Origin: an uncultured Rubritalea sp.
GTDB taxonomy: Bacteria > Verrucomicrobiota > Verrucomicrobiia > Verrucomicrobiales > Akkermansiaceae
Length of the DNA stretch: 46,808 nt
NCBI GenBank assembly: GCA_937981665.1
Contig: CALJOJ010000029.1
Location: 1 to 46,808, forward strand
Reading direction: 5' to 3'
The notes under the pieces are model-generated. The model was given only the letters and a program-made list of their open reading frames with translations. It was not told the origin of the DNA and searched no databases. Position numbers and translations under genes: made by a program. Below are positions 1-46,808 of the stretch, one piece after another. How positions within the stretch are numbered: the stretch's first letter is position 1; each line of letters opens with the position of its first letter.

Positions 1-309
1 GTTTTTGGCTACTTGCAAAAGGGAAAATAATTTGGTTACAATCTGTCATGCTCGTTAGTGGTTAGTTTTTTTGCGAAAATCCTTTAGCAATAAAGGTTCC
101 AACTAACGAGCGTATTTTTTAAGATGAAATATGGGGGATAAGAAGTATTTAATTCAATTAATTTAGGTTGGCGGAGGTTATCTAATCATTTTATTTTAAT
201 TAGCTGTGTGATCGATAAAAAGCATCTAAAAATGCAGCATGATTCTCTTGGGAACCCTTACAACATAGCAATGCGATATTGCCTCGAAGCCCTCTATAAA
301 ATGGTAGAT
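1..309. other. Non-coding left edge
   Basis: No convincing gene is seen here. The stretch is AT-rich and holds one clear structure, the hairpin at 48-113 listed separately. It lies downstream of the leftward operon that ends at 310, so it may hold that operon's 3' untranslated region and the end of a unit lying outside the window. Confidence 0.5.
48..120 (+). terminator. Two-tier hairpin followed by T-run
   Basis: Bases 50-59 (GCTCGTTAGT) are the exact reverse complement of 102-111, extendable by two pairs on the outside. Inside lies a second perfect stem, CCTTTA (81-86) with TAAAGG (91-96), closed by a GCAA (GNRA-type) tetraloop. A run of six T follows at 115-120. This could be a rightward terminator for a gene left of the window, or a small structured RNA. 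The pairing is seen directly; the function is inferred. Confidence 0.4.
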
Positions 310-822
310 TCATATAGTGACCTGTTTCCGGTTTGTGTACTTAACGAGGAGGTAATGAAAGATGAAATAGAGCGGAATGGCAAACCATGGGGCGATGACT
401 GCCCAGGCTTCTATGCCGTAGAGAGCGGTCATGCCGAAGTCCTTAGTGAACTGTGGTGGGTCATCTTTAAACTTCATCAACAACTGCGGGACGCTGAAGG
501 GGATATGTGGAGCTCCATTCATATTCTCGCCAATGCGGATGAAGACGAGAATAAGCCCCAGATGTAATGGATAGAAAATGCTCTTGAACAGCATCAAAAA
601 GGGGATGTTCAGGCGTAAAATACTGCCGAAAAGAACACTGAGCAGATTCGTAGTTCCCATCACAGGAAAGGCTGAGATAACGGGAGAGATAGCCATGGCA
701 AGAGCTATCTTCTCTTTCGATGTTCCGTGAGTCAGCTGCTTTTGGATAGGAGCTACTACAAACTTCCTCCATAGCCTGGAGAGTCTACCTGGCTCTTTCT
801 CTACTGGTATTTCTACTGTCAA
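310..822 (-). CDS. DUF2062-like membrane protein
   Basis: A 170-residue protein with a short basic N-terminus (RLWRKFVVAPIQKQL) followed by hydrophobic segments at about 40-75, 82-100 and 135-160. The pattern 'SKEKIALAMAISPVISAFPVMG' resembles the DUF2062 signature, in which a Ser/Pro-rich motif enters a small-residue helix. The DUF2062 function is unknown; members are inner-membrane proteins. It is the last gene of the leftward lipid-modifying operon, 15 bp after the methyltransferase gene, so it is probably co-transcribed. The family assignment is moderate because the similarity is mainly in the first membrane segment. An ORF on the opposite strand (208-567) overlaps it and is judged spurious. 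Confidence 0.65.
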   Translation of the reverse strand: MTVEIPVEKEPGRLSRLWRKFVVAPIQKQLTHGTSKEKIALAMAISPVISAFPVMGTTNLLSVLFGSILRLNIPFLMLFKSIFYPLHLGLILVFIRIGENMNGAPHIPFSVPQLLMKFKDDPPQFTKDFGMTALYGIEAWAVIAPWFAIPLYFIFHYLLVKYTNRKQVTI

Positions 823-837
823 ATTTTCGATTAACTG

Positions 838-2130
838 CTAATTTTTAGTCCTAGAAGGATGGTTTCTTACAGGGGTAAGCTTTTCATTGTTAGGCTTCGT
901 ATAGATCGCCTGCACCACGGAGATATTACGCGTTTGAAAGGCGGCTTCACAGTACTTTAGGTAGTAGTTCCACTTACGGATGAAGGTCTCGCTGAAGCCT
1001 TGTTTTCTTACCGTAGGGAGTTCGGCGTTGAAGCGGTCGTACCACGCGCTAAGTGTCTTCGCGTAGTCGATGCCCATGTCATCTATCTGGAAGGCAGTTA
1101 GCTCGCCAGTCTTCTTCATCACCTGCGCGATGCGGCCTGTTGAGAGAAGCAGTGAGCCCGGGAAAATATGTCGCTGGATGAAGTCCACGCCCTGCTTGAG
1201 TCCCTCATATCTACAGTCTGGAACGGTGATGATCTGGATACCGAGCGCTCCATCTGGTTTCAATAGCTCGTTACATTTTTTAAAGTAAACAGGTAGATAT
1301 TTATCTCCCACCGCCTCTAACATTTCTATAGAAACAATATGATCAAACTGCCCCTCGATCTCGCGGTAGTCCTGCATTCTTAGCTCCACGCGGTCTTCCA
1401 AGCCAGCTTTCTTTACGCGGTCGAGTGCGTAGTTCAGCTGCTCTTGTGAAATAGTGACTCCAGTAATTTTACAGCCGTAGTGAGTAGCAGCGTGACAAGC
1501 GAACCCTCCCCAGCCACAGCCTATCTCTAACACATGGTCGTCTTCTTTGAGTTGAAGCTTACGGCAGAGCGCATCATATTTTTCATACTGAGACTCTTCG
1601 AGTGTGGTGTCTTCATCGGTGAAAATGCCACTAGAATAAGTCATCGATGGGTCGAGGAATAGTTTATAAAACTCATTACCGAGGTCATAGTGTTCAGAGA
1701 TATTCTTCTTACTAGTACGGATCGTGTTCGCGCGTGCGATGTGGAATAGCTTGTTTAGAAACTTAAATTTATTGACCTTCTTTATCTTGTTAGATGACGC
1801 GTTCTTACCCATCTTCGCGTGCATGTTGCGGATGAACCAGGTGATGACTGCCTTGATGTCCGGAGTCTCCCAGACATCTGCCATGTAGGCTTCACCCATG
1901 CCTACGTTTCCGTATGCCACGCATTGTCTGAAGAATTCATTGTCGTCCTTGAGCTGTATCGTTGCTTCTATTTCATGACCTTCTTCTCCATATTGCTTAG
2001 AAGTTCCGTCGCTGTATTTTAACAACAGTCCGCCAACAGGCATCCCTGTTAAGATCTTCTGAATGACTTTGTGCTGCCAGCAATACTGATTAGTTTCGCA
2101 GGGTGATGGATCGGCTTTACTTGATGGCAT
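838..2130 (-). CDS. cfa: Cyclopropane-fatty-acyl-phospholipid synthase family methyltransferase
   Basis: A 430-residue SAM-dependent methyltransferase acting on unsaturated acyl chains of membrane phospholipids. Visible marks are the lipid/bicarbonate-site motif HYDLGNEFYKLFLD (about 147-160), MTYSSGIF (163-170), the SAM-binding motif EIGCGWGGF (202-210) and, near the C-terminus, YYLKYCEAAFQTR, which carries the cysteine conserved in CFA synthases. The length suits the family (E. coli Cfa is about 380). It lies 2 bp from the DUF1365 gene and behind an FAD oxidoreductase, the arrangement typical of singlet-oxygen/ECF-ChrR regulons rather than of the stationary-phase cfa gene. Related operons can make cyclopropane, methylated or furan fatty acids; which product applies here cannot be told from sequence. 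Confidence 0.9.
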   Translation of the reverse strand: MPSSKADPSPCETNQYCWQHKVIQKILTGMPVGGLLLKYSDGTSKQYGEEGHEIEATIQLKDDNEFFRQCVAYGNVGMGEAYMADVWETPDIKAVITWFIRNMHAKMGKNASSNKIKKVNKFKFLNKLFHIARANTIRTSKKNISEHYDLGNEFYKLFLDPSMTYSSGIFTDEDTTLEESQYEKYDALCRKLQLKEDDHVLEIGCGWGGFACHAATHYGCKITGVTISQEQLNYALDRVKKAGLEDRVELRMQDYREIEGQFDHIVSIEMLEAVGDKYLPVYFKKCNELLKPDGALGIQIITVPDCRYEGLKQGVDFIQRHIFPGSLLLSTGRIAQVMKKTGELTAFQIDDMGIDYAKTLSAWYDRFNAELPTVRKQGFSETFIRKWNYYLKYCEAAFQTRNISVVQAIYTKPNNEKLTPVRNHPSRTKN

Positions 2131-2132
2131 GA

Positions 2133-2927
2133 TTATTTTTTGGTGAGACTTTGGTGTGGACGGAGGACATCAGTTTGCTGTGATGCTGTCGTCTTTTTGT
2201 TAGAAATCGGAAATTTTTTGATCCACATGATGAGTGCGTGCCAGTGGATGAGGAAAATGACGCGGAGCGTGAGTAGAGGATAGCGAACGATGTACCAGCC
2301 TAGCCTTGCTGAGCTGAGAGGTTTCTTCACACCTCGGATCGTGCTGACTAGAACTAGACCATCATCATTCTCATCATTGATATTGATAGACCACTTTTCA
2401 TCCTTAGGCCCGATTTGGAAATCAAAATAATCATCCACCTCTGAAAAAGGTGATACATAGAAGTCCTTATTAGTTCTAAGTCTTAGCCAATTTTGTTTGT
2501 GAGACTCATCGATAAAAAAGAGTTTCTTCTCTAGATAAGTATTCCCGACCTCTGCTACTGCCGCGATGGTCTTACCCTCAGCATCATCGAGATAATAGAA
2601 TGAAACTGGATTAAACTGATAGCCGAATACGCGAGGGAACGTCTTCAGGGTGATGCGTGCTACTTTATCTAGATCGATGTCCTGATCAGCTAAGTAGTCG
2701 AGCAGCTTTTCCTTTATGCTACCTCCGCCCTCAGTGAGATAGTCACTATCTCGGATAGCGTAGATGTTCCATTTGTTTTGGCTGAAGAGCCAGTGCTTCT
2801 TAGCAAGGATGTTAGTCACTAGATCATCGAGATCTAGTGACATCATAAACACCGAATAAGCGAATTCCCGCTCTACTGGTCGGAGTCTTTTATGGAAGAT
2901 TCTGCATTGATACAGAGCCGAGTTCAC
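2133..2927 (-). CDS. DUF1365 family protein
   Basis: A 264-residue protein that begins with the family's characteristic opening, 'LYQCRIFHKRLRPVEREFAY', and contains FGYQFNPVSFYYLDD at about 98-112, both hallmarks of DUF1365. No enzymatic activity is established for the family. It is nearly always encoded between an FAD-dependent oxidoreductase and a CFA-type methyltransferase, as here, implying a role in the same fatty-acid modification. Its start overlaps the oxidoreductase stop by 4 bp, so translation is probably coupled. A hydrophobic stretch near 215-235 (PLLTLRVIFLIHWHALIMWI) may anchor it to the membrane. Confidence 0.88.
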   Translation of the reverse strand: MNSALYQCRIFHKRLRPVEREFAYSVFMMSLDLDDLVTNILAKKHWLFSQNKWNIYAIRDSDYLTEGGGSIKEKLLDYLADQDIDLDKVARITLKTFPRVFGYQFNPVSFYYLDDAEGKTIAAVAEVGNTYLEKKLFFIDESHKQNWLRLRTNKDFYVSPFSEVDDYFDFQIGPKDEKWSININDENDDGLVLVSTIRGVKKPLSSARLGWYIVRYPLLTLRVIFLIHWHALIMWIKKFPISNKKTTASQQTDVLRPHQSLTKK

Positions 2928-4219
2928 TTCCAGACCTCCCGCTCTAACAGAATTTCACAGAGGTTCACAGCCGATAGAAGCCCGTCTTCATGGAAGCCAT
3001 ACCTCTGCCAAGCACCTACGAAAAATGTATTGGTCTCCTCGACACCTTGCTGGTGCAGTTTCGGGATATCTTTCTGAGCCACGATGGCTGTTAGATCGAA
3101 AAGTGGGTGGTGGTACTCGATAGTTCTAAGCACGTTGTTAGGGTCACGTATCGGGTTGATAGTGACAAAATATTCAGTTTCCTCGGAGACACCTTGTAGG
3201 GAGTTCATCCAGTAATGAGTAGAGGTTCTGAGCCCTTCATCAGTCTGCTGGATTTCGTAATTCCAAGATGCCCAGCACGGCTTATTCTTCGGCATGACGC
3301 TTATGTCAGAGTGCATCACGGCTTTATTCGGCTGGTAGTTAAAGGCAGAAAGGACTGCTTTCTCAGTATCGGTAGGATCAGCCAGTAGCTTGAGTGAGTC
3401 ATCACCATGAGTACCGAAAATAACGTAGTCATAGGTAGCGATGCCATTTTTAGAGGTGACCTCTACTCCCTCAGAAGTACGTCTCACTGACTGGACAGGG
3501 TTACTAATCTGAATCTGATCACGGAAGGGTGCTGTGATTTTAGTGACGTAAGATTTAGCCCCATCACAGACTGTGCGCCATTGCTTACGTTTCCCCACTG
3601 CTAGGAATCCATGGTTTTTCCAGAATCTCAGTAGAGTGATCGCTGGAAATTGTTCTATTTTATCCGGTGGGCTAGACCAGACAGCAGATGCCATTGGAAC
3701 GAGATACCAACGGAGAAAATTTTCACCATAACCACGGTGCTCTACATACTCACGCAGGGTCAGCTTGTGTAATTCCTCATTTTCTATGTCCTCAAGAGCA
3801 TCTGTATTGAAGTTCTTTATCTTGAAAAGCATCTTCCAGAACTTAAGGTTAAAAATATTTTTGCGCTGGCCAAAGATCTCGTTCATCTTACCACCATTGT
3901 ATTCCAGTCCATCCGGCAGATGGTTAACCGAGAATGACATACAGGTCTTCTTGGTCTTTACATCGAGCTCAGCAAATAGCTTTGTTAGATGCGGATAGGT
4001 ATCTTCATTATACACCATGAATCCAGTATCAATAGGCACATCCTTACTGCCTTCTTTGATGGTGACAGTATTTGTATGACCACCGATGTAGTCATTTGCC
4101 TCGTAAAGAGTGAGATCCACATCCTCCTTGAGGAAGTGGGCGCAGCCGAGTCCAGAGATGCCGAGTCCTATGATGGCGACGGATGGCTTACGTTCGCTTT
4201 GAGTGCTGTCAGATGACAT
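2924..4219 (-). CDS. NAD(P)/FAD-dependent oxidoreductase (amine-oxidase fold)
   Basis: A 431-residue flavoprotein. The N-terminal dinucleotide-binding motif is AIIGLGISGLGCAHF (about 15-29), followed by the acidic ribose-binding residue in LTLYEANDYIGGHTNTV, a GGHT motif typical of the amine-oxidase/phytoene-desaturase superfamily. The substrate is unknown. Genes of this type sit directly upstream of DUF1365 and CFA-type methyltransferase genes in stress-regulated lipid operons and may desaturate or oxidise acyl chains; that role is inference. Its stop overlaps the DUF1365 start. An 8-bp gap separates it from the desaturase gene upstream. Confidence 0.85.
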   Translation of the reverse strand: MSSDSTQSERKPSVAIIGLGISGLGCAHFLKEDVDLTLYEANDYIGGHTNTVTIKEGSKDVPIDTGFMVYNEDTYPHLTKLFAELDVKTKKTCMSFSVNHLPDGLEYNGGKMNEIFGQRKNIFNLKFWKMLFKIKNFNTDALEDIENEELHKLTLREYVEHRGYGENFLRWYLVPMASAVWSSPPDKIEQFPAITLLRFWKNHGFLAVGKRKQWRTVCDGAKSYVTKITAPFRDQIQISNPVQSVRRTSEGVEVTSKNGIATYDYVIFGTHGDDSLKLLADPTDTEKAVLSAFNYQPNKAVMHSDISVMPKNKPCWASWNYEIQQTDEGLRTSTHYWMNSLQGVSEETEYFVTINPIRDPNNVLRTIEYHHPLFDLTAIVAQKDIPKLHQQGVEETNTFFVGAWQRYGFHEDGLLSAVNLCEILLEREVWK

Positions 4220-4227
4220 GTGAGATA

Positions 4228-5199
4228 TTAGGATGTGATGTTATTGTGCTCTTCAAGGAGCTTTTCTGGAACACGTTTTAAATCTTTAATCAAACCAAGC
4301 CAAGCCATGATTTTAAGTCCATAATAAGTAATGTCTATTTCCCACCATTTAAAGCCTTGGCGGGTGCTGTGTGGGTAACGGTGATGATTGTTATGCCAGC
4401 CCTCGCCGAGAGTGATGATGGCTAAAATGAAGCTGTTCCGGCTATCGTCATCAGTCTCATAGCGCTGCTTTCCCCAGACGTGTGCCATCGAGTTTATCAT
4501 CAGAGTACCATGTAATAAGAACACCGTACTGACGAAAAATGTCCATACGAAGAACTGTCCAGCAGTCACTCCGAGCGATGGATAGAAAGCCTCTAACAGA
4601 TAGCCAAGACCGTACATAGCGGCACCATAGAGATAAGGCACCAGCTGATCATAGCGGTTTAGAAAAACCAGTTCAGGGTACTTCGCGAGATCCTTAATCT
4701 GACTATAGTCTGTGGGGAAATTTCGCTTACAAGTGATCCACCCTATGTGTGACCACCAGAAGCCTTTGACCCCTGGCGAGTGGATATCCTCCTCGGTGTC
4801 CGAGTGCTTATGATGGTGCCGGTGGTTCGCCGCCCACCAGAGTGCGCCACGTTGCAGTGATGTATTTCCCCAGACCGCCATAACGAACTGCATGAAGCGG
4901 CTAGTCTTAAAAGTGCGGTGAGAAAAATAGCGGTGATAAAACCCAGTGATGGCAAACATACGCAACACGTAGAGCACTATCGCGGCGATCACTGCGGTAG
5001 GGCTCCAGCCCACCCAGATAAGGAAAAACAGTCCCAAATGGAGAATGATGAATGGAATACAGCGCTCCCAGTCCACCTTCTCAGCCAGTTCTCTCGGGTT
5101 CTCTATACGCTTGAAGTCCGAGTCTAGCCAGTGACCTAGCATGTCACGGAGTCTAGATTTAATCGAGGGTTCAGAGCGGGATTGAAGATCTTCTTTCAT
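4228..5199 (-). CDS. Membrane acyl-lipid/acyl-CoA desaturase (stearoyl desaturase type)
   Basis: A 323-residue integral-membrane di-iron desaturase that introduces a cis double bond into acyl chains. The three histidine boxes are intact: HRYFSH (89-94), HRHHH (126-130) and HNNHH (269-273). Hydrophobic spans lie at about 49-85 and 187-235. It is encoded between the NTF2-like lipoprotein and the FAD oxidoreductase. The inference from context is that it supplies unsaturated acyl chains as substrate for the methyltransferase of the same operon. The length and motif spacing are normal for the family. Confidence 0.9.
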   Translation of the reverse strand: MKEDLQSRSEPSIKSRLRDMLGHWLDSDFKRIENPRELAEKVDWERCIPFIILHLGLFFLIWVGWSPTAVIAAIVLYVLRMFAITGFYHRYFSHRTFKTSRFMQFVMAVWGNTSLQRGALWWAANHRHHHKHSDTEEDIHSPGVKGFWWSHIGWITCKRNFPTDYSQIKDLAKYPELVFLNRYDQLVPYLYGAAMYGLGYLLEAFYPSLGVTAGQFFVWTFFVSTVFLLHGTLMINSMAHVWGKQRYETDDDSRNSFILAIITLGEGWHNNHHRYPHSTRQGFKWWEIDITYYGLKIMAWLGLIKDLKRVPEKLLEEHNNITS

Positions 5200-5207
5200 C
5201 TCAGATA

Positions 5208-5816
5208 TTATAGTCGTTTCTTCACCAGACGAATACCACCACCTACTAGTGGAACATGCTCGAACAGCCCGGTTGATGAATCCCAGAAATCTTGATGGAG
5301 CAGCACCTTACCATCATTATCGAAAATGACATGAGACATGCCTACTGAGATTATTTCTTCACCCCTAGCTAGTTTAGGAGCGCTAAACTTCATCGTCCAG
5401 CGGAAGTAATAGCCTTTATCTGTGGTCGCAACATCATCTATCTTCAATGAATAATCAGTCATTGTTTTAGACGTTTTAATAAAATGTGCCCTGATCTGCT
5501 CTCTGTTAGTCAGCGTCTTCAGCGTGTCATTAAGGTAGGCATCTTCGGCATAAACATTGGCTATTTCACGCTCTATATATTCCTGAGAACCAATATTGCA
5601 GAGAAAGTCTGACACCTGCTGTATCGCTTTCTCTGCCTGCTCTGGAGTTAGTTCAGCAGCCTTCGAGTTCGCCTCAGACTTCGCCTTATTGTATGTAGTT
5701 ACCTGTTCGTTCATCGTCGTATTAATGCTACAGCCAGCCATGGAAATGATGCCCAGACACAGGATGAGTCCTAGCCATCCTACCCAGGGAAATAATTGTA
5801 ATAGTCGTTTCTTCAT
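5208..5816 (-). CDS. NTF2/SnoaL-like lipoprotein
   Basis: A 202-residue protein with a lipoprotein signal peptide: basic MKKRLLQ, a hydrophobic core and a lipobox ending ...ISMAGC with the acylated cysteine at about residue 29. The mature part reads like an NTF2/SnoaL-type alpha+beta cone (about 60-190), for example 'YFRWTMKFSAPKLARGEEI' and 'DGKVLLHQDFWDSSTGLFE'. Proteins of this type often accompany DUF1365/CFA clusters; the role is unknown, possibly lipid binding at the inner face of the outer membrane. It is the first gene of the leftward operon, which ends at 310, and its promoter must lie in the 175-bp divergent gap to 5992. Confidence 0.8.
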   Translation of the reverse strand: MKKRLLQLFPWVGWLGLILCLGIISMAGCSINTTMNEQVTTYNKAKSEANSKAAELTPEQAEKAIQQVSDFLCNIGSQEYIEREIANVYAEDAYLNDTLKTLTNREQIRAHFIKTSKTMTDYSLKIDDVATTDKGYYFRWTMKFSAPKLARGEEIISVGMSHVIFDNDGKVLLHQDFWDSSTGLFEHVPLVGGGIRLVKKRL

Positions 5817-5991
5817 TATTAGATTACCAGCATATGTTTCAGCTAGAACGCTAACCTAGCATATTTAGATGCATCGCGCGCATATTTTTCTTTTTAGTTC
5901 AGCTTATCGTGCGCACTGTGACATTCTAACTAATTACTTCTAAATCCAATATGGATTAGCTCCATTATTGAATAACTCTAACAACTAAATC
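5817..5991. promoter_or_regulatory. Divergent intergenic promoter region
   Basis: This 175-bp gap separates the start of the leftward lipid operon from the rightward photorepair genes, so both promoters must lie here. It is AT-rich. I see no unambiguous sigma-70 promoter. TGTGACATT at about 5917-5925 resembles TGACATT repeats upstream of the ECF sigma gene (10341-10356), which could reflect shared control, but this is weak. Confidence 0.4.
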
Positions 5992-6294
5992 ATGATGATC
6001 CTCGACCCACAATACCTCACCCTCGCCATGGCTGATAGCCTAGGTGGTTTCGCTATTATCTACGTTATCGCTGTATTCATTATTCATATCATAATGGGTA
6101 TGGTTGTCTTCAAAGATGCGGATAAACTTGAATCCGAAGAAATGGATCTGTTTTTGTTTCACCCAATGATGTGGGGCTTTGTTGTCTTCGTATTTGGACT
6201 CGCTGGTATTGCTGTCTATTGGGCAGTTCACTATTCTTCACTCAGAGACTCACGCCCATCAGGCGATCTGAGCGACAATGACGGAGGCTCATAG
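5992..6294 (+). CDS. Small two-helix membrane protein, unknown function
   Basis: A 100-residue protein of no recognised family. Two hydrophobic segments are visible at about 17-41 (GGFAIIYVIAVFIIHIIMG) and 58-80 (MMWGFVVFVFGLAGIAVYW), separated by a short charged loop (KDADKLESEEMD), with a polar C-terminal tail rich in S, D and G. It is the first gene rightward of the divergent gap shared with the lipid operon, so it may be part of the same stress response. A second ATG three bases downstream could be the start. Confidence 0.65.
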   Translation: MMILDPQYLTLAMADSLGGFAIIYVIAVFIIHIIMGMVVFKDADKLESEEMDLFLFHPMMWGFVVFVFGLAGIAVYWAVHYSSLRDSRPSGDLSDNDGGS

Positions 6295-6331
6295 TAGTGG
6301 TATAACAATTTATACGTCGCAGTGCTTCATC

Positions 6332-6349
6332 TTTCAGAACTTTCTGAAA
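6332..6349 (+). other. Short hairpin downstream of the small membrane protein gene
   Basis: TTTCAGA (6332-6338) and TCTGAAA (6343-6349) form a perfect 7-bp stem with an ACTT loop, 38 bp after the stop at 6294. No T-run follows, so it is at best a weak terminator or an RNA-stability hairpin. Confidence 0.3.
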
Positions 6350-6400
6350 AATAAGTAATCTTAGTTTGCTGCTGATCTGGTTTTGTGTCATGTTGAGATC

Positions 6401-7108
6401 ATGAATAAAACGGTGTTAATCGTAGGTGGTAATAGTGGGATAGGCGCAGAGGTTGTTAGTAAATGTTTGGCAGCGGGCGATGACGTGCATCTAGTGTTGC
6501 GTAGCCCTGATGAGATATCGGCTTCAGTAACTAGTAAGCAAGTCTATGATGCACGAAACACCGACGCCGAGACTCTCGTTTTACCCGATGTTCTAGACAC
6601 AGTGATTTATTGCCCAGGGACGATTCGGCTGAAGCCATTTCACCGTATGACTGCAGAGGATATGCTTGAGGATATGGAGGTGAATGCCTTCGGTGCGGCT
6701 AAGATGATCCAAGCAGTACTCCCTAAGCTGAAGAAATCTCAAACTGCTGGCGGACCATCGGTAGTGATGTTCTCATCGGTAGCAGCGCAGACTGGATTGG
6801 CATTCCATGCTTCTATCAGTATGGCGAAGGCTGCTGTGGAAGGCCTCACCTTGAGTCTAGCCAGTGAGCTAGCACCAGCTGGCATAAGAGTAAACGCGAT
6901 AGCCCCATCTCTAACAGACACACCACTAGCCGCTGCCTTATTGAATAGCGATGCCAAGCGTGAAGCATGTGCATCCAGACACCCTATCAATAAAGTAGGC
7001 ACCGCCACTGGAATAGCAGGGCTGGTGAACTACCTTATCAGTGAAGATGCCGCCTTTGTCACTGGACAGATATTTAAAGTAGACGGAGGAATGAGCGCTC
7101 TGAAATAA
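6401..7108 (+). CDS. Short-chain dehydrogenase/reductase family protein
   Basis: A 235-residue Rossmann-fold SDR. The cofactor motif GGNSGIG (9-15) is intact, and the C-terminal half has the usual IRVNAIAPSLTDTPL and VDGGMSALK signatures. At the catalytic site Ser126 is present, but the Tyr of YxxxK is replaced: the sequence reads ISMAK (139-143), Lys kept and Tyr lost. It may bind nucleotide without classic reductase activity. The ATG at 6401 is preferred over an upstream TTG (6383) because the glycine motif then sits at the normal distance. It precedes the DUF2867 and photolyase genes on the same strand. Confidence 0.85.
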   Translation: MNKTVLIVGGNSGIGAEVVSKCLAAGDDVHLVLRSPDEISASVTSKQVYDARNTDAETLVLPDVLDTVIYCPGTIRLKPFHRMTAEDMLEDMEVNAFGAAKMIQAVLPKLKKSQTAGGPSVVMFSSVAAQTGLAFHASISMAKAAVEGLTLSLASELAPAGIRVNAIAPSLTDTPLAAALLNSDAKREACASRHPINKVGTATGIAGLVNYLISEDAAFVTGQIFKVDGGMSALK

Positions 7109-7129
7109 AGAAGTCACTCGTGAACTCAT

Positions 7130-8653
7130 ATGGATAGATCTGATAAACAGCCCCAAGCTACACAGAAGAATGTCCTAGTCACTGGAGCGAGTGGCTACAT
7201 AGGGACACGTCTCATCCATGCATTAGGCGAGCGCGGCTATCGTATCATTGCTGTTGTCAGAAATAAAAAGCGTATCCGTGAAGACCTCATAGGCTCACTA
7301 GGAGACCAGTTAGAAATCATTGAGGCAGATCTTAGTAGCTCAGATTTACCTAAGATCACCCAGAAGATAGACGCTGCTTATTATCTAGTTCACTCGATGA
7401 GTGGCGCGGGTGACTTCATCGATGCAGAGGCTCAGTGTGCTCACCATTTCACAGCATGGATGAAAGATTCAAGCTGTGACCAGATCGTCTACTTAGGAGC
7501 ACTATTACCCTCAGAACTCAAGCGTACATCAGAAAATGATAGACTGTCAGATCACCTGAAATCTCGCGAAAAGGTGAAAGATATCCTCGCCACCTCAGAG
7601 ATCCCACTGACCACGCTACGCGCCTCTATCATCGTGGGTAGCGGTAGTGGCAGCTTCGAGATCATCAGAGACTTAGTAGAAAAACTACCAGTGATGCTCA
7701 CTCCAGAATGGGTGCGTACTGAGTGCCAGCCCATCGCTATCCGTAACATCATTTACTATCTAGTAGGAGTCGTGGAGAACGAGGAATGTATCGGAAAAGA
7801 CTACGATGTGGGTGGACCAGAAACCATGAACTACGGCGCTATGCTGCGAAGATACGCTAAGATCCGCGGCTTAAAGCGTCTCATCATTCCTGTGCCATTC
7901 ATGAGTGCTAAAGTTTCCTCACACTGGGTGAAAATGTTTACTGCTACGAACTACTACCTAGCTAGGAATCTCATCGACAGCCTGAGCATGAAAACAGTCT
8001 GTCAGAGTAATGAGATCCGCGAGGTCATCCCACAAGAGATGCTAAGCTATGACGAAGCTATCGTGAGAGCATTTTCTAAGATTGCGCAGAATCGTGTACC
8101 TTCCACCTGGTATGGTTCTCTAGTGAGCGGCTCACTAAGCCATGACCAGCTCGCGAATGTCAACGTGCCAGAACACGGCGTGCATAGAGACAAGCGTCAA
8201 TGTAAAATCACTGCCAGCAGAGACGAATGCCTGGATTCCATCTGGAGTCTCGGAGGTAAGACAGGGTGGCCATCCATGCAGTCTGCATGGGAGATCCGCG
8301 GGCTAATGGATAAGATGGTAGGAGGCATAGGCATGCGCCGTGGCAGACGACACCCTACGAAGCTTCACACCGGTGATGCACTAGATTTCTGGCGAGTCAT
8401 CTTAGCTGACCGCGAGCGCGGGAGACTCATCCTCTATGCAGAAATGAAGCTACCTGGTGAGGCGTGGTTAGACTACGAGATAGACGGTGACGTAATGCAC
8501 CAAACCGCGACATTTAGGCCGAAGGGACTGTTGGGGCGTTTATATTGGTATTCAGTTTATCCATTACACTTTATCATTTTCCCGCAGATGCTGAAGCGTC
8601 TAGCTAGTGGCTGGAAGTCCCGCAGAGTAGTAAAACAATCAGAAACATCATGA
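7130..8653 (+). CDS. NAD(P)H-binding protein with C-terminal DUF2867
   Basis: A 507-residue two-part protein. The N-terminal atypical-SDR domain (about 14-300) starts with NVLVTGASGYIGTRLIHAL, an NmrA-like dinucleotide motif, and includes YYLVHSMSGAGDF. The C-terminal part (about 345-495) fits DUF2867: 'IWSLGGKTGWPSMQSAWEIR', then a region around GRLYWYSVYPLHFIIF. Function is unknown, and family members are often neighbours of photolyase-like genes. It lies 21 bp after the SDR, and its stop overlaps the photolyase start (ATGA, 8650-8653), so the two are probably translationally coupled. Confidence 0.85.
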   Translation: MDRSDKQPQATQKNVLVTGASGYIGTRLIHALGERGYRIIAVVRNKKRIREDLIGSLGDQLEIIEADLSSSDLPKITQKIDAAYYLVHSMSGAGDFIDAEAQCAHHFTAWMKDSSCDQIVYLGALLPSELKRTSENDRLSDHLKSREKVKDILATSEIPLTTLRASIIVGSGSGSFEIIRDLVEKLPVMLTPEWVRTECQPIAIRNIIYYLVGVVENEECIGKDYDVGGPETMNYGAMLRRYAKIRGLKRLIIPVPFMSAKVSSHWVKMFTATNYYLARNLIDSLSMKTVCQSNEIREVIPQEMLSYDEAIVRAFSKIAQNRVPSTWYGSLVSGSLSHDQLANVNVPEHGVHRDKRQCKITASRDECLDSIWSLGGKTGWPSMQSAWEIRGLMDKMVGGIGMRRGRRHPTKLHTGDALDFWRVILADRERGRLILYAEMKLPGEAWLDYEIDGDVMHQTATFRPKGLLGRLYWYSVYPLHFIIFPQMLKRLASGWKSRRVVKQSETS

Positions 8654-10140
8654 AACTAGGACTCATCTTTCCTCATCAGTTATTCGCAGAACATCCAGTT
8701 CTGGAGGTGGCTGACAATACATTACTAGTACAAGAGCCTCTCATTCTAGGTGGTGATAAAGAATGGCCACTAGTGCCACATGCGAAGAAGCTATTACTCC
8801 ACCATGCGTCTATGGCTATCTATAAGATGAGCCGTGACCTAGAGGTAGTAGATGGCTTTCAGGATCTAGATCTAGCAGATGTTAGCGAGATAGTATGCTG
8901 CAGACTAGTAGATGACTTATTAGAGCGTAGATTGAACATTTTCTGTATGCGAAATAGTATCATTTTTAATGAACTAGACACGCCAGGATTTCTCACACCC
9001 AAGGAATGGGGCAGAAGCTTTTTCAAGGATAAGAAGAAGCCCTTCATGAAGACATTCTATGAAGCACAGCGCAAGCGGATGATGGTACTCGTAGATGATG
9101 AGATGAACCCTGCTGGAGGACGCTGGAGCTACGATGATGAGAACCGGAAAAAGTTCCCACTTAAGGCACAGCCACCGACTGAGCCTAAGATCCACCAGAC
9201 TAAAGAAGAGCAAAACACCATAGCGCAATGCGCTACAGACCTCACAGAGCAGGGTACTCGTGTATTTGGCGGCTACTCAGATTTCGTCTACCCTATCAGT
9301 CATGAGAGCGCTGGAGCATGGCTAGATGAATTTCTAGAAGAACGCTACACGCTCTTCGGAACCTACGAAGATGCACTGACTCACAGGAGTAAATTTCTCT
9401 ACCACTCAGTGCTCACACCGATGCTGAATACCGGACTACTCACTCCGCAGCAGATCGTAGATAGAGCTCTAGAAATGGGCGATAAATATAAAGTGGAAAT
9501 CAATAACCAGGAAGGCTTCATTCGTCAGATCATCGGCTGGCGCGAGTACATGTCGATCATGTACGAGATGCACGGACGCTATCTCAGGACTCAGAATTTC
9601 TGGAAGTTCACTGACCGTATGCCGAAGTCTATTTATAATAATAAGACAGGTATTCCGATAGTAGATGATGTTCTAGAAAAAGTGCAGCAAGATGGATACG
9701 CCCATCACATCGAGCGCCTCATGGTATTAGGGAATTTCTTCCTTCTTCTCCGCGTGCAGCCAGATGATGTCTTTCAGTGGTTTTCTGAAATGTTCGTCGA
9801 TTCCTATGACTGGGTGATGGTGCCAAATGTCTACGGGATGAGCCAGTTCAGTGACGGTGGCTTGCTCGTGACAAAGCCATATCTCAGTGGATCAAATTAT
9901 CTAAAAAAGATGTCAGACTACAAAGCCGGCGAATGGTGTGATGTCTGGGACGCATTATTCTGGAGCTTTATCGATGACCATCGTGAGTTTTTCAACAATC
10001 AGTATCGGATGAAGATGATGGTCAGTCATTTAAACAAAATGTCTGGAGAGAAGCGCGCACAGCATCATAAAGTGGCGCTAGAATATCGCCAAAAACTCCA
10101 AGAAGGTGGTTTCCTAGGAGCCGATCTGACTCTCATATAA
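8650..10140 (+). CDS. Photolyase/cryptochrome-like protein (FeS-BCP/PhrB-related)
   Basis: A 496-residue flavoprotein of the bacterial (6-4) photolyase/cryptochrome group. It opens with the family's antenna-domain start MKLGLIFPHQLFAEHP. It also has IIGWREYM (about 296-303), HHIERLMVLGNFFLL (about 354-368) and NVYGMSQFSDGGLL (about 395-408), which form the FAD pocket. The related enzymes PhrB/CryB carry a [4Fe-4S] cluster held by four cysteines. Here the corresponding C-terminal region reads MSDYKAGEWCDVWDALFW, with one cysteine (Cys430) only, and the earlier cysteine in the segment before HHIERL is also absent, so the cluster is probably missing. The likely role is light-dependent DNA repair or blue-light sensing in the stress island. 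Confidence 0.85.
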   Translation: MKLGLIFPHQLFAEHPVLEVADNTLLVQEPLILGGDKEWPLVPHAKKLLLHHASMAIYKMSRDLEVVDGFQDLDLADVSEIVCCRLVDDLLERRLNIFCMRNSIIFNELDTPGFLTPKEWGRSFFKDKKKPFMKTFYEAQRKRMMVLVDDEMNPAGGRWSYDDENRKKFPLKAQPPTEPKIHQTKEEQNTIAQCATDLTEQGTRVFGGYSDFVYPISHESAGAWLDEFLEERYTLFGTYEDALTHRSKFLYHSVLTPMLNTGLLTPQQIVDRALEMGDKYKVEINNQEGFIRQIIGWREYMSIMYEMHGRYLRTQNFWKFTDRMPKSIYNNKTGIPIVDDVLEKVQQDGYAHHIERLMVLGNFFLLLRVQPDDVFQWFSEMFVDSYDWVMVPNVYGMSQFSDGGLLVTKPYLSGSNYLKKMSDYKAGEWCDVWDALFWSFIDDHREFFNNQYRMKMMVSHLNKMSGEKRAQHHKVALEYRQKLQEGGFLGADLTLI

Positions 10141-10145
10141 GGGGC

Positions 10146-10277
10146 CTTCTGGAAACTAGCGATCTTGATGCAAAAGAATAAAACAAGTAGAGCAAGGCGC
10201 ATAGTTGAACATACAAGCTTTGCTTGCAAACTTTCAAATCTAATAACAGAATCAGCAATATCGGGAGTTTTCAGAAG
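10146..10277. repeat. Non-coding element copy 1 with terminal inverted repeats
   Basis: A 132-bp element that begins CTTCTGGAAACT and ends AGTTTTCAGAAG; the ends are inverted repeats with one mismatch. It matches the reverse complement of 35923-36042. The outer 18 bp (CTTCTGGAAACTAGCGAT) is identical in both, and the right-hand 69 bp is nearly identical, while the middle (about 10164-10204) has diverged. It starts 6 bp after the photolyase stop and lies upstream of the ECF sigma gene. It contains no ORF. A MITE-like element or a structured RNA or regulatory repeat would both fit. Confidence 0.75.
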
Positions 10278-10421
10278 TTCTCATAAATAGCAGGTAAAAA
10301 ATAATGCATCTAAGCCGAGCAAATCAGCGTTTTGTGATTGATGACATTGACATTAACACATTCAATATTCACAACATCGAAACCCAAGCGCGAGCAGCCT
10401 TCGGCTAGTAGGTACAATGAG

Positions 10422-11024
10422 ATGAAAAAAGAGCACACAGACTCAGAATCAGAATCAGTACCTAGATACGATGCTGATGGAAACTTATCAGTCAAGGCGA
10501 CCGCAGATCTCCTGCAACGTCTGACTAAGAAGGATGCCGACGCTCTGGCAGAACTCTACGATGCCCACGCCGGCCTGCTCATGTCAGTCATCGTCAGCAT
10601 TCTTAAGGATAAGTCCGAGTCCGAGGACATCCTTCAGGACAGCTTTATCGCTATTTATAATAAAGCAAAAATGTACAGTCCACATCTGGGTAAGCCGACT
10701 AACTGGATGGCAACCATCGCCAGAAATAAAGCTTACGACCGCTACAGAAAGCTCGTCAGACGTAGCGAGGGGATGGACGGAATCAAACAAGAATTTACCA
10801 CCCGCGCGAAGGTGACTGATCACTCACCGCAGACCCCGAATGAGGAACTACTCGCAGGAGTCAATGAACTCAATGAGGACCAGCGAACCGCTATAGAACT
10901 GGTGTTTTATGAAGGTCTCACCCAGATGGAAGCAGCTGAAAAGCTGAACACCCCACTAGGCACAGTCAAAGCCCGTATCCGACGCGGTTTACTGAAACTA
11001 AAGCAATGTATCACCAGCAAATAA
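10422..11024 (+). CDS. ECF-type RNA polymerase sigma factor
   Basis: A 200-residue group IV sigma factor. The sigma-2 region (about 27-115) includes DALAELYDAHAGLLMSVIVS and the -10-recognition stretch EDILQDSFIAIYNKA. The sigma-4 region (about 145-197) includes LNEDQRTAIELVFYEGLTQM and a helix-turn-helix ending GTVKARIRRGLLKLK. The gene is followed 20 bp later by a ChrR-like cupin protein, its presumed anti-sigma, which resembles the RpoE-ChrR singlet-oxygen pair of Rhodobacter (ECF11-like). The ATG at 10422 is preferred because sigma-2 then starts at a normal distance; an in-frame TTG/ATG at 10338/10341 would add 27-28 residues. Confidence 0.9.
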   Translation: MKKEHTDSESESVPRYDADGNLSVKATADLLQRLTKKDADALAELYDAHAGLLMSVIVSILKDKSESEDILQDSFIAIYNKAKMYSPHLGKPTNWMATIARNKAYDRYRKLVRRSEGMDGIKQEFTTRAKVTDHSPQTPNEELLAGVNELNEDQRTAIELVFYEGLTQMEAAEKLNTPLGTVKARIRRGLLKLKQCITSK

Positions 11025-11043
11025 CGCTAACTCAATATCTGAA

Positions 11044-11709
11044 ATGAAGAGACAAGAAATAGAAGATTTAGCGGTTCAGTTCGCCACCGAGGGGTTCACC
11101 GCTGAGCATCAGCTAGCCTATGATGGCTGGGTGCTTACCGCTGAGGATGCAGACAAGCAGGCATTCACCTCCATGGTGGACACATGCTCTGAGTTATCAT
11201 TAGCATCCGCTGTCCACCATTTCGGGGATGTGCAGATCTCACCTGTGGTGAAATCACAAGTACTTGCCCGTGTAAAGTCTTCTAGGCTAGAACCACAGCT
11301 AGAAGAAGGCATCAAGCTAGTGCGAGCTGACGGCCAAGAATGGATCAACCTTCCAGTAAAAGGTGGCGCTAAACTATTAGAACTTTCAGCCCGTAAGTCT
11401 GATGGCTTTGCCGTCTCCATGATAGAGGTAGCTCCAGGAAGCATCTTCCCCGAGCATGATCACCACGGTGTGGAAATGGCTTATATTATAGAAGGAGACC
11501 TCGAAGCTGATGGTGTACTCCTAAAGGCTGGAGACTTCTTCCGAGCAGATGCAGGCACGCACCACGGCGAGCACGTCTCACCCAGTGGATGCCGTGCTAT
11601 CATAATGAATGCGAATGAGAACTACCGCCACAATACCGTAAAGACACTAGGAGCAGTGCAAAAAGCCTATCGCAAGATCAAAGGCGTATTTACGACTAGT
11701 AATAAGTAG
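11044..11709 (+). CDS. chrR: ChrR-like cupin anti-sigma factor
   Basis: A 221-residue protein. The C-terminal half (about 95-205) is a ChrR-type cupin: PEHDHHGVEMAYIIEGDLEA gives metal ligands His138, His140 and Glu144, and His174 in AGTHHGEH lies exactly 30 residues after the glutamate, as in R. sphaeroides ChrR. The N-terminal anti-sigma half (about 1-80) is helical but lacks the HxxxCxxC zinc motif of canonical ChrR; only one cysteine occurs there (DTCSELSLAS). It probably binds the sigma factor encoded 20 bp upstream and releases it on photo-oxidative stress (inference from family and context). Confidence 0.8.
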   Translation: MKRQEIEDLAVQFATEGFTAEHQLAYDGWVLTAEDADKQAFTSMVDTCSELSLASAVHHFGDVQISPVVKSQVLARVKSSRLEPQLEEGIKLVRADGQEWINLPVKGGAKLLELSARKSDGFAVSMIEVAPGSIFPEHDHHGVEMAYIIEGDLEADGVLLKAGDFFRADAGTHHGEHVSPSGCRAIIMNANENYRHNTVKTLGAVQKAYRKIKGVFTTSNK

Positions 11710-11730
11710 CCAATTTGTTTTCCTGCGCTG

Positions 11731-12618
11731 ATGAAATTTCAAAAGTCAGCCTACCAGTACCTCGTACGTGGACTGATCTCACTGGGTGAGGTCATGAATG
11801 CTGGCTGCGTGAGACGCACTCGCCGAGAGCTAGGGCTAGATCAAGATCCCTGCGAATACCAGTTAACTGAGGACATCGTTTTCACACCAGATGACTGGGA
11901 CTGTGAGCTTCACGGTGACCTCTATCTACCACTGTTAGATCTTGAGCCTGATTCCAAATCCTTGCCAGTAGTCCTACTAGTGCACGGTGGTGGCTGGGCT
12001 GAGAATGACAACCGCTACCAGATGAAAAAGCTCGCGAAGCCGATCGCGCAAGAAGGCTTTGCTGTATTTAGTATCACCTATCGTCTAGCTCCAGAATATG
12101 TTTTCCCCGCACCAGTTGATGATCTATTAGAGGCGATCAATTGGCTGAGTAAGAACGCAGAGAAATACCACATAGACATGCAGCGCACCGCCATATTTGG
12201 TTATTCCGCTGGTGGTCATCTCGCAGAGTTAGCTGCTATCAGAAAGTCAGAAATGCCAGAGAACGTTAGTATCCGCTCCGTCGTTGCTGGCGGCGCTCCC
12301 CACTTCATGCGGCTAGACCCAGACTACCCACTAGTCCAGCAGCTCATGGGCCATCCTTGGCAAGAGGACGTAGACCGCTACAGATCAGCCACCCCAGTAG
12401 ACAGCGTCACAGAAGACTTCCCCGCAGTCTTCGTCTACCATGGAGCCAAAGACACACTCTGCCCACACCCACACGTCGAGAAGTGGCAGGCACGTCTAGA
12501 TGACCTGAGCATAGAGCACACCATTCATTGGGTAAAAGGCAAAGGCCACATCGGAACATTTCTCACCCCACGAGATGCAGTGGTCAGAGCTATCCACTTC
12601 ATGAAACAACACCTTTAG
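11731..12618 (+). CDS. Alpha/beta-hydrolase esterase (HSL-type)
   Basis: A 295-residue alpha/beta-hydrolase. The oxyanion-hole motif HGGGW (85-89) and nucleophile elbow GYSAGG (157-162, Ser159) are typical of the hormone-sensitive-lipase/carboxylesterase group. The acid and histidine of the triad probably lie in VYHGAKDTLCPHPH and KGKGHIGTF near the C-terminus. No signal peptide is evident, so a cytoplasmic enzyme is likely. It follows the anti-sigma gene by 21 bp on the same strand and may belong to the sigma-factor operon. The substrate is unknown; a link to lipid ester or peroxide turnover would be inference. Confidence 0.85.
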   Translation: MKFQKSAYQYLVRGLISLGEVMNAGCVRRTRRELGLDQDPCEYQLTEDIVFTPDDWDCELHGDLYLPLLDLEPDSKSLPVVLLVHGGGWAENDNRYQMKKLAKPIAQEGFAVFSITYRLAPEYVFPAPVDDLLEAINWLSKNAEKYHIDMQRTAIFGYSAGGHLAELAAIRKSEMPENVSIRSVVAGGAPHFMRLDPDYPLVQQLMGHPWQEDVDRYRSATPVDSVTEDFPAVFVYHGAKDTLCPHPHVEKWQARLDDLSIEHTIHWVKGKGHIGTFLTPRDAVVRAIHFMKQHL

Positions 12619-12711
12619 AAGGATCATTTTATCTCATCCTTTTTGAGAGGTTATAATCCAACTTTGCATTTATAATTGTCTAAATTCGGATGCCCATTAT
12701 TCTATGTAGAT

Positions 12712-13092
12712 ATGAAGTTAGCCCGTTCCATTAAATTACAAAATTTAATACCTAGTCAATGGCCAGAACATATCCCAGAGTTATGTCCCAAGTGCTCCTC
12801 TCAGATGAGTACTAAGGTAAATCTTTTTACTGGAATGTCTAAGCCCGCGAGCTTTCTAAAACGCATCGCGCCATGGCTTAGCGTAGTCATTCTAGTAGGC
12901 ATTATCATCTTGATGTTTTTCGCCTCAGCTCAATCAGTGGATGGTGGACAAGGGTCAGCTATGGCAATGGTAGCAATGGTAGTAGTGCCTCCTATACTTC
13001 TAACAGTAATGGCCAATAGCATGCCTAAAAAAATTAAGCTTCAATGCCACCAGTGTGAATGCCAAACAGACTATAGCCTGAAGGCTCAGTAA
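12712..13092 (+). CDS. Two-helix membrane protein with cysteine pairs
   Basis: A 126-residue protein of no recognised family. A CPKC pair (about 27-30) precedes two hydrophobic segments (about 54-73, WLSVVILVGIIILMFFASAQ, and 83-102, SAMAMVAMVVVPPILLTVMA), and a second cluster CHQCEC (about 112-117) follows. The paired CxxC motifs on both sides of the membrane segments suggest one cytoplasmic zinc-ribbon-like unit joined from the two ends (inference). The ATG at 12712 is chosen because the in-frame upstream start at 12676 is a TTG without a ribosome-binding site. The gene carries one copy of the TCTAACAG octamer. Confidence 0.6.
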   Translation: MKLARSIKLQNLIPSQWPEHIPELCPKCSSQMSTKVNLFTGMSKPASFLKRIAPWLSVVILVGIIILMFFASAQSVDGGQGSAMAMVAMVVVPPILLTVMANSMPKKIKLQCHQCECQTDYSLKAQ

Positions 13093-13149
13093 CACACGCT
13101 GTGAACTTTCATTAATTCTTTTTAGAAACTTATCTTAATGTCGCTTAAT

Positions 13150-13554
13150 TTAATCGTTACCGTTCGGTCCGCGGCGGTTTTGTTTCTTTTCGCTGTGTTT
13201 GGATTTATCATCTAACATGCGGTTTTTTTGGCGGCGGGAGCGGCGGCGTTTTTGACGGCGAATTTTCTCGCGGGCTTGCTGACGGGCTGACTGGATGCCT
13301 AGGATTTTCTCTTGGTAGCTCTCGCAGAGTTCTTTGCGGGCGATGAAGCGGTTTAGCTCACGCGAGCGTTCTGCTTGGCATTTTACTTCGATCCCGCTGG
13401 GTGTGTGCTTGAGGTAGACACAGCTAGCGGTCTTGTTGATTTTCTGGCCACCTGCACCTGAGCCACGGATAAACTTTTCTGTGAGGTCAGCGGGTAGAAT
13501 ACCGAGCTTGAGCATGCGTGCTTCTAGAGCTTTCCATTTTTCTGGGCTAGGCAT
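13150..13554 (-). CDS. Peptide-chain-release-factor-like protein (GGQ domain)
   Basis: A 134-residue single-domain release-factor homologue of the ArfB/C12orf65 type. The catalytic GGQ lies at 35-37 in FIRGSGAGGQKINKTASCVY, the hallmark of peptidyl-tRNA hydrolysis on the ribosome. There is no stop-codon-recognition domain. The C-terminal 45 residues are extremely basic (REKIRRQKRRRSRRQKN), as in ribosome-rescue factors that thread a positively charged tail into the empty mRNA channel. It probably rescues stalled ribosomes. The gene lies upstream of nothing on its own strand and is preceded by the YicC gene, 61 bp away. Confidence 0.85.
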   Translation of the reverse strand: MPSPEKWKALEARMLKLGILPADLTEKFIRGSGAGGQKINKTASCVYLKHTPSGIEVKCQAERSRELNRFIARKELCESYQEKILGIQSARQQAREKIRRQKRRRSRRQKNRMLDDKSKHSEKKQNRRGPNGND

Positions 13555-13615
13555 TGAATGGTGAATGGTGAGTAGGTACTGGGGAATGCCAGTAGATCCG
13601 CGAGTAGGCGGCGGA

Positions 13616-14497
13616 CTACTCTACGTTTTGGATCTGCTCACGGATTTTCTCGAGCTGGGTCTTGGCGTTGACTACGTGCTGGGCAAGTTGTGCGTCATTG
13701 GCTTTGGAGCCGATGGTGTTGAACTCGCGGTTGAGCTCTTGGCAGAGGAAGTCTAGAGATCTACCAGCTGGCTGGTCAGAGTCTAGATAGTCACGGAACT
13801 TTGTGAAGTGTGAGTCTAGGCGAGTGATCTCTTCTGAGATGTCGCACTTCTCAGCAAAGAGGCCGACCTCTTTAAGTATCCGATCATCTGCTAGATCAAT
13901 TTCTAGTCCGCTTTCCTTGAGTCTTTTATGGAGGTTTTCACGGTGTTTTTTTAATACGGAGGGGGAGTGCGTTTCTATCTGCTTGGCCTCAGATTCTAGC
14001 TCGCTAAGACGGTCTAGGGTGTCTTGCTTGAGGTGGCTACCTTCGCTGGCACGCATCTCCATGAAGGATACTAGACCAGCTTTTAGGGCTGGGATGATGG
14101 CTTCTTTAGCGGTGACTAAGTCGGCGGTGTTATCATCGGTGGTGAGTATGTCCGGCAAGCGCAGTATGTCTGCTGGCGTGAGCTTTAGCTCAAGTCCAGC
14201 ATCTGGTAGGTCATTGAGACGCTGGATCTCTGCCTGGAGTGCTAGCACTTTGTTGGTGTCTATTTTTAGTTCCGAGCTGGCGTCCGTGGCTGGCTCTAGC
14301 TGGATGTTAATAGTGAGTCTGCCACGAGAGATTTTCTCTAGTGCAAGCTTACGGATGTCTGCTTCTAGCTCGTTGTAGATGCGAGGCATCTGGACGATGA
14401 CTTCGGCTTGTTTACGGTTGATAGAGCTAAGCTCTACTCGAGCTATGAGGGCAGATGTGGCGTGCTCGCCTCTGCCAAATCCAGTCATGGAATACAT
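13616..14497 (-). CDS. yicC: YicC family endoribonuclease
   Basis: A 293-residue YicC/YloC protein. The N-terminal signature MYSMTGFGRGEHATSALIAR is diagnostic, as is the ending DAQLAQHVVNAKTQLEKIREQIQNVE-like segment (about 268-293, shortened here). The central region has the usual helical/coiled-coil composition. E. coli YicC acts as an endoribonuclease in small-RNA turnover. It lies 12 bp downstream of tatC on the minus strand and is probably co-transcribed. The length matches the family. Confidence 0.92.
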   Translation of the reverse strand: MYSMTGFGRGEHATSALIARVELSSINRKQAEVIVQMPRIYNELEADIRKLALEKISRGRLTINIQLEPATDASSELKIDTNKVLALQAEIQRLNDLPDAGLELKLTPADILRLPDILTTDDNTADLVTAKEAIIPALKAGLVSFMEMRASEGSHLKQDTLDRLSELESEAKQIETHSPSVLKKHRENLHKRLKESGLEIDLADDRILKEVGLFAEKCDISEEITRLDSHFTKFRDYLDSDQPAGRSLDFLCQELNREFNTIGSKANDAQLAQHVVNAKTQLEKIREQIQNVE

Positions 14498-14509
14498 ATA
14501 TGTGGTGAT

Positions 14510-16195
14510 CTATTGTTGGTTATTTTTGAGTTCCTCAGCATCATCCGAGCCTTCATCCGGCTCGATGACACCATCTAACTTTTGCTTGATGGTTTCAATG
14601 GATTTTGAGAAGTCTTCTAACTCGCCGTCATCGAATTCATCACCTTCTTCATAGGTATGGTCTTCATTGAAGTGGCCGTCAGCAAAGTAGTCATCATCTA
14701 AGAGGTGGTCGTCGTCATCAATTCCCTCTTCTGCTTTTTTAGCCCAATACGCTTCTTGCTCTTCTCGGATTTTCTTAATGCGCTTTTCAAATGGATCTGA
14801 ATCTAACTCACATTCTGAAGTGAACATATCGTGGTCATGTTCGCCGAAGGTGTGGCCAGCGTGTGGATCGTCTAGGTCTTCTGTAAGGTGACCTTTGGCA
14901 TCGGTAGGAATTTTACCAGGGACTGTGACAGGGGCAGGGATGCTATTGTCATCATCTTGGTTAGATTCTTTAGAGCCGCCAACATGAACTGGGTCGGTAG
15001 GTTTGGTAGGGTCAGGATCATCATCATGGTCGTCGTCGTCGTCATTATCTTCACCATTTCCTTTTTTTCTTTCGTTGTAGGCGATCATGTCAGCCTCATC
15101 TTTAGCTTCACGCGCTGCTTCTTTTTTATTATTGAAATAGGCTAGCCAGATACATCCTTCGTAAAGGATATACATTGGTAACGCTAGTAGGGAAAGGGTG
15201 AGGGCATCACCTGTAGGGGTGATAATGGCACCAACTACGAAGATGGTAAGTACTGCGTACGAGCGGGTATTACTCATGGTCTGATAACTGAGTAAACCGA
15301 GCTTAACGAGTGTCATAACGACGACTGGTAGCTCGAACGCTAGACCGAAGATAAGAGTAAACTGGGTGGTAAAGGTGATGTAGTCACCAATACGCCACTC
15401 GTTCTCCACTCCGAGTCCAGCAGAGTAGCTGTAGAAGAAGTCTAGTGCCTTAGGAAGTACTACAAAGTAACAGAATAGGACACCAATGAGGAAGAGCCCG
15501 AAGCCTATAAGCATGGCTGGCCAGAGTGCCTTACGTTCATTGTCTTTGAGCCCAGGTAGTATGAACTGTAGTATGAAATAGAGTAGGAGAGGGAAGGAAA
15601 TGATGACACCTGCAAAGAGCGAGAGCTTGATGGCAAGCATGAAGGTCTCGGTGGGCTTCAGCGAGCGCATGTATACGACGTCACCTTTGGCGTTGAGCGC
15701 GGCGCTGGGTTGCTTTTCTATAAGTAGATTGAGTAGTTTTTTAGTATCCTCATCTGTCTCAGGGAAGTTCGCTATGAAGTCATCTCGCTTCTTTGTGTCT
15801 TTGATGAGAAGTGCGGCACGGTAGTAGGTAGCGGTCTGTGCGTAGTCACGGAGTTTTTCGTCCTCAAACTGTGTATAGAATGCTTCTTGCTGCTGTGGAG
15901 TGAATGTTCTGGTGGCGTCTGCTGCCGTTTTCGCCTGCTCCCAGATGCTTGGTGAGATGGCCTCAGGTAGCTTGGTCTCTTGGGCCTGTGTCCAGACTTC
16001 CTCGATAGGCTTACGTAGCACATCCATAAGTGAGCTACGAAATACGTAACAACCGATGGTAGCAATGACTAAGGTGATGACTACTTTTACGACGACATCG
16101 CGTAAGTCCTCAAGGTGCTCAAGAAATGGTTTATCAGTATCTGTAGATTTGTCTCCTTGATCCCGGAGTTTAAAAAGTTTCTTAAGAATATACAT
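14510..16195 (-). CDS. tatC: TatC, twin-arginine translocase subunit with acidic tail
   Basis: A 561-residue TatC, more than twice the usual length of about 250. The core is recognisable: FLEHLEDLRDVVVKVV (24-39) with the first helix to about 54, helices from about 183 to 352, the Glu in AFELPVVVMTLVKLG (about 288) and the ITPTGD motif (about 325-330). Two additions stand out: an insertion of about 110 residues (62-175, EVWTQAQETKLPEAI...) in the first periplasmic loop, and a cytoplasmic C-terminal tail of about 205 residues that is very acidic (GEDNDDDDDHDDDPDP, later repeated D/E/H). The protein exports folded twin-arginine substrates. No tatA/B is nearby. Confidence 0.9.
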   Translation of the reverse strand: MYILKKLFKLRDQGDKSTDTDKPFLEHLEDLRDVVVKVVITLVIATIGCYVFRSSLMDVLRKPIEEVWTQAQETKLPEAISPSIWEQAKTAADATRTFTPQQQEAFYTQFEDEKLRDYAQTATYYRAALLIKDTKKRDDFIANFPETDEDTKKLLNLLIEKQPSAALNAKGDVVYMRSLKPTETFMLAIKLSLFAGVIISFPLLLYFILQFILPGLKDNERKALWPAMLIGFGLFLIGVLFCYFVVLPKALDFFYSYSAGLGVENEWRIGDYITFTTQFTLIFGLAFELPVVVMTLVKLGLLSYQTMSNTRSYAVLTIFVVGAIITPTGDALTLSLLALPMYILYEGCIWLAYFNNKKEAAREAKDEADMIAYNERKKGNGEDNDDDDDHDDDPDPTKPTDPVHVGGSKESNQDDDNSIPAPVTVPGKIPTDAKGHLTEDLDDPHAGHTFGEHDHDMFTSECELDSDPFEKRIKKIREEQEAYWAKKAEEGIDDDDHLLDDDYFADGHFNEDHTYEEGDEFDDGELEDFSKSIETIKQKLDGVIEPDEGSDDAEELKNNQQ

Positions 16196-16208
16196 GCGCG
16201 TTCGTCTA

Positions 16209-16262
16209 ATCTTTACTAGCTAGAATAGGTATTACTACAATGTATCAATGAGTAGTAAAGAT
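16209..16262 (-). other. Overlapping inverted repeats between PBP2 and tatC
   Basis: ATCTTTACTA (16209-16218) pairs with TAGTAAAGAT (16253-16262), a perfect 10-bp stem with a 34-base loop. Inside, TTACTAC (16232-16238) can pair with GTAGTAA (16252-16258), so the two stems compete for the same right arm. On the leftward transcript this lies after the PBP2 stop and before tatC. It could act as an attenuator-like or processing structure. The pairing is seen; the function is unknown. Confidence 0.35.
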
Positions 16263-16289
16263 AGAAAGTAGTGAGGTGTTTTCAGCATT

Positions 16290-18605
16290 TTATTCTACAG
16301 GAATAGCTCTGGCGGGAGGATCTGGTGTGGCAACATCCCTATCTACACCTAATGGAAGTTCTCTTAATGCCGGAATATCTTCATCAATAGGAATAGCTGG
16401 TGGTTCTGAGTCTGGTATGGAAGCTGGTGCATCAGGGTTTACCTCGGCTGGCGGGGTGTATGGTGTTTCTAAACTGGAGTCTTCTTGTTCAGGAGGTGCT
16501 GGTGTTTCCTCTACCGGGTTAGGCTCTGGTGCTTCTTCTACGACCATTGCTCGTGGTGCATTGAGCGATGGATCATCTGGGATATTAGCTTCTGGGACTT
16601 CGATTTCATCTACTAAGATAGCCTTACCTGGCTCTCTTGATGTGGCAGTAGTTTCTTCTAACTCGTCGTCGTCACCGAGATCAGGAATGATAAGTGCTTT
16701 CTTAGAAACGTAGTGTCTGTTGAATGCTACGCCACTGAGTGGGTTAAAGAATGCTGGTACCATCGGGGCCGCTTTTTTACCACCCGAGATGGTCTCAAAA
16801 GGTGCTCCCTCATAAAGTACTGCAAATGCGTACTTAGGCTTATTCAATGGGAAGAAACCAGCAAACCATGCTAGGTTTTGTTTCTGACTAGGCGGCCCCC
16901 ACTGAGCTGTGCCTGTCTTACCACAGATGACTGAATAGGATGTAGCAGCACGCTTACCAGTACCCTTAGAGGTATTCACCACGCGGAACATACCGTCCTT
17001 GATGTACTTAATAAGTTTCTTATCAATACGTGTATTGTATCTGACACTGGTTTTACTCGCCATGATGATTTCACCACGAGAGTTTTGAAGCTGTTTGATG
17101 AGATTAAGCTTCGGCAGCACACCCTCATTACCTATGCCTGCCATGCTCTGCGCTACTTGGAGAGGAGTGGCTAACATTGCACCCTGACCGATAGATGCAT
17201 TGGCAATATCACCCTGTTTGATACTTCTATTAAAGGTGCGCTGGGCATATTCTTCTGTAAGGATGCTGCCTGGCTTTTCACCGTGCAGTGGCAAACCAGT
17301 GTGTGTACCGTATCCTAACTGACTGGCTAAATTCATAAAGTAACCTGGCCTAAGCCTCTCTGAGGCAAGGGATGCCTGAATAAAGAATGGGTTATTAGAA
17401 ACGGTGATGGCTGCTTTGATATCTAGATGACCACGGTTGGCACGTGACCAATCATACATCTTGATGTTACCGAGCTTAATGAAGGCTGGGCACTCAATTT
17501 TCTCCCAAGGGGTGATCCCTTTTGTATGCAGAGCTGCTAGACCAGTGACTACCTTAAAGGCAGATGCTGGTGGGTACTGGCCCTGGAAGGCACGGGCAAA
17601 GAGTGGTTTAGCTGGATCATTCAGAAGCTTATCTAGATCTGTTTGCTTCATAAAAGGCACGCGGAGATTTAGATCATAGGATGGACGGGATGCTAGTACG
17701 AGGACATCTCCGCTCTCTATATCGATGACTACGAAAGCACCACGCTTGCAGTATTTACTAAGGACAGACTCTGCACGGCGTTGCCAATCCATGTCGATAG
17801 TCGTAACCACGGTGCCACCTGGTTCTGGAGCTGTTTCTTCACGGCTCACCTCTTGGCCCATACTGTTGTACTGGAGCTTGAGTTGGCCATTTTTTCCTTT
17901 GAGCACGTCATCAAATGTGTGCTCGAGGCCTGCGCGCCCCTTCATTTCCCAGAAGAGCGGGTCGCCGTAGTTAATAGGACCTTCTTCTAGGTTACGCCTG
18001 GTACTACCTGTGTAGCCGATGATATGAGCAGCATTTGATTTCTGCGGATAGACACGCTGATAAATAGGGTGTAGGATGATCCCATCGATGAATTTTTTCT
18101 CAATTCTCGTACGATCCCAGTTTCTGACCACTTTTTTAAACGGCATTGGTAGCCAGCGGCGATGTTGGTAGTGCTCAAGAATTTTCTTATCTGTGAGCGT
18201 GATATTAGTACCTAGAGTTTTATCAATGATAGCGAGTCTCTCGCGAGCCCACGCAAGAACAAATTCATCTGACTCATCTTCAAATTGCTTCATCTGAAGT
18301 GCTGGATACCAGACGACTGTATTCTGAGCGTATGAGTAGCCGAAGCGATCCGTGATCTGGCCACGTGGCGCAGGAATGGAAAGTGTCATGGTCCGCGCAT
18401 CTGGGCGGGTTCGGATGCTAGCCTCACTAGGATCTAGCTTTTCTGGCTTAGCAGGCTCCTCAATTTCCTCTCCTTTGACTGCCTCTTTAACGTCTTCTGA
18501 AGCTGCGGCACCGGCATCAGCATCGGCATCAGCTTCCTGAGCGTAACCGAGGGTACTGAGACACAACATAGGAGCCACAAGCATGGCAATGGTTTTATGA
18601 TGCAT
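16290..18605 (-). CDS. PBP2-type peptidoglycan transpeptidase
   Basis: A class B penicillin-binding protein, 771 residues from the ATG at 18605 (795 from an in-frame ATG at 18677; numbering below uses the longer form). The dimerisation domain starts at IPAPRGQITDRFG (about 101-113). The transpeptidase motifs are SAFK (Ser372-Lys375), SNN (427-429) and KTG (587-589), all intact. It would crosslink peptidoglycan during elongation. Two oddities: the N-terminus reads as a secretory leader ending LGYA-QEAD rather than a long uncleaved anchor, and after about residue 665 a Pro/Glu/Asp-rich tail of about 120 residues follows. No rodA is adjacent. Confidence 0.88.
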   Translation of the reverse strand: MHHKTIAMLVAPMLCLSTLGYAQEADADADAGAAASEDVKEAVKGEEIEEPAKPEKLDPSEASIRTRPDARTMTLSIPAPRGQITDRFGYSYAQNTVVWYPALQMKQFEDESDEFVLAWARERLAIIDKTLGTNITLTDKKILEHYQHRRWLPMPFKKVVRNWDRTRIEKKFIDGIILHPIYQRVYPQKSNAAHIIGYTGSTRRNLEEGPINYGDPLFWEMKGRAGLEHTFDDVLKGKNGQLKLQYNSMGQEVSREETAPEPGGTVVTTIDMDWQRRAESVLSKYCKRGAFVVIDIESGDVLVLASRPSYDLNLRVPFMKQTDLDKLLNDPAKPLFARAFQGQYPPASAFKVVTGLAALHTKGITPWEKIECPAFIKLGNIKMYDWSRANRGHLDIKAAITVSNNPFFIQASLASERLRPGYFMNLASQLGYGTHTGLPLHGEKPGSILTEEYAQRTFNRSIKQGDIANASIGQGAMLATPLQVAQSMAGIGNEGVLPKLNLIKQLQNSRGEIIMASKTSVRYNTRIDKKLIKYIKDGMFRVVNTSKGTGKRAATSYSVICGKTGTAQWGPPSQKQNLAWFAGFFPLNKPKYAFAVLYEGAPFETISGGKKAAPMVPAFFNPLSGVAFNRHYVSKKALIIPDLGDDDELEETTATSREPGKAILVDEIEVPEANIPDDPSLNAPRAMVVEEAPEPNPVEETPAPPEQEDSSLETPYTPPAEVNPDAPASIPDSEPPAIPIDEDIPALRELPLGVDRDVATPDPPARAIPVE

Positions 18606-18957
18606 GTTAGTAAGTAATGTCCTGAGGGGGATTTCCAGCAAGGAATGCTGATAAGAAAATTTCGGATTCTTATACATAGTAAGTTAGTCGATGAACCTTA
18701 TTTGGTAAGCAGAGGATAGTAAGAATATTTCTATAAGTCGATAGAAACTAATGAGAACTTCATGGAATTTCCGTACTGATGTATTCCTCTACGCTACAGA
18801 GATAATTTACTCTCGAATCTAAGTGATGGTCTATAGCTATTTTTCATAAGGTGATAAATATGTATCTCGCCTCGACTTGAAACTTGACTTAGTAGCTCTG
18901 TGTGTTGTTACTGCAGTGGCTCGCTATTGAGTATTTATCAAACAATTAGAACATATT
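18606..18957. promoter_or_regulatory. Divergent promoter region PBP2/bamA
   Basis: A gap of about 350 bp between the leftward PBP2 gene and the rightward bamA. It is AT-rich and must carry both promoters. I see no ORF and no repeat other than poly-AT tracts. An in-frame ATG at 18677 would extend the PBP2 gene into this stretch by 24 codons. Confidence 0.4.
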
Positions 18958-21261
18958 ATGAGAATTTCATTATCCATTATCTCATCGATTGTAGTCGTCT
19001 TGGCTACATTATTTATGAGTACTCCTCGTGCATTGGCACAGAATGATCTCGAGGGAAAAACTGTCAGCTCAGTTTACATTAAGTACCGTGGAGTGGCGAC
19101 AGTCACTAAGCAAAGAATCCTAGACAACATGTCTATGAAAGCTGGTCAGAAATATAGCGCTGAAAGAATAGACGAGGACATCAGAAACTTAGTAAGAAAA
19201 GGGCTAGTCGATGACGTAGACATCCTAGCAGATATAAGTGTAAACTCTGTAAAACTCATCGTAGAACTAGATACGAGCACTAACGTAGTGGGCGTAGGCT
19301 TCAGAAATAATAAAAAATTTAGTAGTAAAAGCCTACTTAATGAAGTGGACCTTAAGCCGGGTATATCACTTACCGATAAGCTTATTGTCGAAGGTAAAAA
19401 CAAGATTTTAAATAAGTATAATGCATTTGGTTATCCAGACATTATAGTAAGACATTCTGTAGAGCCTACTAACCGCCCAGGGTTCTCAGATGTCATCTTT
19501 ACGATCGTAGAAGGTCAGAAGAGCATCGTACGTAAAATAAGATTCTCAGGTAACAACAGCATCGCGAGCCACACATTGAGAAATCTCATGGAGACTAAGC
19601 AGAAGGGAATCTTCTCTTTCATCACGAAGTCAGGAAATATTGACTTCGATAAGCTAGAAGATGATCGCGAGCTTGTCCTCGAGAAATACCGTAATGAAGG
19701 TTACCTTAATGTATCTTCATCTGGCTTCTCTCGTGAATCAGTGAGAGACGGCAGAGTGGATCTCGTACTCAACATCAACGAAGGACAGAAGTACAACGTG
19801 AATCGCGTTACTTTCGGGCCAATAAAAATTTTCAAACCTGAGGAACTCGCTCCAGCACTCACTACTGTGGCTGGTAAAGGCTACTCAGCTAAAAAGATCC
19901 GTGAAGACGTGAAGACGATCCGCGCATACTATGGATCTAAAGGATATGCCGATGCAGCAGTGAAGCCTGAGGTGAAGTCAGCTGGCGGTACTAATCTGAA
20001 CGTGATCTACCACGTCACAGAAGGTTCATTCTACCGCGTGGGTAAAGTGACTATTGAGGGAAATAATGTCACTCGCGATCGTGTGATCCGCCGTGAGATA
20101 CCACTCAAGCCAGGTGATAACTTCAATACTGTGGACATCGAGACGACACGTAAACGTCTCCAGAATCTCAACTACTTCAGCCAAGTAGTAGCCAGCCCAA
20201 CAAGTAGTTCACAGAAGGGCTACAGAGACATCAGCATCGATGTACAGGAGAAGAAAACTGGTTCACTCCAGTTTGGTCTCGGGTTTAGTTCTATCGACAG
20301 CATCGTGGGCTTTGTCACACTGGAGCAGACTAACTTTGATATTCATAATCCAGGGCCATTCACAGGTGGCGGCCAGAGATTCGGTCTAGAGCTCAGAGCT
20401 GGTGCGGAGACGCAGAACTTCAAGATATCACTCGTAGAGCCATGGTTCCTAGGTCAGCGCCTCTCACTCGGTGGCGAGCTATACTATAAAGGTTCACAGT
20501 TCTTCAGTGACTTCTACGAGCAGGTAGACATCGGTGGTGCAGTTTACATCCGTAAGCCACTTGGTAAGCGCTCATATCTCCGTGCTGAATACCGTCTTGA
20601 GCAGGTAGAAATAGATGTGGATAGTGATACGCCAGCTACTTCTAGATTTCAGGATGAAGACGGAAAGTTCCTCCGCAGCTTGCTCGGTCTTAACTACGTG
20701 TATGATAATAGAAATGCTCTCTCTACACCACGCAGTGGACACAAGGTAGATGTGGGTCTCTATGTAGGCGTAGGCAGTGATCTCGCTACCTATGGCTTCA
20801 CAGCTAAGGGAGCTAAACACTGGAACCTCTGGTGGGATTCTATCTTCACTCTAGAAGGTGCTGTCGCTGTCGCTGACGGTAGTGATGATGTTCCTATCTT
20901 TGAGCGCCAGTTCCTAGGTGGTGCACGTACGCTACGTGGATATGAGTTCCGCGATGTGGGTCCACGTGATGCAGATACTGGTGAAGTGCTCGGTGGTAAT
21001 ACATCCGCATATATCTCAGCAGAGATGACATTCCCAGTGGTGGAAAATGTCCGCGTAGCCATCTTCGGTGATGCTGGATTTGTAAACGAAGAGAGCTTCG
21101 ACTTCGGAGTGGATAATCTCCACACAGACATAGGTCTCGGACTTAGACTCAACTTACCATTCGGTCCACTAGCGATCGACTACGCTATTCCAATAAGCTT
21201 CGAAGATGAAGATGCTGATAATGGCGGTCAGTTTAACTTCTACATTAACTACGAATTCTAA
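18958..21261 (+). CDS. bamA: BamA outer-membrane assembly protein
   Basis: A 767-residue Omp85 protein that inserts beta-barrels into the outer membrane. It has a signal peptide (MRISLSIISS...TPRALAQ, cut near residue 28). Tandem POTRA domains follow from about residue 34 to 415, each ending in an EG-x-x-Y/F-like motif, for example 'VEGQKSIVRKIRF', 'NEGQKYNVNRVTF' and 'TEGSFYRVGKVTI'. The C-terminal barrel contains the Omp85 lid motif VLGGARTLRGYEFRD-like stretch (QFLGGARTLRGYEFRD, about 650-665) and ends in YINYEF with the terminal aromatic residue. It stands alone, and no lpxD or Skp gene follows. Confidence 0.95.
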   Translation: MRISLSIISSIVVVLATLFMSTPRALAQNDLEGKTVSSVYIKYRGVATVTKQRILDNMSMKAGQKYSAERIDEDIRNLVRKGLVDDVDILADISVNSVKLIVELDTSTNVVGVGFRNNKKFSSKSLLNEVDLKPGISLTDKLIVEGKNKILNKYNAFGYPDIIVRHSVEPTNRPGFSDVIFTIVEGQKSIVRKIRFSGNNSIASHTLRNLMETKQKGIFSFITKSGNIDFDKLEDDRELVLEKYRNEGYLNVSSSGFSRESVRDGRVDLVLNINEGQKYNVNRVTFGPIKIFKPEELAPALTTVAGKGYSAKKIREDVKTIRAYYGSKGYADAAVKPEVKSAGGTNLNVIYHVTEGSFYRVGKVTIEGNNVTRDRVIRREIPLKPGDNFNTVDIETTRKRLQNLNYFSQVVASPTSSSQKGYRDISIDVQEKKTGSLQFGLGFSSIDSIVGFVTLEQTNFDIHNPGPFTGGGQRFGLELRAGAETQNFKISLVEPWFLGQRLSLGGELYYKGSQFFSDFYEQVDIGGAVYIRKPLGKRSYLRAEYRLEQVEIDVDSDTPATSRFQDEDGKFLRSLLGLNYVYDNRNALSTPRSGHKVDVGLYVGVGSDLATYGFTAKGAKHWNLWWDSIFTLEGAVAVADGSDDVPIFERQFLGGARTLRGYEFRDVGPRDADTGEVLGGNTSAYISAEMTFPVVENVRVAIFGDAGFVNEESFDFGVDNLHTDIGLGLRLNLPFGPLAIDYAIPISFEDEDADNGGQFNFYINYEF

Positions 21262-21828
21262 AATAACGCATTCTTAGTAAAAGTATGAAAATTTAAATCC
21301 CTGTTAGAATCATCTAACAGGGATTTTTTTAGTATAAAATAATGAAAGTGTAACACTTGTAGACCTGTATCTTGATCATAGTAGCCAAAGTAGTTAAACT
21401 CTTTTTCTTATTCTATTATTGGCACTCTAACATTTCTAAAATGAGCTATTTGTGCTGTGAATAAGTGTGTGTAACTAACTGTGTGGATGTGAACAAGCTG
21501 TGGGTTGGGAATAACAGTGAATATCTTTTAGGATAAAAAGCTGACTTACACATGCCCACTAATAGTTTTTACACACGCTATTAACACGGTGGAACATCAA
21601 CTCTAATCATGAGAAACAGGTATATTTGCTACTTATGAACATGCATAAGAAGAAGAACTATTTTCTAATTTTAAAAAGATATTTAGTAACCATGTGAGTA
21701 AGTTTCCCAATGTAATAGGTATCTAGTCTTTTTCATTAGCTACTAAATGATGCCATGGAAAATGAAATTAGATAGGTTCAGTTTTTACTATTTGATCTGG
21801 ATCATTAACCCTAAAATAAACGAATACT
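21262..21828. other. Long non-coding spacer after bamA
   Basis: 567 bp without a supported gene. It holds the bamA terminator at 21295-21333 and, at 21451-21560, a stretch rich in TGTG and CACA words including TGTGAATAA (21456-21464), one mismatch from a DnaA box, and TGTGGATGT (21482-21490). Also seen is CACGGTGGAACATC near 21588, similar to half of the parS-like site at 30573. No AT-rich unwinding element or dnaA is visible, so an origin is not claimed. The rest probably holds the promoter for the gene at 21829. Confidence 0.4.
21295..21333 (+). terminator. bamA terminator built from inverted TCTAACAG octamers
   Basis: Bases 21295-21308 and 21313-21326 form a perfect 14-bp stem with an ATCA loop, followed by a T-run to 21330. 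Each arm contains one copy of the octamer (CTGTTAGA at 21301 and TCTAACAG at 21313). It lies 33 bp after the bamA stop. In Neisseria and Haemophilus, paired uptake sequences form terminators in this way. Confidence 0.85.
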
Positions 21829-22455
21829 ATGAAATTAATAAAATCTGTTAGTCAGTGGTCAACCTGCATTGTTCTGAGTACTAGTGCTGTGATGGCTCAA
21901 GACTCTGTGAAAGAGAGAAGACAAAAAGGACAGAAGGCTGAGCTCTTCTACAATGCTGCTGAGCAATCATACTTAGATGGTGATATCGCTGCAGCAATGA
22001 CATCGATCCGCGCTGCATTAGCTATAGACCGTGGTCATGGACGTACTATAGCTCTGGCTAGAAAGATAGAAGCAGGTGGTGGAGACCGTGCAGTGTTATT
22101 ACTCCGTAAACGTACTGTCAGGGGCGTTGTACTACCCCTCATAGATATTGAGGACTCATCCTTACGCGATGCTCTTAAGGTGCTTTCTAATGCGATAGAG
22201 AAGGCATCAGATGATAAGGTGATCCCTAACTTCGTGATTCAAGATAGGAAGAAGCTAATGGACAGTGCTAGGATTACAATGAAGCTGAGAAGTATGCCTG
22301 CAGGAAATGTGCTAGATCACATACTTAGTGAGGTGAATGGTTACGCAAGTTATGGAAAGTATTCAATCGAGATCCGTACGAGATCCACTTCTTCTAGTAC
22401 TAAGAAAGAAGAACCAGTGGTCGAGCAAGTAGAGGAAGATAAGACCTCAGAATAA
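21829..22455 (+). CDS. Secreted TPR/STN-like protein, unknown function
   Basis: A 208-residue exported protein with a signal peptide ending near MAQ-DS (residue 24). The N-terminal mature part (about 35-85) reads like a TPR pair (AELFYNAAEQSYLDGDIAAA). The second half (about 105-185) resembles an STN or secretin N-domain-like fold: 'LPLIDIEDSSLRDALKVLSN' followed by ITMKLRSMPAGNVLDHILSE and YSIEIRTR. A Ser/Thr/Glu-rich tail ends the protein. Such combinations occur in secretin-associated or TonB-type signalling proteins, but no secretin gene is nearby. The function is unknown. Confidence 0.7.
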   Translation: MKLIKSVSQWSTCIVLSTSAVMAQDSVKERRQKGQKAELFYNAAEQSYLDGDIAAAMTSIRAALAIDRGHGRTIALARKIEAGGGDRAVLLLRKRTVRGVVLPLIDIEDSSLRDALKVLSNAIEKASDDKVIPNFVIQDRKKLMDSARITMKLRSMPAGNVLDHILSEVNGYASYGKYSIEIRTRSTSSSTKKEEPVVEQVEEDKTSE

Positions 22456-22518
22456 TATAATTTTATAAGCTCTAGCTTTTGATTTGAGGCCTTAAGTTCA
22501 TTGTGTGTGAATGTTAAA

Positions 22519-22564
22519 AAAACCTTACCCCTAGCAGCGCGAAAGCTACTGGAGGTAAGGTTTT
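22519..22564. terminator. Bidirectional terminator between convergent genes
   Basis: AAAACCTTACC (22519-22529) and GGTAAGGTTTT (22554-22564) form an 11-bp stem, and an inner TAGC/GCTA pair sits in the loop. The A-run before and the T-run after let it act in both directions, between the gene ending at 22455 and the leftward gene ending at 22595. Confidence 0.8.
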
Positions 22565-22594
22565 ATTTTTTAAAGTTATGGAACTAATAGCTTC

Positions 22595-23116
22595 CTAGCT
22601 CTCAGCATCGATGATTGTTTTATCATCGTTCTTAGAGGATGTACCGATCGCTGTAGTACGGAGACTAGGTACGATCTTATGGATGAGTTTCTTAAATCCA
22701 CTTTCTGCCTCCTGAAGTTCTTCTTCTGCTGATCTGATAGACTTTTCCCAAGCCGCTGCGAATCCAGGTGCTTGTTCACGCATGTTGCTGACCGCTATTT
22801 CCATGAGATCTAGTTTACGTTGCTCTACTTTACCTGGCTTTTGTTGAATGGTCTGGATATTTACTCTGAGTGTCTCGTTCTGCTGCTTGAGATCTGTAAG
22901 TTGAACTTGGAGAGTCTCGTTACCTTTAGCATTTATTTTGAGCTGAGTACCAAGGTGAGTCTGTAGGTCAGTATTCTCTTTAGTGATGCGGTTAAGTTCT
23001 TTTCTAAGACCTTTTTTATCCTTGCGGTTAGAGTTCCAGACGAAAATGATCAAGAGGAGTCCACCTAGTACTCCCCATGTATATTGGTTATCTGCTATGT
23101 AGTTTAAAATTTCCAT
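22595..23116 (-). CDS. Membrane-anchored coiled-coil protein
   Basis: A 173-residue protein with a single N-terminal membrane anchor (YTWGVLGGLLLIIFVWNS, about 13-30) followed by a long charged and heptad-like helical region (about 35-100, ELNRITKENTDLQTHL and VQLTDLKQQNETLRVNIQ). The C-terminal third (about 105-173) has a further amphipathic segment (WEKSIRSAEEELQEAES). The build resembles cytoplasmic-facing scaffold or RmuC-like coiled coils, but without a recognisable catalytic domain. The function is unknown. It lies convergent to 21829-22455. Confidence 0.65.
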   Translation of the reverse strand: MEILNYIADNQYTWGVLGGLLLIIFVWNSNRKDKKGLRKELNRITKENTDLQTHLGTQLKINAKGNETLQVQLTDLKQQNETLRVNIQTIQQKPGKVEQRKLDLMEIAVSNMREQAPGFAAAWEKSIRSAEEELQEAESGFKKLIHKIVPSLRTTAIGTSSKNDDKTIIDAES

Positions 23117-23194
23117 GCCGCTAATCTAAAGTATATTTTCTGATAAATCTATGTCAATGTTGCAATTTTGTTATGATTCCTTTAAATCCCTTAT

Positions 23195-24568
23195 ATGAGT
23201 ATACTATACGAGGATCTATGTAGCATTATTTCACCTAAAATAGTCACAATAGCCAAGGATGTGATGGAGAAGCATGCGATAGATCGCTGGTATGCTAGTG
23301 GAATGCCAGATGTCGTGGTGTTGGCTCAGAATACTGAGGATGTGGTAGCGGTGATGCAGTATGCAGATAAGCATGAGATTCCGGTATATACCCGTGGAGC
23401 TGGAGTAGGATATGTAGGTGGATGTGTTCCTGTGAATGGAGGGATCGCTCTTTCTGTGGCTGAGATGAAGGATATTGTAGAGTTAAACCCAGCTGATGGT
23501 TGCGTAGTGGTACAGCCTGGTGTGATCACTGGTGATCTGCAAGATGCGGCACGTGCAGTGGGCTGGTACTACCCGCCAGATCCAGCATCACTAAAGGAAT
23601 GCTCTATCGGTGGAAATATAGCTACGAATGCTGGTGGACCACGCTGTCTGAAGTACGGAGTGACGAAGCAATATGTTCTGGGTCTTAAGGTGGTGACGGC
23701 TACTGGTAAGGTTCTAAATCTAGGTGGTAGGTGTCATAAGAATAAGACAGGATTTGATCTGGCTACCATGATTACAGGCTCTGAAGGGATGTTAGGTATC
23801 ATTACTGAAGCAACGTTACGCATCATTCCGCATCCAGAAACTCGTGCAATGTTAGGCGCTTCGTTTAAAGACTTTGCTGAGGCTGCGGGAGCAGTTCAGG
23901 CTATTTTAAATAGTGGTGTGTTACCGAGTGCGCTTGAGATCACAGATGCATTTACTTTAGCTGCAGCGAGAGATTATTTAGGGAAAGATAACTTACCTCC
24001 AGGAGATGCTTATCTGATGGTCGAGATAGATGGTCGAGTTAGTTCAGTGGCTACTGAAATAGCTTCATTGCAAGAATTTCTTACCGATCTAGGAGCGCTG
24101 CGCGTGGATAAGGCTGCTGATGAAGTAGAGGCGGAGAAGATCTGGCAGCTGCGCAGAGACTTCTCATATTCTCTCAGACATACTGGTCTTACGAAGTTGA
24201 ATGAAGACATCGTAGTCCCTAGATCTAAGCTTGTTGATTTGGTAAATTTTGCTAATGAACTACAAGAAGAAACAGGGATTCCTATCGCGTGTTTTGGTCA
24301 TGCAGGGGATGGAAATATTCATACTAACTTGATGGTGGAAAATTACGAAGATCCTGAGATCAAGGCGACTGCTGATAATGCCTTAGATAAGCTTTTCACT
24401 TGGGTGCTAGATCAAGGTGGGACAATCACCGGCGAACACGGTGTGGGTCTCGCTAAAAAGCGCTGGATTAAGCAAGCACTGGGTGAAGAGGTCTTTACCA
24501 TGCATCAGACCATCAAGAAGGCACTTGATCCTAAGGGAATTCTCAATCCCGGAAAATTTCTAGATTAG
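23195..24568 (+). CDS. glcD: FAD-linked oxidase (GlcD/D-lactate dehydrogenase type)
   Basis: A 457-residue VAO/PCMH flavoprotein. The FAD-binding half carries TRGAGVGYVGG (about 65-75) and IGGNIATNAGGPRCLKYG (about 139-156). The C-terminal substrate half has CFGHAGDGNIHTNLM (about 365-379) and GTITGEHGVGLAKK (about 408-421), typical of 2-hydroxyacid dehydrogenases such as glycolate oxidase GlcD or D-lactate dehydrogenase. It probably oxidises a 2-hydroxy acid and passes electrons to quinone. No glcE or glcF follows, so the exact substrate and partner are unknown. It is followed by trpS after 59 bp. Confidence 0.85.
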   Translation: MSILYEDLCSIISPKIVTIAKDVMEKHAIDRWYASGMPDVVVLAQNTEDVVAVMQYADKHEIPVYTRGAGVGYVGGCVPVNGGIALSVAEMKDIVELNPADGCVVVQPGVITGDLQDAARAVGWYYPPDPASLKECSIGGNIATNAGGPRCLKYGVTKQYVLGLKVVTATGKVLNLGGRCHKNKTGFDLATMITGSEGMLGIITEATLRIIPHPETRAMLGASFKDFAEAAGAVQAILNSGVLPSALEITDAFTLAAARDYLGKDNLPPGDAYLMVEIDGRVSSVATEIASLQEFLTDLGALRVDKAADEVEAEKIWQLRRDFSYSLRHTGLTKLNEDIVVPRSKLVDLVNFANELQEETGIPIACFGHAGDGNIHTNLMVENYEDPEIKATADNALDKLFTWVLDQGGTITGEHGVGLAKKRWIKQALGEEVFTMHQTIKKALDPKGILNPGKFLD

Positions 24569-24627
24569 GGTTCTTTGACATTAGGATCGTGATTGCATTT
24601 TAGGAGATCTTCCGCTAGATCCCTTGC

Positions 24628-25602
24628 ATGCGTATTCTTACAGGACTTCAGCCTAGTGGTAAGCTTCATATAGGTAACTATTTCGGAGCTATGGACCCTG
24701 CTGTGAAACTTCAGGATCAAGGTGAGGCTTTTTACTTTCTAGCGGACTATCATGCGATGACTTCCATGACTGATCCAGCGACATTACGTGAGAATGTAAA
24801 GGATCTAGCGATTGATTTTTTAGCTTGTGGGTTAGACCCTGAGAAGGCTACTATTTTCCGTCAAAGTGACATTCCAGAAGTGAATGAACTAGCCTGGATT
24901 TTGTCGACTGTGTGTCCTATGGGATTACTCCAGCGATGTCATTCTTATAAAGATAAGGTAGAACGTGGACTGGATGCTAACCATGCGTTATTTGCCTACC
25001 CAGCATTGATGGCAGCAGACATTTTACTCTATGATGCTAATCTTGTTCCAGTAGGTAAAGATCAGAAGCAGCATCTTGAAGTGACTCGTGATCTTGCAGG
25101 TAAAGTGAATGATAAATTTGGGGAAGGAACACTAGTTGTACCTGAAGCTCAGATAAAGGAAAACACAGCTGTGGTACCTGGTCTCGATGGTCAGAAAATG
25201 AGTAAAAGCTATGGTAATACAATCCCTCTAACAGGTGGCAAGAAAGAGATCCGTAAGAGCATCATGAAGATCATCACTACTACTCATGAAGTGGAAGAAG
25301 CTAAGCCGACTGATGGCTCTACTGTGATAGCGCTGTATAAGCTATTTACAGATGAAGCCGCTGTTCAGACAATGATCGATGAGCACGGACATAGTGGAGA
25401 AGAGGGGAAAGGCTACGGACATTTCAAGCAACAATTATTTGAAGCTTACTGGGATAAATTTACCGCTGTTAGAGAGAAGCGTGAAGAGCTGGAGAATAAT
25501 CTAGACTATGTGCAAGAAGTCATCGCTAAAGGCGCTGAGAAGGCTCGTGAGGAGTCTAGTAAGGTGCTCGATAGAGTGCGTGCTGCAGTAGGACTAAGAT
25601 AG
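24628..25602 (+). CDS. trpS: Tryptophan--tRNA ligase
   Basis: A 324-residue class I aminoacyl-tRNA synthetase. The HIGH-type motif is HIGN in LQPSGKLHIGNYFGAM (about 7-22). The KMSKS loop is exact in GLDGQKMSKSYGN (about 187-199). It charges tRNA-Trp in the cytoplasm. The length is close to bacterial TrpRS (about 330). Two TCTAACAG octamers fall inside it (25227 and 25466). No attenuator-like leader is apparent upstream; the preceding 59 bp carry only a weak AGATC inverted motif. Confidence 0.95.
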   Translation: MRILTGLQPSGKLHIGNYFGAMDPAVKLQDQGEAFYFLADYHAMTSMTDPATLRENVKDLAIDFLACGLDPEKATIFRQSDIPEVNELAWILSTVCPMGLLQRCHSYKDKVERGLDANHALFAYPALMAADILLYDANLVPVGKDQKQHLEVTRDLAGKVNDKFGEGTLVVPEAQIKENTAVVPGLDGQKMSKSYGNTIPLTGGKKEIRKSIMKIITTTHEVEEAKPTDGSTVIALYKLFTDEAAVQTMIDEHGHSGEEGKGYGHFKQQLFEAYWDKFTAVREKREELENNLDYVQEVIAKGAEKAREESSKVLDRVRAAVGLR

Positions 25603-25671
25603 TTTATAGGTAGCGGGAATTTGTCCCTTTACTTATCTCTCTCATGAAGGAGATTTGATCATTAATAGAGA

Positions 25672-27036
25672 ATGAAAAACGAACTAGAAATATTTAACGA
25701 GATTGTCGATGAGTTGCTGAAGATTGAAGACTCAGTTCCAGTGGCGAAGCTTGGAGCACCTGAGGAAATGCTCGAGAAATTTGATATTTCAGTCAGTGAT
25801 GACGCGATGTCAGATAAGGATCTACGCGCAGTCTTAGGTAAGGTAGTTCTTAACACACCACGCACTGCTAGCCGTTCGTTTTTCAATCAGCTTTTCGGTG
25901 GGAGAATGCCTGCTGCTACTCTCGGTGAGTTACTTTCAGTAATGTTAAATATCAGCATGTACACCTACAAGGTAGCTGGTCCACATGTGGGAATAGAGAT
26001 AGAGCTTATTAATAAAATTTGTCAGATGATAGGCTATCCTGCTGAAGAGAGTGGGGGAACCTTCGCACCTGGTGGATCGATGAGTAATTTCATGTCAGTG
26101 ATCATGGCACGTGATCACTATGATGCTGATATCAAGCTGCAAGGAGTCTCTAAAAAACTCATTATTTATACGTCAGCAGAAGCACATTACTCGATCGCTA
26201 AGAACGCCACCTTTGCTGGAATAGGTAGAGACAATGTGCGCTATCTTCCAGTCAATGATCGCGGTCAGATGGATGCAGGTTTGTTAGAGGAGATGATCAT
26301 TGCTGACAGAGAGAACGGAGCGCATCCATTTCTGATAAATGCGACTGCGGGAACCACTGTCTTAGGTTCATTCGATGACATCGAAACCCTAGCTCATATA
26401 GCTAAGAAACATGAGATCTGGTTACACGTAGATGGTGCATATGGTGGTAGTGTTATTTTCAGTGAGAAGCACAAGCACTTAGTAAAAGGTCTAGAGAAAG
26501 CAGATTCATTTTCTATTAATCCACATAAAATGTTAGGCACTCCATTGTCTTGTTCAATGATTGTTACTAAGCATAAAAAGCAACTCGTAGATTCATTCTC
26601 ACAAGACGCTACTTATCTTTATCAGGGAAATACTGATGACTATAACTTAGGTAAAACCTCTCTCCAGTGTGGTAGAAGAAATGATGCTTTCAAATTCTGG
26701 TCACTCTGGAAATCCGTTGGTACTAAAGGTCTAGAATCTACAGTTGATCAGCTTTATCATCTAGCCGATGTTGGCCGTGAGTATGTGACTAATCATTGTG
26801 ACTACACTCTCTACAGCTTTGAAGAATCCACTTCAGTGTGCTTCAACTACAAAGACATCCCAGCTGATAAAATCTGTAACGCCCTCGCTGACCACGGTAA
26901 ACTCATGGTCGGCCATGGCTCATTCAAAGGTCAACAATTTGTCCGCTTCGTGACAGTTAATTCACGTCTAACAGAAACCGATATTGTTAGATTCTTTGAG
27001 GAATTTGAGAAATTTACTGATAGCCATATTTTTTAG
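25672..27036 (+). CDS. Pyridoxal-phosphate-dependent decarboxylase (group II)
   Basis: A 454-residue fold-type I PLP enzyme of the glutamate/aromatic-amino-acid decarboxylase group. The phosphate/ring motif is LHVDGAYGGSV (about 252-262), and the PLP lysine is in SINPHKMLGTPL (Lys286). The N-terminal half carries GGTFAPGGSMSNFMSVIMAR (about 128-147), which fits the family. It probably decarboxylates an amino acid; glutamate, aspartate or an aromatic residue cannot be told from sequence alone. It lies 69 bp after trpS and converges with the DUF1287 gene, only 8 bp from its stop. Confidence 0.85.
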   Translation: MKNELEIFNEIVDELLKIEDSVPVAKLGAPEEMLEKFDISVSDDAMSDKDLRAVLGKVVLNTPRTASRSFFNQLFGGRMPAATLGELLSVMLNISMYTYKVAGPHVGIEIELINKICQMIGYPAEESGGTFAPGGSMSNFMSVIMARDHYDADIKLQGVSKKLIIYTSAEAHYSIAKNATFAGIGRDNVRYLPVNDRGQMDAGLLEEMIIADRENGAHPFLINATAGTTVLGSFDDIETLAHIAKKHEIWLHVDGAYGGSVIFSEKHKHLVKGLEKADSFSINPHKMLGTPLSCSMIVTKHKKQLVDSFSQDATYLYQGNTDDYNLGKTSLQCGRRNDAFKFWSLWKSVGTKGLESTVDQLYHLADVGREYVTNHCDYTLYSFEESTSVCFNYKDIPADKICNALADHGKLMVGHGSFKGQQFVRFVTVNSRLTETDIVRFFEEFEKFTDSHIF

Positions 27037-27044
27037 TTGTTAGA

Positions 27045-27692
27045 CTATTTAAATGTTCCCACGGGTACTCGAAAATGGCCTTCAATTTTGTAATCAAATA
27101 ATCCGGATTCCTCTTGAGCTCCATTACCAATATTATGGATTATTTTAGGCGTACCATCAGCTAGAAAATTATCGCTAACGATGATTATATGAGGTAGTCT
27201 ACCTCCTACTTTAGTGACTACAATATCGCCTGGTTTATAGTCTATTGCTTTTTTAGAGATAGGTACTTGCCAGCCTTTTCTTTTCATAAACGTAGTTAAG
27301 TTTGGTACACGTCGGTGATCAATGTTTCGATCAGTTCTTTTTAACCCCCATATTTTAGGATACTTTGAAAAGTTTAATTTCATATCTAGATGCACCTCTT
27401 TTTGTAAATCAAATTTCCACGCAGTTCTTAATGCTCTGATAATAACATCTGTGCACACACCTTTGCTTAGAGGTAGATCACCATTAGGGTATTTCAAACT
27501 AACATAGTCTGAATCATATGATATAGTTTTACCTACTTGGCTTCTGGCTGCTGCTACTAAGTCACGGTGCATCTTTGCAACCGTTACTTTTTGTGACTCT
27601 TGAGTAATCACACTATCTGTTGATTGAGCTGATACACAATAAGTAATAGACGATAGTGATAAGAGAAATAGAATGAAGTTAAGTCTGTTCAT
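27045..27692 (-). CDS. DUF1287 family secreted protein
   Basis: A 215-residue exported protein with a signal peptide ending near CVSA-QS (residue 23). The mature part has the DUF1287 signatures QVGKTISYDSDYVSLKYPNG, GVCTDVIIRALRTAW (catalytic-type Cys and the acidic Asp) and PHIIIVSDN with its histidine. The family has an NlpC/P60-like cysteine-peptidase or amidase fold and is assumed to act on the cell wall, although the activity is not established. It is monocistronic and leftward, and ends 8 bp from the decarboxylase stop. Confidence 0.85.
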   Translation of the reverse strand: MNRLNFILFLLSLSSITYCVSAQSTDSVITQESQKVTVAKMHRDLVAAARSQVGKTISYDSDYVSLKYPNGDLPLSKGVCTDVIIRALRTAWKFDLQKEVHLDMKLNFSKYPKIWGLKRTDRNIDHRRVPNLTTFMKRKGWQVPISKKAIDYKPGDIVVTKVGGRLPHIIIVSDNFLADGTPKIIHNIGNGAQEESGLFDYKIEGHFRVPVGTFK

Positions 27693-27762
27693 GATAACTA
27701 GAGAATAGCAATGAATAGATTTTCTAACAAGTACGATATTATAGCTAACGAGTGGTAAAGAA

Positions 27763-27793
27763 AAAGGCCATGCTGAAACACAGCATGACCTTT
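27763..27793 (-). terminator. Terminator after pdhB
   Basis: CATGCTG (27769-27775) pairs with CAGCATG (27781-27787), flanked by AAAGG/CCTTT, with one mismatch between. On the leftward strand the right arm runs into a T-rich stretch (CCTTTTTCTTT), so it should end the pdhAB transcript. It sits 28 bp beyond the pdhB stop. Confidence 0.8.
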
Positions 27794-27820
27794 AGAAAAT
27801 TAGTATAATGAGACCGTCTC

Positions 27821-28816
27821 TTAAACCTTAGCAGGTGTGATACTGAGTACTTTCTCAATGATCTTTGCTACTGTAGGGAGCTGGTCGTCTTCGATAGCTG
27901 GTGAGTAGATAGCTGGTGCGTCGAGAGTGGTTACTCTCTTCACAGGTGCATCTAGGTAGTCGAACGCATATTCCTGAATGAGTGTGATGATCTGGGCTGA
28001 AACACCACAGAATGGCTTACTTTCATCCACCATCACAGCACGGTTTGTCTTCTTCACTGAGTTAATAATAGCGTCTTGGTCGAGCGGACGGATAGAGCGG
28101 AGATCTACGACCTCTGCCTCGATACCGTGCTTCTCCTTCAGAGCCTCTGCAGCATCAAGAGCTAACAATGTAGAGCGACCGTGCGCTACGAGCGTCACAT
28201 CAGTACCCTCGCGCTTAATATCAGCTACACCTAGTGGGATAGTGAAGTCACCGTCAGCAGGATCTGGGACATGTGCTTTCATTCCGTAGAGAAGTGTATT
28301 CTCCATGACGTAGACTGGGTCATTGTCGCGGATAGCAGACTTCATTAGACCTTTAGCATCTGCCGGAGTAGCAGGGGATACTACTTTAAGTCCTGGAAAG
28401 GCTGCGAAGAGACCTTCTGGAGTGTGTGAGTGAGTAGCGCCTACGTTTGTACCACCGTTAGCTGGTCCACGTACTACGATAGGGCAGTTACATTTCCCAC
28501 CTGACATGTAGCGCACGTTAGCTGCATTGTTCACAAGCTGGTCAAATGCCACGGAGTGGAATGACCAGAACATAAGCTCCATCACTGGGCGTACTCCGAG
28601 CATCGACGCTCCTATTCCCATGCCAATAAATCCTGCTTCTGAGATCGGTGTGTCGACGACTCGTTTGTCACCCCACTTTTCCCAGAGACCTTGAGTTACC
28701 TTGTATGCTCCGTTGTACTGAGCCACTTCCTCACCCATGAGGACTACGTTTTCATCGCGTGCTAGCTCTTCATCGAAGGCTTCACGGAGTGCGTGTCTGT
28801 ATTCTATTTCTCTCAT
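27821..28816 (-). CDS. pdhB: Pyruvate dehydrogenase E1 component, beta subunit
   Basis: A 331-residue E1-beta subunit. It carries the transketolase-like pyrimidine domain from MREIEYRHALREAFDEEL to about 175 (FIGMGIGASMLGVRPVMEL) and the C-terminal domain with EAEVVDLRSIRPLDQDAI (about 234-251). With E1-alpha it decarboxylates pyruvate to hydroxyethyl-ThDP and passes the acyl group to lipoyl-E2. It is encoded 12 bp after pdhA, as one operon. No E2 or E3 gene is in the window. A terminator follows at 27763-27793. Acetoin dehydrogenase E1 is the main alternative. Confidence 0.9.
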   Translation of the reverse strand: MREIEYRHALREAFDEELARDENVVLMGEEVAQYNGAYKVTQGLWEKWGDKRVVDTPISEAGFIGMGIGASMLGVRPVMELMFWSFHSVAFDQLVNNAANVRYMSGGKCNCPIVVRGPANGGTNVGATHSHTPEGLFAAFPGLKVVSPATPADAKGLMKSAIRDNDPVYVMENTLLYGMKAHVPDPADGDFTIPLGVADIKREGTDVTLVAHGRSTLLALDAAEALKEKHGIEAEVVDLRSIRPLDQDAIINSVKKTNRAVMVDESKPFCGVSAQIITLIQEYAFDYLDAPVKRVTTLDAPAIYSPAIEDDQLPTVAKIIEKVLSITPAKV

Positions 28817-28828
28817 GTTCTTGTAAAA

Positions 28829-29893
28829 TTAATCGTTGAAAAAGTGGCGTCCTGTATTGCCGGCCTCAGTGTTATTATCTACTTCCCAGTAAACGTCATC
28901 GAAGATAGAGGAGACTGGTGGGTACTCAGCAGCTTCTGCAAATGCGACAGATTCAGCAGCTTCTTTCTTAGCAGCATTGTCCACCTCTTTGGCAGACTCT
29001 TCAGTAAGTACACCTTCGCTGATCATCTGCTCCTTCCAGAGGTTGACCGGGTCATGGTTCTTCTTGTACTCAGCTATCTCCTCAGGAGTGCGGTACTTCT
29101 TATGGTTAGCATCTGCTACAGAGTGACCGAAATATCTGTAAGTCGTGATCTCAAGTACAGTTGGTTTTGACTCATTGTGAGCGCGGTCCAGGGCAGCCTG
29201 TGTCTTAGCACGGACCTCATAGATATCTTCACCATTCACTACGTCCCAAGCCATATCGTAAGCATCTGCACGCTGAGCGAGGCAGTCTTTATAAGCACTA
29301 GAGCGCTTCTGACTCGTTCCCATGGAATAGCCGTTATTCTCAATGATGTAGATCACTGGCACATCGTGAAGCTCAGCGATGTTGAGTGACTCGTGAAAAG
29401 CACCTTGGTTAATAGCACCGTCACCTAGATAACAAAGGCATGATCCTTTTTGACCTTTATATTTTACACCATAGGCTAGTCCTAGTCCGAGAGGTGTCTG
29501 ACCACCTACAATTCCGTGACCACCCCAGAAGTTCTTGGATGGATCAAAAAAGTGCATCGAGCCACCTTTACCTTTAGAGCAACCTGAGTATTTACCAAAT
29601 AGCTCAGCCATACACTCATTCATTTCCATGCCGCAACCAATCGCATGTGCGTGGCAACGGTAAGCTGTGATCACATGGTCGTGCTCGCCGCAGAGAGAAA
29701 TAGTACCTGTAGCTACAGATTCCTGTCCGATGTAGAGGTGGAGAAAACCTCCCATTTTCCCTTGTGAATATGGCTTTTGAGTAGCCTGCTCGAATCGACG
29801 CATTCTCGTAAGAGTGCGGTAGATATCTATTTTATCCTCAGCGGTAAGTTTTTTGTTAATCGCGTGTCCAGCGTAATCTGGTGTGTCAGTCAT
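28829..29893 (-). CDS. pdhA: Pyruvate dehydrogenase E1 component, alpha subunit
   Basis: A 354-residue E1-alpha subunit. The ThDP/Mg motif GDGAINQGAFHESLNIA (about 160-176) ending in NN (IIENNGYSMGT) is intact, as is the phosphorylation-loop-like stretch YRYFGHSVAD (about 258-267). The N-terminus (YRTLTRMRRFEQATQKPYSQ) matches the family. The two E1 subunits form the alpha2-beta2 decarboxylase of the pyruvate dehydrogenase complex, which feeds acetyl-CoA into the TCA cycle. It is the first gene of the pdhAB operon. Confidence 0.92.
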   Translation of the reverse strand: MTDTPDYAGHAINKKLTAEDKIDIYRTLTRMRRFEQATQKPYSQGKMGGFLHLYIGQESVATGTISLCGEHDHVITAYRCHAHAIGCGMEMNECMAELFGKYSGCSKGKGGSMHFFDPSKNFWGGHGIVGGQTPLGLGLAYGVKYKGQKGSCLCYLGDGAINQGAFHESLNIAELHDVPVIYIIENNGYSMGTSQKRSSAYKDCLAQRADAYDMAWDVVNGEDIYEVRAKTQAALDRAHNESKPTVLEITTYRYFGHSVADANHKKYRTPEEIAEYKKNHDPVNLWKEQMISEGVLTEESAKEVDNAAKKEAAESVAFAEAAEYPPVSSIFDDVYWEVDNNTEAGNTGRHFFND

Positions 29894-29933
29894 GGTTGAT
29901 TATGAAGTTTGATTGAAATAATGAGTACTAGTA

Positions 29934-30518
29934 CTAAGCTGTCTGTCTTATAAGGTTGAAATTGGTTGCTTTCTTGATACTAGGAACATTCATTATAGCA
30001 AGAAATAGGCAAGTGCCTAGACCGTTACCAATGAGACTATTTCTGAAGAAAGTGTAGGTTGGTGTGTAGCTAGGTAATCCACTCCACATGCACTGAAGGT
30101 ATCCTTCTAGAGTTTTAGCGTAGATGGGATTGCCAATGAATGACGCAGTGTTAGTGATGATATAAAAGCTAGTCGCACCGACTAATGTGCCGAAGACAAG
30201 CTTACCTGCAGATTTACCAACAGATAGCATGCCAATAGCTGCTACTGACGCGAATCCTAGTAAAGTAACGAGAGTAGATGAATGTAGTGGGTAGCCCTGG
30301 ATCAGGTTGGCTATCGGACTAGAGATGAGCCACACCACTAGAGCAGTGGGGAGCATCCATTTATTAGTCTTCCAGAATGCTGCACCACAGAATACTAGTG
30401 CCGCTACTGGCGAGAAATTTGCAAGATCACTGTTCTGTGCCGTGATGATACGGAAGACTATAAAGATCGTGGCTACTATGATGGCGGCTATCCAAGGGCG
30501 TTTCATGTGGCAAAGCAT
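29934..30518 (-). CDS. DUF6580-like multi-pass membrane protein
   Basis: A 194-residue integral membrane protein with about five hydrophobic segments and the conserved-looking N-terminus 'NSDLANFSPVAALVFCGAAF'. The motif GLPSYTPTYTFFRNSLIGNGLG (about 152-173, also seen in related proteins) is typical of the DUF6580 group. Function is unknown; related proteins are sometimes near vitamin-transport or ECF-transporter-like genes. The start could also be the ATG at 30506 (MKRPW), which gives a normal basic N-terminus. It is divergent from mnmG, with a parS-like palindrome in the gap. Confidence 0.7.
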   Translation of the reverse strand: MLCHMKRPWIAAIIVATIFIVFRIITAQNSDLANFSPVAALVFCGAAFWKTNKWMLPTALVVWLISSPIANLIQGYPLHSSTLVTLLGFASVAAIGMLSVGKSAGKLVFGTLVGATSFYIITNTASFIGNPIYAKTLEGYLQCMWSGLPSYTPTYTFFRNSLIGNGLGTCLFLAIMNVPSIKKATNFNLIRQTA

Positions 30519-30572
30519 AAGAACATTTAATCAAATGATCAAAGACAAATTTAGTATTTAAAGTGGATATCT

Positions 30573-30588
30573 TGTTCCACGTGGAACA
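30573..30588. promoter_or_regulatory. parS-like palindrome upstream of mnmG
   Basis: TGTTCCACGTGGAACA is a perfect 16-bp palindrome that fits the bacterial parS pattern TGTTNCACGTGNAACA at every defined position. It lies between the DUF6580-like gene and mnmG. mnmG is classically next to oriC and parAB in many bacteria, so a ParB-binding centromere site is likely. No parA or parB gene is in the window. Confidence 0.8.
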
Positions 30589-30646
30589 TCACTAAGTGAA
30601 AATACATTGATTGACCACGCCCTCTTATATGCTTATGACTTTGTCC

Positions 30647-32506
30647 ATGTTTACGTATCCTAAGAAGTATGATGTACTAGTGATTGGTGCAGGTCACGCA
30701 GGTGTAGAGGCAGCTCTTGCTGCTGCTCGCATGGGTTGTTCTGTAGCCATGCTGACTCAGAACTTGGATACTATTGGAGCGATGTCCTGTAACCCAGCGA
30801 TCGGTGGATTAGCCAAAGGGCACATGGTACGTGAGATAGATGCACTCGGGGGAGCAATGGCTTTGAATACAGATGCAACTGCTATCCAATGGCGAATGCT
30901 TAACCAGACGAAAGGTCCTTCGGTCAGAGCTCCTCGTGCACAATGCGATAAGAAAGCCTACCAATTTAGAATTAAACATCTAGTAGAGAGTACAGATGGT
31001 TTAGATCTTCATCAGGGAAATGTCGCAGAAATTCTAGTTGATAACGATAAGGTATACGGTATACGCACCAGTCTGCAGATGGAAATTTTAGCCGAGACCG
31101 TGATCCTGAGTGCAGGTACATTCATGCGAGGGCTGATGCATGTAGGACTTAAAAATGAGAATGGTGGCAGAATGGGTGATGCTATTTCTACGGTGAGTGA
31201 TAGCCTTAAAGATTTAGGATTCGATGTTGAGAGATTCAAGACTGGAACACCATGTCGTATTAATGGGAGATCGATTGATTTTTCTAAGTGTGAGAAGCAG
31301 GCAGGGGATACACCTATTCCTAAATTCTCCTACATGTCTGATACTCTCACTCGCGAGCCAAATGATATTTTCACGTTAAATCCATGGGGTGATGAAAAGT
31401 TCCACGTGGAACAAGTGCCATGCTGGATCACTTATACTAATCCTAATGTTCACGACATTATCCGCGAAAACCTCCACCAGTCACCGATGTATTCGGGTAA
31501 GATTGAAGGAGTAGGACCACGTTACTGTCCGAGTATTGAGGACAAAGTAGTTAAATTTGCAGACAAGGAAAGACATCAAGTATTTCTCGAACCAGAGGGT
31601 AGACACACCCATGAGTACTATATCAATGGTGTTTCCACTTCGCTCCCATACGATGTCCAGCTTGACTTTATTCGCTCTATAGAAGGGCTTGAGAACGCAG
31701 AGATCATGCGCCCTGGTTATGCCGTAGAGTATGATTATTGCCCACCTACTCAGCTACTGCCTACACTAGAAACAAAGAAGGTGAAGAACTTATTCTTCGC
31801 AGGACAGATCAATGGTACGTCAGGTTATGAAGAAGCAGCAGCACAAGGGCTCATGGCAGGTGTGAATGCCGCCATGAAAGTCCGCCAAGAAGATCCATTT
31901 ATCCTCGGTCGTGATGAGGCCTATATCGGTGTCATGATCGATGACCTCGTCACTAAGGGTTGCTCAGAGCCATACCGTATGTTCACTAGCCGTGCAGAAT
32001 ACCGACTACTCCTACGTCAGGATAATGCTGACCTACGTCTCACACCTAATGCAGCTGAGCGTGGCATAGTGACAGCTGAGCGTAAGCTGCATTGTGAAGA
32101 TAAGATGGCTAAGCTTGAGGAAATCGCAGAATTTGTCCGCTCCACCACCCATGATTGTTCACGTCTCAGCCATTGGTTCCGCAGACCAGAGAACAACTGG
32201 CAGGATCTACCACAGGAATTTATTGAAAAATTCGATTCTGATCTATGGCCTATCATCGAGACAGACTTCAAGTTCGCCGGTCACCTAGAGCGGCAAAAAC
32301 GCCAAGTCGATCGCGTCTCAAAAATGGACAACAAGAAGATCCCACCAACTATCGACTACGAAGCAGTCGTTGGCCTAAAGAACGAGGCGAGACAACTCTT
32401 CAATAAGATCCGCCCACTCACCATAGGTCAAGCAGGCCGAATAGCTGGTATCACACCAGCAGACCTCTCGATCGTCTCCATCTGGATTGAAAAGATGGAA
32501 AGGTAG
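30647..32506 (+). CDS. mnmG: tRNA-modifying enzyme MnmG (GidA)
   Basis: A 619-residue FAD protein from the ATG at 30647 (other in-frame starts at 30611 TTG, 30629 and 30635). It works with MnmE to add carboxymethylaminomethyl groups to U34 of certain tRNAs. Marks are the FAD motif YDVLVIGAGHAGVEAA at the N-terminus, the CNPAIGGLAKG motif (about 47-57), the family stretch PRYCPSIEDKV and GYEEAAAQGLMAGVNAA near residue 400. The MFTYPKKYDV start matches homologues and therefore decides the start. A second parS-like palindrome lies inside at 31398-31413. Confidence 0.93.
   Translation: MFTYPKKYDVLVIGAGHAGVEAALAAARMGCSVAMLTQNLDTIGAMSCNPAIGGLAKGHMVREIDALGGAMALNTDATAIQWRMLNQTKGPSVRAPRAQCDKKAYQFRIKHLVESTDGLDLHQGNVAEILVDNDKVYGIRTSLQMEILAETVILSAGTFMRGLMHVGLKNENGGRMGDAISTVSDSLKDLGFDVERFKTGTPCRINGRSIDFSKCEKQAGDTPIPKFSYMSDTLTREPNDIFTLNPWGDEKFHVEQVPCWITYTNPNVHDIIRENLHQSPMYSGKIEGVGPRYCPSIEDKVVKFADKERHQVFLEPEGRHTHEYYINGVSTSLPYDVQLDFIRSIEGLENAEIMRPGYAVEYDYCPPTQLLPTLETKKVKNLFFAGQINGTSGYEEAAAQGLMAGVNAAMKVRQEDPFILGRDEAYIGVMIDDLVTKGCSEPYRMFTSRAEYRLLLRQDNADLRLTPNAAERGIVTAERKLHCEDKMAKLEEIAEFVRSTTHDCSRLSHWFRRPENNWQDLPQEFIEKFDSDLWPIIETDFKFAGHLERQKRQVDRVSKMDNKKIPPTIDYEAVVGLKNEARQLFNKIRPLTIGQAGRIAGITPADLSIVSIWIEKMER
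31398..31413. promoter_or_regulatory. parS-like palindrome inside mnmG
   Basis: AGTTCCACGTGGAACA shares 15 of 16 bases with the site at 30573; the 14-bp core GTTCCACGTGGAAC (31399-31412) is a perfect palindrome. Two such sites within 830 bp argue for real ParB binding rather than chance, since coding constraint also has to allow it (it encodes KFHVEQ). Confidence 0.75.
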
Positions 32507-32799
32507 GGTAGGGATACAATGGTAATCCTTACGAACCACCAAAGACGAAGCATCAGAAGGTCAAGCTCTAGTTGGCTTGTTTGCGTTACCTTTATCGGCT
32601 ATATCACAAAGAGTTCTGACCTTGATTTCGCCTGTACATGCACTTAAAGCCTCTGTTGAATGGCTGTGTAGTTCTTACTGAACCATCTAATCACGATAGA
32701 GCAAGCTTGTATGAAGAGGGATCTGAGTAAGATATTTACCAAGTATCTGTTAGAGATAGAGCTCTTCAACTTTAACACAAGTGTCTAAATATTAGTCGA
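32507..32799. other. Intergenic gap mnmG/dapA
   Basis: A 293-bp gap between convergent genes mnmG and dapA without a supported ORF. It holds one CTGTTAGA octamer (32747-32754). AAGGTCA near 32558 and TGACCTT near 32616 form a loose inverted pair. No strong terminator is visible. Confidence 0.35.
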
Positions 32800-33678
32800 T
32801 TAGTACAATCTAAACTGATCAAGAAGTTCTTTTACTGTAGCCATGTTCTCTTTGTTGAGAGTCACGAGTGGGAGTCTGATTTCCTGTTCACACATTCCCA
32901 TGAGTGAGACAGCGGCCTTGATCGGCACAGGGTTCGTATCCACGCCCATGAGTGTGGACATGAGTGGCTCGAATTCGTTGTGAATGGTCTCAGCACTTGA
33001 GACATCACCGTTGTTCATCGCACGTACGAGGTCTGAAATAGCTCTTGGAATGATGTTAGATGCTACAGAAACGAGGCCTACTGCACCGCGCTTCATGAAA
33101 TCAACAGTGAGTGGGTCATCACCACAGAGGATAGGGAAGCCTTCTGGAAGAGCTGCCTTGAGAGCATCGACTCTGCCAGGGTCACCGCCAGCTTCTTTGA
33201 TGGAGGAAATGTTCTTGCAGCTATTCGCAAGACGAGCCGCTGTTTCTGGCTCTATGCTTACTACAGACCTACCCGGTACTGAGTAGAGCATGATAGGGAG
33301 CTTAGTGCACTCAGCTACTTTCTTAAAATGCTGATAGAGGCCTTCTTGAGATGGCTTGTTATAATATGGTGTTACCTGGAGTGATCCATCGACACCGAGC
33401 TTCTCAGCTTCTTGGGTGAGGTGGATGGCTTCTGCAGTCGCGTTCGCTCCAGTACCAGCGATTACTAGAATTCTACCAGCAGCTTGCTCCACAGCAATAC
33501 GAATAATCTCGAGGTGCTCGGTTCTGGAAACAGTAGGGGACTCACCGGTGGTTCCAACGGGTACGATACCCTCTACGCCACCTTCTATCTGGAAATCGAT
33601 AAGTTCACGAAATGCGGTCTCGTCGATTTCTCCGTTCTTAAATGGTGTTACTATAGCCGTGAAAGTTCCCTTAAACAT
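32800..33678 (-). CDS. dapA: 4-hydroxy-tetrahydrodipicolinate synthase
   Basis: A 292-residue DapA that condenses pyruvate with aspartate semialdehyde in lysine/diaminopimelate synthesis. The active-site set is visible: GTTGE (42-46), Tyr105/106 in PYYNKP, Tyr132 in LYSVPGR and the Schiff-base Lys161 in SSIKEAGGD. The length is exactly that of the family. It is a stand-alone leftward gene; no other lysine-pathway gene is close. Confidence 0.95.
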   Translation of the reverse strand: MFKGTFTAIVTPFKNGEIDETAFRELIDFQIEGGVEGIVPVGTTGESPTVSRTEHLEIIRIAVEQAAGRILVIAGTGANATAEAIHLTQEAEKLGVDGSLQVTPYYNKPSQEGLYQHFKKVAECTKLPIMLYSVPGRSVVSIEPETAARLANSCKNISSIKEAGGDPGRVDALKAALPEGFPILCGDDPLTVDFMKRGAVGLVSVASNIIPRAISDLVRAMNNGDVSSAETIHNEFEPLMSTLMGVDTNPVPIKAAVSLMGMCEQEIRLPLVTLNKENMATVKELLDQFRLY

Positions 33679-33748
33679 GCATTTCTTATGATGCCTCTAG
33701 AGCCTACAGTCAAGCCATAGATAAAGCATAAAAGTGGATGGCATTGTT

Positions 33749-35179
33749 TTACCAGCGTCCACCAAGTGCGCGGATAAGATTCACCGCATTGATATATTCC
33801 TCGCGCAGGTTCTTTGCTTTAGCCCTTTCTATGCTAAATGCTGTCCTGTCTGCATCCAGCACGGTGAGGTAATTCGTGACTCCTCCATCGTACTGTTCCT
33901 TGGCGATTTGGCGTGCTTCACTAGCTGCCTTTACCGCATCTGTTAGAGCTGTAGATTGGTTACGGAGCTGATGAGTGGCAGACAAGCGGGTCTCTACCTC
34001 TGAGATGGAAGCGAGCACGGCCTGCTGGTAGTCGGCTAAGACTTCTTCGTAGCGGGCTTTGGAAAAGTTAAGGGCGGCTTTATTCTCGCCAGCATTAAAG
34101 ATAGGCAGATAGATTTCTGGGCCTATGGACCACATGCTGGAGCGCCTTTTTAGGAGCTTATTGAGAGAATTAGAGGCGATGCCAATATTCCCCGTGAGTG
34201 AGATGGATGGGTAAAAGGCAGCAGTCGCTACGCCTACACGTGCATTAGCTGCAGCGATACTACGCTCAGCAGATCTGATATCTGGACGAGAGCGTAGGAG
34301 TTCAGATGGTAGCGTGTTAGGGATAGTAGGAGCGCTTCCCTTGAGAGGTGAATAAGAGATGAAAAATCCGCTGGCTTGCTGACCAGTGAGTAATGCAAGT
34401 GCTGCTACTTGGGCACTACGCTGGAGGCTGAGTTCAGCTAAGTTAGACTGATTTACCGCAAGTTCAGCCTTGGCCTGTGAGACATCGAGATTACTAACCG
34501 TACCTACTTTGAATCTATCTTCTATGACCTTAAGTGATGCCTCACGCCCTTTGATCTCTTCATCCACGATGCTGATTTCCTGATCTATACTTCTGATAGT
34601 GAAGTAGCGGATAGTAGCATCTGCTTCTAGGCTAAGCTTGAGATGATTGAGGATTTCTGCACTCACTTCGCTGTCGGCAATGGCAGCTTCTGTACCACGG
34701 CGAATTTTCCCGAATAAATCGATCTCCCAAGATGCGTCTACGGGAAGGACAAACTGTGTGCTTGAGGATCTGTTAGAGTTTATCCCAGCGGAAGTAGTGA
34801 CACGCTTGATCGATGGTGATGTGCTCACCCTTGGCTGGCTCTGCGAGTAGGCGATGCTCGTCTTAGATCTGGATTGCTCGAACCGCGCATGAGCGGCTCG
34901 GATCTCTTGGTTAGATCTGTGGACTTGAGCTATGATTTCATTGAGCTGAGAGTCTTTAAATACTGTCCACCAGTTCTCACGCTTAGCCGCGGTCTCGCCA
35001 TTTTTTGTGGATTTAAATTTGTAATCACTCGGAACTGCCGAGTCTGGAGCTTGATAGTCAGGCCCTACTGGAGCAAGCGGTGAACAGGCGCACATTATCC
35101 AAGTCATACTTCCTAGCAGATATAAATTTCTGTTAGAAAACAAGTCTACTAAACGTTGCTGATCTGCTGAATGTTTCAT
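33749..35179 (-). CDS. NodT/CusC-family outer-membrane efflux lipoprotein
   Basis: A 476-residue outer-membrane factor (TolC superfamily). The N-terminus reads as a lipoprotein leader with an MCAC-type lipobox before SPLAPVGPDYQAP, the classic NodT start. Two long repeats with the pattern of alpha-barrel helices (about 90-270 and 290-470) end with GGVTNYLTVLDADRTAFSIE, which is a family signature. It would form the exit duct of a tripartite efflux pump. No membrane-fusion or RND/MFS partner is adjacent, so it is an orphan. It carries three copies of the TCTAACAG octamer. Confidence 0.9.
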   Translation of the reverse strand: MKHSADQQRLVDLFSNRNLYLLGSMTWIMCACSPLAPVGPDYQAPDSAVPSDYKFKSTKNGETAAKRENWWTVFKDSQLNEIIAQVHRSNQEIRAAHARFEQSRSKTSIAYSQSQPRVSTSPSIKRVTTSAGINSNRSSSTQFVLPVDASWEIDLFGKIRRGTEAAIADSEVSAEILNHLKLSLEADATIRYFTIRSIDQEISIVDEEIKGREASLKVIEDRFKVGTVSNLDVSQAKAELAVNQSNLAELSLQRSAQVAALALLTGQQASGFFISYSPLKGSAPTIPNTLPSELLRSRPDIRSAERSIAAANARVGVATAAFYPSISLTGNIGIASNSLNKLLKRRSSMWSIGPEIYLPIFNAGENKAALNFSKARYEEVLADYQQAVLASISEVETRLSATHQLRNQSTALTDAVKAASEARQIAKEQYDGGVTNYLTVLDADRTAFSIERAKAKNLREEYINAVNLIRALGGRW

Positions 35180-35272
35180 TATGATCAGTATTCTAGCTAG
35201 TCGTATCCATTATACCAGATGGAAGTTTTATGCCCACCTTATCTTATGACTCAGGACATAGCCGAATATTTA

Positions 35273-35824
35273 CTATTTAAGTGCCTTAATAATGTCTTTG
35301 GTCCCATGCCTTTTACCTACGGTTCCGAAGGCGAAGGAGGCAGTTATTTTACCACCTTGATCGATGATAAAGATCGTTGGATGCGCGATTCCTTCTAGCT
35401 CAGTATCTTTTTTAGTATGATTTCTTACACCATAAGCATCGATGGTTTTTGACTTATCATCAGCCAGCAGCGGAAAGCTTATCTTTAGGGTTTCTTTGAC
35501 TTTTTTGAGTGTCTTCTTGTTATCAAAGTTGACCGCCCACAATGTGGCACCAGCATCAGTGATCTGTGGATTACCTGCTTGCAGTTCGACCAACTGCTTT
35601 TGGCATGGTGGTCAGAATGCTCCAGATCTGTAGAAGAGGAGTGCTACTTTACCTTGTTGCAGCTGCTTGTAGAGGGTGTGTTTCTCGCCGCCTGCTTCCT
35701 TCAAGGTGAAGTCAGGTGCTATGTCACCCACTTTAAGAGGCTCTGTTTCAGCCGCTGTAGTGAGTAGCACAGAAGAGAGTAGTGCCAGCGTGATTGAAGT
35801 TAGAAGTAGTATTGAGTTCCTCAT
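35273..35824 (-). CDS. Thioredoxin/peroxiredoxin-like protein, candidate selenoprotein (UGA at residue 71)
   Basis: Read through an in-frame TGA (35612-35614) the gene gives 183 residues: a signal peptide (to about TTAA-ETEP), the AhpC/TSA start VGDIAPDFTLKEAGGEKHTL, then LLFYRSGAF-U-PPCQKQLVELQ and the cis-Pro region EGIAHPTIFIIDQ. The TGA sits exactly where homologues have the first Cys of the CxxC redox motif, giving U71-P-P-C74. Fourteen bases after the UGA the mRNA can form GCAGUU-GGUCG-AACUGC, a SECIS-like hairpin (35581-35597). Without readthrough the product stops at 70 residues. A simple nonsense mutation is the rival explanation. No selenocysteine-machinery gene is in the window. 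Confidence 0.75.
35581..35597 (-). promoter_or_regulatory. Candidate bacterial SECIS hairpin
   Basis: On the transcript strand GCAGUU pairs with AACUGC around a GGUCG loop. The hairpin begins 14 bases after the UGA, so the loop lies about 21 bases downstream, inside the window in which SelB recognises bacterial SECIS elements. The loop starts with GGU, like that of E. coli fdhF. The pairing is seen; the function is inferred. Confidence 0.65.
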
Positions 35825-35922
35825 TGTAGACCATAGGATGCTTGATCTGTTTTTTTATTCATCAGAAAACGACCATTAGCCATTTTTTCGATAATTATTC
35901 CAAGGTTCTAATGTATAGGATA

Positions 35923-36042
35923 CTTCTGAAAAATCCCGATATTACTGATTCTGTTACTAGAGTTGACAGCTTGCAAGCAAAGCTTATATGTTCAAAATAT
36001 GACTCTTCGGGTAAAAGAATAAACATCGCTAGTTTCCAGAAG
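35923..36042. repeat. Non-coding element copy 2 (inverted relative to copy 1)
   Basis: This 120-bp element is the reverse complement of copy 1 (10146-10277). Its ends read CTTCTGAAAAAT and AGTTTCCAGAAG. It shares the identical 18-bp end and a nearly identical 69-bp block with copy 1, and the middle differs in sequence and length. It is flanked by TA on both sides. It lies between the redox gene (start 35824) and the esterase gene (36124), with no ORF. Confidence 0.75.
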
Positions 36043-36123
36043 TACCCTATAAATATTATTAGCGGTTGATTATTAGCGGTTGAGTACTCTCATAGATACA
36101 ACTAGCCTAGAGCACCTTCGATC

Positions 36124-37635
36124 ATGAAAAAAATAACCTTCTTAATGAGCCTACTATTGGCTCCATCCGCGTTCGCTGAACTCAAGATAGCAGATATATT
36201 CACAGACCATAGCGTGCTTCAGCAGGGGATGAATGTGCCGGTCTGGGGAACAGCAGATGCTGGTGATAGCGTGACGCTAACATTTAATGACCAGTCTCTA
36301 ACAGCTAAAGCAAATAAGAACGGCAAATGGAAAATCTCGCTAGCTCCACTGCAGGCTTCGTTTGATCCCGCATCACTTGTGGTGAAATCTGGTACAGAAC
36401 AGATCACTCTAACAGATATTCTCGTCGGTGAAGTCTGGATTTGCTCCGGTCAGTCTAATATGCAGATGGGAGCGGATAGGGTACCAGAGGTAAATGAGCT
36501 CGCAAAGAAGGCGAAACACATTCGCTCGTTTGAAGTGAAGCATATGGTTTCCTTAAAAGAAGAAGACGGTCTAGATGGAGTATGGCAAGTGACTACACCG
36601 GTGAGTGCTGTGGCACTTGGGTTCGCCTATCATCTGCAACAGCGAGCAGATACTCCGGTGGGCATCATTCATGCCAGCTGGGGCAGCTCTGGCATAGAAG
36701 CCTGGATGCCACGAGACATGGAAGAAACTGTGCCACACTTTAAAACCATCATGCAAGAATTTGATGCGGATAAGGAAACGCAAGCCAGAATTGAAGCCAT
36801 CCTTAATGGTAAAAGACCCTGGCCTAATCAAGACGATATATTTCTCCGTAGGCAGTCTAATCTCCTCTATAATGCGATGATCCATCCGCTCTCACCATAC
36901 GCGTGTCGCGGACTAGTCTGGTACCAAGGTGAGCGTAATACGCAGTCGATGAAGGGAATGCTTAAGTCACCTTGGTTCTCAAGAAACTCAGGTATCCTAA
37001 AGTATGGCGATACCTTAACTGCCTTTATTAAGAGGTACCGTAAGCAATGGGGAAATGAACAAATGCATTTTCTAACAGTCATGCTTCCTGGCTATCATAA
37101 GCCACTTCGTACAGGGAAAGAAAAAGGTCATGACCATCCAGATGCACACTCTTGGGCATGGATGAGAGAAGCCCAGCTACGGTCACTTGAGCTAGAAAAT
37201 ACAGGCGTAGTGAACACCATAGACCTCGGTGATCTTAAGGACATTCACCCTAAAGATAAGCTACCTATCGGTCAGCGTCTCGCTCTCTTAGCCGCTCGTG
37301 ACACCTTAGATAAGAACCTCACTGCTGAAGGTCCTATTCTGAAAAACGTGGAACTATCTGATGGAAAAATCACCGTTTACTTTGATCATGCAGAGGGGTT
37401 AAAAACTTTCGACGGAAAAGCACCAACATCATTTTGGATAGCAGATAAATCTCAAAAATGGGTTCGTGCTAATGCCTCGATCGTCGGCGGTACTATCACT
37501 CTAACAGCTTCGCAAGTAATGAAGCCACTCTACGTAAGGTATGCCTTCACTGGTAAGCCTGAGGTAAATCTCGTAAATGCAGCTGACCTACCAGCAAGAC
37601 CATTCAGGACAGATACATTTCCTCCTAAAAAATAG
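36124..37635 (+). CDS. SASA-family (sialate O-acetylesterase-like) hydrolase
   Basis: A 503-residue secreted enzyme with a signal peptide ending near SAFA-EL (residue 18). The SGNH-type nucleophile motif GQSNM (109-113, Ser111) is intact; WGSSGIEAWMPR (about 180-191) and GLVWYQGERN (about 262-271) follow, and the catalytic His probably lies in LGDLKDIHPKDK (about 375). It would remove acetyl groups from sialic acid or from other acetylated sugars in the periplasm or outside. Four copies of the TCTAACAG octamer occur in this gene. It is monocistronic and convergent to the ThuA gene. Confidence 0.9.
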   Translation: MKKITFLMSLLLAPSAFAELKIADIFTDHSVLQQGMNVPVWGTADAGDSVTLTFNDQSLTAKANKNGKWKISLAPLQASFDPASLVVKSGTEQITLTDILVGEVWICSGQSNMQMGADRVPEVNELAKKAKHIRSFEVKHMVSLKEEDGLDGVWQVTTPVSAVALGFAYHLQQRADTPVGIIHASWGSSGIEAWMPRDMEETVPHFKTIMQEFDADKETQARIEAILNGKRPWPNQDDIFLRRQSNLLYNAMIHPLSPYACRGLVWYQGERNTQSMKGMLKSPWFSRNSGILKYGDTLTAFIKRYRKQWGNEQMHFLTVMLPGYHKPLRTGKEKGHDHPDAHSWAWMREAQLRSLELENTGVVNTIDLGDLKDIHPKDKLPIGQRLALLAARDTLDKNLTAEGPILKNVELSDGKITVYFDHAEGLKTFDGKAPTSFWIADKSQKWVRANASIVGGTITLTASQVMKPLYVRYAFTGKPEVNLVNAADLPARPFRTDTFPPKK

Positions 37636-37662
37636 CACGCTTGAGGCAACCTGTAGAAAGCA

Positions 37663-37697
37663 AATAGCCCAAAGAGATCTATTCTCCTTGGGCTATT
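37663..37697. terminator. Bidirectional terminator SASA esterase/ThuA
   Basis: AATAGCCCAA (37663-37672) is the exact reverse complement of TTGGGCTATT (37688-37697). It lies between convergent genes, and ATTTT follows on the right. It should act in both directions. Confidence 0.8.
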
Positions 37698-37799
37698 ATT
37701 TTAGACTAAGTGAGTCGATGACTACTTAGCTATGTGGATTCCTCTCGCTTCATCACTACTGATAGTTACTAGAAACATATGCTAGAAGTCCCCTTGATA

Positions 37800-38702
37800 T
37801 TATTTTTCTTCAGCCGCTACTTCTTTCTTAGCAAGATAGTTGATGCTGTTGACGAAAACTGACTGGAACTCTGGAGCTTCCCACTCTGCAGTGAAGTGAC
37901 CTAGAGTAAGTGCCATTACCTTAGATGTGTCATAAGGCATTTCCCAGAGTACAGGAGCGGTAGATGTCTTACCGACAGTTCCTTCAAGAATCTGAGATAC
38001 ATTCTTCATCTTATAGTACGCAAGGTAGAGCTCTGAGTTACCTGTTGTATAGCTATCTGGCACACCTGCAGCAGCTTCGTGCTGGATCAGTTTCGTGATT
38101 GCAATAGGAGATTTCTTTGTGTGCTTGATGCTTGCACATCCACAGAAGTCACCCCAGACAGGAAAGTCCTTACCTGGATGTTCCTTAGTCCACTTATCTA
38201 AGATCTTCTTATCTACCTCTCCTTTTCCTAGGCCCTGAGGTACTAGTTCAAGATTCTTCGACTTCTTGCGAGGTGCCTTAAAGGTTGGCCAGAAACTATG
38301 TAGAGATCCGTGGATCAAGAATGCGTTCACGCCGTGCTCAGTTGTCTGTTTCATCACATTATAAGCAGCTAGCGTATCTGTAGTGTTAGCCACACAGATG
38401 TTATAAACGACAACATCGTAACCTTTAGCGAAATCTTCATCTTCAGAGAAGCGCTTGATTAGTCCGTCGTAGCTATCAGATAAAATAGTGGTTTCCCATG
38501 TCTGCTTAGCAGCTATTTTTTCAAAGATCTTTCGTTGTCCTGTATAGTCATGATACTGACCAGGCTCGTGTGTCACGTATAGCACCTTAGCTGCGCCTTC
38601 AGTCGCTACTTTTTCTGTGCTTTCAGCTTTGGTTTTCTCTTCACTGGCACAGCAAGAAAGTGCGAAGCCAATAAACAATGATAGTGCTGTTTTAAATTTC
38701 AT
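37800..38702 (-). CDS. ThuA-domain lipoprotein
   Basis: A 300-residue lipoprotein with a leader and lipobox ALSCC-AS (acylated Cys near 17 or 18). The mature part opens with VLYVTHEPGQYHDYTGQRKI, typical of ThuA-like domains, and contains YDVVVYNICVANT and AFLIHGSLHSFWPTF, which form the amidotransferase-like fold. ThuA proteins are linked to trehalose or sugar-polymer use; a catalytic role is unproven. Homologues are very numerous in Verrucomicrobiota and Planctomycetota, which supports the taxonomic guess. It is convergent to the esterase. Confidence 0.85.
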   Translation of the reverse strand: MKFKTALSLFIGFALSCCASEEKTKAESTEKVATEGAAKVLYVTHEPGQYHDYTGQRKIFEKIAAKQTWETTILSDSYDGLIKRFSEDEDFAKGYDVVVYNICVANTTDTLAAYNVMKQTTEHGVNAFLIHGSLHSFWPTFKAPRKKSKNLELVPQGLGKGEVDKKILDKWTKEHPGKDFPVWGDFCGCASIKHTKKSPIAITKLIQHEAAAGVPDSYTTGNSELYLAYYKMKNVSQILEGTVGKTSTAPVLWEMPYDTSKVMALTLGHFTAEWEAPEFQSVFVNSINYLAKKEVAAEEK

Positions 38703-39141
38703 TTTTATACTTATTTCTATGGTTATTTTCTATATTCAGTCTGTTTTATGGACATTTAAAATGATGATTCATTTCCTTGTTCTGAAATGACACGGCCTCA
38801 TGTGTCAATTGGTCTGGACTAGAGTATTTTATAAACATGGGCGTAAATAAGTATAGCACGAAATTAAGCTATACCGACTAAAATTTCTCACTCCATAAAT
38901 CTGTAGCACAACCTGTTGATACCCTATTAATAGATTCAACTATAGATACTCTCCACCTTCTAAAGAGCCCAATGCTGACACGTATGTCATCATAGAGTGG
39001 ATCTGGTGTCTTTGATTACATCGAGTAATAAGACTCGCTAAGGTCTGTGACGTTTTTAGTTAGAGATGAGGGGATAAGGTTTAGTTTAGTCTTGTGAGTG
39101 TGAGTGGCATTGCTATGTATGGAGCTAGCAATAAGCTTACC
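38703..39141. other. Intergenic region ThuA/DUF6882 gene
   Basis: About 440 bp without a supported gene. A TGACAC...GTGTCA inverted pair (38788-38793 and 38802-38807) lies about 90 bp upstream of the ThuA gene. On the leftward strand the same place reads TTGACA, a possible -35 box, without a clear -10. The rest is AT-rich and should carry the promoter of the gene starting at about 39142. Confidence 0.35.
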
Positions 39142-39606
39142 ATGATTACTGAACAAGACATCGAAAACTACTTCGTAAAGGCACGTACTAATCTCCAGCT
39201 TCTCACAGAGGAGCACCATCGTAAATGGAGGCTGGGTGATGCTGAGAGGTGGGATGTGGATCAGGAAAAGGGTGTCATTACGTGGACATTCGATGACGGG
39301 GTGGTGGTGACCGCTCCTTGCCAGATAGCGGGTACGTATAATCTGGAGGCTCAGACTTACCTATGGGCATGGGAGAATGCTTCTATCCTTGAGAGCTTAA
39401 AAGATGATGCGAAGTGTGTGCTAGACTTCGCTAAGGAAAACGAGATTGAGTTCTTACAACAGGCGCAATTAGAATGTGACGAGGAGGCGGCATGGGATCT
39501 GGCTGCGTTAGCTAATTTATTAACTGATCAAGGTGGGGTCTACCGTGGACCGGCTGGGTCTACGGTGATCTTTTTTACCTTTGGTGAGGTGAAGATATCT
39601 AAGTAG
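39142..39606 (+). CDS. DUF6882 family protein
   Basis: A 154-residue protein from the ATG at 39142 (an in-frame GTG at 39094 would add 16 residues). The central region fits DUF6882: ERWDVDQEKGVITWTFDDGV, then QTYLWAWENASILESLKDDA, and near the C-terminus EEAAWDLAALANLLTDQGGV with YRGP. The fold is predicted alpha+beta; the function is unknown. Such genes are scattered in many bacteria, sometimes near toxin-immunity loci, but no toxin is nearby here. No signal peptide is seen. Confidence 0.7.
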   Translation: MITEQDIENYFVKARTNLQLLTEEHHRKWRLGDAERWDVDQEKGVITWTFDDGVVVTAPCQIAGTYNLEAQTYLWAWENASILESLKDDAKCVLDFAKENEIEFLQQAQLECDEEAAWDLAALANLLTDQGGVYRGPAGSTVIFFTFGEVKISK

Positions 39607-39669
39607 GTATCTTGGCGGTGCAAGATAGTTTGGTTTCCACGGTGGTACAGATACGTGCGGAAGTAAAAA

Positions 39670-39696
39670 AAGCGCGTAAGATCTCTCCGCGCGCTT
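39670..39696 (-). terminator. Terminator after the small helical protein gene
   Basis: AAGCGCG (39670-39676) pairs with CGCGCTT (39690-39696). On the leftward strand a run of T follows the stem (39664-39670). It lies 27 bp beyond the stop of the gene at 39723-40064. Confidence 0.8.
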
Positions 39697-39722
39697 GATG
39701 ATATGAAAGTATGTAAAGCTTA

Positions 39723-40064
39723 CTATGTGGCTGAGCATTCGTCGCCGCTACAGCAGTCTTCACCCTTTGACTTGTATTTCTCTGCGGTGTTTTGGGCGGC
39801 TTCTTTACCAGCGGCGGCACCTTTCTCCATACCTTCACGCATGGACTCTGGGAGGAACTCTGCTGCGAGTGCGCTAGCGAATGAGGCACCGTAAGATGCT
39901 CCGTATGCTAGGTCATGGGCTGCATTGGAAATTGCTTTTTTCACCTTAGGGGCAGCATCTTGAGCTTTAGCTTTGGCTTCTTCAGCGGCATTCTTGAAGG
40001 TGTCGTTGAGTGAGTCCATAGTGTCTTTGATTTTGTCTTCAGTCTGATTATTGTCGTTCGTCAT
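39723..40064 (-). CDS. Small Ala/Lys-rich helical protein with C-terminal cysteines
   Basis: A 113-residue protein of no recognised family. It is highly charged and alanine-rich with long amphipathic helices (DSLNDTFKNAAEEAKAKAQD, about 17-36), a segment rich in small residues (AYGASYGASFASALAAEFLP, about 53-72), and a C-terminus reading GEDCCSGDECSAT. The three cysteines in eight residues suggest a metal-binding or disulfide tail (inference). It resembles phasin-like or YtxH-like stress proteins only in composition. It has no signal peptide and is followed by a terminator. Confidence 0.65.
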   Translation of the reverse strand: MTNDNNQTEDKIKDTMDSLNDTFKNAAEEAKAKAQDAAPKVKKAISNAAHDLAYGASYGASFASALAAEFLPESMREGMEKGAAAGKEAAQNTAEKYKSKGEDCCSGDECSAT

Positions 40065-40145
40065 AGTGATATCTGTTCTATTGGTTGTTTTGTTTTATTA
40101 GGGATAGAATGCCACAGAACTGAGAGATTTCACATTATAATTTTC

Positions 40146-40988
40146 ATGAGTCATTATAATCATGAGAATTACGTCTATCTGGTGCTTCTCGGCTTGTCAG
40201 AATGGCAGATCTTCTTAGAATATGCCGCAGTGAGCGAAGAAAAATACAAAGTGAAGTTAGATATCTTTGAGGGACCATTGGATCTCTTATTGTATCTCAT
40301 CAAAAAAGATGAAGTGGATATCTATGATATCTCGATAGAGCGTGTCACGAAACAGTATCTTGATTATATTAATACCTTTAAGATGCTCAACATTGACCTA
40401 GCGTCTGAGTTCATCGTGATGGCTGCTAATCTGATGTACATTAAGAGCCGCACACTTTTACCGAAACAAGAGCAGCCACCAGAGGAAGACATCGAGGAGG
40501 ATGATCCACGATGGGAGCTGATCCGCCAGCTAATAGAGTATAAGAAGTTCAAGGATGCTGCCGGCTTTTTATCTCAAAAGGCGATCGAGCAGGAAGACTA
40601 CTTTGCCCATGTGCCAGAGAAGCCAGAGAACCTCCACGAGGAGCCTGCTCCACTTCCTGATGCTAATATTTTCGATCTCATCCGTGCGTTCCAGAGTGTT
40701 CTGTCCCGCTTTGAGGAGAGTAATGATCTTGGTGATATTGTGGATGATAGGTTCACTGTATCAGATAAGATAGCTATTCTGTTAGATACGACTGAGCCAG
40801 GTGAGCGGAGGGTTTTCCTTAACTTGTTCAATGACGCGACTACGAAGTCTGAGGTCATCGTGACTTTCCTTGCTGTGTTAGAGCTGATGAAGATGAACCA
40901 ATTTAAAATCATCCAGAGTGAGATCTTAGGTGACATTGAGATAGAGCGAAATTCCTCTAGTAAGGCTTCTCTGTATAATGCGGATTAG
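40146..40988 (+). CDS. scpA: Segregation and condensation protein A
   Basis: A 280-residue ScpA, the kleisin subunit that bridges Smc heads in bacterial condensin. The N-terminal signature KLDIFEGPLDLLLYLIKKDE and the following DISIERVTKQYLDYI are diagnostic. The C-terminal winged-helix part includes VIVTFLAVLELMKMNQFKII. A GTG at 40230 (SEEKYKVKLD) may be the true start, since the first 28 residues are not typical for the family. No scpB or smc is adjacent. Condensin is loaded at ParB-parS, and two parS-like sites lie 9 kb upstream. Confidence 0.9.
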   Translation: MSHYNHENYVYLVLLGLSEWQIFLEYAAVSEEKYKVKLDIFEGPLDLLLYLIKKDEVDIYDISIERVTKQYLDYINTFKMLNIDLASEFIVMAANLMYIKSRTLLPKQEQPPEEDIEEDDPRWELIRQLIEYKKFKDAAGFLSQKAIEQEDYFAHVPEKPENLHEEPAPLPDANIFDLIRAFQSVLSRFEESNDLGDIVDDRFTVSDKIAILLDTTEPGERRVFLNLFNDATTKSEVIVTFLAVLELMKMNQFKIIQSEILGDIEIERNSSSKASLYNAD

Positions 40989-41000
40989 CTAGCTCGCCTG

Positions 41001-41546
41001 TTACTCACCTAACCAGTCTTTCTGCGTCTCTTCGCCAAAGCGGACTTCCATCCAGTCTATCTTTTCTCCGGTGAAGTCGAAGCGGGCGAAGAACTGTGCT
41101 CCAGCTAGTAGTTGTGGTAACCAGTATTGGTCGTCTTCCCACATTTTCTCATAAGGCACGTCAGCTATCTTCTTCCAGAATGGATCTGCTTCCACAGTCG
41201 GCTGTGGCTCTCCAGTGAAGTCTTCTGCGATAAAGACGTGGCAGTGAATGTCTGGAATGTCCGACATGGCAAAGCAGAGCTCGCCCATCTTGACTGGGTT
41301 TAGCGGGGTAATATGAAGCTCTTCTTGGCACTCACGGATGATCGCTTGATGGGCGGTTTCACCTGGGTCTATCTTACCACCTGGGCCGTTTACTTTTCCC
41401 ATGCCGATGCCTGTGAGCTTATCAATGAGGAGAACCTCACCATTTCTAACAATAAACATCAGTGTGGCACGAATCACAGGTTCCCAATCTTGCCAATCGG
41501 TGCGGGTGGTTGGGTTGATTTCTCGTTCGGGCGTAGATTCTATCAT
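41001..41546 (-). CDS. Nudix hydrolase (8-oxo-dGTPase-like)
   Basis: A 181-residue Nudix protein. The Nudix box runs from Gly57 to Ile79, with Glu63 and the core REcqEEL (71-77) in place. The segments before (VNGPGGKIDPGE) and after resemble the MutT/MTH1 branch, which removes oxidised purine nucleotides such as 8-oxo-dGTP from the pool. The glycine before the last hydrophobic position of the box is replaced by His. The gene is convergent to scpA, with only 12 bp between stops. Confidence 0.88.
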   Translation of the reverse strand: MIESTPEREINPTTRTDWQDWEPVIRATLMFIVRNGEVLLIDKLTGIGMGKVNGPGGKIDPGETAHQAIIRECQEELHITPLNPVKMGELCFAMSDIPDIHCHVFIAEDFTGEPQPTVEADPFWKKIADVPYEKMWEDDQYWLPQLLAGAQFFARFDFTGEKIDWMEVRFGEETQKDWLGE

Positions 41547-41639
41547 GCTCTCTATTTATCGGTAGATCCCTATGGTGACAAGGGAAACTCTCAGTAGACG
41601 GGGGAGTCATGACAATAGGCATTATTCGTTAACGCAACT

Positions 41640-41651
41640 TTATTGCAATAA
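41640..41651. promoter_or_regulatory. Palindrome upstream of metal-binding receptor gene
   Basis: TTATTGCAATAA is a perfect 12-bp palindrome centred about 45 bp before the start of the Zn/Mn receptor gene. A metalloregulator operator (Zur/Fur-like) would fit the place, but the sequence matches no consensus that I can name. Confidence 0.35.
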
Positions 41652-41689
41652 TGACTTGAAAAAATGCTGGATTAGGTTTTATTGTGTTT

Positions 41690-42574
41690 ATGAAATCATT
41701 ATTGAAAATCATCCTTACTCTAAGTGCCTTGTTAACGATGGCAGGGCAGGCAAAGGTAAAGATAGCGTCTCTCTCTCCGCTGCTAGCGGATCTAGCGCGC
41801 CAGGTAGGCGGTGATAAGGTGACGGTAGTAGACCTCATCGGCACGACTGGTAGCCCGCATTCATTTCAACCAACTACCCAGACGATGAAGGAGGCCTCAG
41901 GCGCACATCTATATTTAGCTTCTGGTAAAGGGCTAGAACCTTATCTGCCTAAGTTGAAATCACTGATTGGAGATTCGGCGCTTGTGCTAGAAGTAGGTAA
42001 AAATATACGCTCGCTTGAGATAAGCAATAATTCAGGTGTCTATGTCTGTTGCCCTAATCACAGTCATGGCATCATCGACCCACATTGGTGGCATTCCATA
42101 GAGAACTGGCGGAAGGCTACTTCTGTACTTGCTGACCATCTCATCAAGATAGACCCAGCGAATAAAGCTCATTACAAGGCTACTTCTATGGCGTATAGGG
42201 AGCAGCTATCACAGACTCATTCTTGGGCGAAGACACAGGTCGCAACGATCCCTAAGTCAGCTCGTTTACTAGCGACTGCGCACGCGGCGTTCGGCTATTT
42301 CTGTAAGGATTATAAATTTAAATCTATCCCGCTACGTGGAGTGAACAGTGAGCAGGCATCCTCACCTCAGTACTTAGCAGAGGCTATAGCTACATTGCAG
42401 AAGTCTGATGTGAAGGCTATCTTTCCAGATGAGTCATCGAACCCTAAAGCCCTTCTCACAGTGAGTAAGGCGTCAGGTGTTAAGCTAGCACCTAAGATCT
42501 ACTCGGACTCACACGCCTCTATCATCGGCATGTTTCAGCATAATGTGACGACCATCACTCAGGCTCTTAAGTAG
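41690..42574 (+). CDS. Zinc/manganese ABC-transporter substrate-binding protein
   Basis: A 294-residue solute-binding protein (ZnuA/TroA group), taken from the ATG at 41690 rather than the GTG at 41684. It has a signal peptide (LTLSALLTMAGQA) and the two-lobed fold with metal ligands in GSPHSF (first His), IIDPHWWH (second), and LLATAHAAFGYF (third); an acidic residue in FPDESSNP completes the site. No long His-rich loop is present. It captures Zn or Mn in the periplasm. No permease or ATPase gene follows, so it is an orphan receptor in this window. Confidence 0.88.
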   Translation: MKSLLKIILTLSALLTMAGQAKVKIASLSPLLADLARQVGGDKVTVVDLIGTTGSPHSFQPTTQTMKEASGAHLYLASGKGLEPYLPKLKSLIGDSALVLEVGKNIRSLEISNNSGVYVCCPNHSHGIIDPHWWHSIENWRKATSVLADHLIKIDPANKAHYKATSMAYREQLSQTHSWAKTQVATIPKSARLLATAHAAFGYFCKDYKFKSIPLRGVNSEQASSPQYLAEAIATLQKSDVKAIFPDESSNPKALLTVSKASGVKLAPKIYSDSHASIIGMFQHNVTTITQALK

Positions 42575-42600
42575 TTGTAAAATGTATACCACCCCTAATA

Positions 42601-42636
42601 AACCTCTAACTGACTAGAATCAGTTAGAGGTTTTTT
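42601..42636. terminator. Terminator after the metal-receptor gene
   Basis: AACCTCTAACTGA (42601-42613) and TCAGTTAGAGGTT (42620-42632) form a 13-bp stem with a CTAGAA loop, followed by T's. Each arm contains TCTAACTG, one base from the recurrent octamer TCTAACAG. It lies between convergent genes. Confidence 0.85.
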
Positions 42637-42661
42637 GATCGTTGTTATTTCCTGCAGTGAG

Positions 42662-45073
42662 TTACTGGGCTTTGAAGTTAGGGTACTTTTCTTCAAGCAG
42701 AGCTTCGTAATGTGCTGCATCCTCTGTTTTTTCTGACTTCTTGAGTGTCTCAGCGAGTCTATGGAGGATACGTGGGTGCTCAGGTAGTTCCTTTGCAGAA
42801 TCTACGAGCAGAACATAGTGCTTAGCGGCTTCTTCTGGCTGGCCGATGTTGAAGTGGAAGTCACCGATGACGAGGAGGAGCTCAGCTTTCATTCTCCCTA
42901 CTGGATTCATTTCTAGGGCTTTCTCAGCGGTGCGCTTAGCATCACCGTCTTTACCAAGTCCCATCTGGATCTTAGCCTTATCTAGCATAGCCGTTACCTT
43001 GAAGCTTTTGTCTTCCTCTAGGGTCAGTAGCGTGTCCACTGATAAGAATGCCTCCTGATAGAGCTTAGCCTTCATTTGTGCCTTAGTGAGGAATCTCCAG
43101 ACATTGATCGGAGTCTCAGCTGGCTCACTTTTCTCAATGCCTTTTGCTAGGTATTGAGCGGCTTTCAAGAAGGCCGCTTCATTGTAGTAATGTGAACCAA
43201 GCCAGCGGTAGACTGGAAGTGGGATCTTGGTTCTAATCCGTGCTTTTTCTGCCAGCTGGATAGCGGCCTCCGTTTCCTCGATCTTCTTCATGGAGAAATT
43301 TCCGATGACGCTCATCATGGCGACCTGCTTAAGGAAGGTCAGAGGGTCATGTTTTATGCTATCACTGAGGTATGGCATACTCTCATTATAATTCTTTTGT
43401 TCGAACAATGATCTGCCGATGTAGTAGTTCGCATTCCCTAAGACTTTAGGGTCCTGGTTTTTATGTTCTTCTACGAGTTTCTTAAGCCTTAGGATGGTGT
43501 CATCAAACCTGCTATCGAGGAACTGAATACGTCCGCTATACTTAAGTGCAGTAACTTGCTGCCTAGAATCTTTAGAGTTTGCAATCACGTGATCATAGTC
43601 ACGAATTGCCTTTTTATTGTTACCTTGCTTTGCGTATGCGGATGCTCTGTAGAGGAGCATTTCCATCACGTTAGAATGTTCTGGGTGTGCCTCGATGAAC
43701 GCGGTCGCGGTATCAGATGCTCCGACGTAGTTTTTCGTTTCATAGAAGCAGATTGCTTTCTTATAAAGCAAGCTCGTTAGGTTCTGACCAGCTAGGATTT
43801 TTTCGTTAATTTTATCATAGATGATACCAGCATCTGCATACTCTCCATTAGCGAATAATGTCTCAGCTTTCATGACGAAAGCCAGGTGGATGAATTTATG
43901 TTTACCGTGGTTTACCGCATAGTTTTCTATATATCTATCCACCTTATCATCTAAGGTTCCATTTTTCAAAATATAGAAACACTGTAATTTATAGTACCCA
44001 GCATAGAATGCATTATCTGATCCTGAATCGAAGATTTCAACGTCAATGAAGTGGTCAATAGCACTCGTGTGCTTCTGAAGTTTATAGCAAGACATACCTA
44101 GCAAGTATGCTTGTTTGGCTTTAAATAACTTCGCCATTTCATAGACACCTTTTTGCTTGAGTTCTAGTACACCTTGATAGTCATTACGATCATAGTAGAT
44201 CAGCATGAGACCGGTCTGAGACTGTCCTTTCCAGAGAGACGTCTTTGTTTCCATAGACATGTTGTAATACTTCTCAGCGAGATCGATCTTCTTGAGCTGA
44301 AGCGCAGCCGTGCCAGCGTAGTAAGTGGCCTCGGCTTTTACATCCATCGATTGGTTCGGAGTGATGAGCTTTTCTAGTTCTAGTAATGCATCGGCATAGT
44401 CGCCTTTCTTGAGTCCTAGTCTACCGTAAGCAAGAGCTGCCCCTTCTCGGTATGGGTTATCTCCCGGAGTTCTTGCTACTTCCTTGTAGACTGCAGTAGC
44501 GAGATCTGAGCGGTTTGCTTGCATGTAAGCCTGAGCTTGGAAGTACTTTACGCGTACTTGATCCTTAGGATCTTTGCTTAACTTGGCTGTTTTACCATAG
44601 TACTCAGCAGCCTCCATAAAATCTGACTTTGCGAAATAATCTCGAGCTAAGCGGTAAGACGATGCTGCGACATAGGGGCCAGACTTATATTTGTCTGTTA
44701 CCTTCTTATAGGTTAAGACTGCTTCTCTTACTTTACCAGTAAAGTAGTATGACTCAGCTAAGTAGTACCATGATGCCTCAGCATTCTTGTGTCTAGGAAA
44801 GTCATTGAGATAATTACGCAGCATCGGAATGAGCTGATTGTAGAGCCTGTCTTTTAGTCCGTAATCTTTAGATGCTGCGGCTGACGTGTAAAGTTGATTA
44901 ATACGAGAGAAATAATCATTAGCTGGATCAGTCATGAGCTCAGCAGCTGGTTTTTGTTCTGCCGGTGCTTGCGCAGCTAGGTCATAAGCACTAGCAGCCA
45001 TGAGGATGGTGGTGATTGCAGTGATAGGAACCTTTATAGAGGAAGTGATTCTGTGCTTTCTTGAGTGAGTCAT
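42662..45073 (-). CDS. Secreted TPR-repeat protein
   Basis: An 803-residue exported protein. The signal peptide ends near DLAAQA-PA (about residue 35). Nearly the whole mature protein consists of TPR-like helical pairs, for example ASWYYLAESYYFTGKVREAV, VRVKYFQAQAYMQANRSDLA and LGNANYYIGRSLFEQKNYNE; more than 15 repeats are likely. It acts as a periplasmic scaffold. It is the last gene of an ExbB-ExbD-TPR operon (starts 42 bp after exbD), an arrangement reminiscent of Tol-Pal/CpoB and of AglR-type motor complexes; the partner it serves is unknown. Confidence 0.88.
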   Translation of the reverse strand: MTHSRKHRITSSIKVPITAITTILMAASAYDLAAQAPAEQKPAAELMTDPANDYFSRINQLYTSAAASKDYGLKDRLYNQLIPMLRNYLNDFPRHKNAEASWYYLAESYYFTGKVREAVLTYKKVTDKYKSGPYVAASSYRLARDYFAKSDFMEAAEYYGKTAKLSKDPKDQVRVKYFQAQAYMQANRSDLATAVYKEVARTPGDNPYREGAALAYGRLGLKKGDYADALLELEKLITPNQSMDVKAEATYYAGTAALQLKKIDLAEKYYNMSMETKTSLWKGQSQTGLMLIYYDRNDYQGVLELKQKGVYEMAKLFKAKQAYLLGMSCYKLQKHTSAIDHFIDVEIFDSGSDNAFYAGYYKLQCFYILKNGTLDDKVDRYIENYAVNHGKHKFIHLAFVMKAETLFANGEYADAGIIYDKINEKILAGQNLTSLLYKKAICFYETKNYVGASDTATAFIEAHPEHSNVMEMLLYRASAYAKQGNNKKAIRDYDHVIANSKDSRQQVTALKYSGRIQFLDSRFDDTILRLKKLVEEHKNQDPKVLGNANYYIGRSLFEQKNYNESMPYLSDSIKHDPLTFLKQVAMMSVIGNFSMKKIEETEAAIQLAEKARIRTKIPLPVYRWLGSHYYNEAAFLKAAQYLAKGIEKSEPAETPINVWRFLTKAQMKAKLYQEAFLSVDTLLTLEEDKSFKVTAMLDKAKIQMGLGKDGDAKRTAEKALEMNPVGRMKAELLLVIGDFHFNIGQPEEAAKHYVLLVDSAKELPEHPRILHRLAETLKKSEKTEDAAHYEALLEEKYPNFKAQ

Positions 45074-45115
45074 GGCTTCAGTTTCAGATAAGATTAGGAG
45101 GGTGGAAAATTAGAT

Positions 45116-45547
45116 TTATGGATCTGGAGTGGTTACTGGTCTTGGTGTGCCAGTAGCGAATGAAATATTCCAGATACCCGCTTTACTACAGCGGTTGATA
45201 ACATTCACGATGTGCTTGTAAGCAGTTTCCTCATCACCACGGATACGAATAGGTTGGTTTTTATTGACCCTTACGAGAAGCCCCATCTTCTGCTGCAGCT
45301 GATCTAGTGAGATCACTTGTTGGTCTATCACTATTCGGCCATCGGCATGGATGTTGATGATTTTCTCTAGATTCTCGCGTTGTTTCGCTTTTCCTTCAGT
45401 GGCTGCAGGTAAGGATATTTCCATCACCTTCTCATTATCCGTGAGCTGGTAGGTCACAATGAAAAACGCAAGCAGCAAGAAAATGATATCAATCATCGGC
45501 GCTAGCTGGAAGCCTACTGGTGGGGCTTTCTGTGTTTTAAATTTCAT
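45116..45547 (-). CDS. exbD: ExbD/TolR-family protein
   Basis: A 143-residue single-helix protein. The membrane segment after MIDIIFLLLAFFIVTYQL carries the essential Asp20 of the proton path. The periplasmic part (about 50-140) has the typical ExbD/TolR layout with DGRIVIDQQVISLDQLQQKM and PIRIRGDEETAYKHIVNV. With ExbB it couples the proton-motive force to work at the outer membrane. The gene lies 30 bp after exbB in the leftward operon. The length is normal for the family. Confidence 0.92.
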   Translation of the reverse strand: MKFKTQKAPPVGFQLAPMIDIIFLLLAFFIVTYQLTDNEKVMEISLPAATEGKAKQRENLEKIINIHADGRIVIDQQVISLDQLQQKMGLLVRVNKNQPIRIRGDEETAYKHIVNVINRCSKAGIWNISFATGTPRPVTTPDP

Positions 45548-45577
45548 CGATTAAAAATATTTATCATGACCTACTCA

Positions 45578-46393
45578 CTATTGATGAGGCATATTCTGAA
45601 CCATCTTGCTTTTCTTACCATGCTGGGCTGCGAGTAGTGCCATCAGATGGGTAGATGCAGACTCCAGATCAGAGACGTACTTCTGTACTTTCCCACGGAA
45701 AATAGAGTAGAAGAGTAAGGCGATAATACCGATGCTAAGTCCAAGACCAGTAGTGATCAGCGCTGGGTAAACACCCTCAGCTACTTTCATCTGCTGCACG
45801 CCATCTACTTCTCCTTGAGAAATACGGATGAAAGTCTCTATCATACCTATCACGGTTCCCAGTAGCCCGAGCATCGTCGAAATAGAGCCAATATCTGATA
45901 GATAACTGATGCGGTTATTCAACATACTAGACTGCCTAGATCCTTCCGCTATAGCTACCTCTCGCACTTCATTAAACTCAACATCGACGTTACCCGTTAT
46001 AAACTCTACAGAGTTCTCAGCAATACGAGCAATACTTTCGTTGGTACGATTACACTCGTTGATTAGCCCGAGGTAGTCTTCCTTACGGATGAGGATCTCA
46101 GCATTACGCATGAATCTGTCACTCACCACCCGGTTGCTTCGGATAGTGATGAAGTAAAAGATAATGAGAACTACAGTAATGATAGAAATGACACCTAAGG
46201 GGTAGACGATAGGACCCCCCTTATTCTTGATCAGCTCATAGACATTGATGTCGAGTTCGGCCATAATGGGCTCAAACCACATTAATACAGTACCCTCCTG
46301 GGCGCTAAGAGTGCCAGAGAATACGAACAAACCTAAGAAAAAGCCGATGCTGATTCTTAGAAAAGAGATGGATAATATAGATGCTTGTTTCAT
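45578..46393 (-). CDS. exbB: MotA/TolQ/ExbB proton-channel protein
   Basis: A 271-residue protein from the ATG at 46393 (an in-frame upstream ATG at 46474 would add 27 poorly supported residues). It has a cleavable leader (FFLGLFVFSGTLSAQEG) absent from E. coli ExbB, a short periplasmic stretch, then the family helices: PLGVISIITVVLIIFYFITI (about 67-86), and the channel pair with MLGLLGTVIGMIETFIRI (about 177-194) and YPALITTGLGLSIGIIALLFY. It is the first gene of the exbB-exbD-TPR operon and forms the pentameric stator for ExbD. No TonB gene is present in the window. Confidence 0.9.
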   Translation of the reverse strand: MKQASILSISFLRISIGFFLGLFVFSGTLSAQEGTVLMWFEPIMAELDINVYELIKNKGGPIVYPLGVISIITVVLIIFYFITIRSNRVVSDRFMRNAEILIRKEDYLGLINECNRTNESIARIAENSVEFITGNVDVEFNEVREVAIAEGSRQSSMLNNRISYLSDIGSISTMLGLLGTVIGMIETFIRISQGEVDGVQQMKVAEGVYPALITTGLGLSIGIIALLFYSIFRGKVQKYVSDLESASTHLMALLAAQHGKKSKMVQNMPHQ

Positions 46394-46507
46394 AGCGGTT
46401 ACGTAATATTTAGGATAGTCGTAAATCCTCGTTATGCAAGTATTACAGCGAATGCTCTGAGATTGGCATTTCAAGCAGGATGAACACGCTCAATAATACG
46501 TGAATGA

Positions 46508-46808
46508 GCTACTGGCATCTTTCATTCTTTTTCTGCTACACAATACACATTTTTAAGCACAGCTATAGTCATTCGCCGTAGGGAACTGATTTTTTGTAAT
46601 AAAAAGAATAAAAAAGGATCTTTCCGTAGTAAAATCGAAGACCGCCAATGGTTCTATGACGAGAGAAACCCAGTCACCACCAACACCTACGACGCAGGCT
46701 ACCGCCTCACAGACCAAGCCTTCGGAAATGGACTCAACCGCGAGATCAACTATAACCGAGATGACAACCTCCGTTCATCAGACCGTGTCATCGGCGAAGA
46801 CGACCTCC
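46508..46808 (+). pseudogene. RHS-repeat fragment without a start codon
   Basis: From 46607 the frame encodes RSKIEDRQWFYDERNPVTTN, YDAGYRLTDQAFGNGLNREI and DDNLRSSDRVIGEDDL, clear RHS/YD-repeat sequence. The frame is open back to 46508 but has no ATG, GTG or TTG, and the part before 46607 looks non-coding. It is either a fragment of a decayed Rhs gene or the interior of a gene disrupted at its 5' end. The codons are dominated by C-ending forms (ACC, AAC, TAC, CGC, CTC), unlike the neighbours, suggesting transfer. It continues beyond the right edge. Confidence 0.6.

Follow-up and report, generated by a model that had tools for sequence, protein, structure and literature searches.

The minus-strand gene described here is read as coding for a secreted, thioredoxin-fold selenoprotein of the peroxiredoxin-like (Prx-like) UxxC type, with selenocysteine (Sec) at position 71, a reading to which we assign a probability of about 0.93. 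It lies in a contig of an uncultured, marine Rubritalea sp. (Verrucomicrobiota), of which the whole stretch of 46,808 nucleotides was analysed (hereafter, the window); the source genome amounts to 2.7 Mb in 107 contigs and is 93% complete. We infer Sec insertion, export and the catalytic role of the protein from the reading frame, the homology, the Sec machinery of the genome, the recurrence of UGA at the same alignment column and the SECIS-like hairpins taken as a set. The features concerned are listed in Table 1.

Table 1. Features of the candidate selenoprotein gene, with their positions in the window
Feature	Position	Strand	Basis
Prx-like (AhpC/TSA) UxxC selenoprotein gene (proposed)	35273..35824	minus	Translation with TGA as U; Pfam AhpC-TSA; AlphaFold2; Foldseek
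UGA within the frame at codon 71; proposed selenocysteine in place of the first Cys of CxxC	35612..35614	minus	Column carries UGA or Cys in homologues
TGC codon for Cys74 in the UxxC motif	35603..35605	minus	Translation; invariant alignment column
Signal peptide of the Sec pathway (predicted; approximately residues 1-25)	35750..35824	minus	Hydrophobic N-terminus, by inspection
SECIS-like hairpin GCAGUU-GGUCG-AACUGC	35581..35597	minus	6 bp; UGA-to-loop distance of 20 nt; counterpart in G007; set-level enrichment

Reading frame, fold and active site

The preliminary description of this DNA had joined two minus-strand half-ORFs through a TGA without a frameshift, and this was borne out: the frame runs from an ATG start to a TAG end over 183 codons plus the stop, no frameshift is present, and the TGA at codon 71, in the context FYRSGAF-U-PPC, is its sole interruption. 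Fifteen frames in the window are joined by a TGA that is preceded by 50 or more codons and followed by 35 or more, and this is the only one with the TGA at a recognisable CxxC-type redox site. The N-terminus (MRNSILLLTSITLALLSSVLLTTAAETEP) is hydrophobic and, by inspection, is predicted to be a signal peptide, as had been proposed. Downstream, 93 nt separate the gene from that of an outer-membrane efflux protein (OEP), and a terminator search in this gap found none. Upstream of the gene, a 14-bp unit is repeated in tandem (2.1 copies) at the intergenic positions 36055-36083.

With TGA translated as U, an AhpC-TSA domain (PF00578) is matched over residues 32-162 (E=1e-30; 106.6 bits vs. a curated Pfam cut-off of 26) and, since this domain covers the TGA, both halves belong to one protein. 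The AlphaFold2 model, built from a 7-row alignment with Cys substituted for Sec, adopts a thioredoxin fold (mean pLDDT of 84), in which U71-P-P-C74 is placed at the active site, at the start of helix 72-90, residue 71 standing just before the helix. Among solved structures, Foldseek ranks the BCP and AhpE peroxiredoxins first and ResA after them. When the protein is aligned to the peroxiredoxin 2cx3, residue 71 matches the Thr/Ser of the peroxiredoxin motif and C74 its peroxidatic Cys, which indicates a UxxC arrangement and not the classical TxxU. The UGA residue had been equated with the first Cys of a CxxC motif, and the alignment indeed sets U71 and C74 on the CxxC of the homologues.

The TGA might also be a true stop followed by an independent ORF, since the ORF listing holds a downstream frame of 106 aa with a TTG start (35593-35273). 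This is hardly credible, as a single AhpC-TSA domain runs across the TGA, the nearest Cys homologue is one continuous protein and the predicted fold requires both halves. For the selenoprotein, the likely role is that of a periplasmic thiol:disulfide oxidoreductase or peroxidase, acting via a selenenylsulfide intermediate.

Homologues and Sec machinery

The nearest homologue found, L109, is a full-length protein with 42% identity over 160 residues; it carries Cys in place of the UGA, and the sequence is conserved to both sides of it. UGA itself occurs at column 71 in six homologues from five relatives (G007, of the same genus as the source, G022, G092, G077 and two in G074), as well as in L116 and L119, from two genomes of another family of the class. 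At column 74, the peroxidatic position of the peroxiredoxins, it was found in G018, G040, G045, G077 and G092. The alignment suggested in the preliminary description gave the expected picture, with Cys, or independently UGA, at the column in question. Of the sampled relatives, the eight whose homologue has UGA at the active site all possess selA, vs. 46 of 98 genomes overall. In a tree of 85 homologues, no fewer than four label changes are needed to account for the rows with UGA at column 71, and the window protein pairs with the Cys protein L109 (support 99/90, but with long branches). The motif LTWYRGGWCPYC, present in many Cys homologues, is presumably associated with the peroxiredoxin-like family cd02970.

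Close orthologs were found neither in the GTDB species genomes (searched with peptide patterns), nor in viral contigs, nor in 260 genomes of the family; plasmid matches were all below 60% identity. No ortholog with UGA was found above about 33% identity, and none of the 260 family genomes yielded a UGA homologue at E<=1e-15. Stops in G059, G016, G027, G050 and G052 were discarded as Sec sites, as they lie upstream of the domain and reflect over-extension of the alignment.

A pseudogene, in which a chance nonsense TGA struck a Cys ancestor whose function was then lost, is improbable. It would take a single substitution (TGC or TGT to TGA), and no close ortholog was found by which selection could be gauged; however, the stop sits exactly on the catalytic Cys among 183 codons, it is TGA and not TAA or TAG, the genome encodes the full Sec machinery, and UGA recurs at the same column in relatives. 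No further stop or frameshift was seen, and the frame itself carries no second lesion; such mutations in close relatives had been named beforehand as a sign against the selenoprotein.

A search of the genome for selA, selB, selC and selD had also been advised, the absence of the first three counting against the proposal, and all four are present. SelA (6e-125; 417 bits) and SelD (5e-115; 384 bits) were matched, and SelB scored 271 bits, over its cut-off. The SelB protein, 638 aa long, combines an EF-Tu domain with the beta-barrel and winged-helix domains of SelB. Its nearest named relatives, at 60-82% identity, come from Rubritalea and from metagenome genomes of Verrucomicrobiales, which marks the organism as Rubritalea-like. 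The tRNA-Sec, whose anticodon loop is CUUCAAA, was detected with Rfam at 60.4 bits, above the gathering score of 47, but not by ARAGORN. This complete machinery in the same genome makes the window gene almost certainly a real selenoprotein gene. The four genes are spread over four contigs (selA on C58, selB on C41, selC on C33 and selD on C4), and no selA-selB neighbourhood appears in the stretches read.

The scarcity of TGA as a stop, terminating just two of the 29 long ORFs of the window, counts in favour of the selenoprotein, but could also be taken to suggest that UGA is decoded as Trp or Cys through a changed code or general suppression. Such decoding is very improbable, given that some genes still terminate at TGA, that canonical tRNA-Sec and SelB are present, and that the in-frame TGAs found occupy catalytic Cys positions in families already known as selenoproteins.

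Besides the window gene, the genome holds at least four candidate selenoprotein genes: selD, two TxxU peroxiredoxin genes and one for MsrA. The selD gene (L048:1360-2532, on C4) has a UGA of its own in place of the catalytic Cys codon (SCGG-U-ASKL), a trait shared with many Sec-using bacteria, and so serves as an internal positive control; the loop of its hairpin is 33 nt away from the UGA, a longer distance than at the other sites. A BCP-like peroxiredoxin gene, L069:1441-1914 (minus strand; C15), has UGA at the peroxidatic Cys (DLTPG-U-NTQAC) and no evident signal peptide; its hairpin is weak by the scan criteria used. On C41, the gene of a secreted TxxU-type peroxiredoxin (L071:1387-1947; AMTGG-U-TKQC) is directly followed on the same strand by that of MsrA (L071:2060-2827; PMSR match 2e-38), with UGA at the catalytic Cys (TFGMG-U-FWGP). 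The SECIS-like hairpin of the latter is very stable (AGACUCCC-AGUUC-GGGAGUCU, loop 19 nt past the UGA; shuffle P of 0.0016). PMC13188914 lists the families of all these genes as selenoproteins. A further selenoprotein lineage is the clade formed by L057, L061 and L064, secreted peroxiredoxins with GG-U-T from three genomes of two families, whose hairpins are near-identical (GUC..CGUGA..GGC).

SECIS-like hairpins

In the bSECISearch model, a bacterial SECIS is a hairpin placed right after the UGA, with a small apical loop at a distance of about 16-37 nt and a G in the first two loop positions. The hairpin of the window gene begins 14 nt past the UGA, carries GG at the start of its loop and agrees with this model in loop distance and stem. 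In G007, the counterpart is GCAGCU-GGUCG-AGCUGC, one U-A pair being replaced by C-G through two synonymous changes (TTG/CTG and GAA/GAG); this compensatory pair is suggestive, although the shared KQLVEL peptide favours such a hairpin.

Hairpins as good as that of the window gene occur at 1.8% of the codon positions in the window's genes, and 6.5-10% of amino-acid-preserving shuffles equal it (P of about 0.07-0.10), which makes it weak evidence when taken alone; the single-hairpin fold test gave z = -1.5. As a set, strong SECIS-like hairpins were found at 13 of 15 UGA sites vs. 10 of 72 homologous Cys sites (Fisher 9e-8), and the combined P of the shuffle analysis was 2e-9 for 15 UGA homologues and 1.0 for 71 Cys homologues, figures which do not come from independent samples, since the rows are related, and which rest on scan criteria that are our own simplification of the bSECIS model. 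The hairpin of the preliminary description was confirmed in stem, loop and distance; as a SECIS it is backed by the enrichment across UGA homologues, whereas the individual hairpin barely exceeds chance.

A sequencing or assembly error of TGC or TGT in an ordinary Cys gene is less probable still than a pseudogene. The TGA of the window gene is known from one consensus sequence of a draft assembly in 107 contigs; against an error, several independent genes with UGA at a Cys site were found in this genome and in others, and the hairpins at UGA genes are mostly missing from Cys homologues.

In G022, a Cys copy and a Sec copy from one Prx-like subfamily (L006 and L056) coexist. The former retains a CAGCUGGUGCAGCU segment resembling the SECIS of the latter; this segment may be a fossil SECIS or else a coincidence at the protein level.

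As for the mechanism proposed for the selenoprotein, SelB carrying Sec-tRNA(Sec) would bind the hairpin just past the UGA, and selenocysteine would be inserted at position 71 during translation. Once exported, U71, the N-cap residue of the first active-site helix, would act as the nucleophile in the periplasm, C74 would resolve it as a selenenylsulfide, and the pair would serve thiol:disulfide exchange or peroxide reduction.

Relation to known selenoproteins

UxxC peroxiredoxin/thioredoxin-like selenoproteins had been called known at the outset, and rightly so: the Prx-like UxxC proteins were treated as a known family by 2005 (PMC1088965), are abundant in the GOS data (PMC2398784) and were tabulated in 2026 (PMC13188914). 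The window gene is a divergent new member of this family. With the Prx-like thiol:disulfide oxidoreductase selenoproteins (PF00578, UxxC/UxxU; Prx-like 1 of the GOS survey), its product shares the AhpC-TSA domain, the replacement of CxxC or of the peroxiredoxin TxxC by UxxC, and a SECIS-like hairpin directly past the UGA. It differs from them in its Verrucomicrobiota host, its identity of at most 42% to any homologue found, its predicted secretion and a nearest homologue that is a Cys protein.

Three other assignments were considered. Sec-peroxiredoxins (TxxU) have the Pfam family and the fold in common with the window protein, and the paralogues L069 and L071 stand in the same genome, but their Sec is at the peroxidatic column 74, where the window protein has Cys, its UGA being at column 71; it was therefore not classed with them. 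The ResA/TlpA-type periplasmic thiol-disulfide oxidoreductases (NF002854) are likewise secreted thioredoxin folds with CxxC in the same place; the window protein was rejected as ResA, with 64 bits vs. a curated cut-off of 170 and the peroxiredoxins ahead in Foldseek. For cd02970, the Sec motif listed in PMC13188914 is UxxS, whereas the window protein has UxxC.

Tentatively, and with less than even confidence, secreted redox enzymes may have been converted from Cys to Sec several times independently in Verrucomicrobiota, the window gene being one such case; its SECIS was perhaps drawn from the already hairpin-prone codons of the conserved KQLVEL helix, and it may belong, with the TxxU peroxiredoxin and the adjacent Sec-MsrA, to a selenium-based periplasmic defence set against peroxide and methionine oxide.

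Searches of the open literature on selenium and selenoproteins in Verrucomicrobia and Rubritalea brought up no dedicated account of the selenoproteome of the Rubritalea lineage. The data point to a small, undescribed selenoproteome in this lineage; standard annotation would truncate or split the window gene and at least three more redox genes of the same genome. Within the family, Cys/Sec replacements have occurred in parallel at a single column, some accompanied by a SECIS-like hairpin and some not, and as such it offers a useful natural experiment on the origin of SECIS elements in coding sequence.
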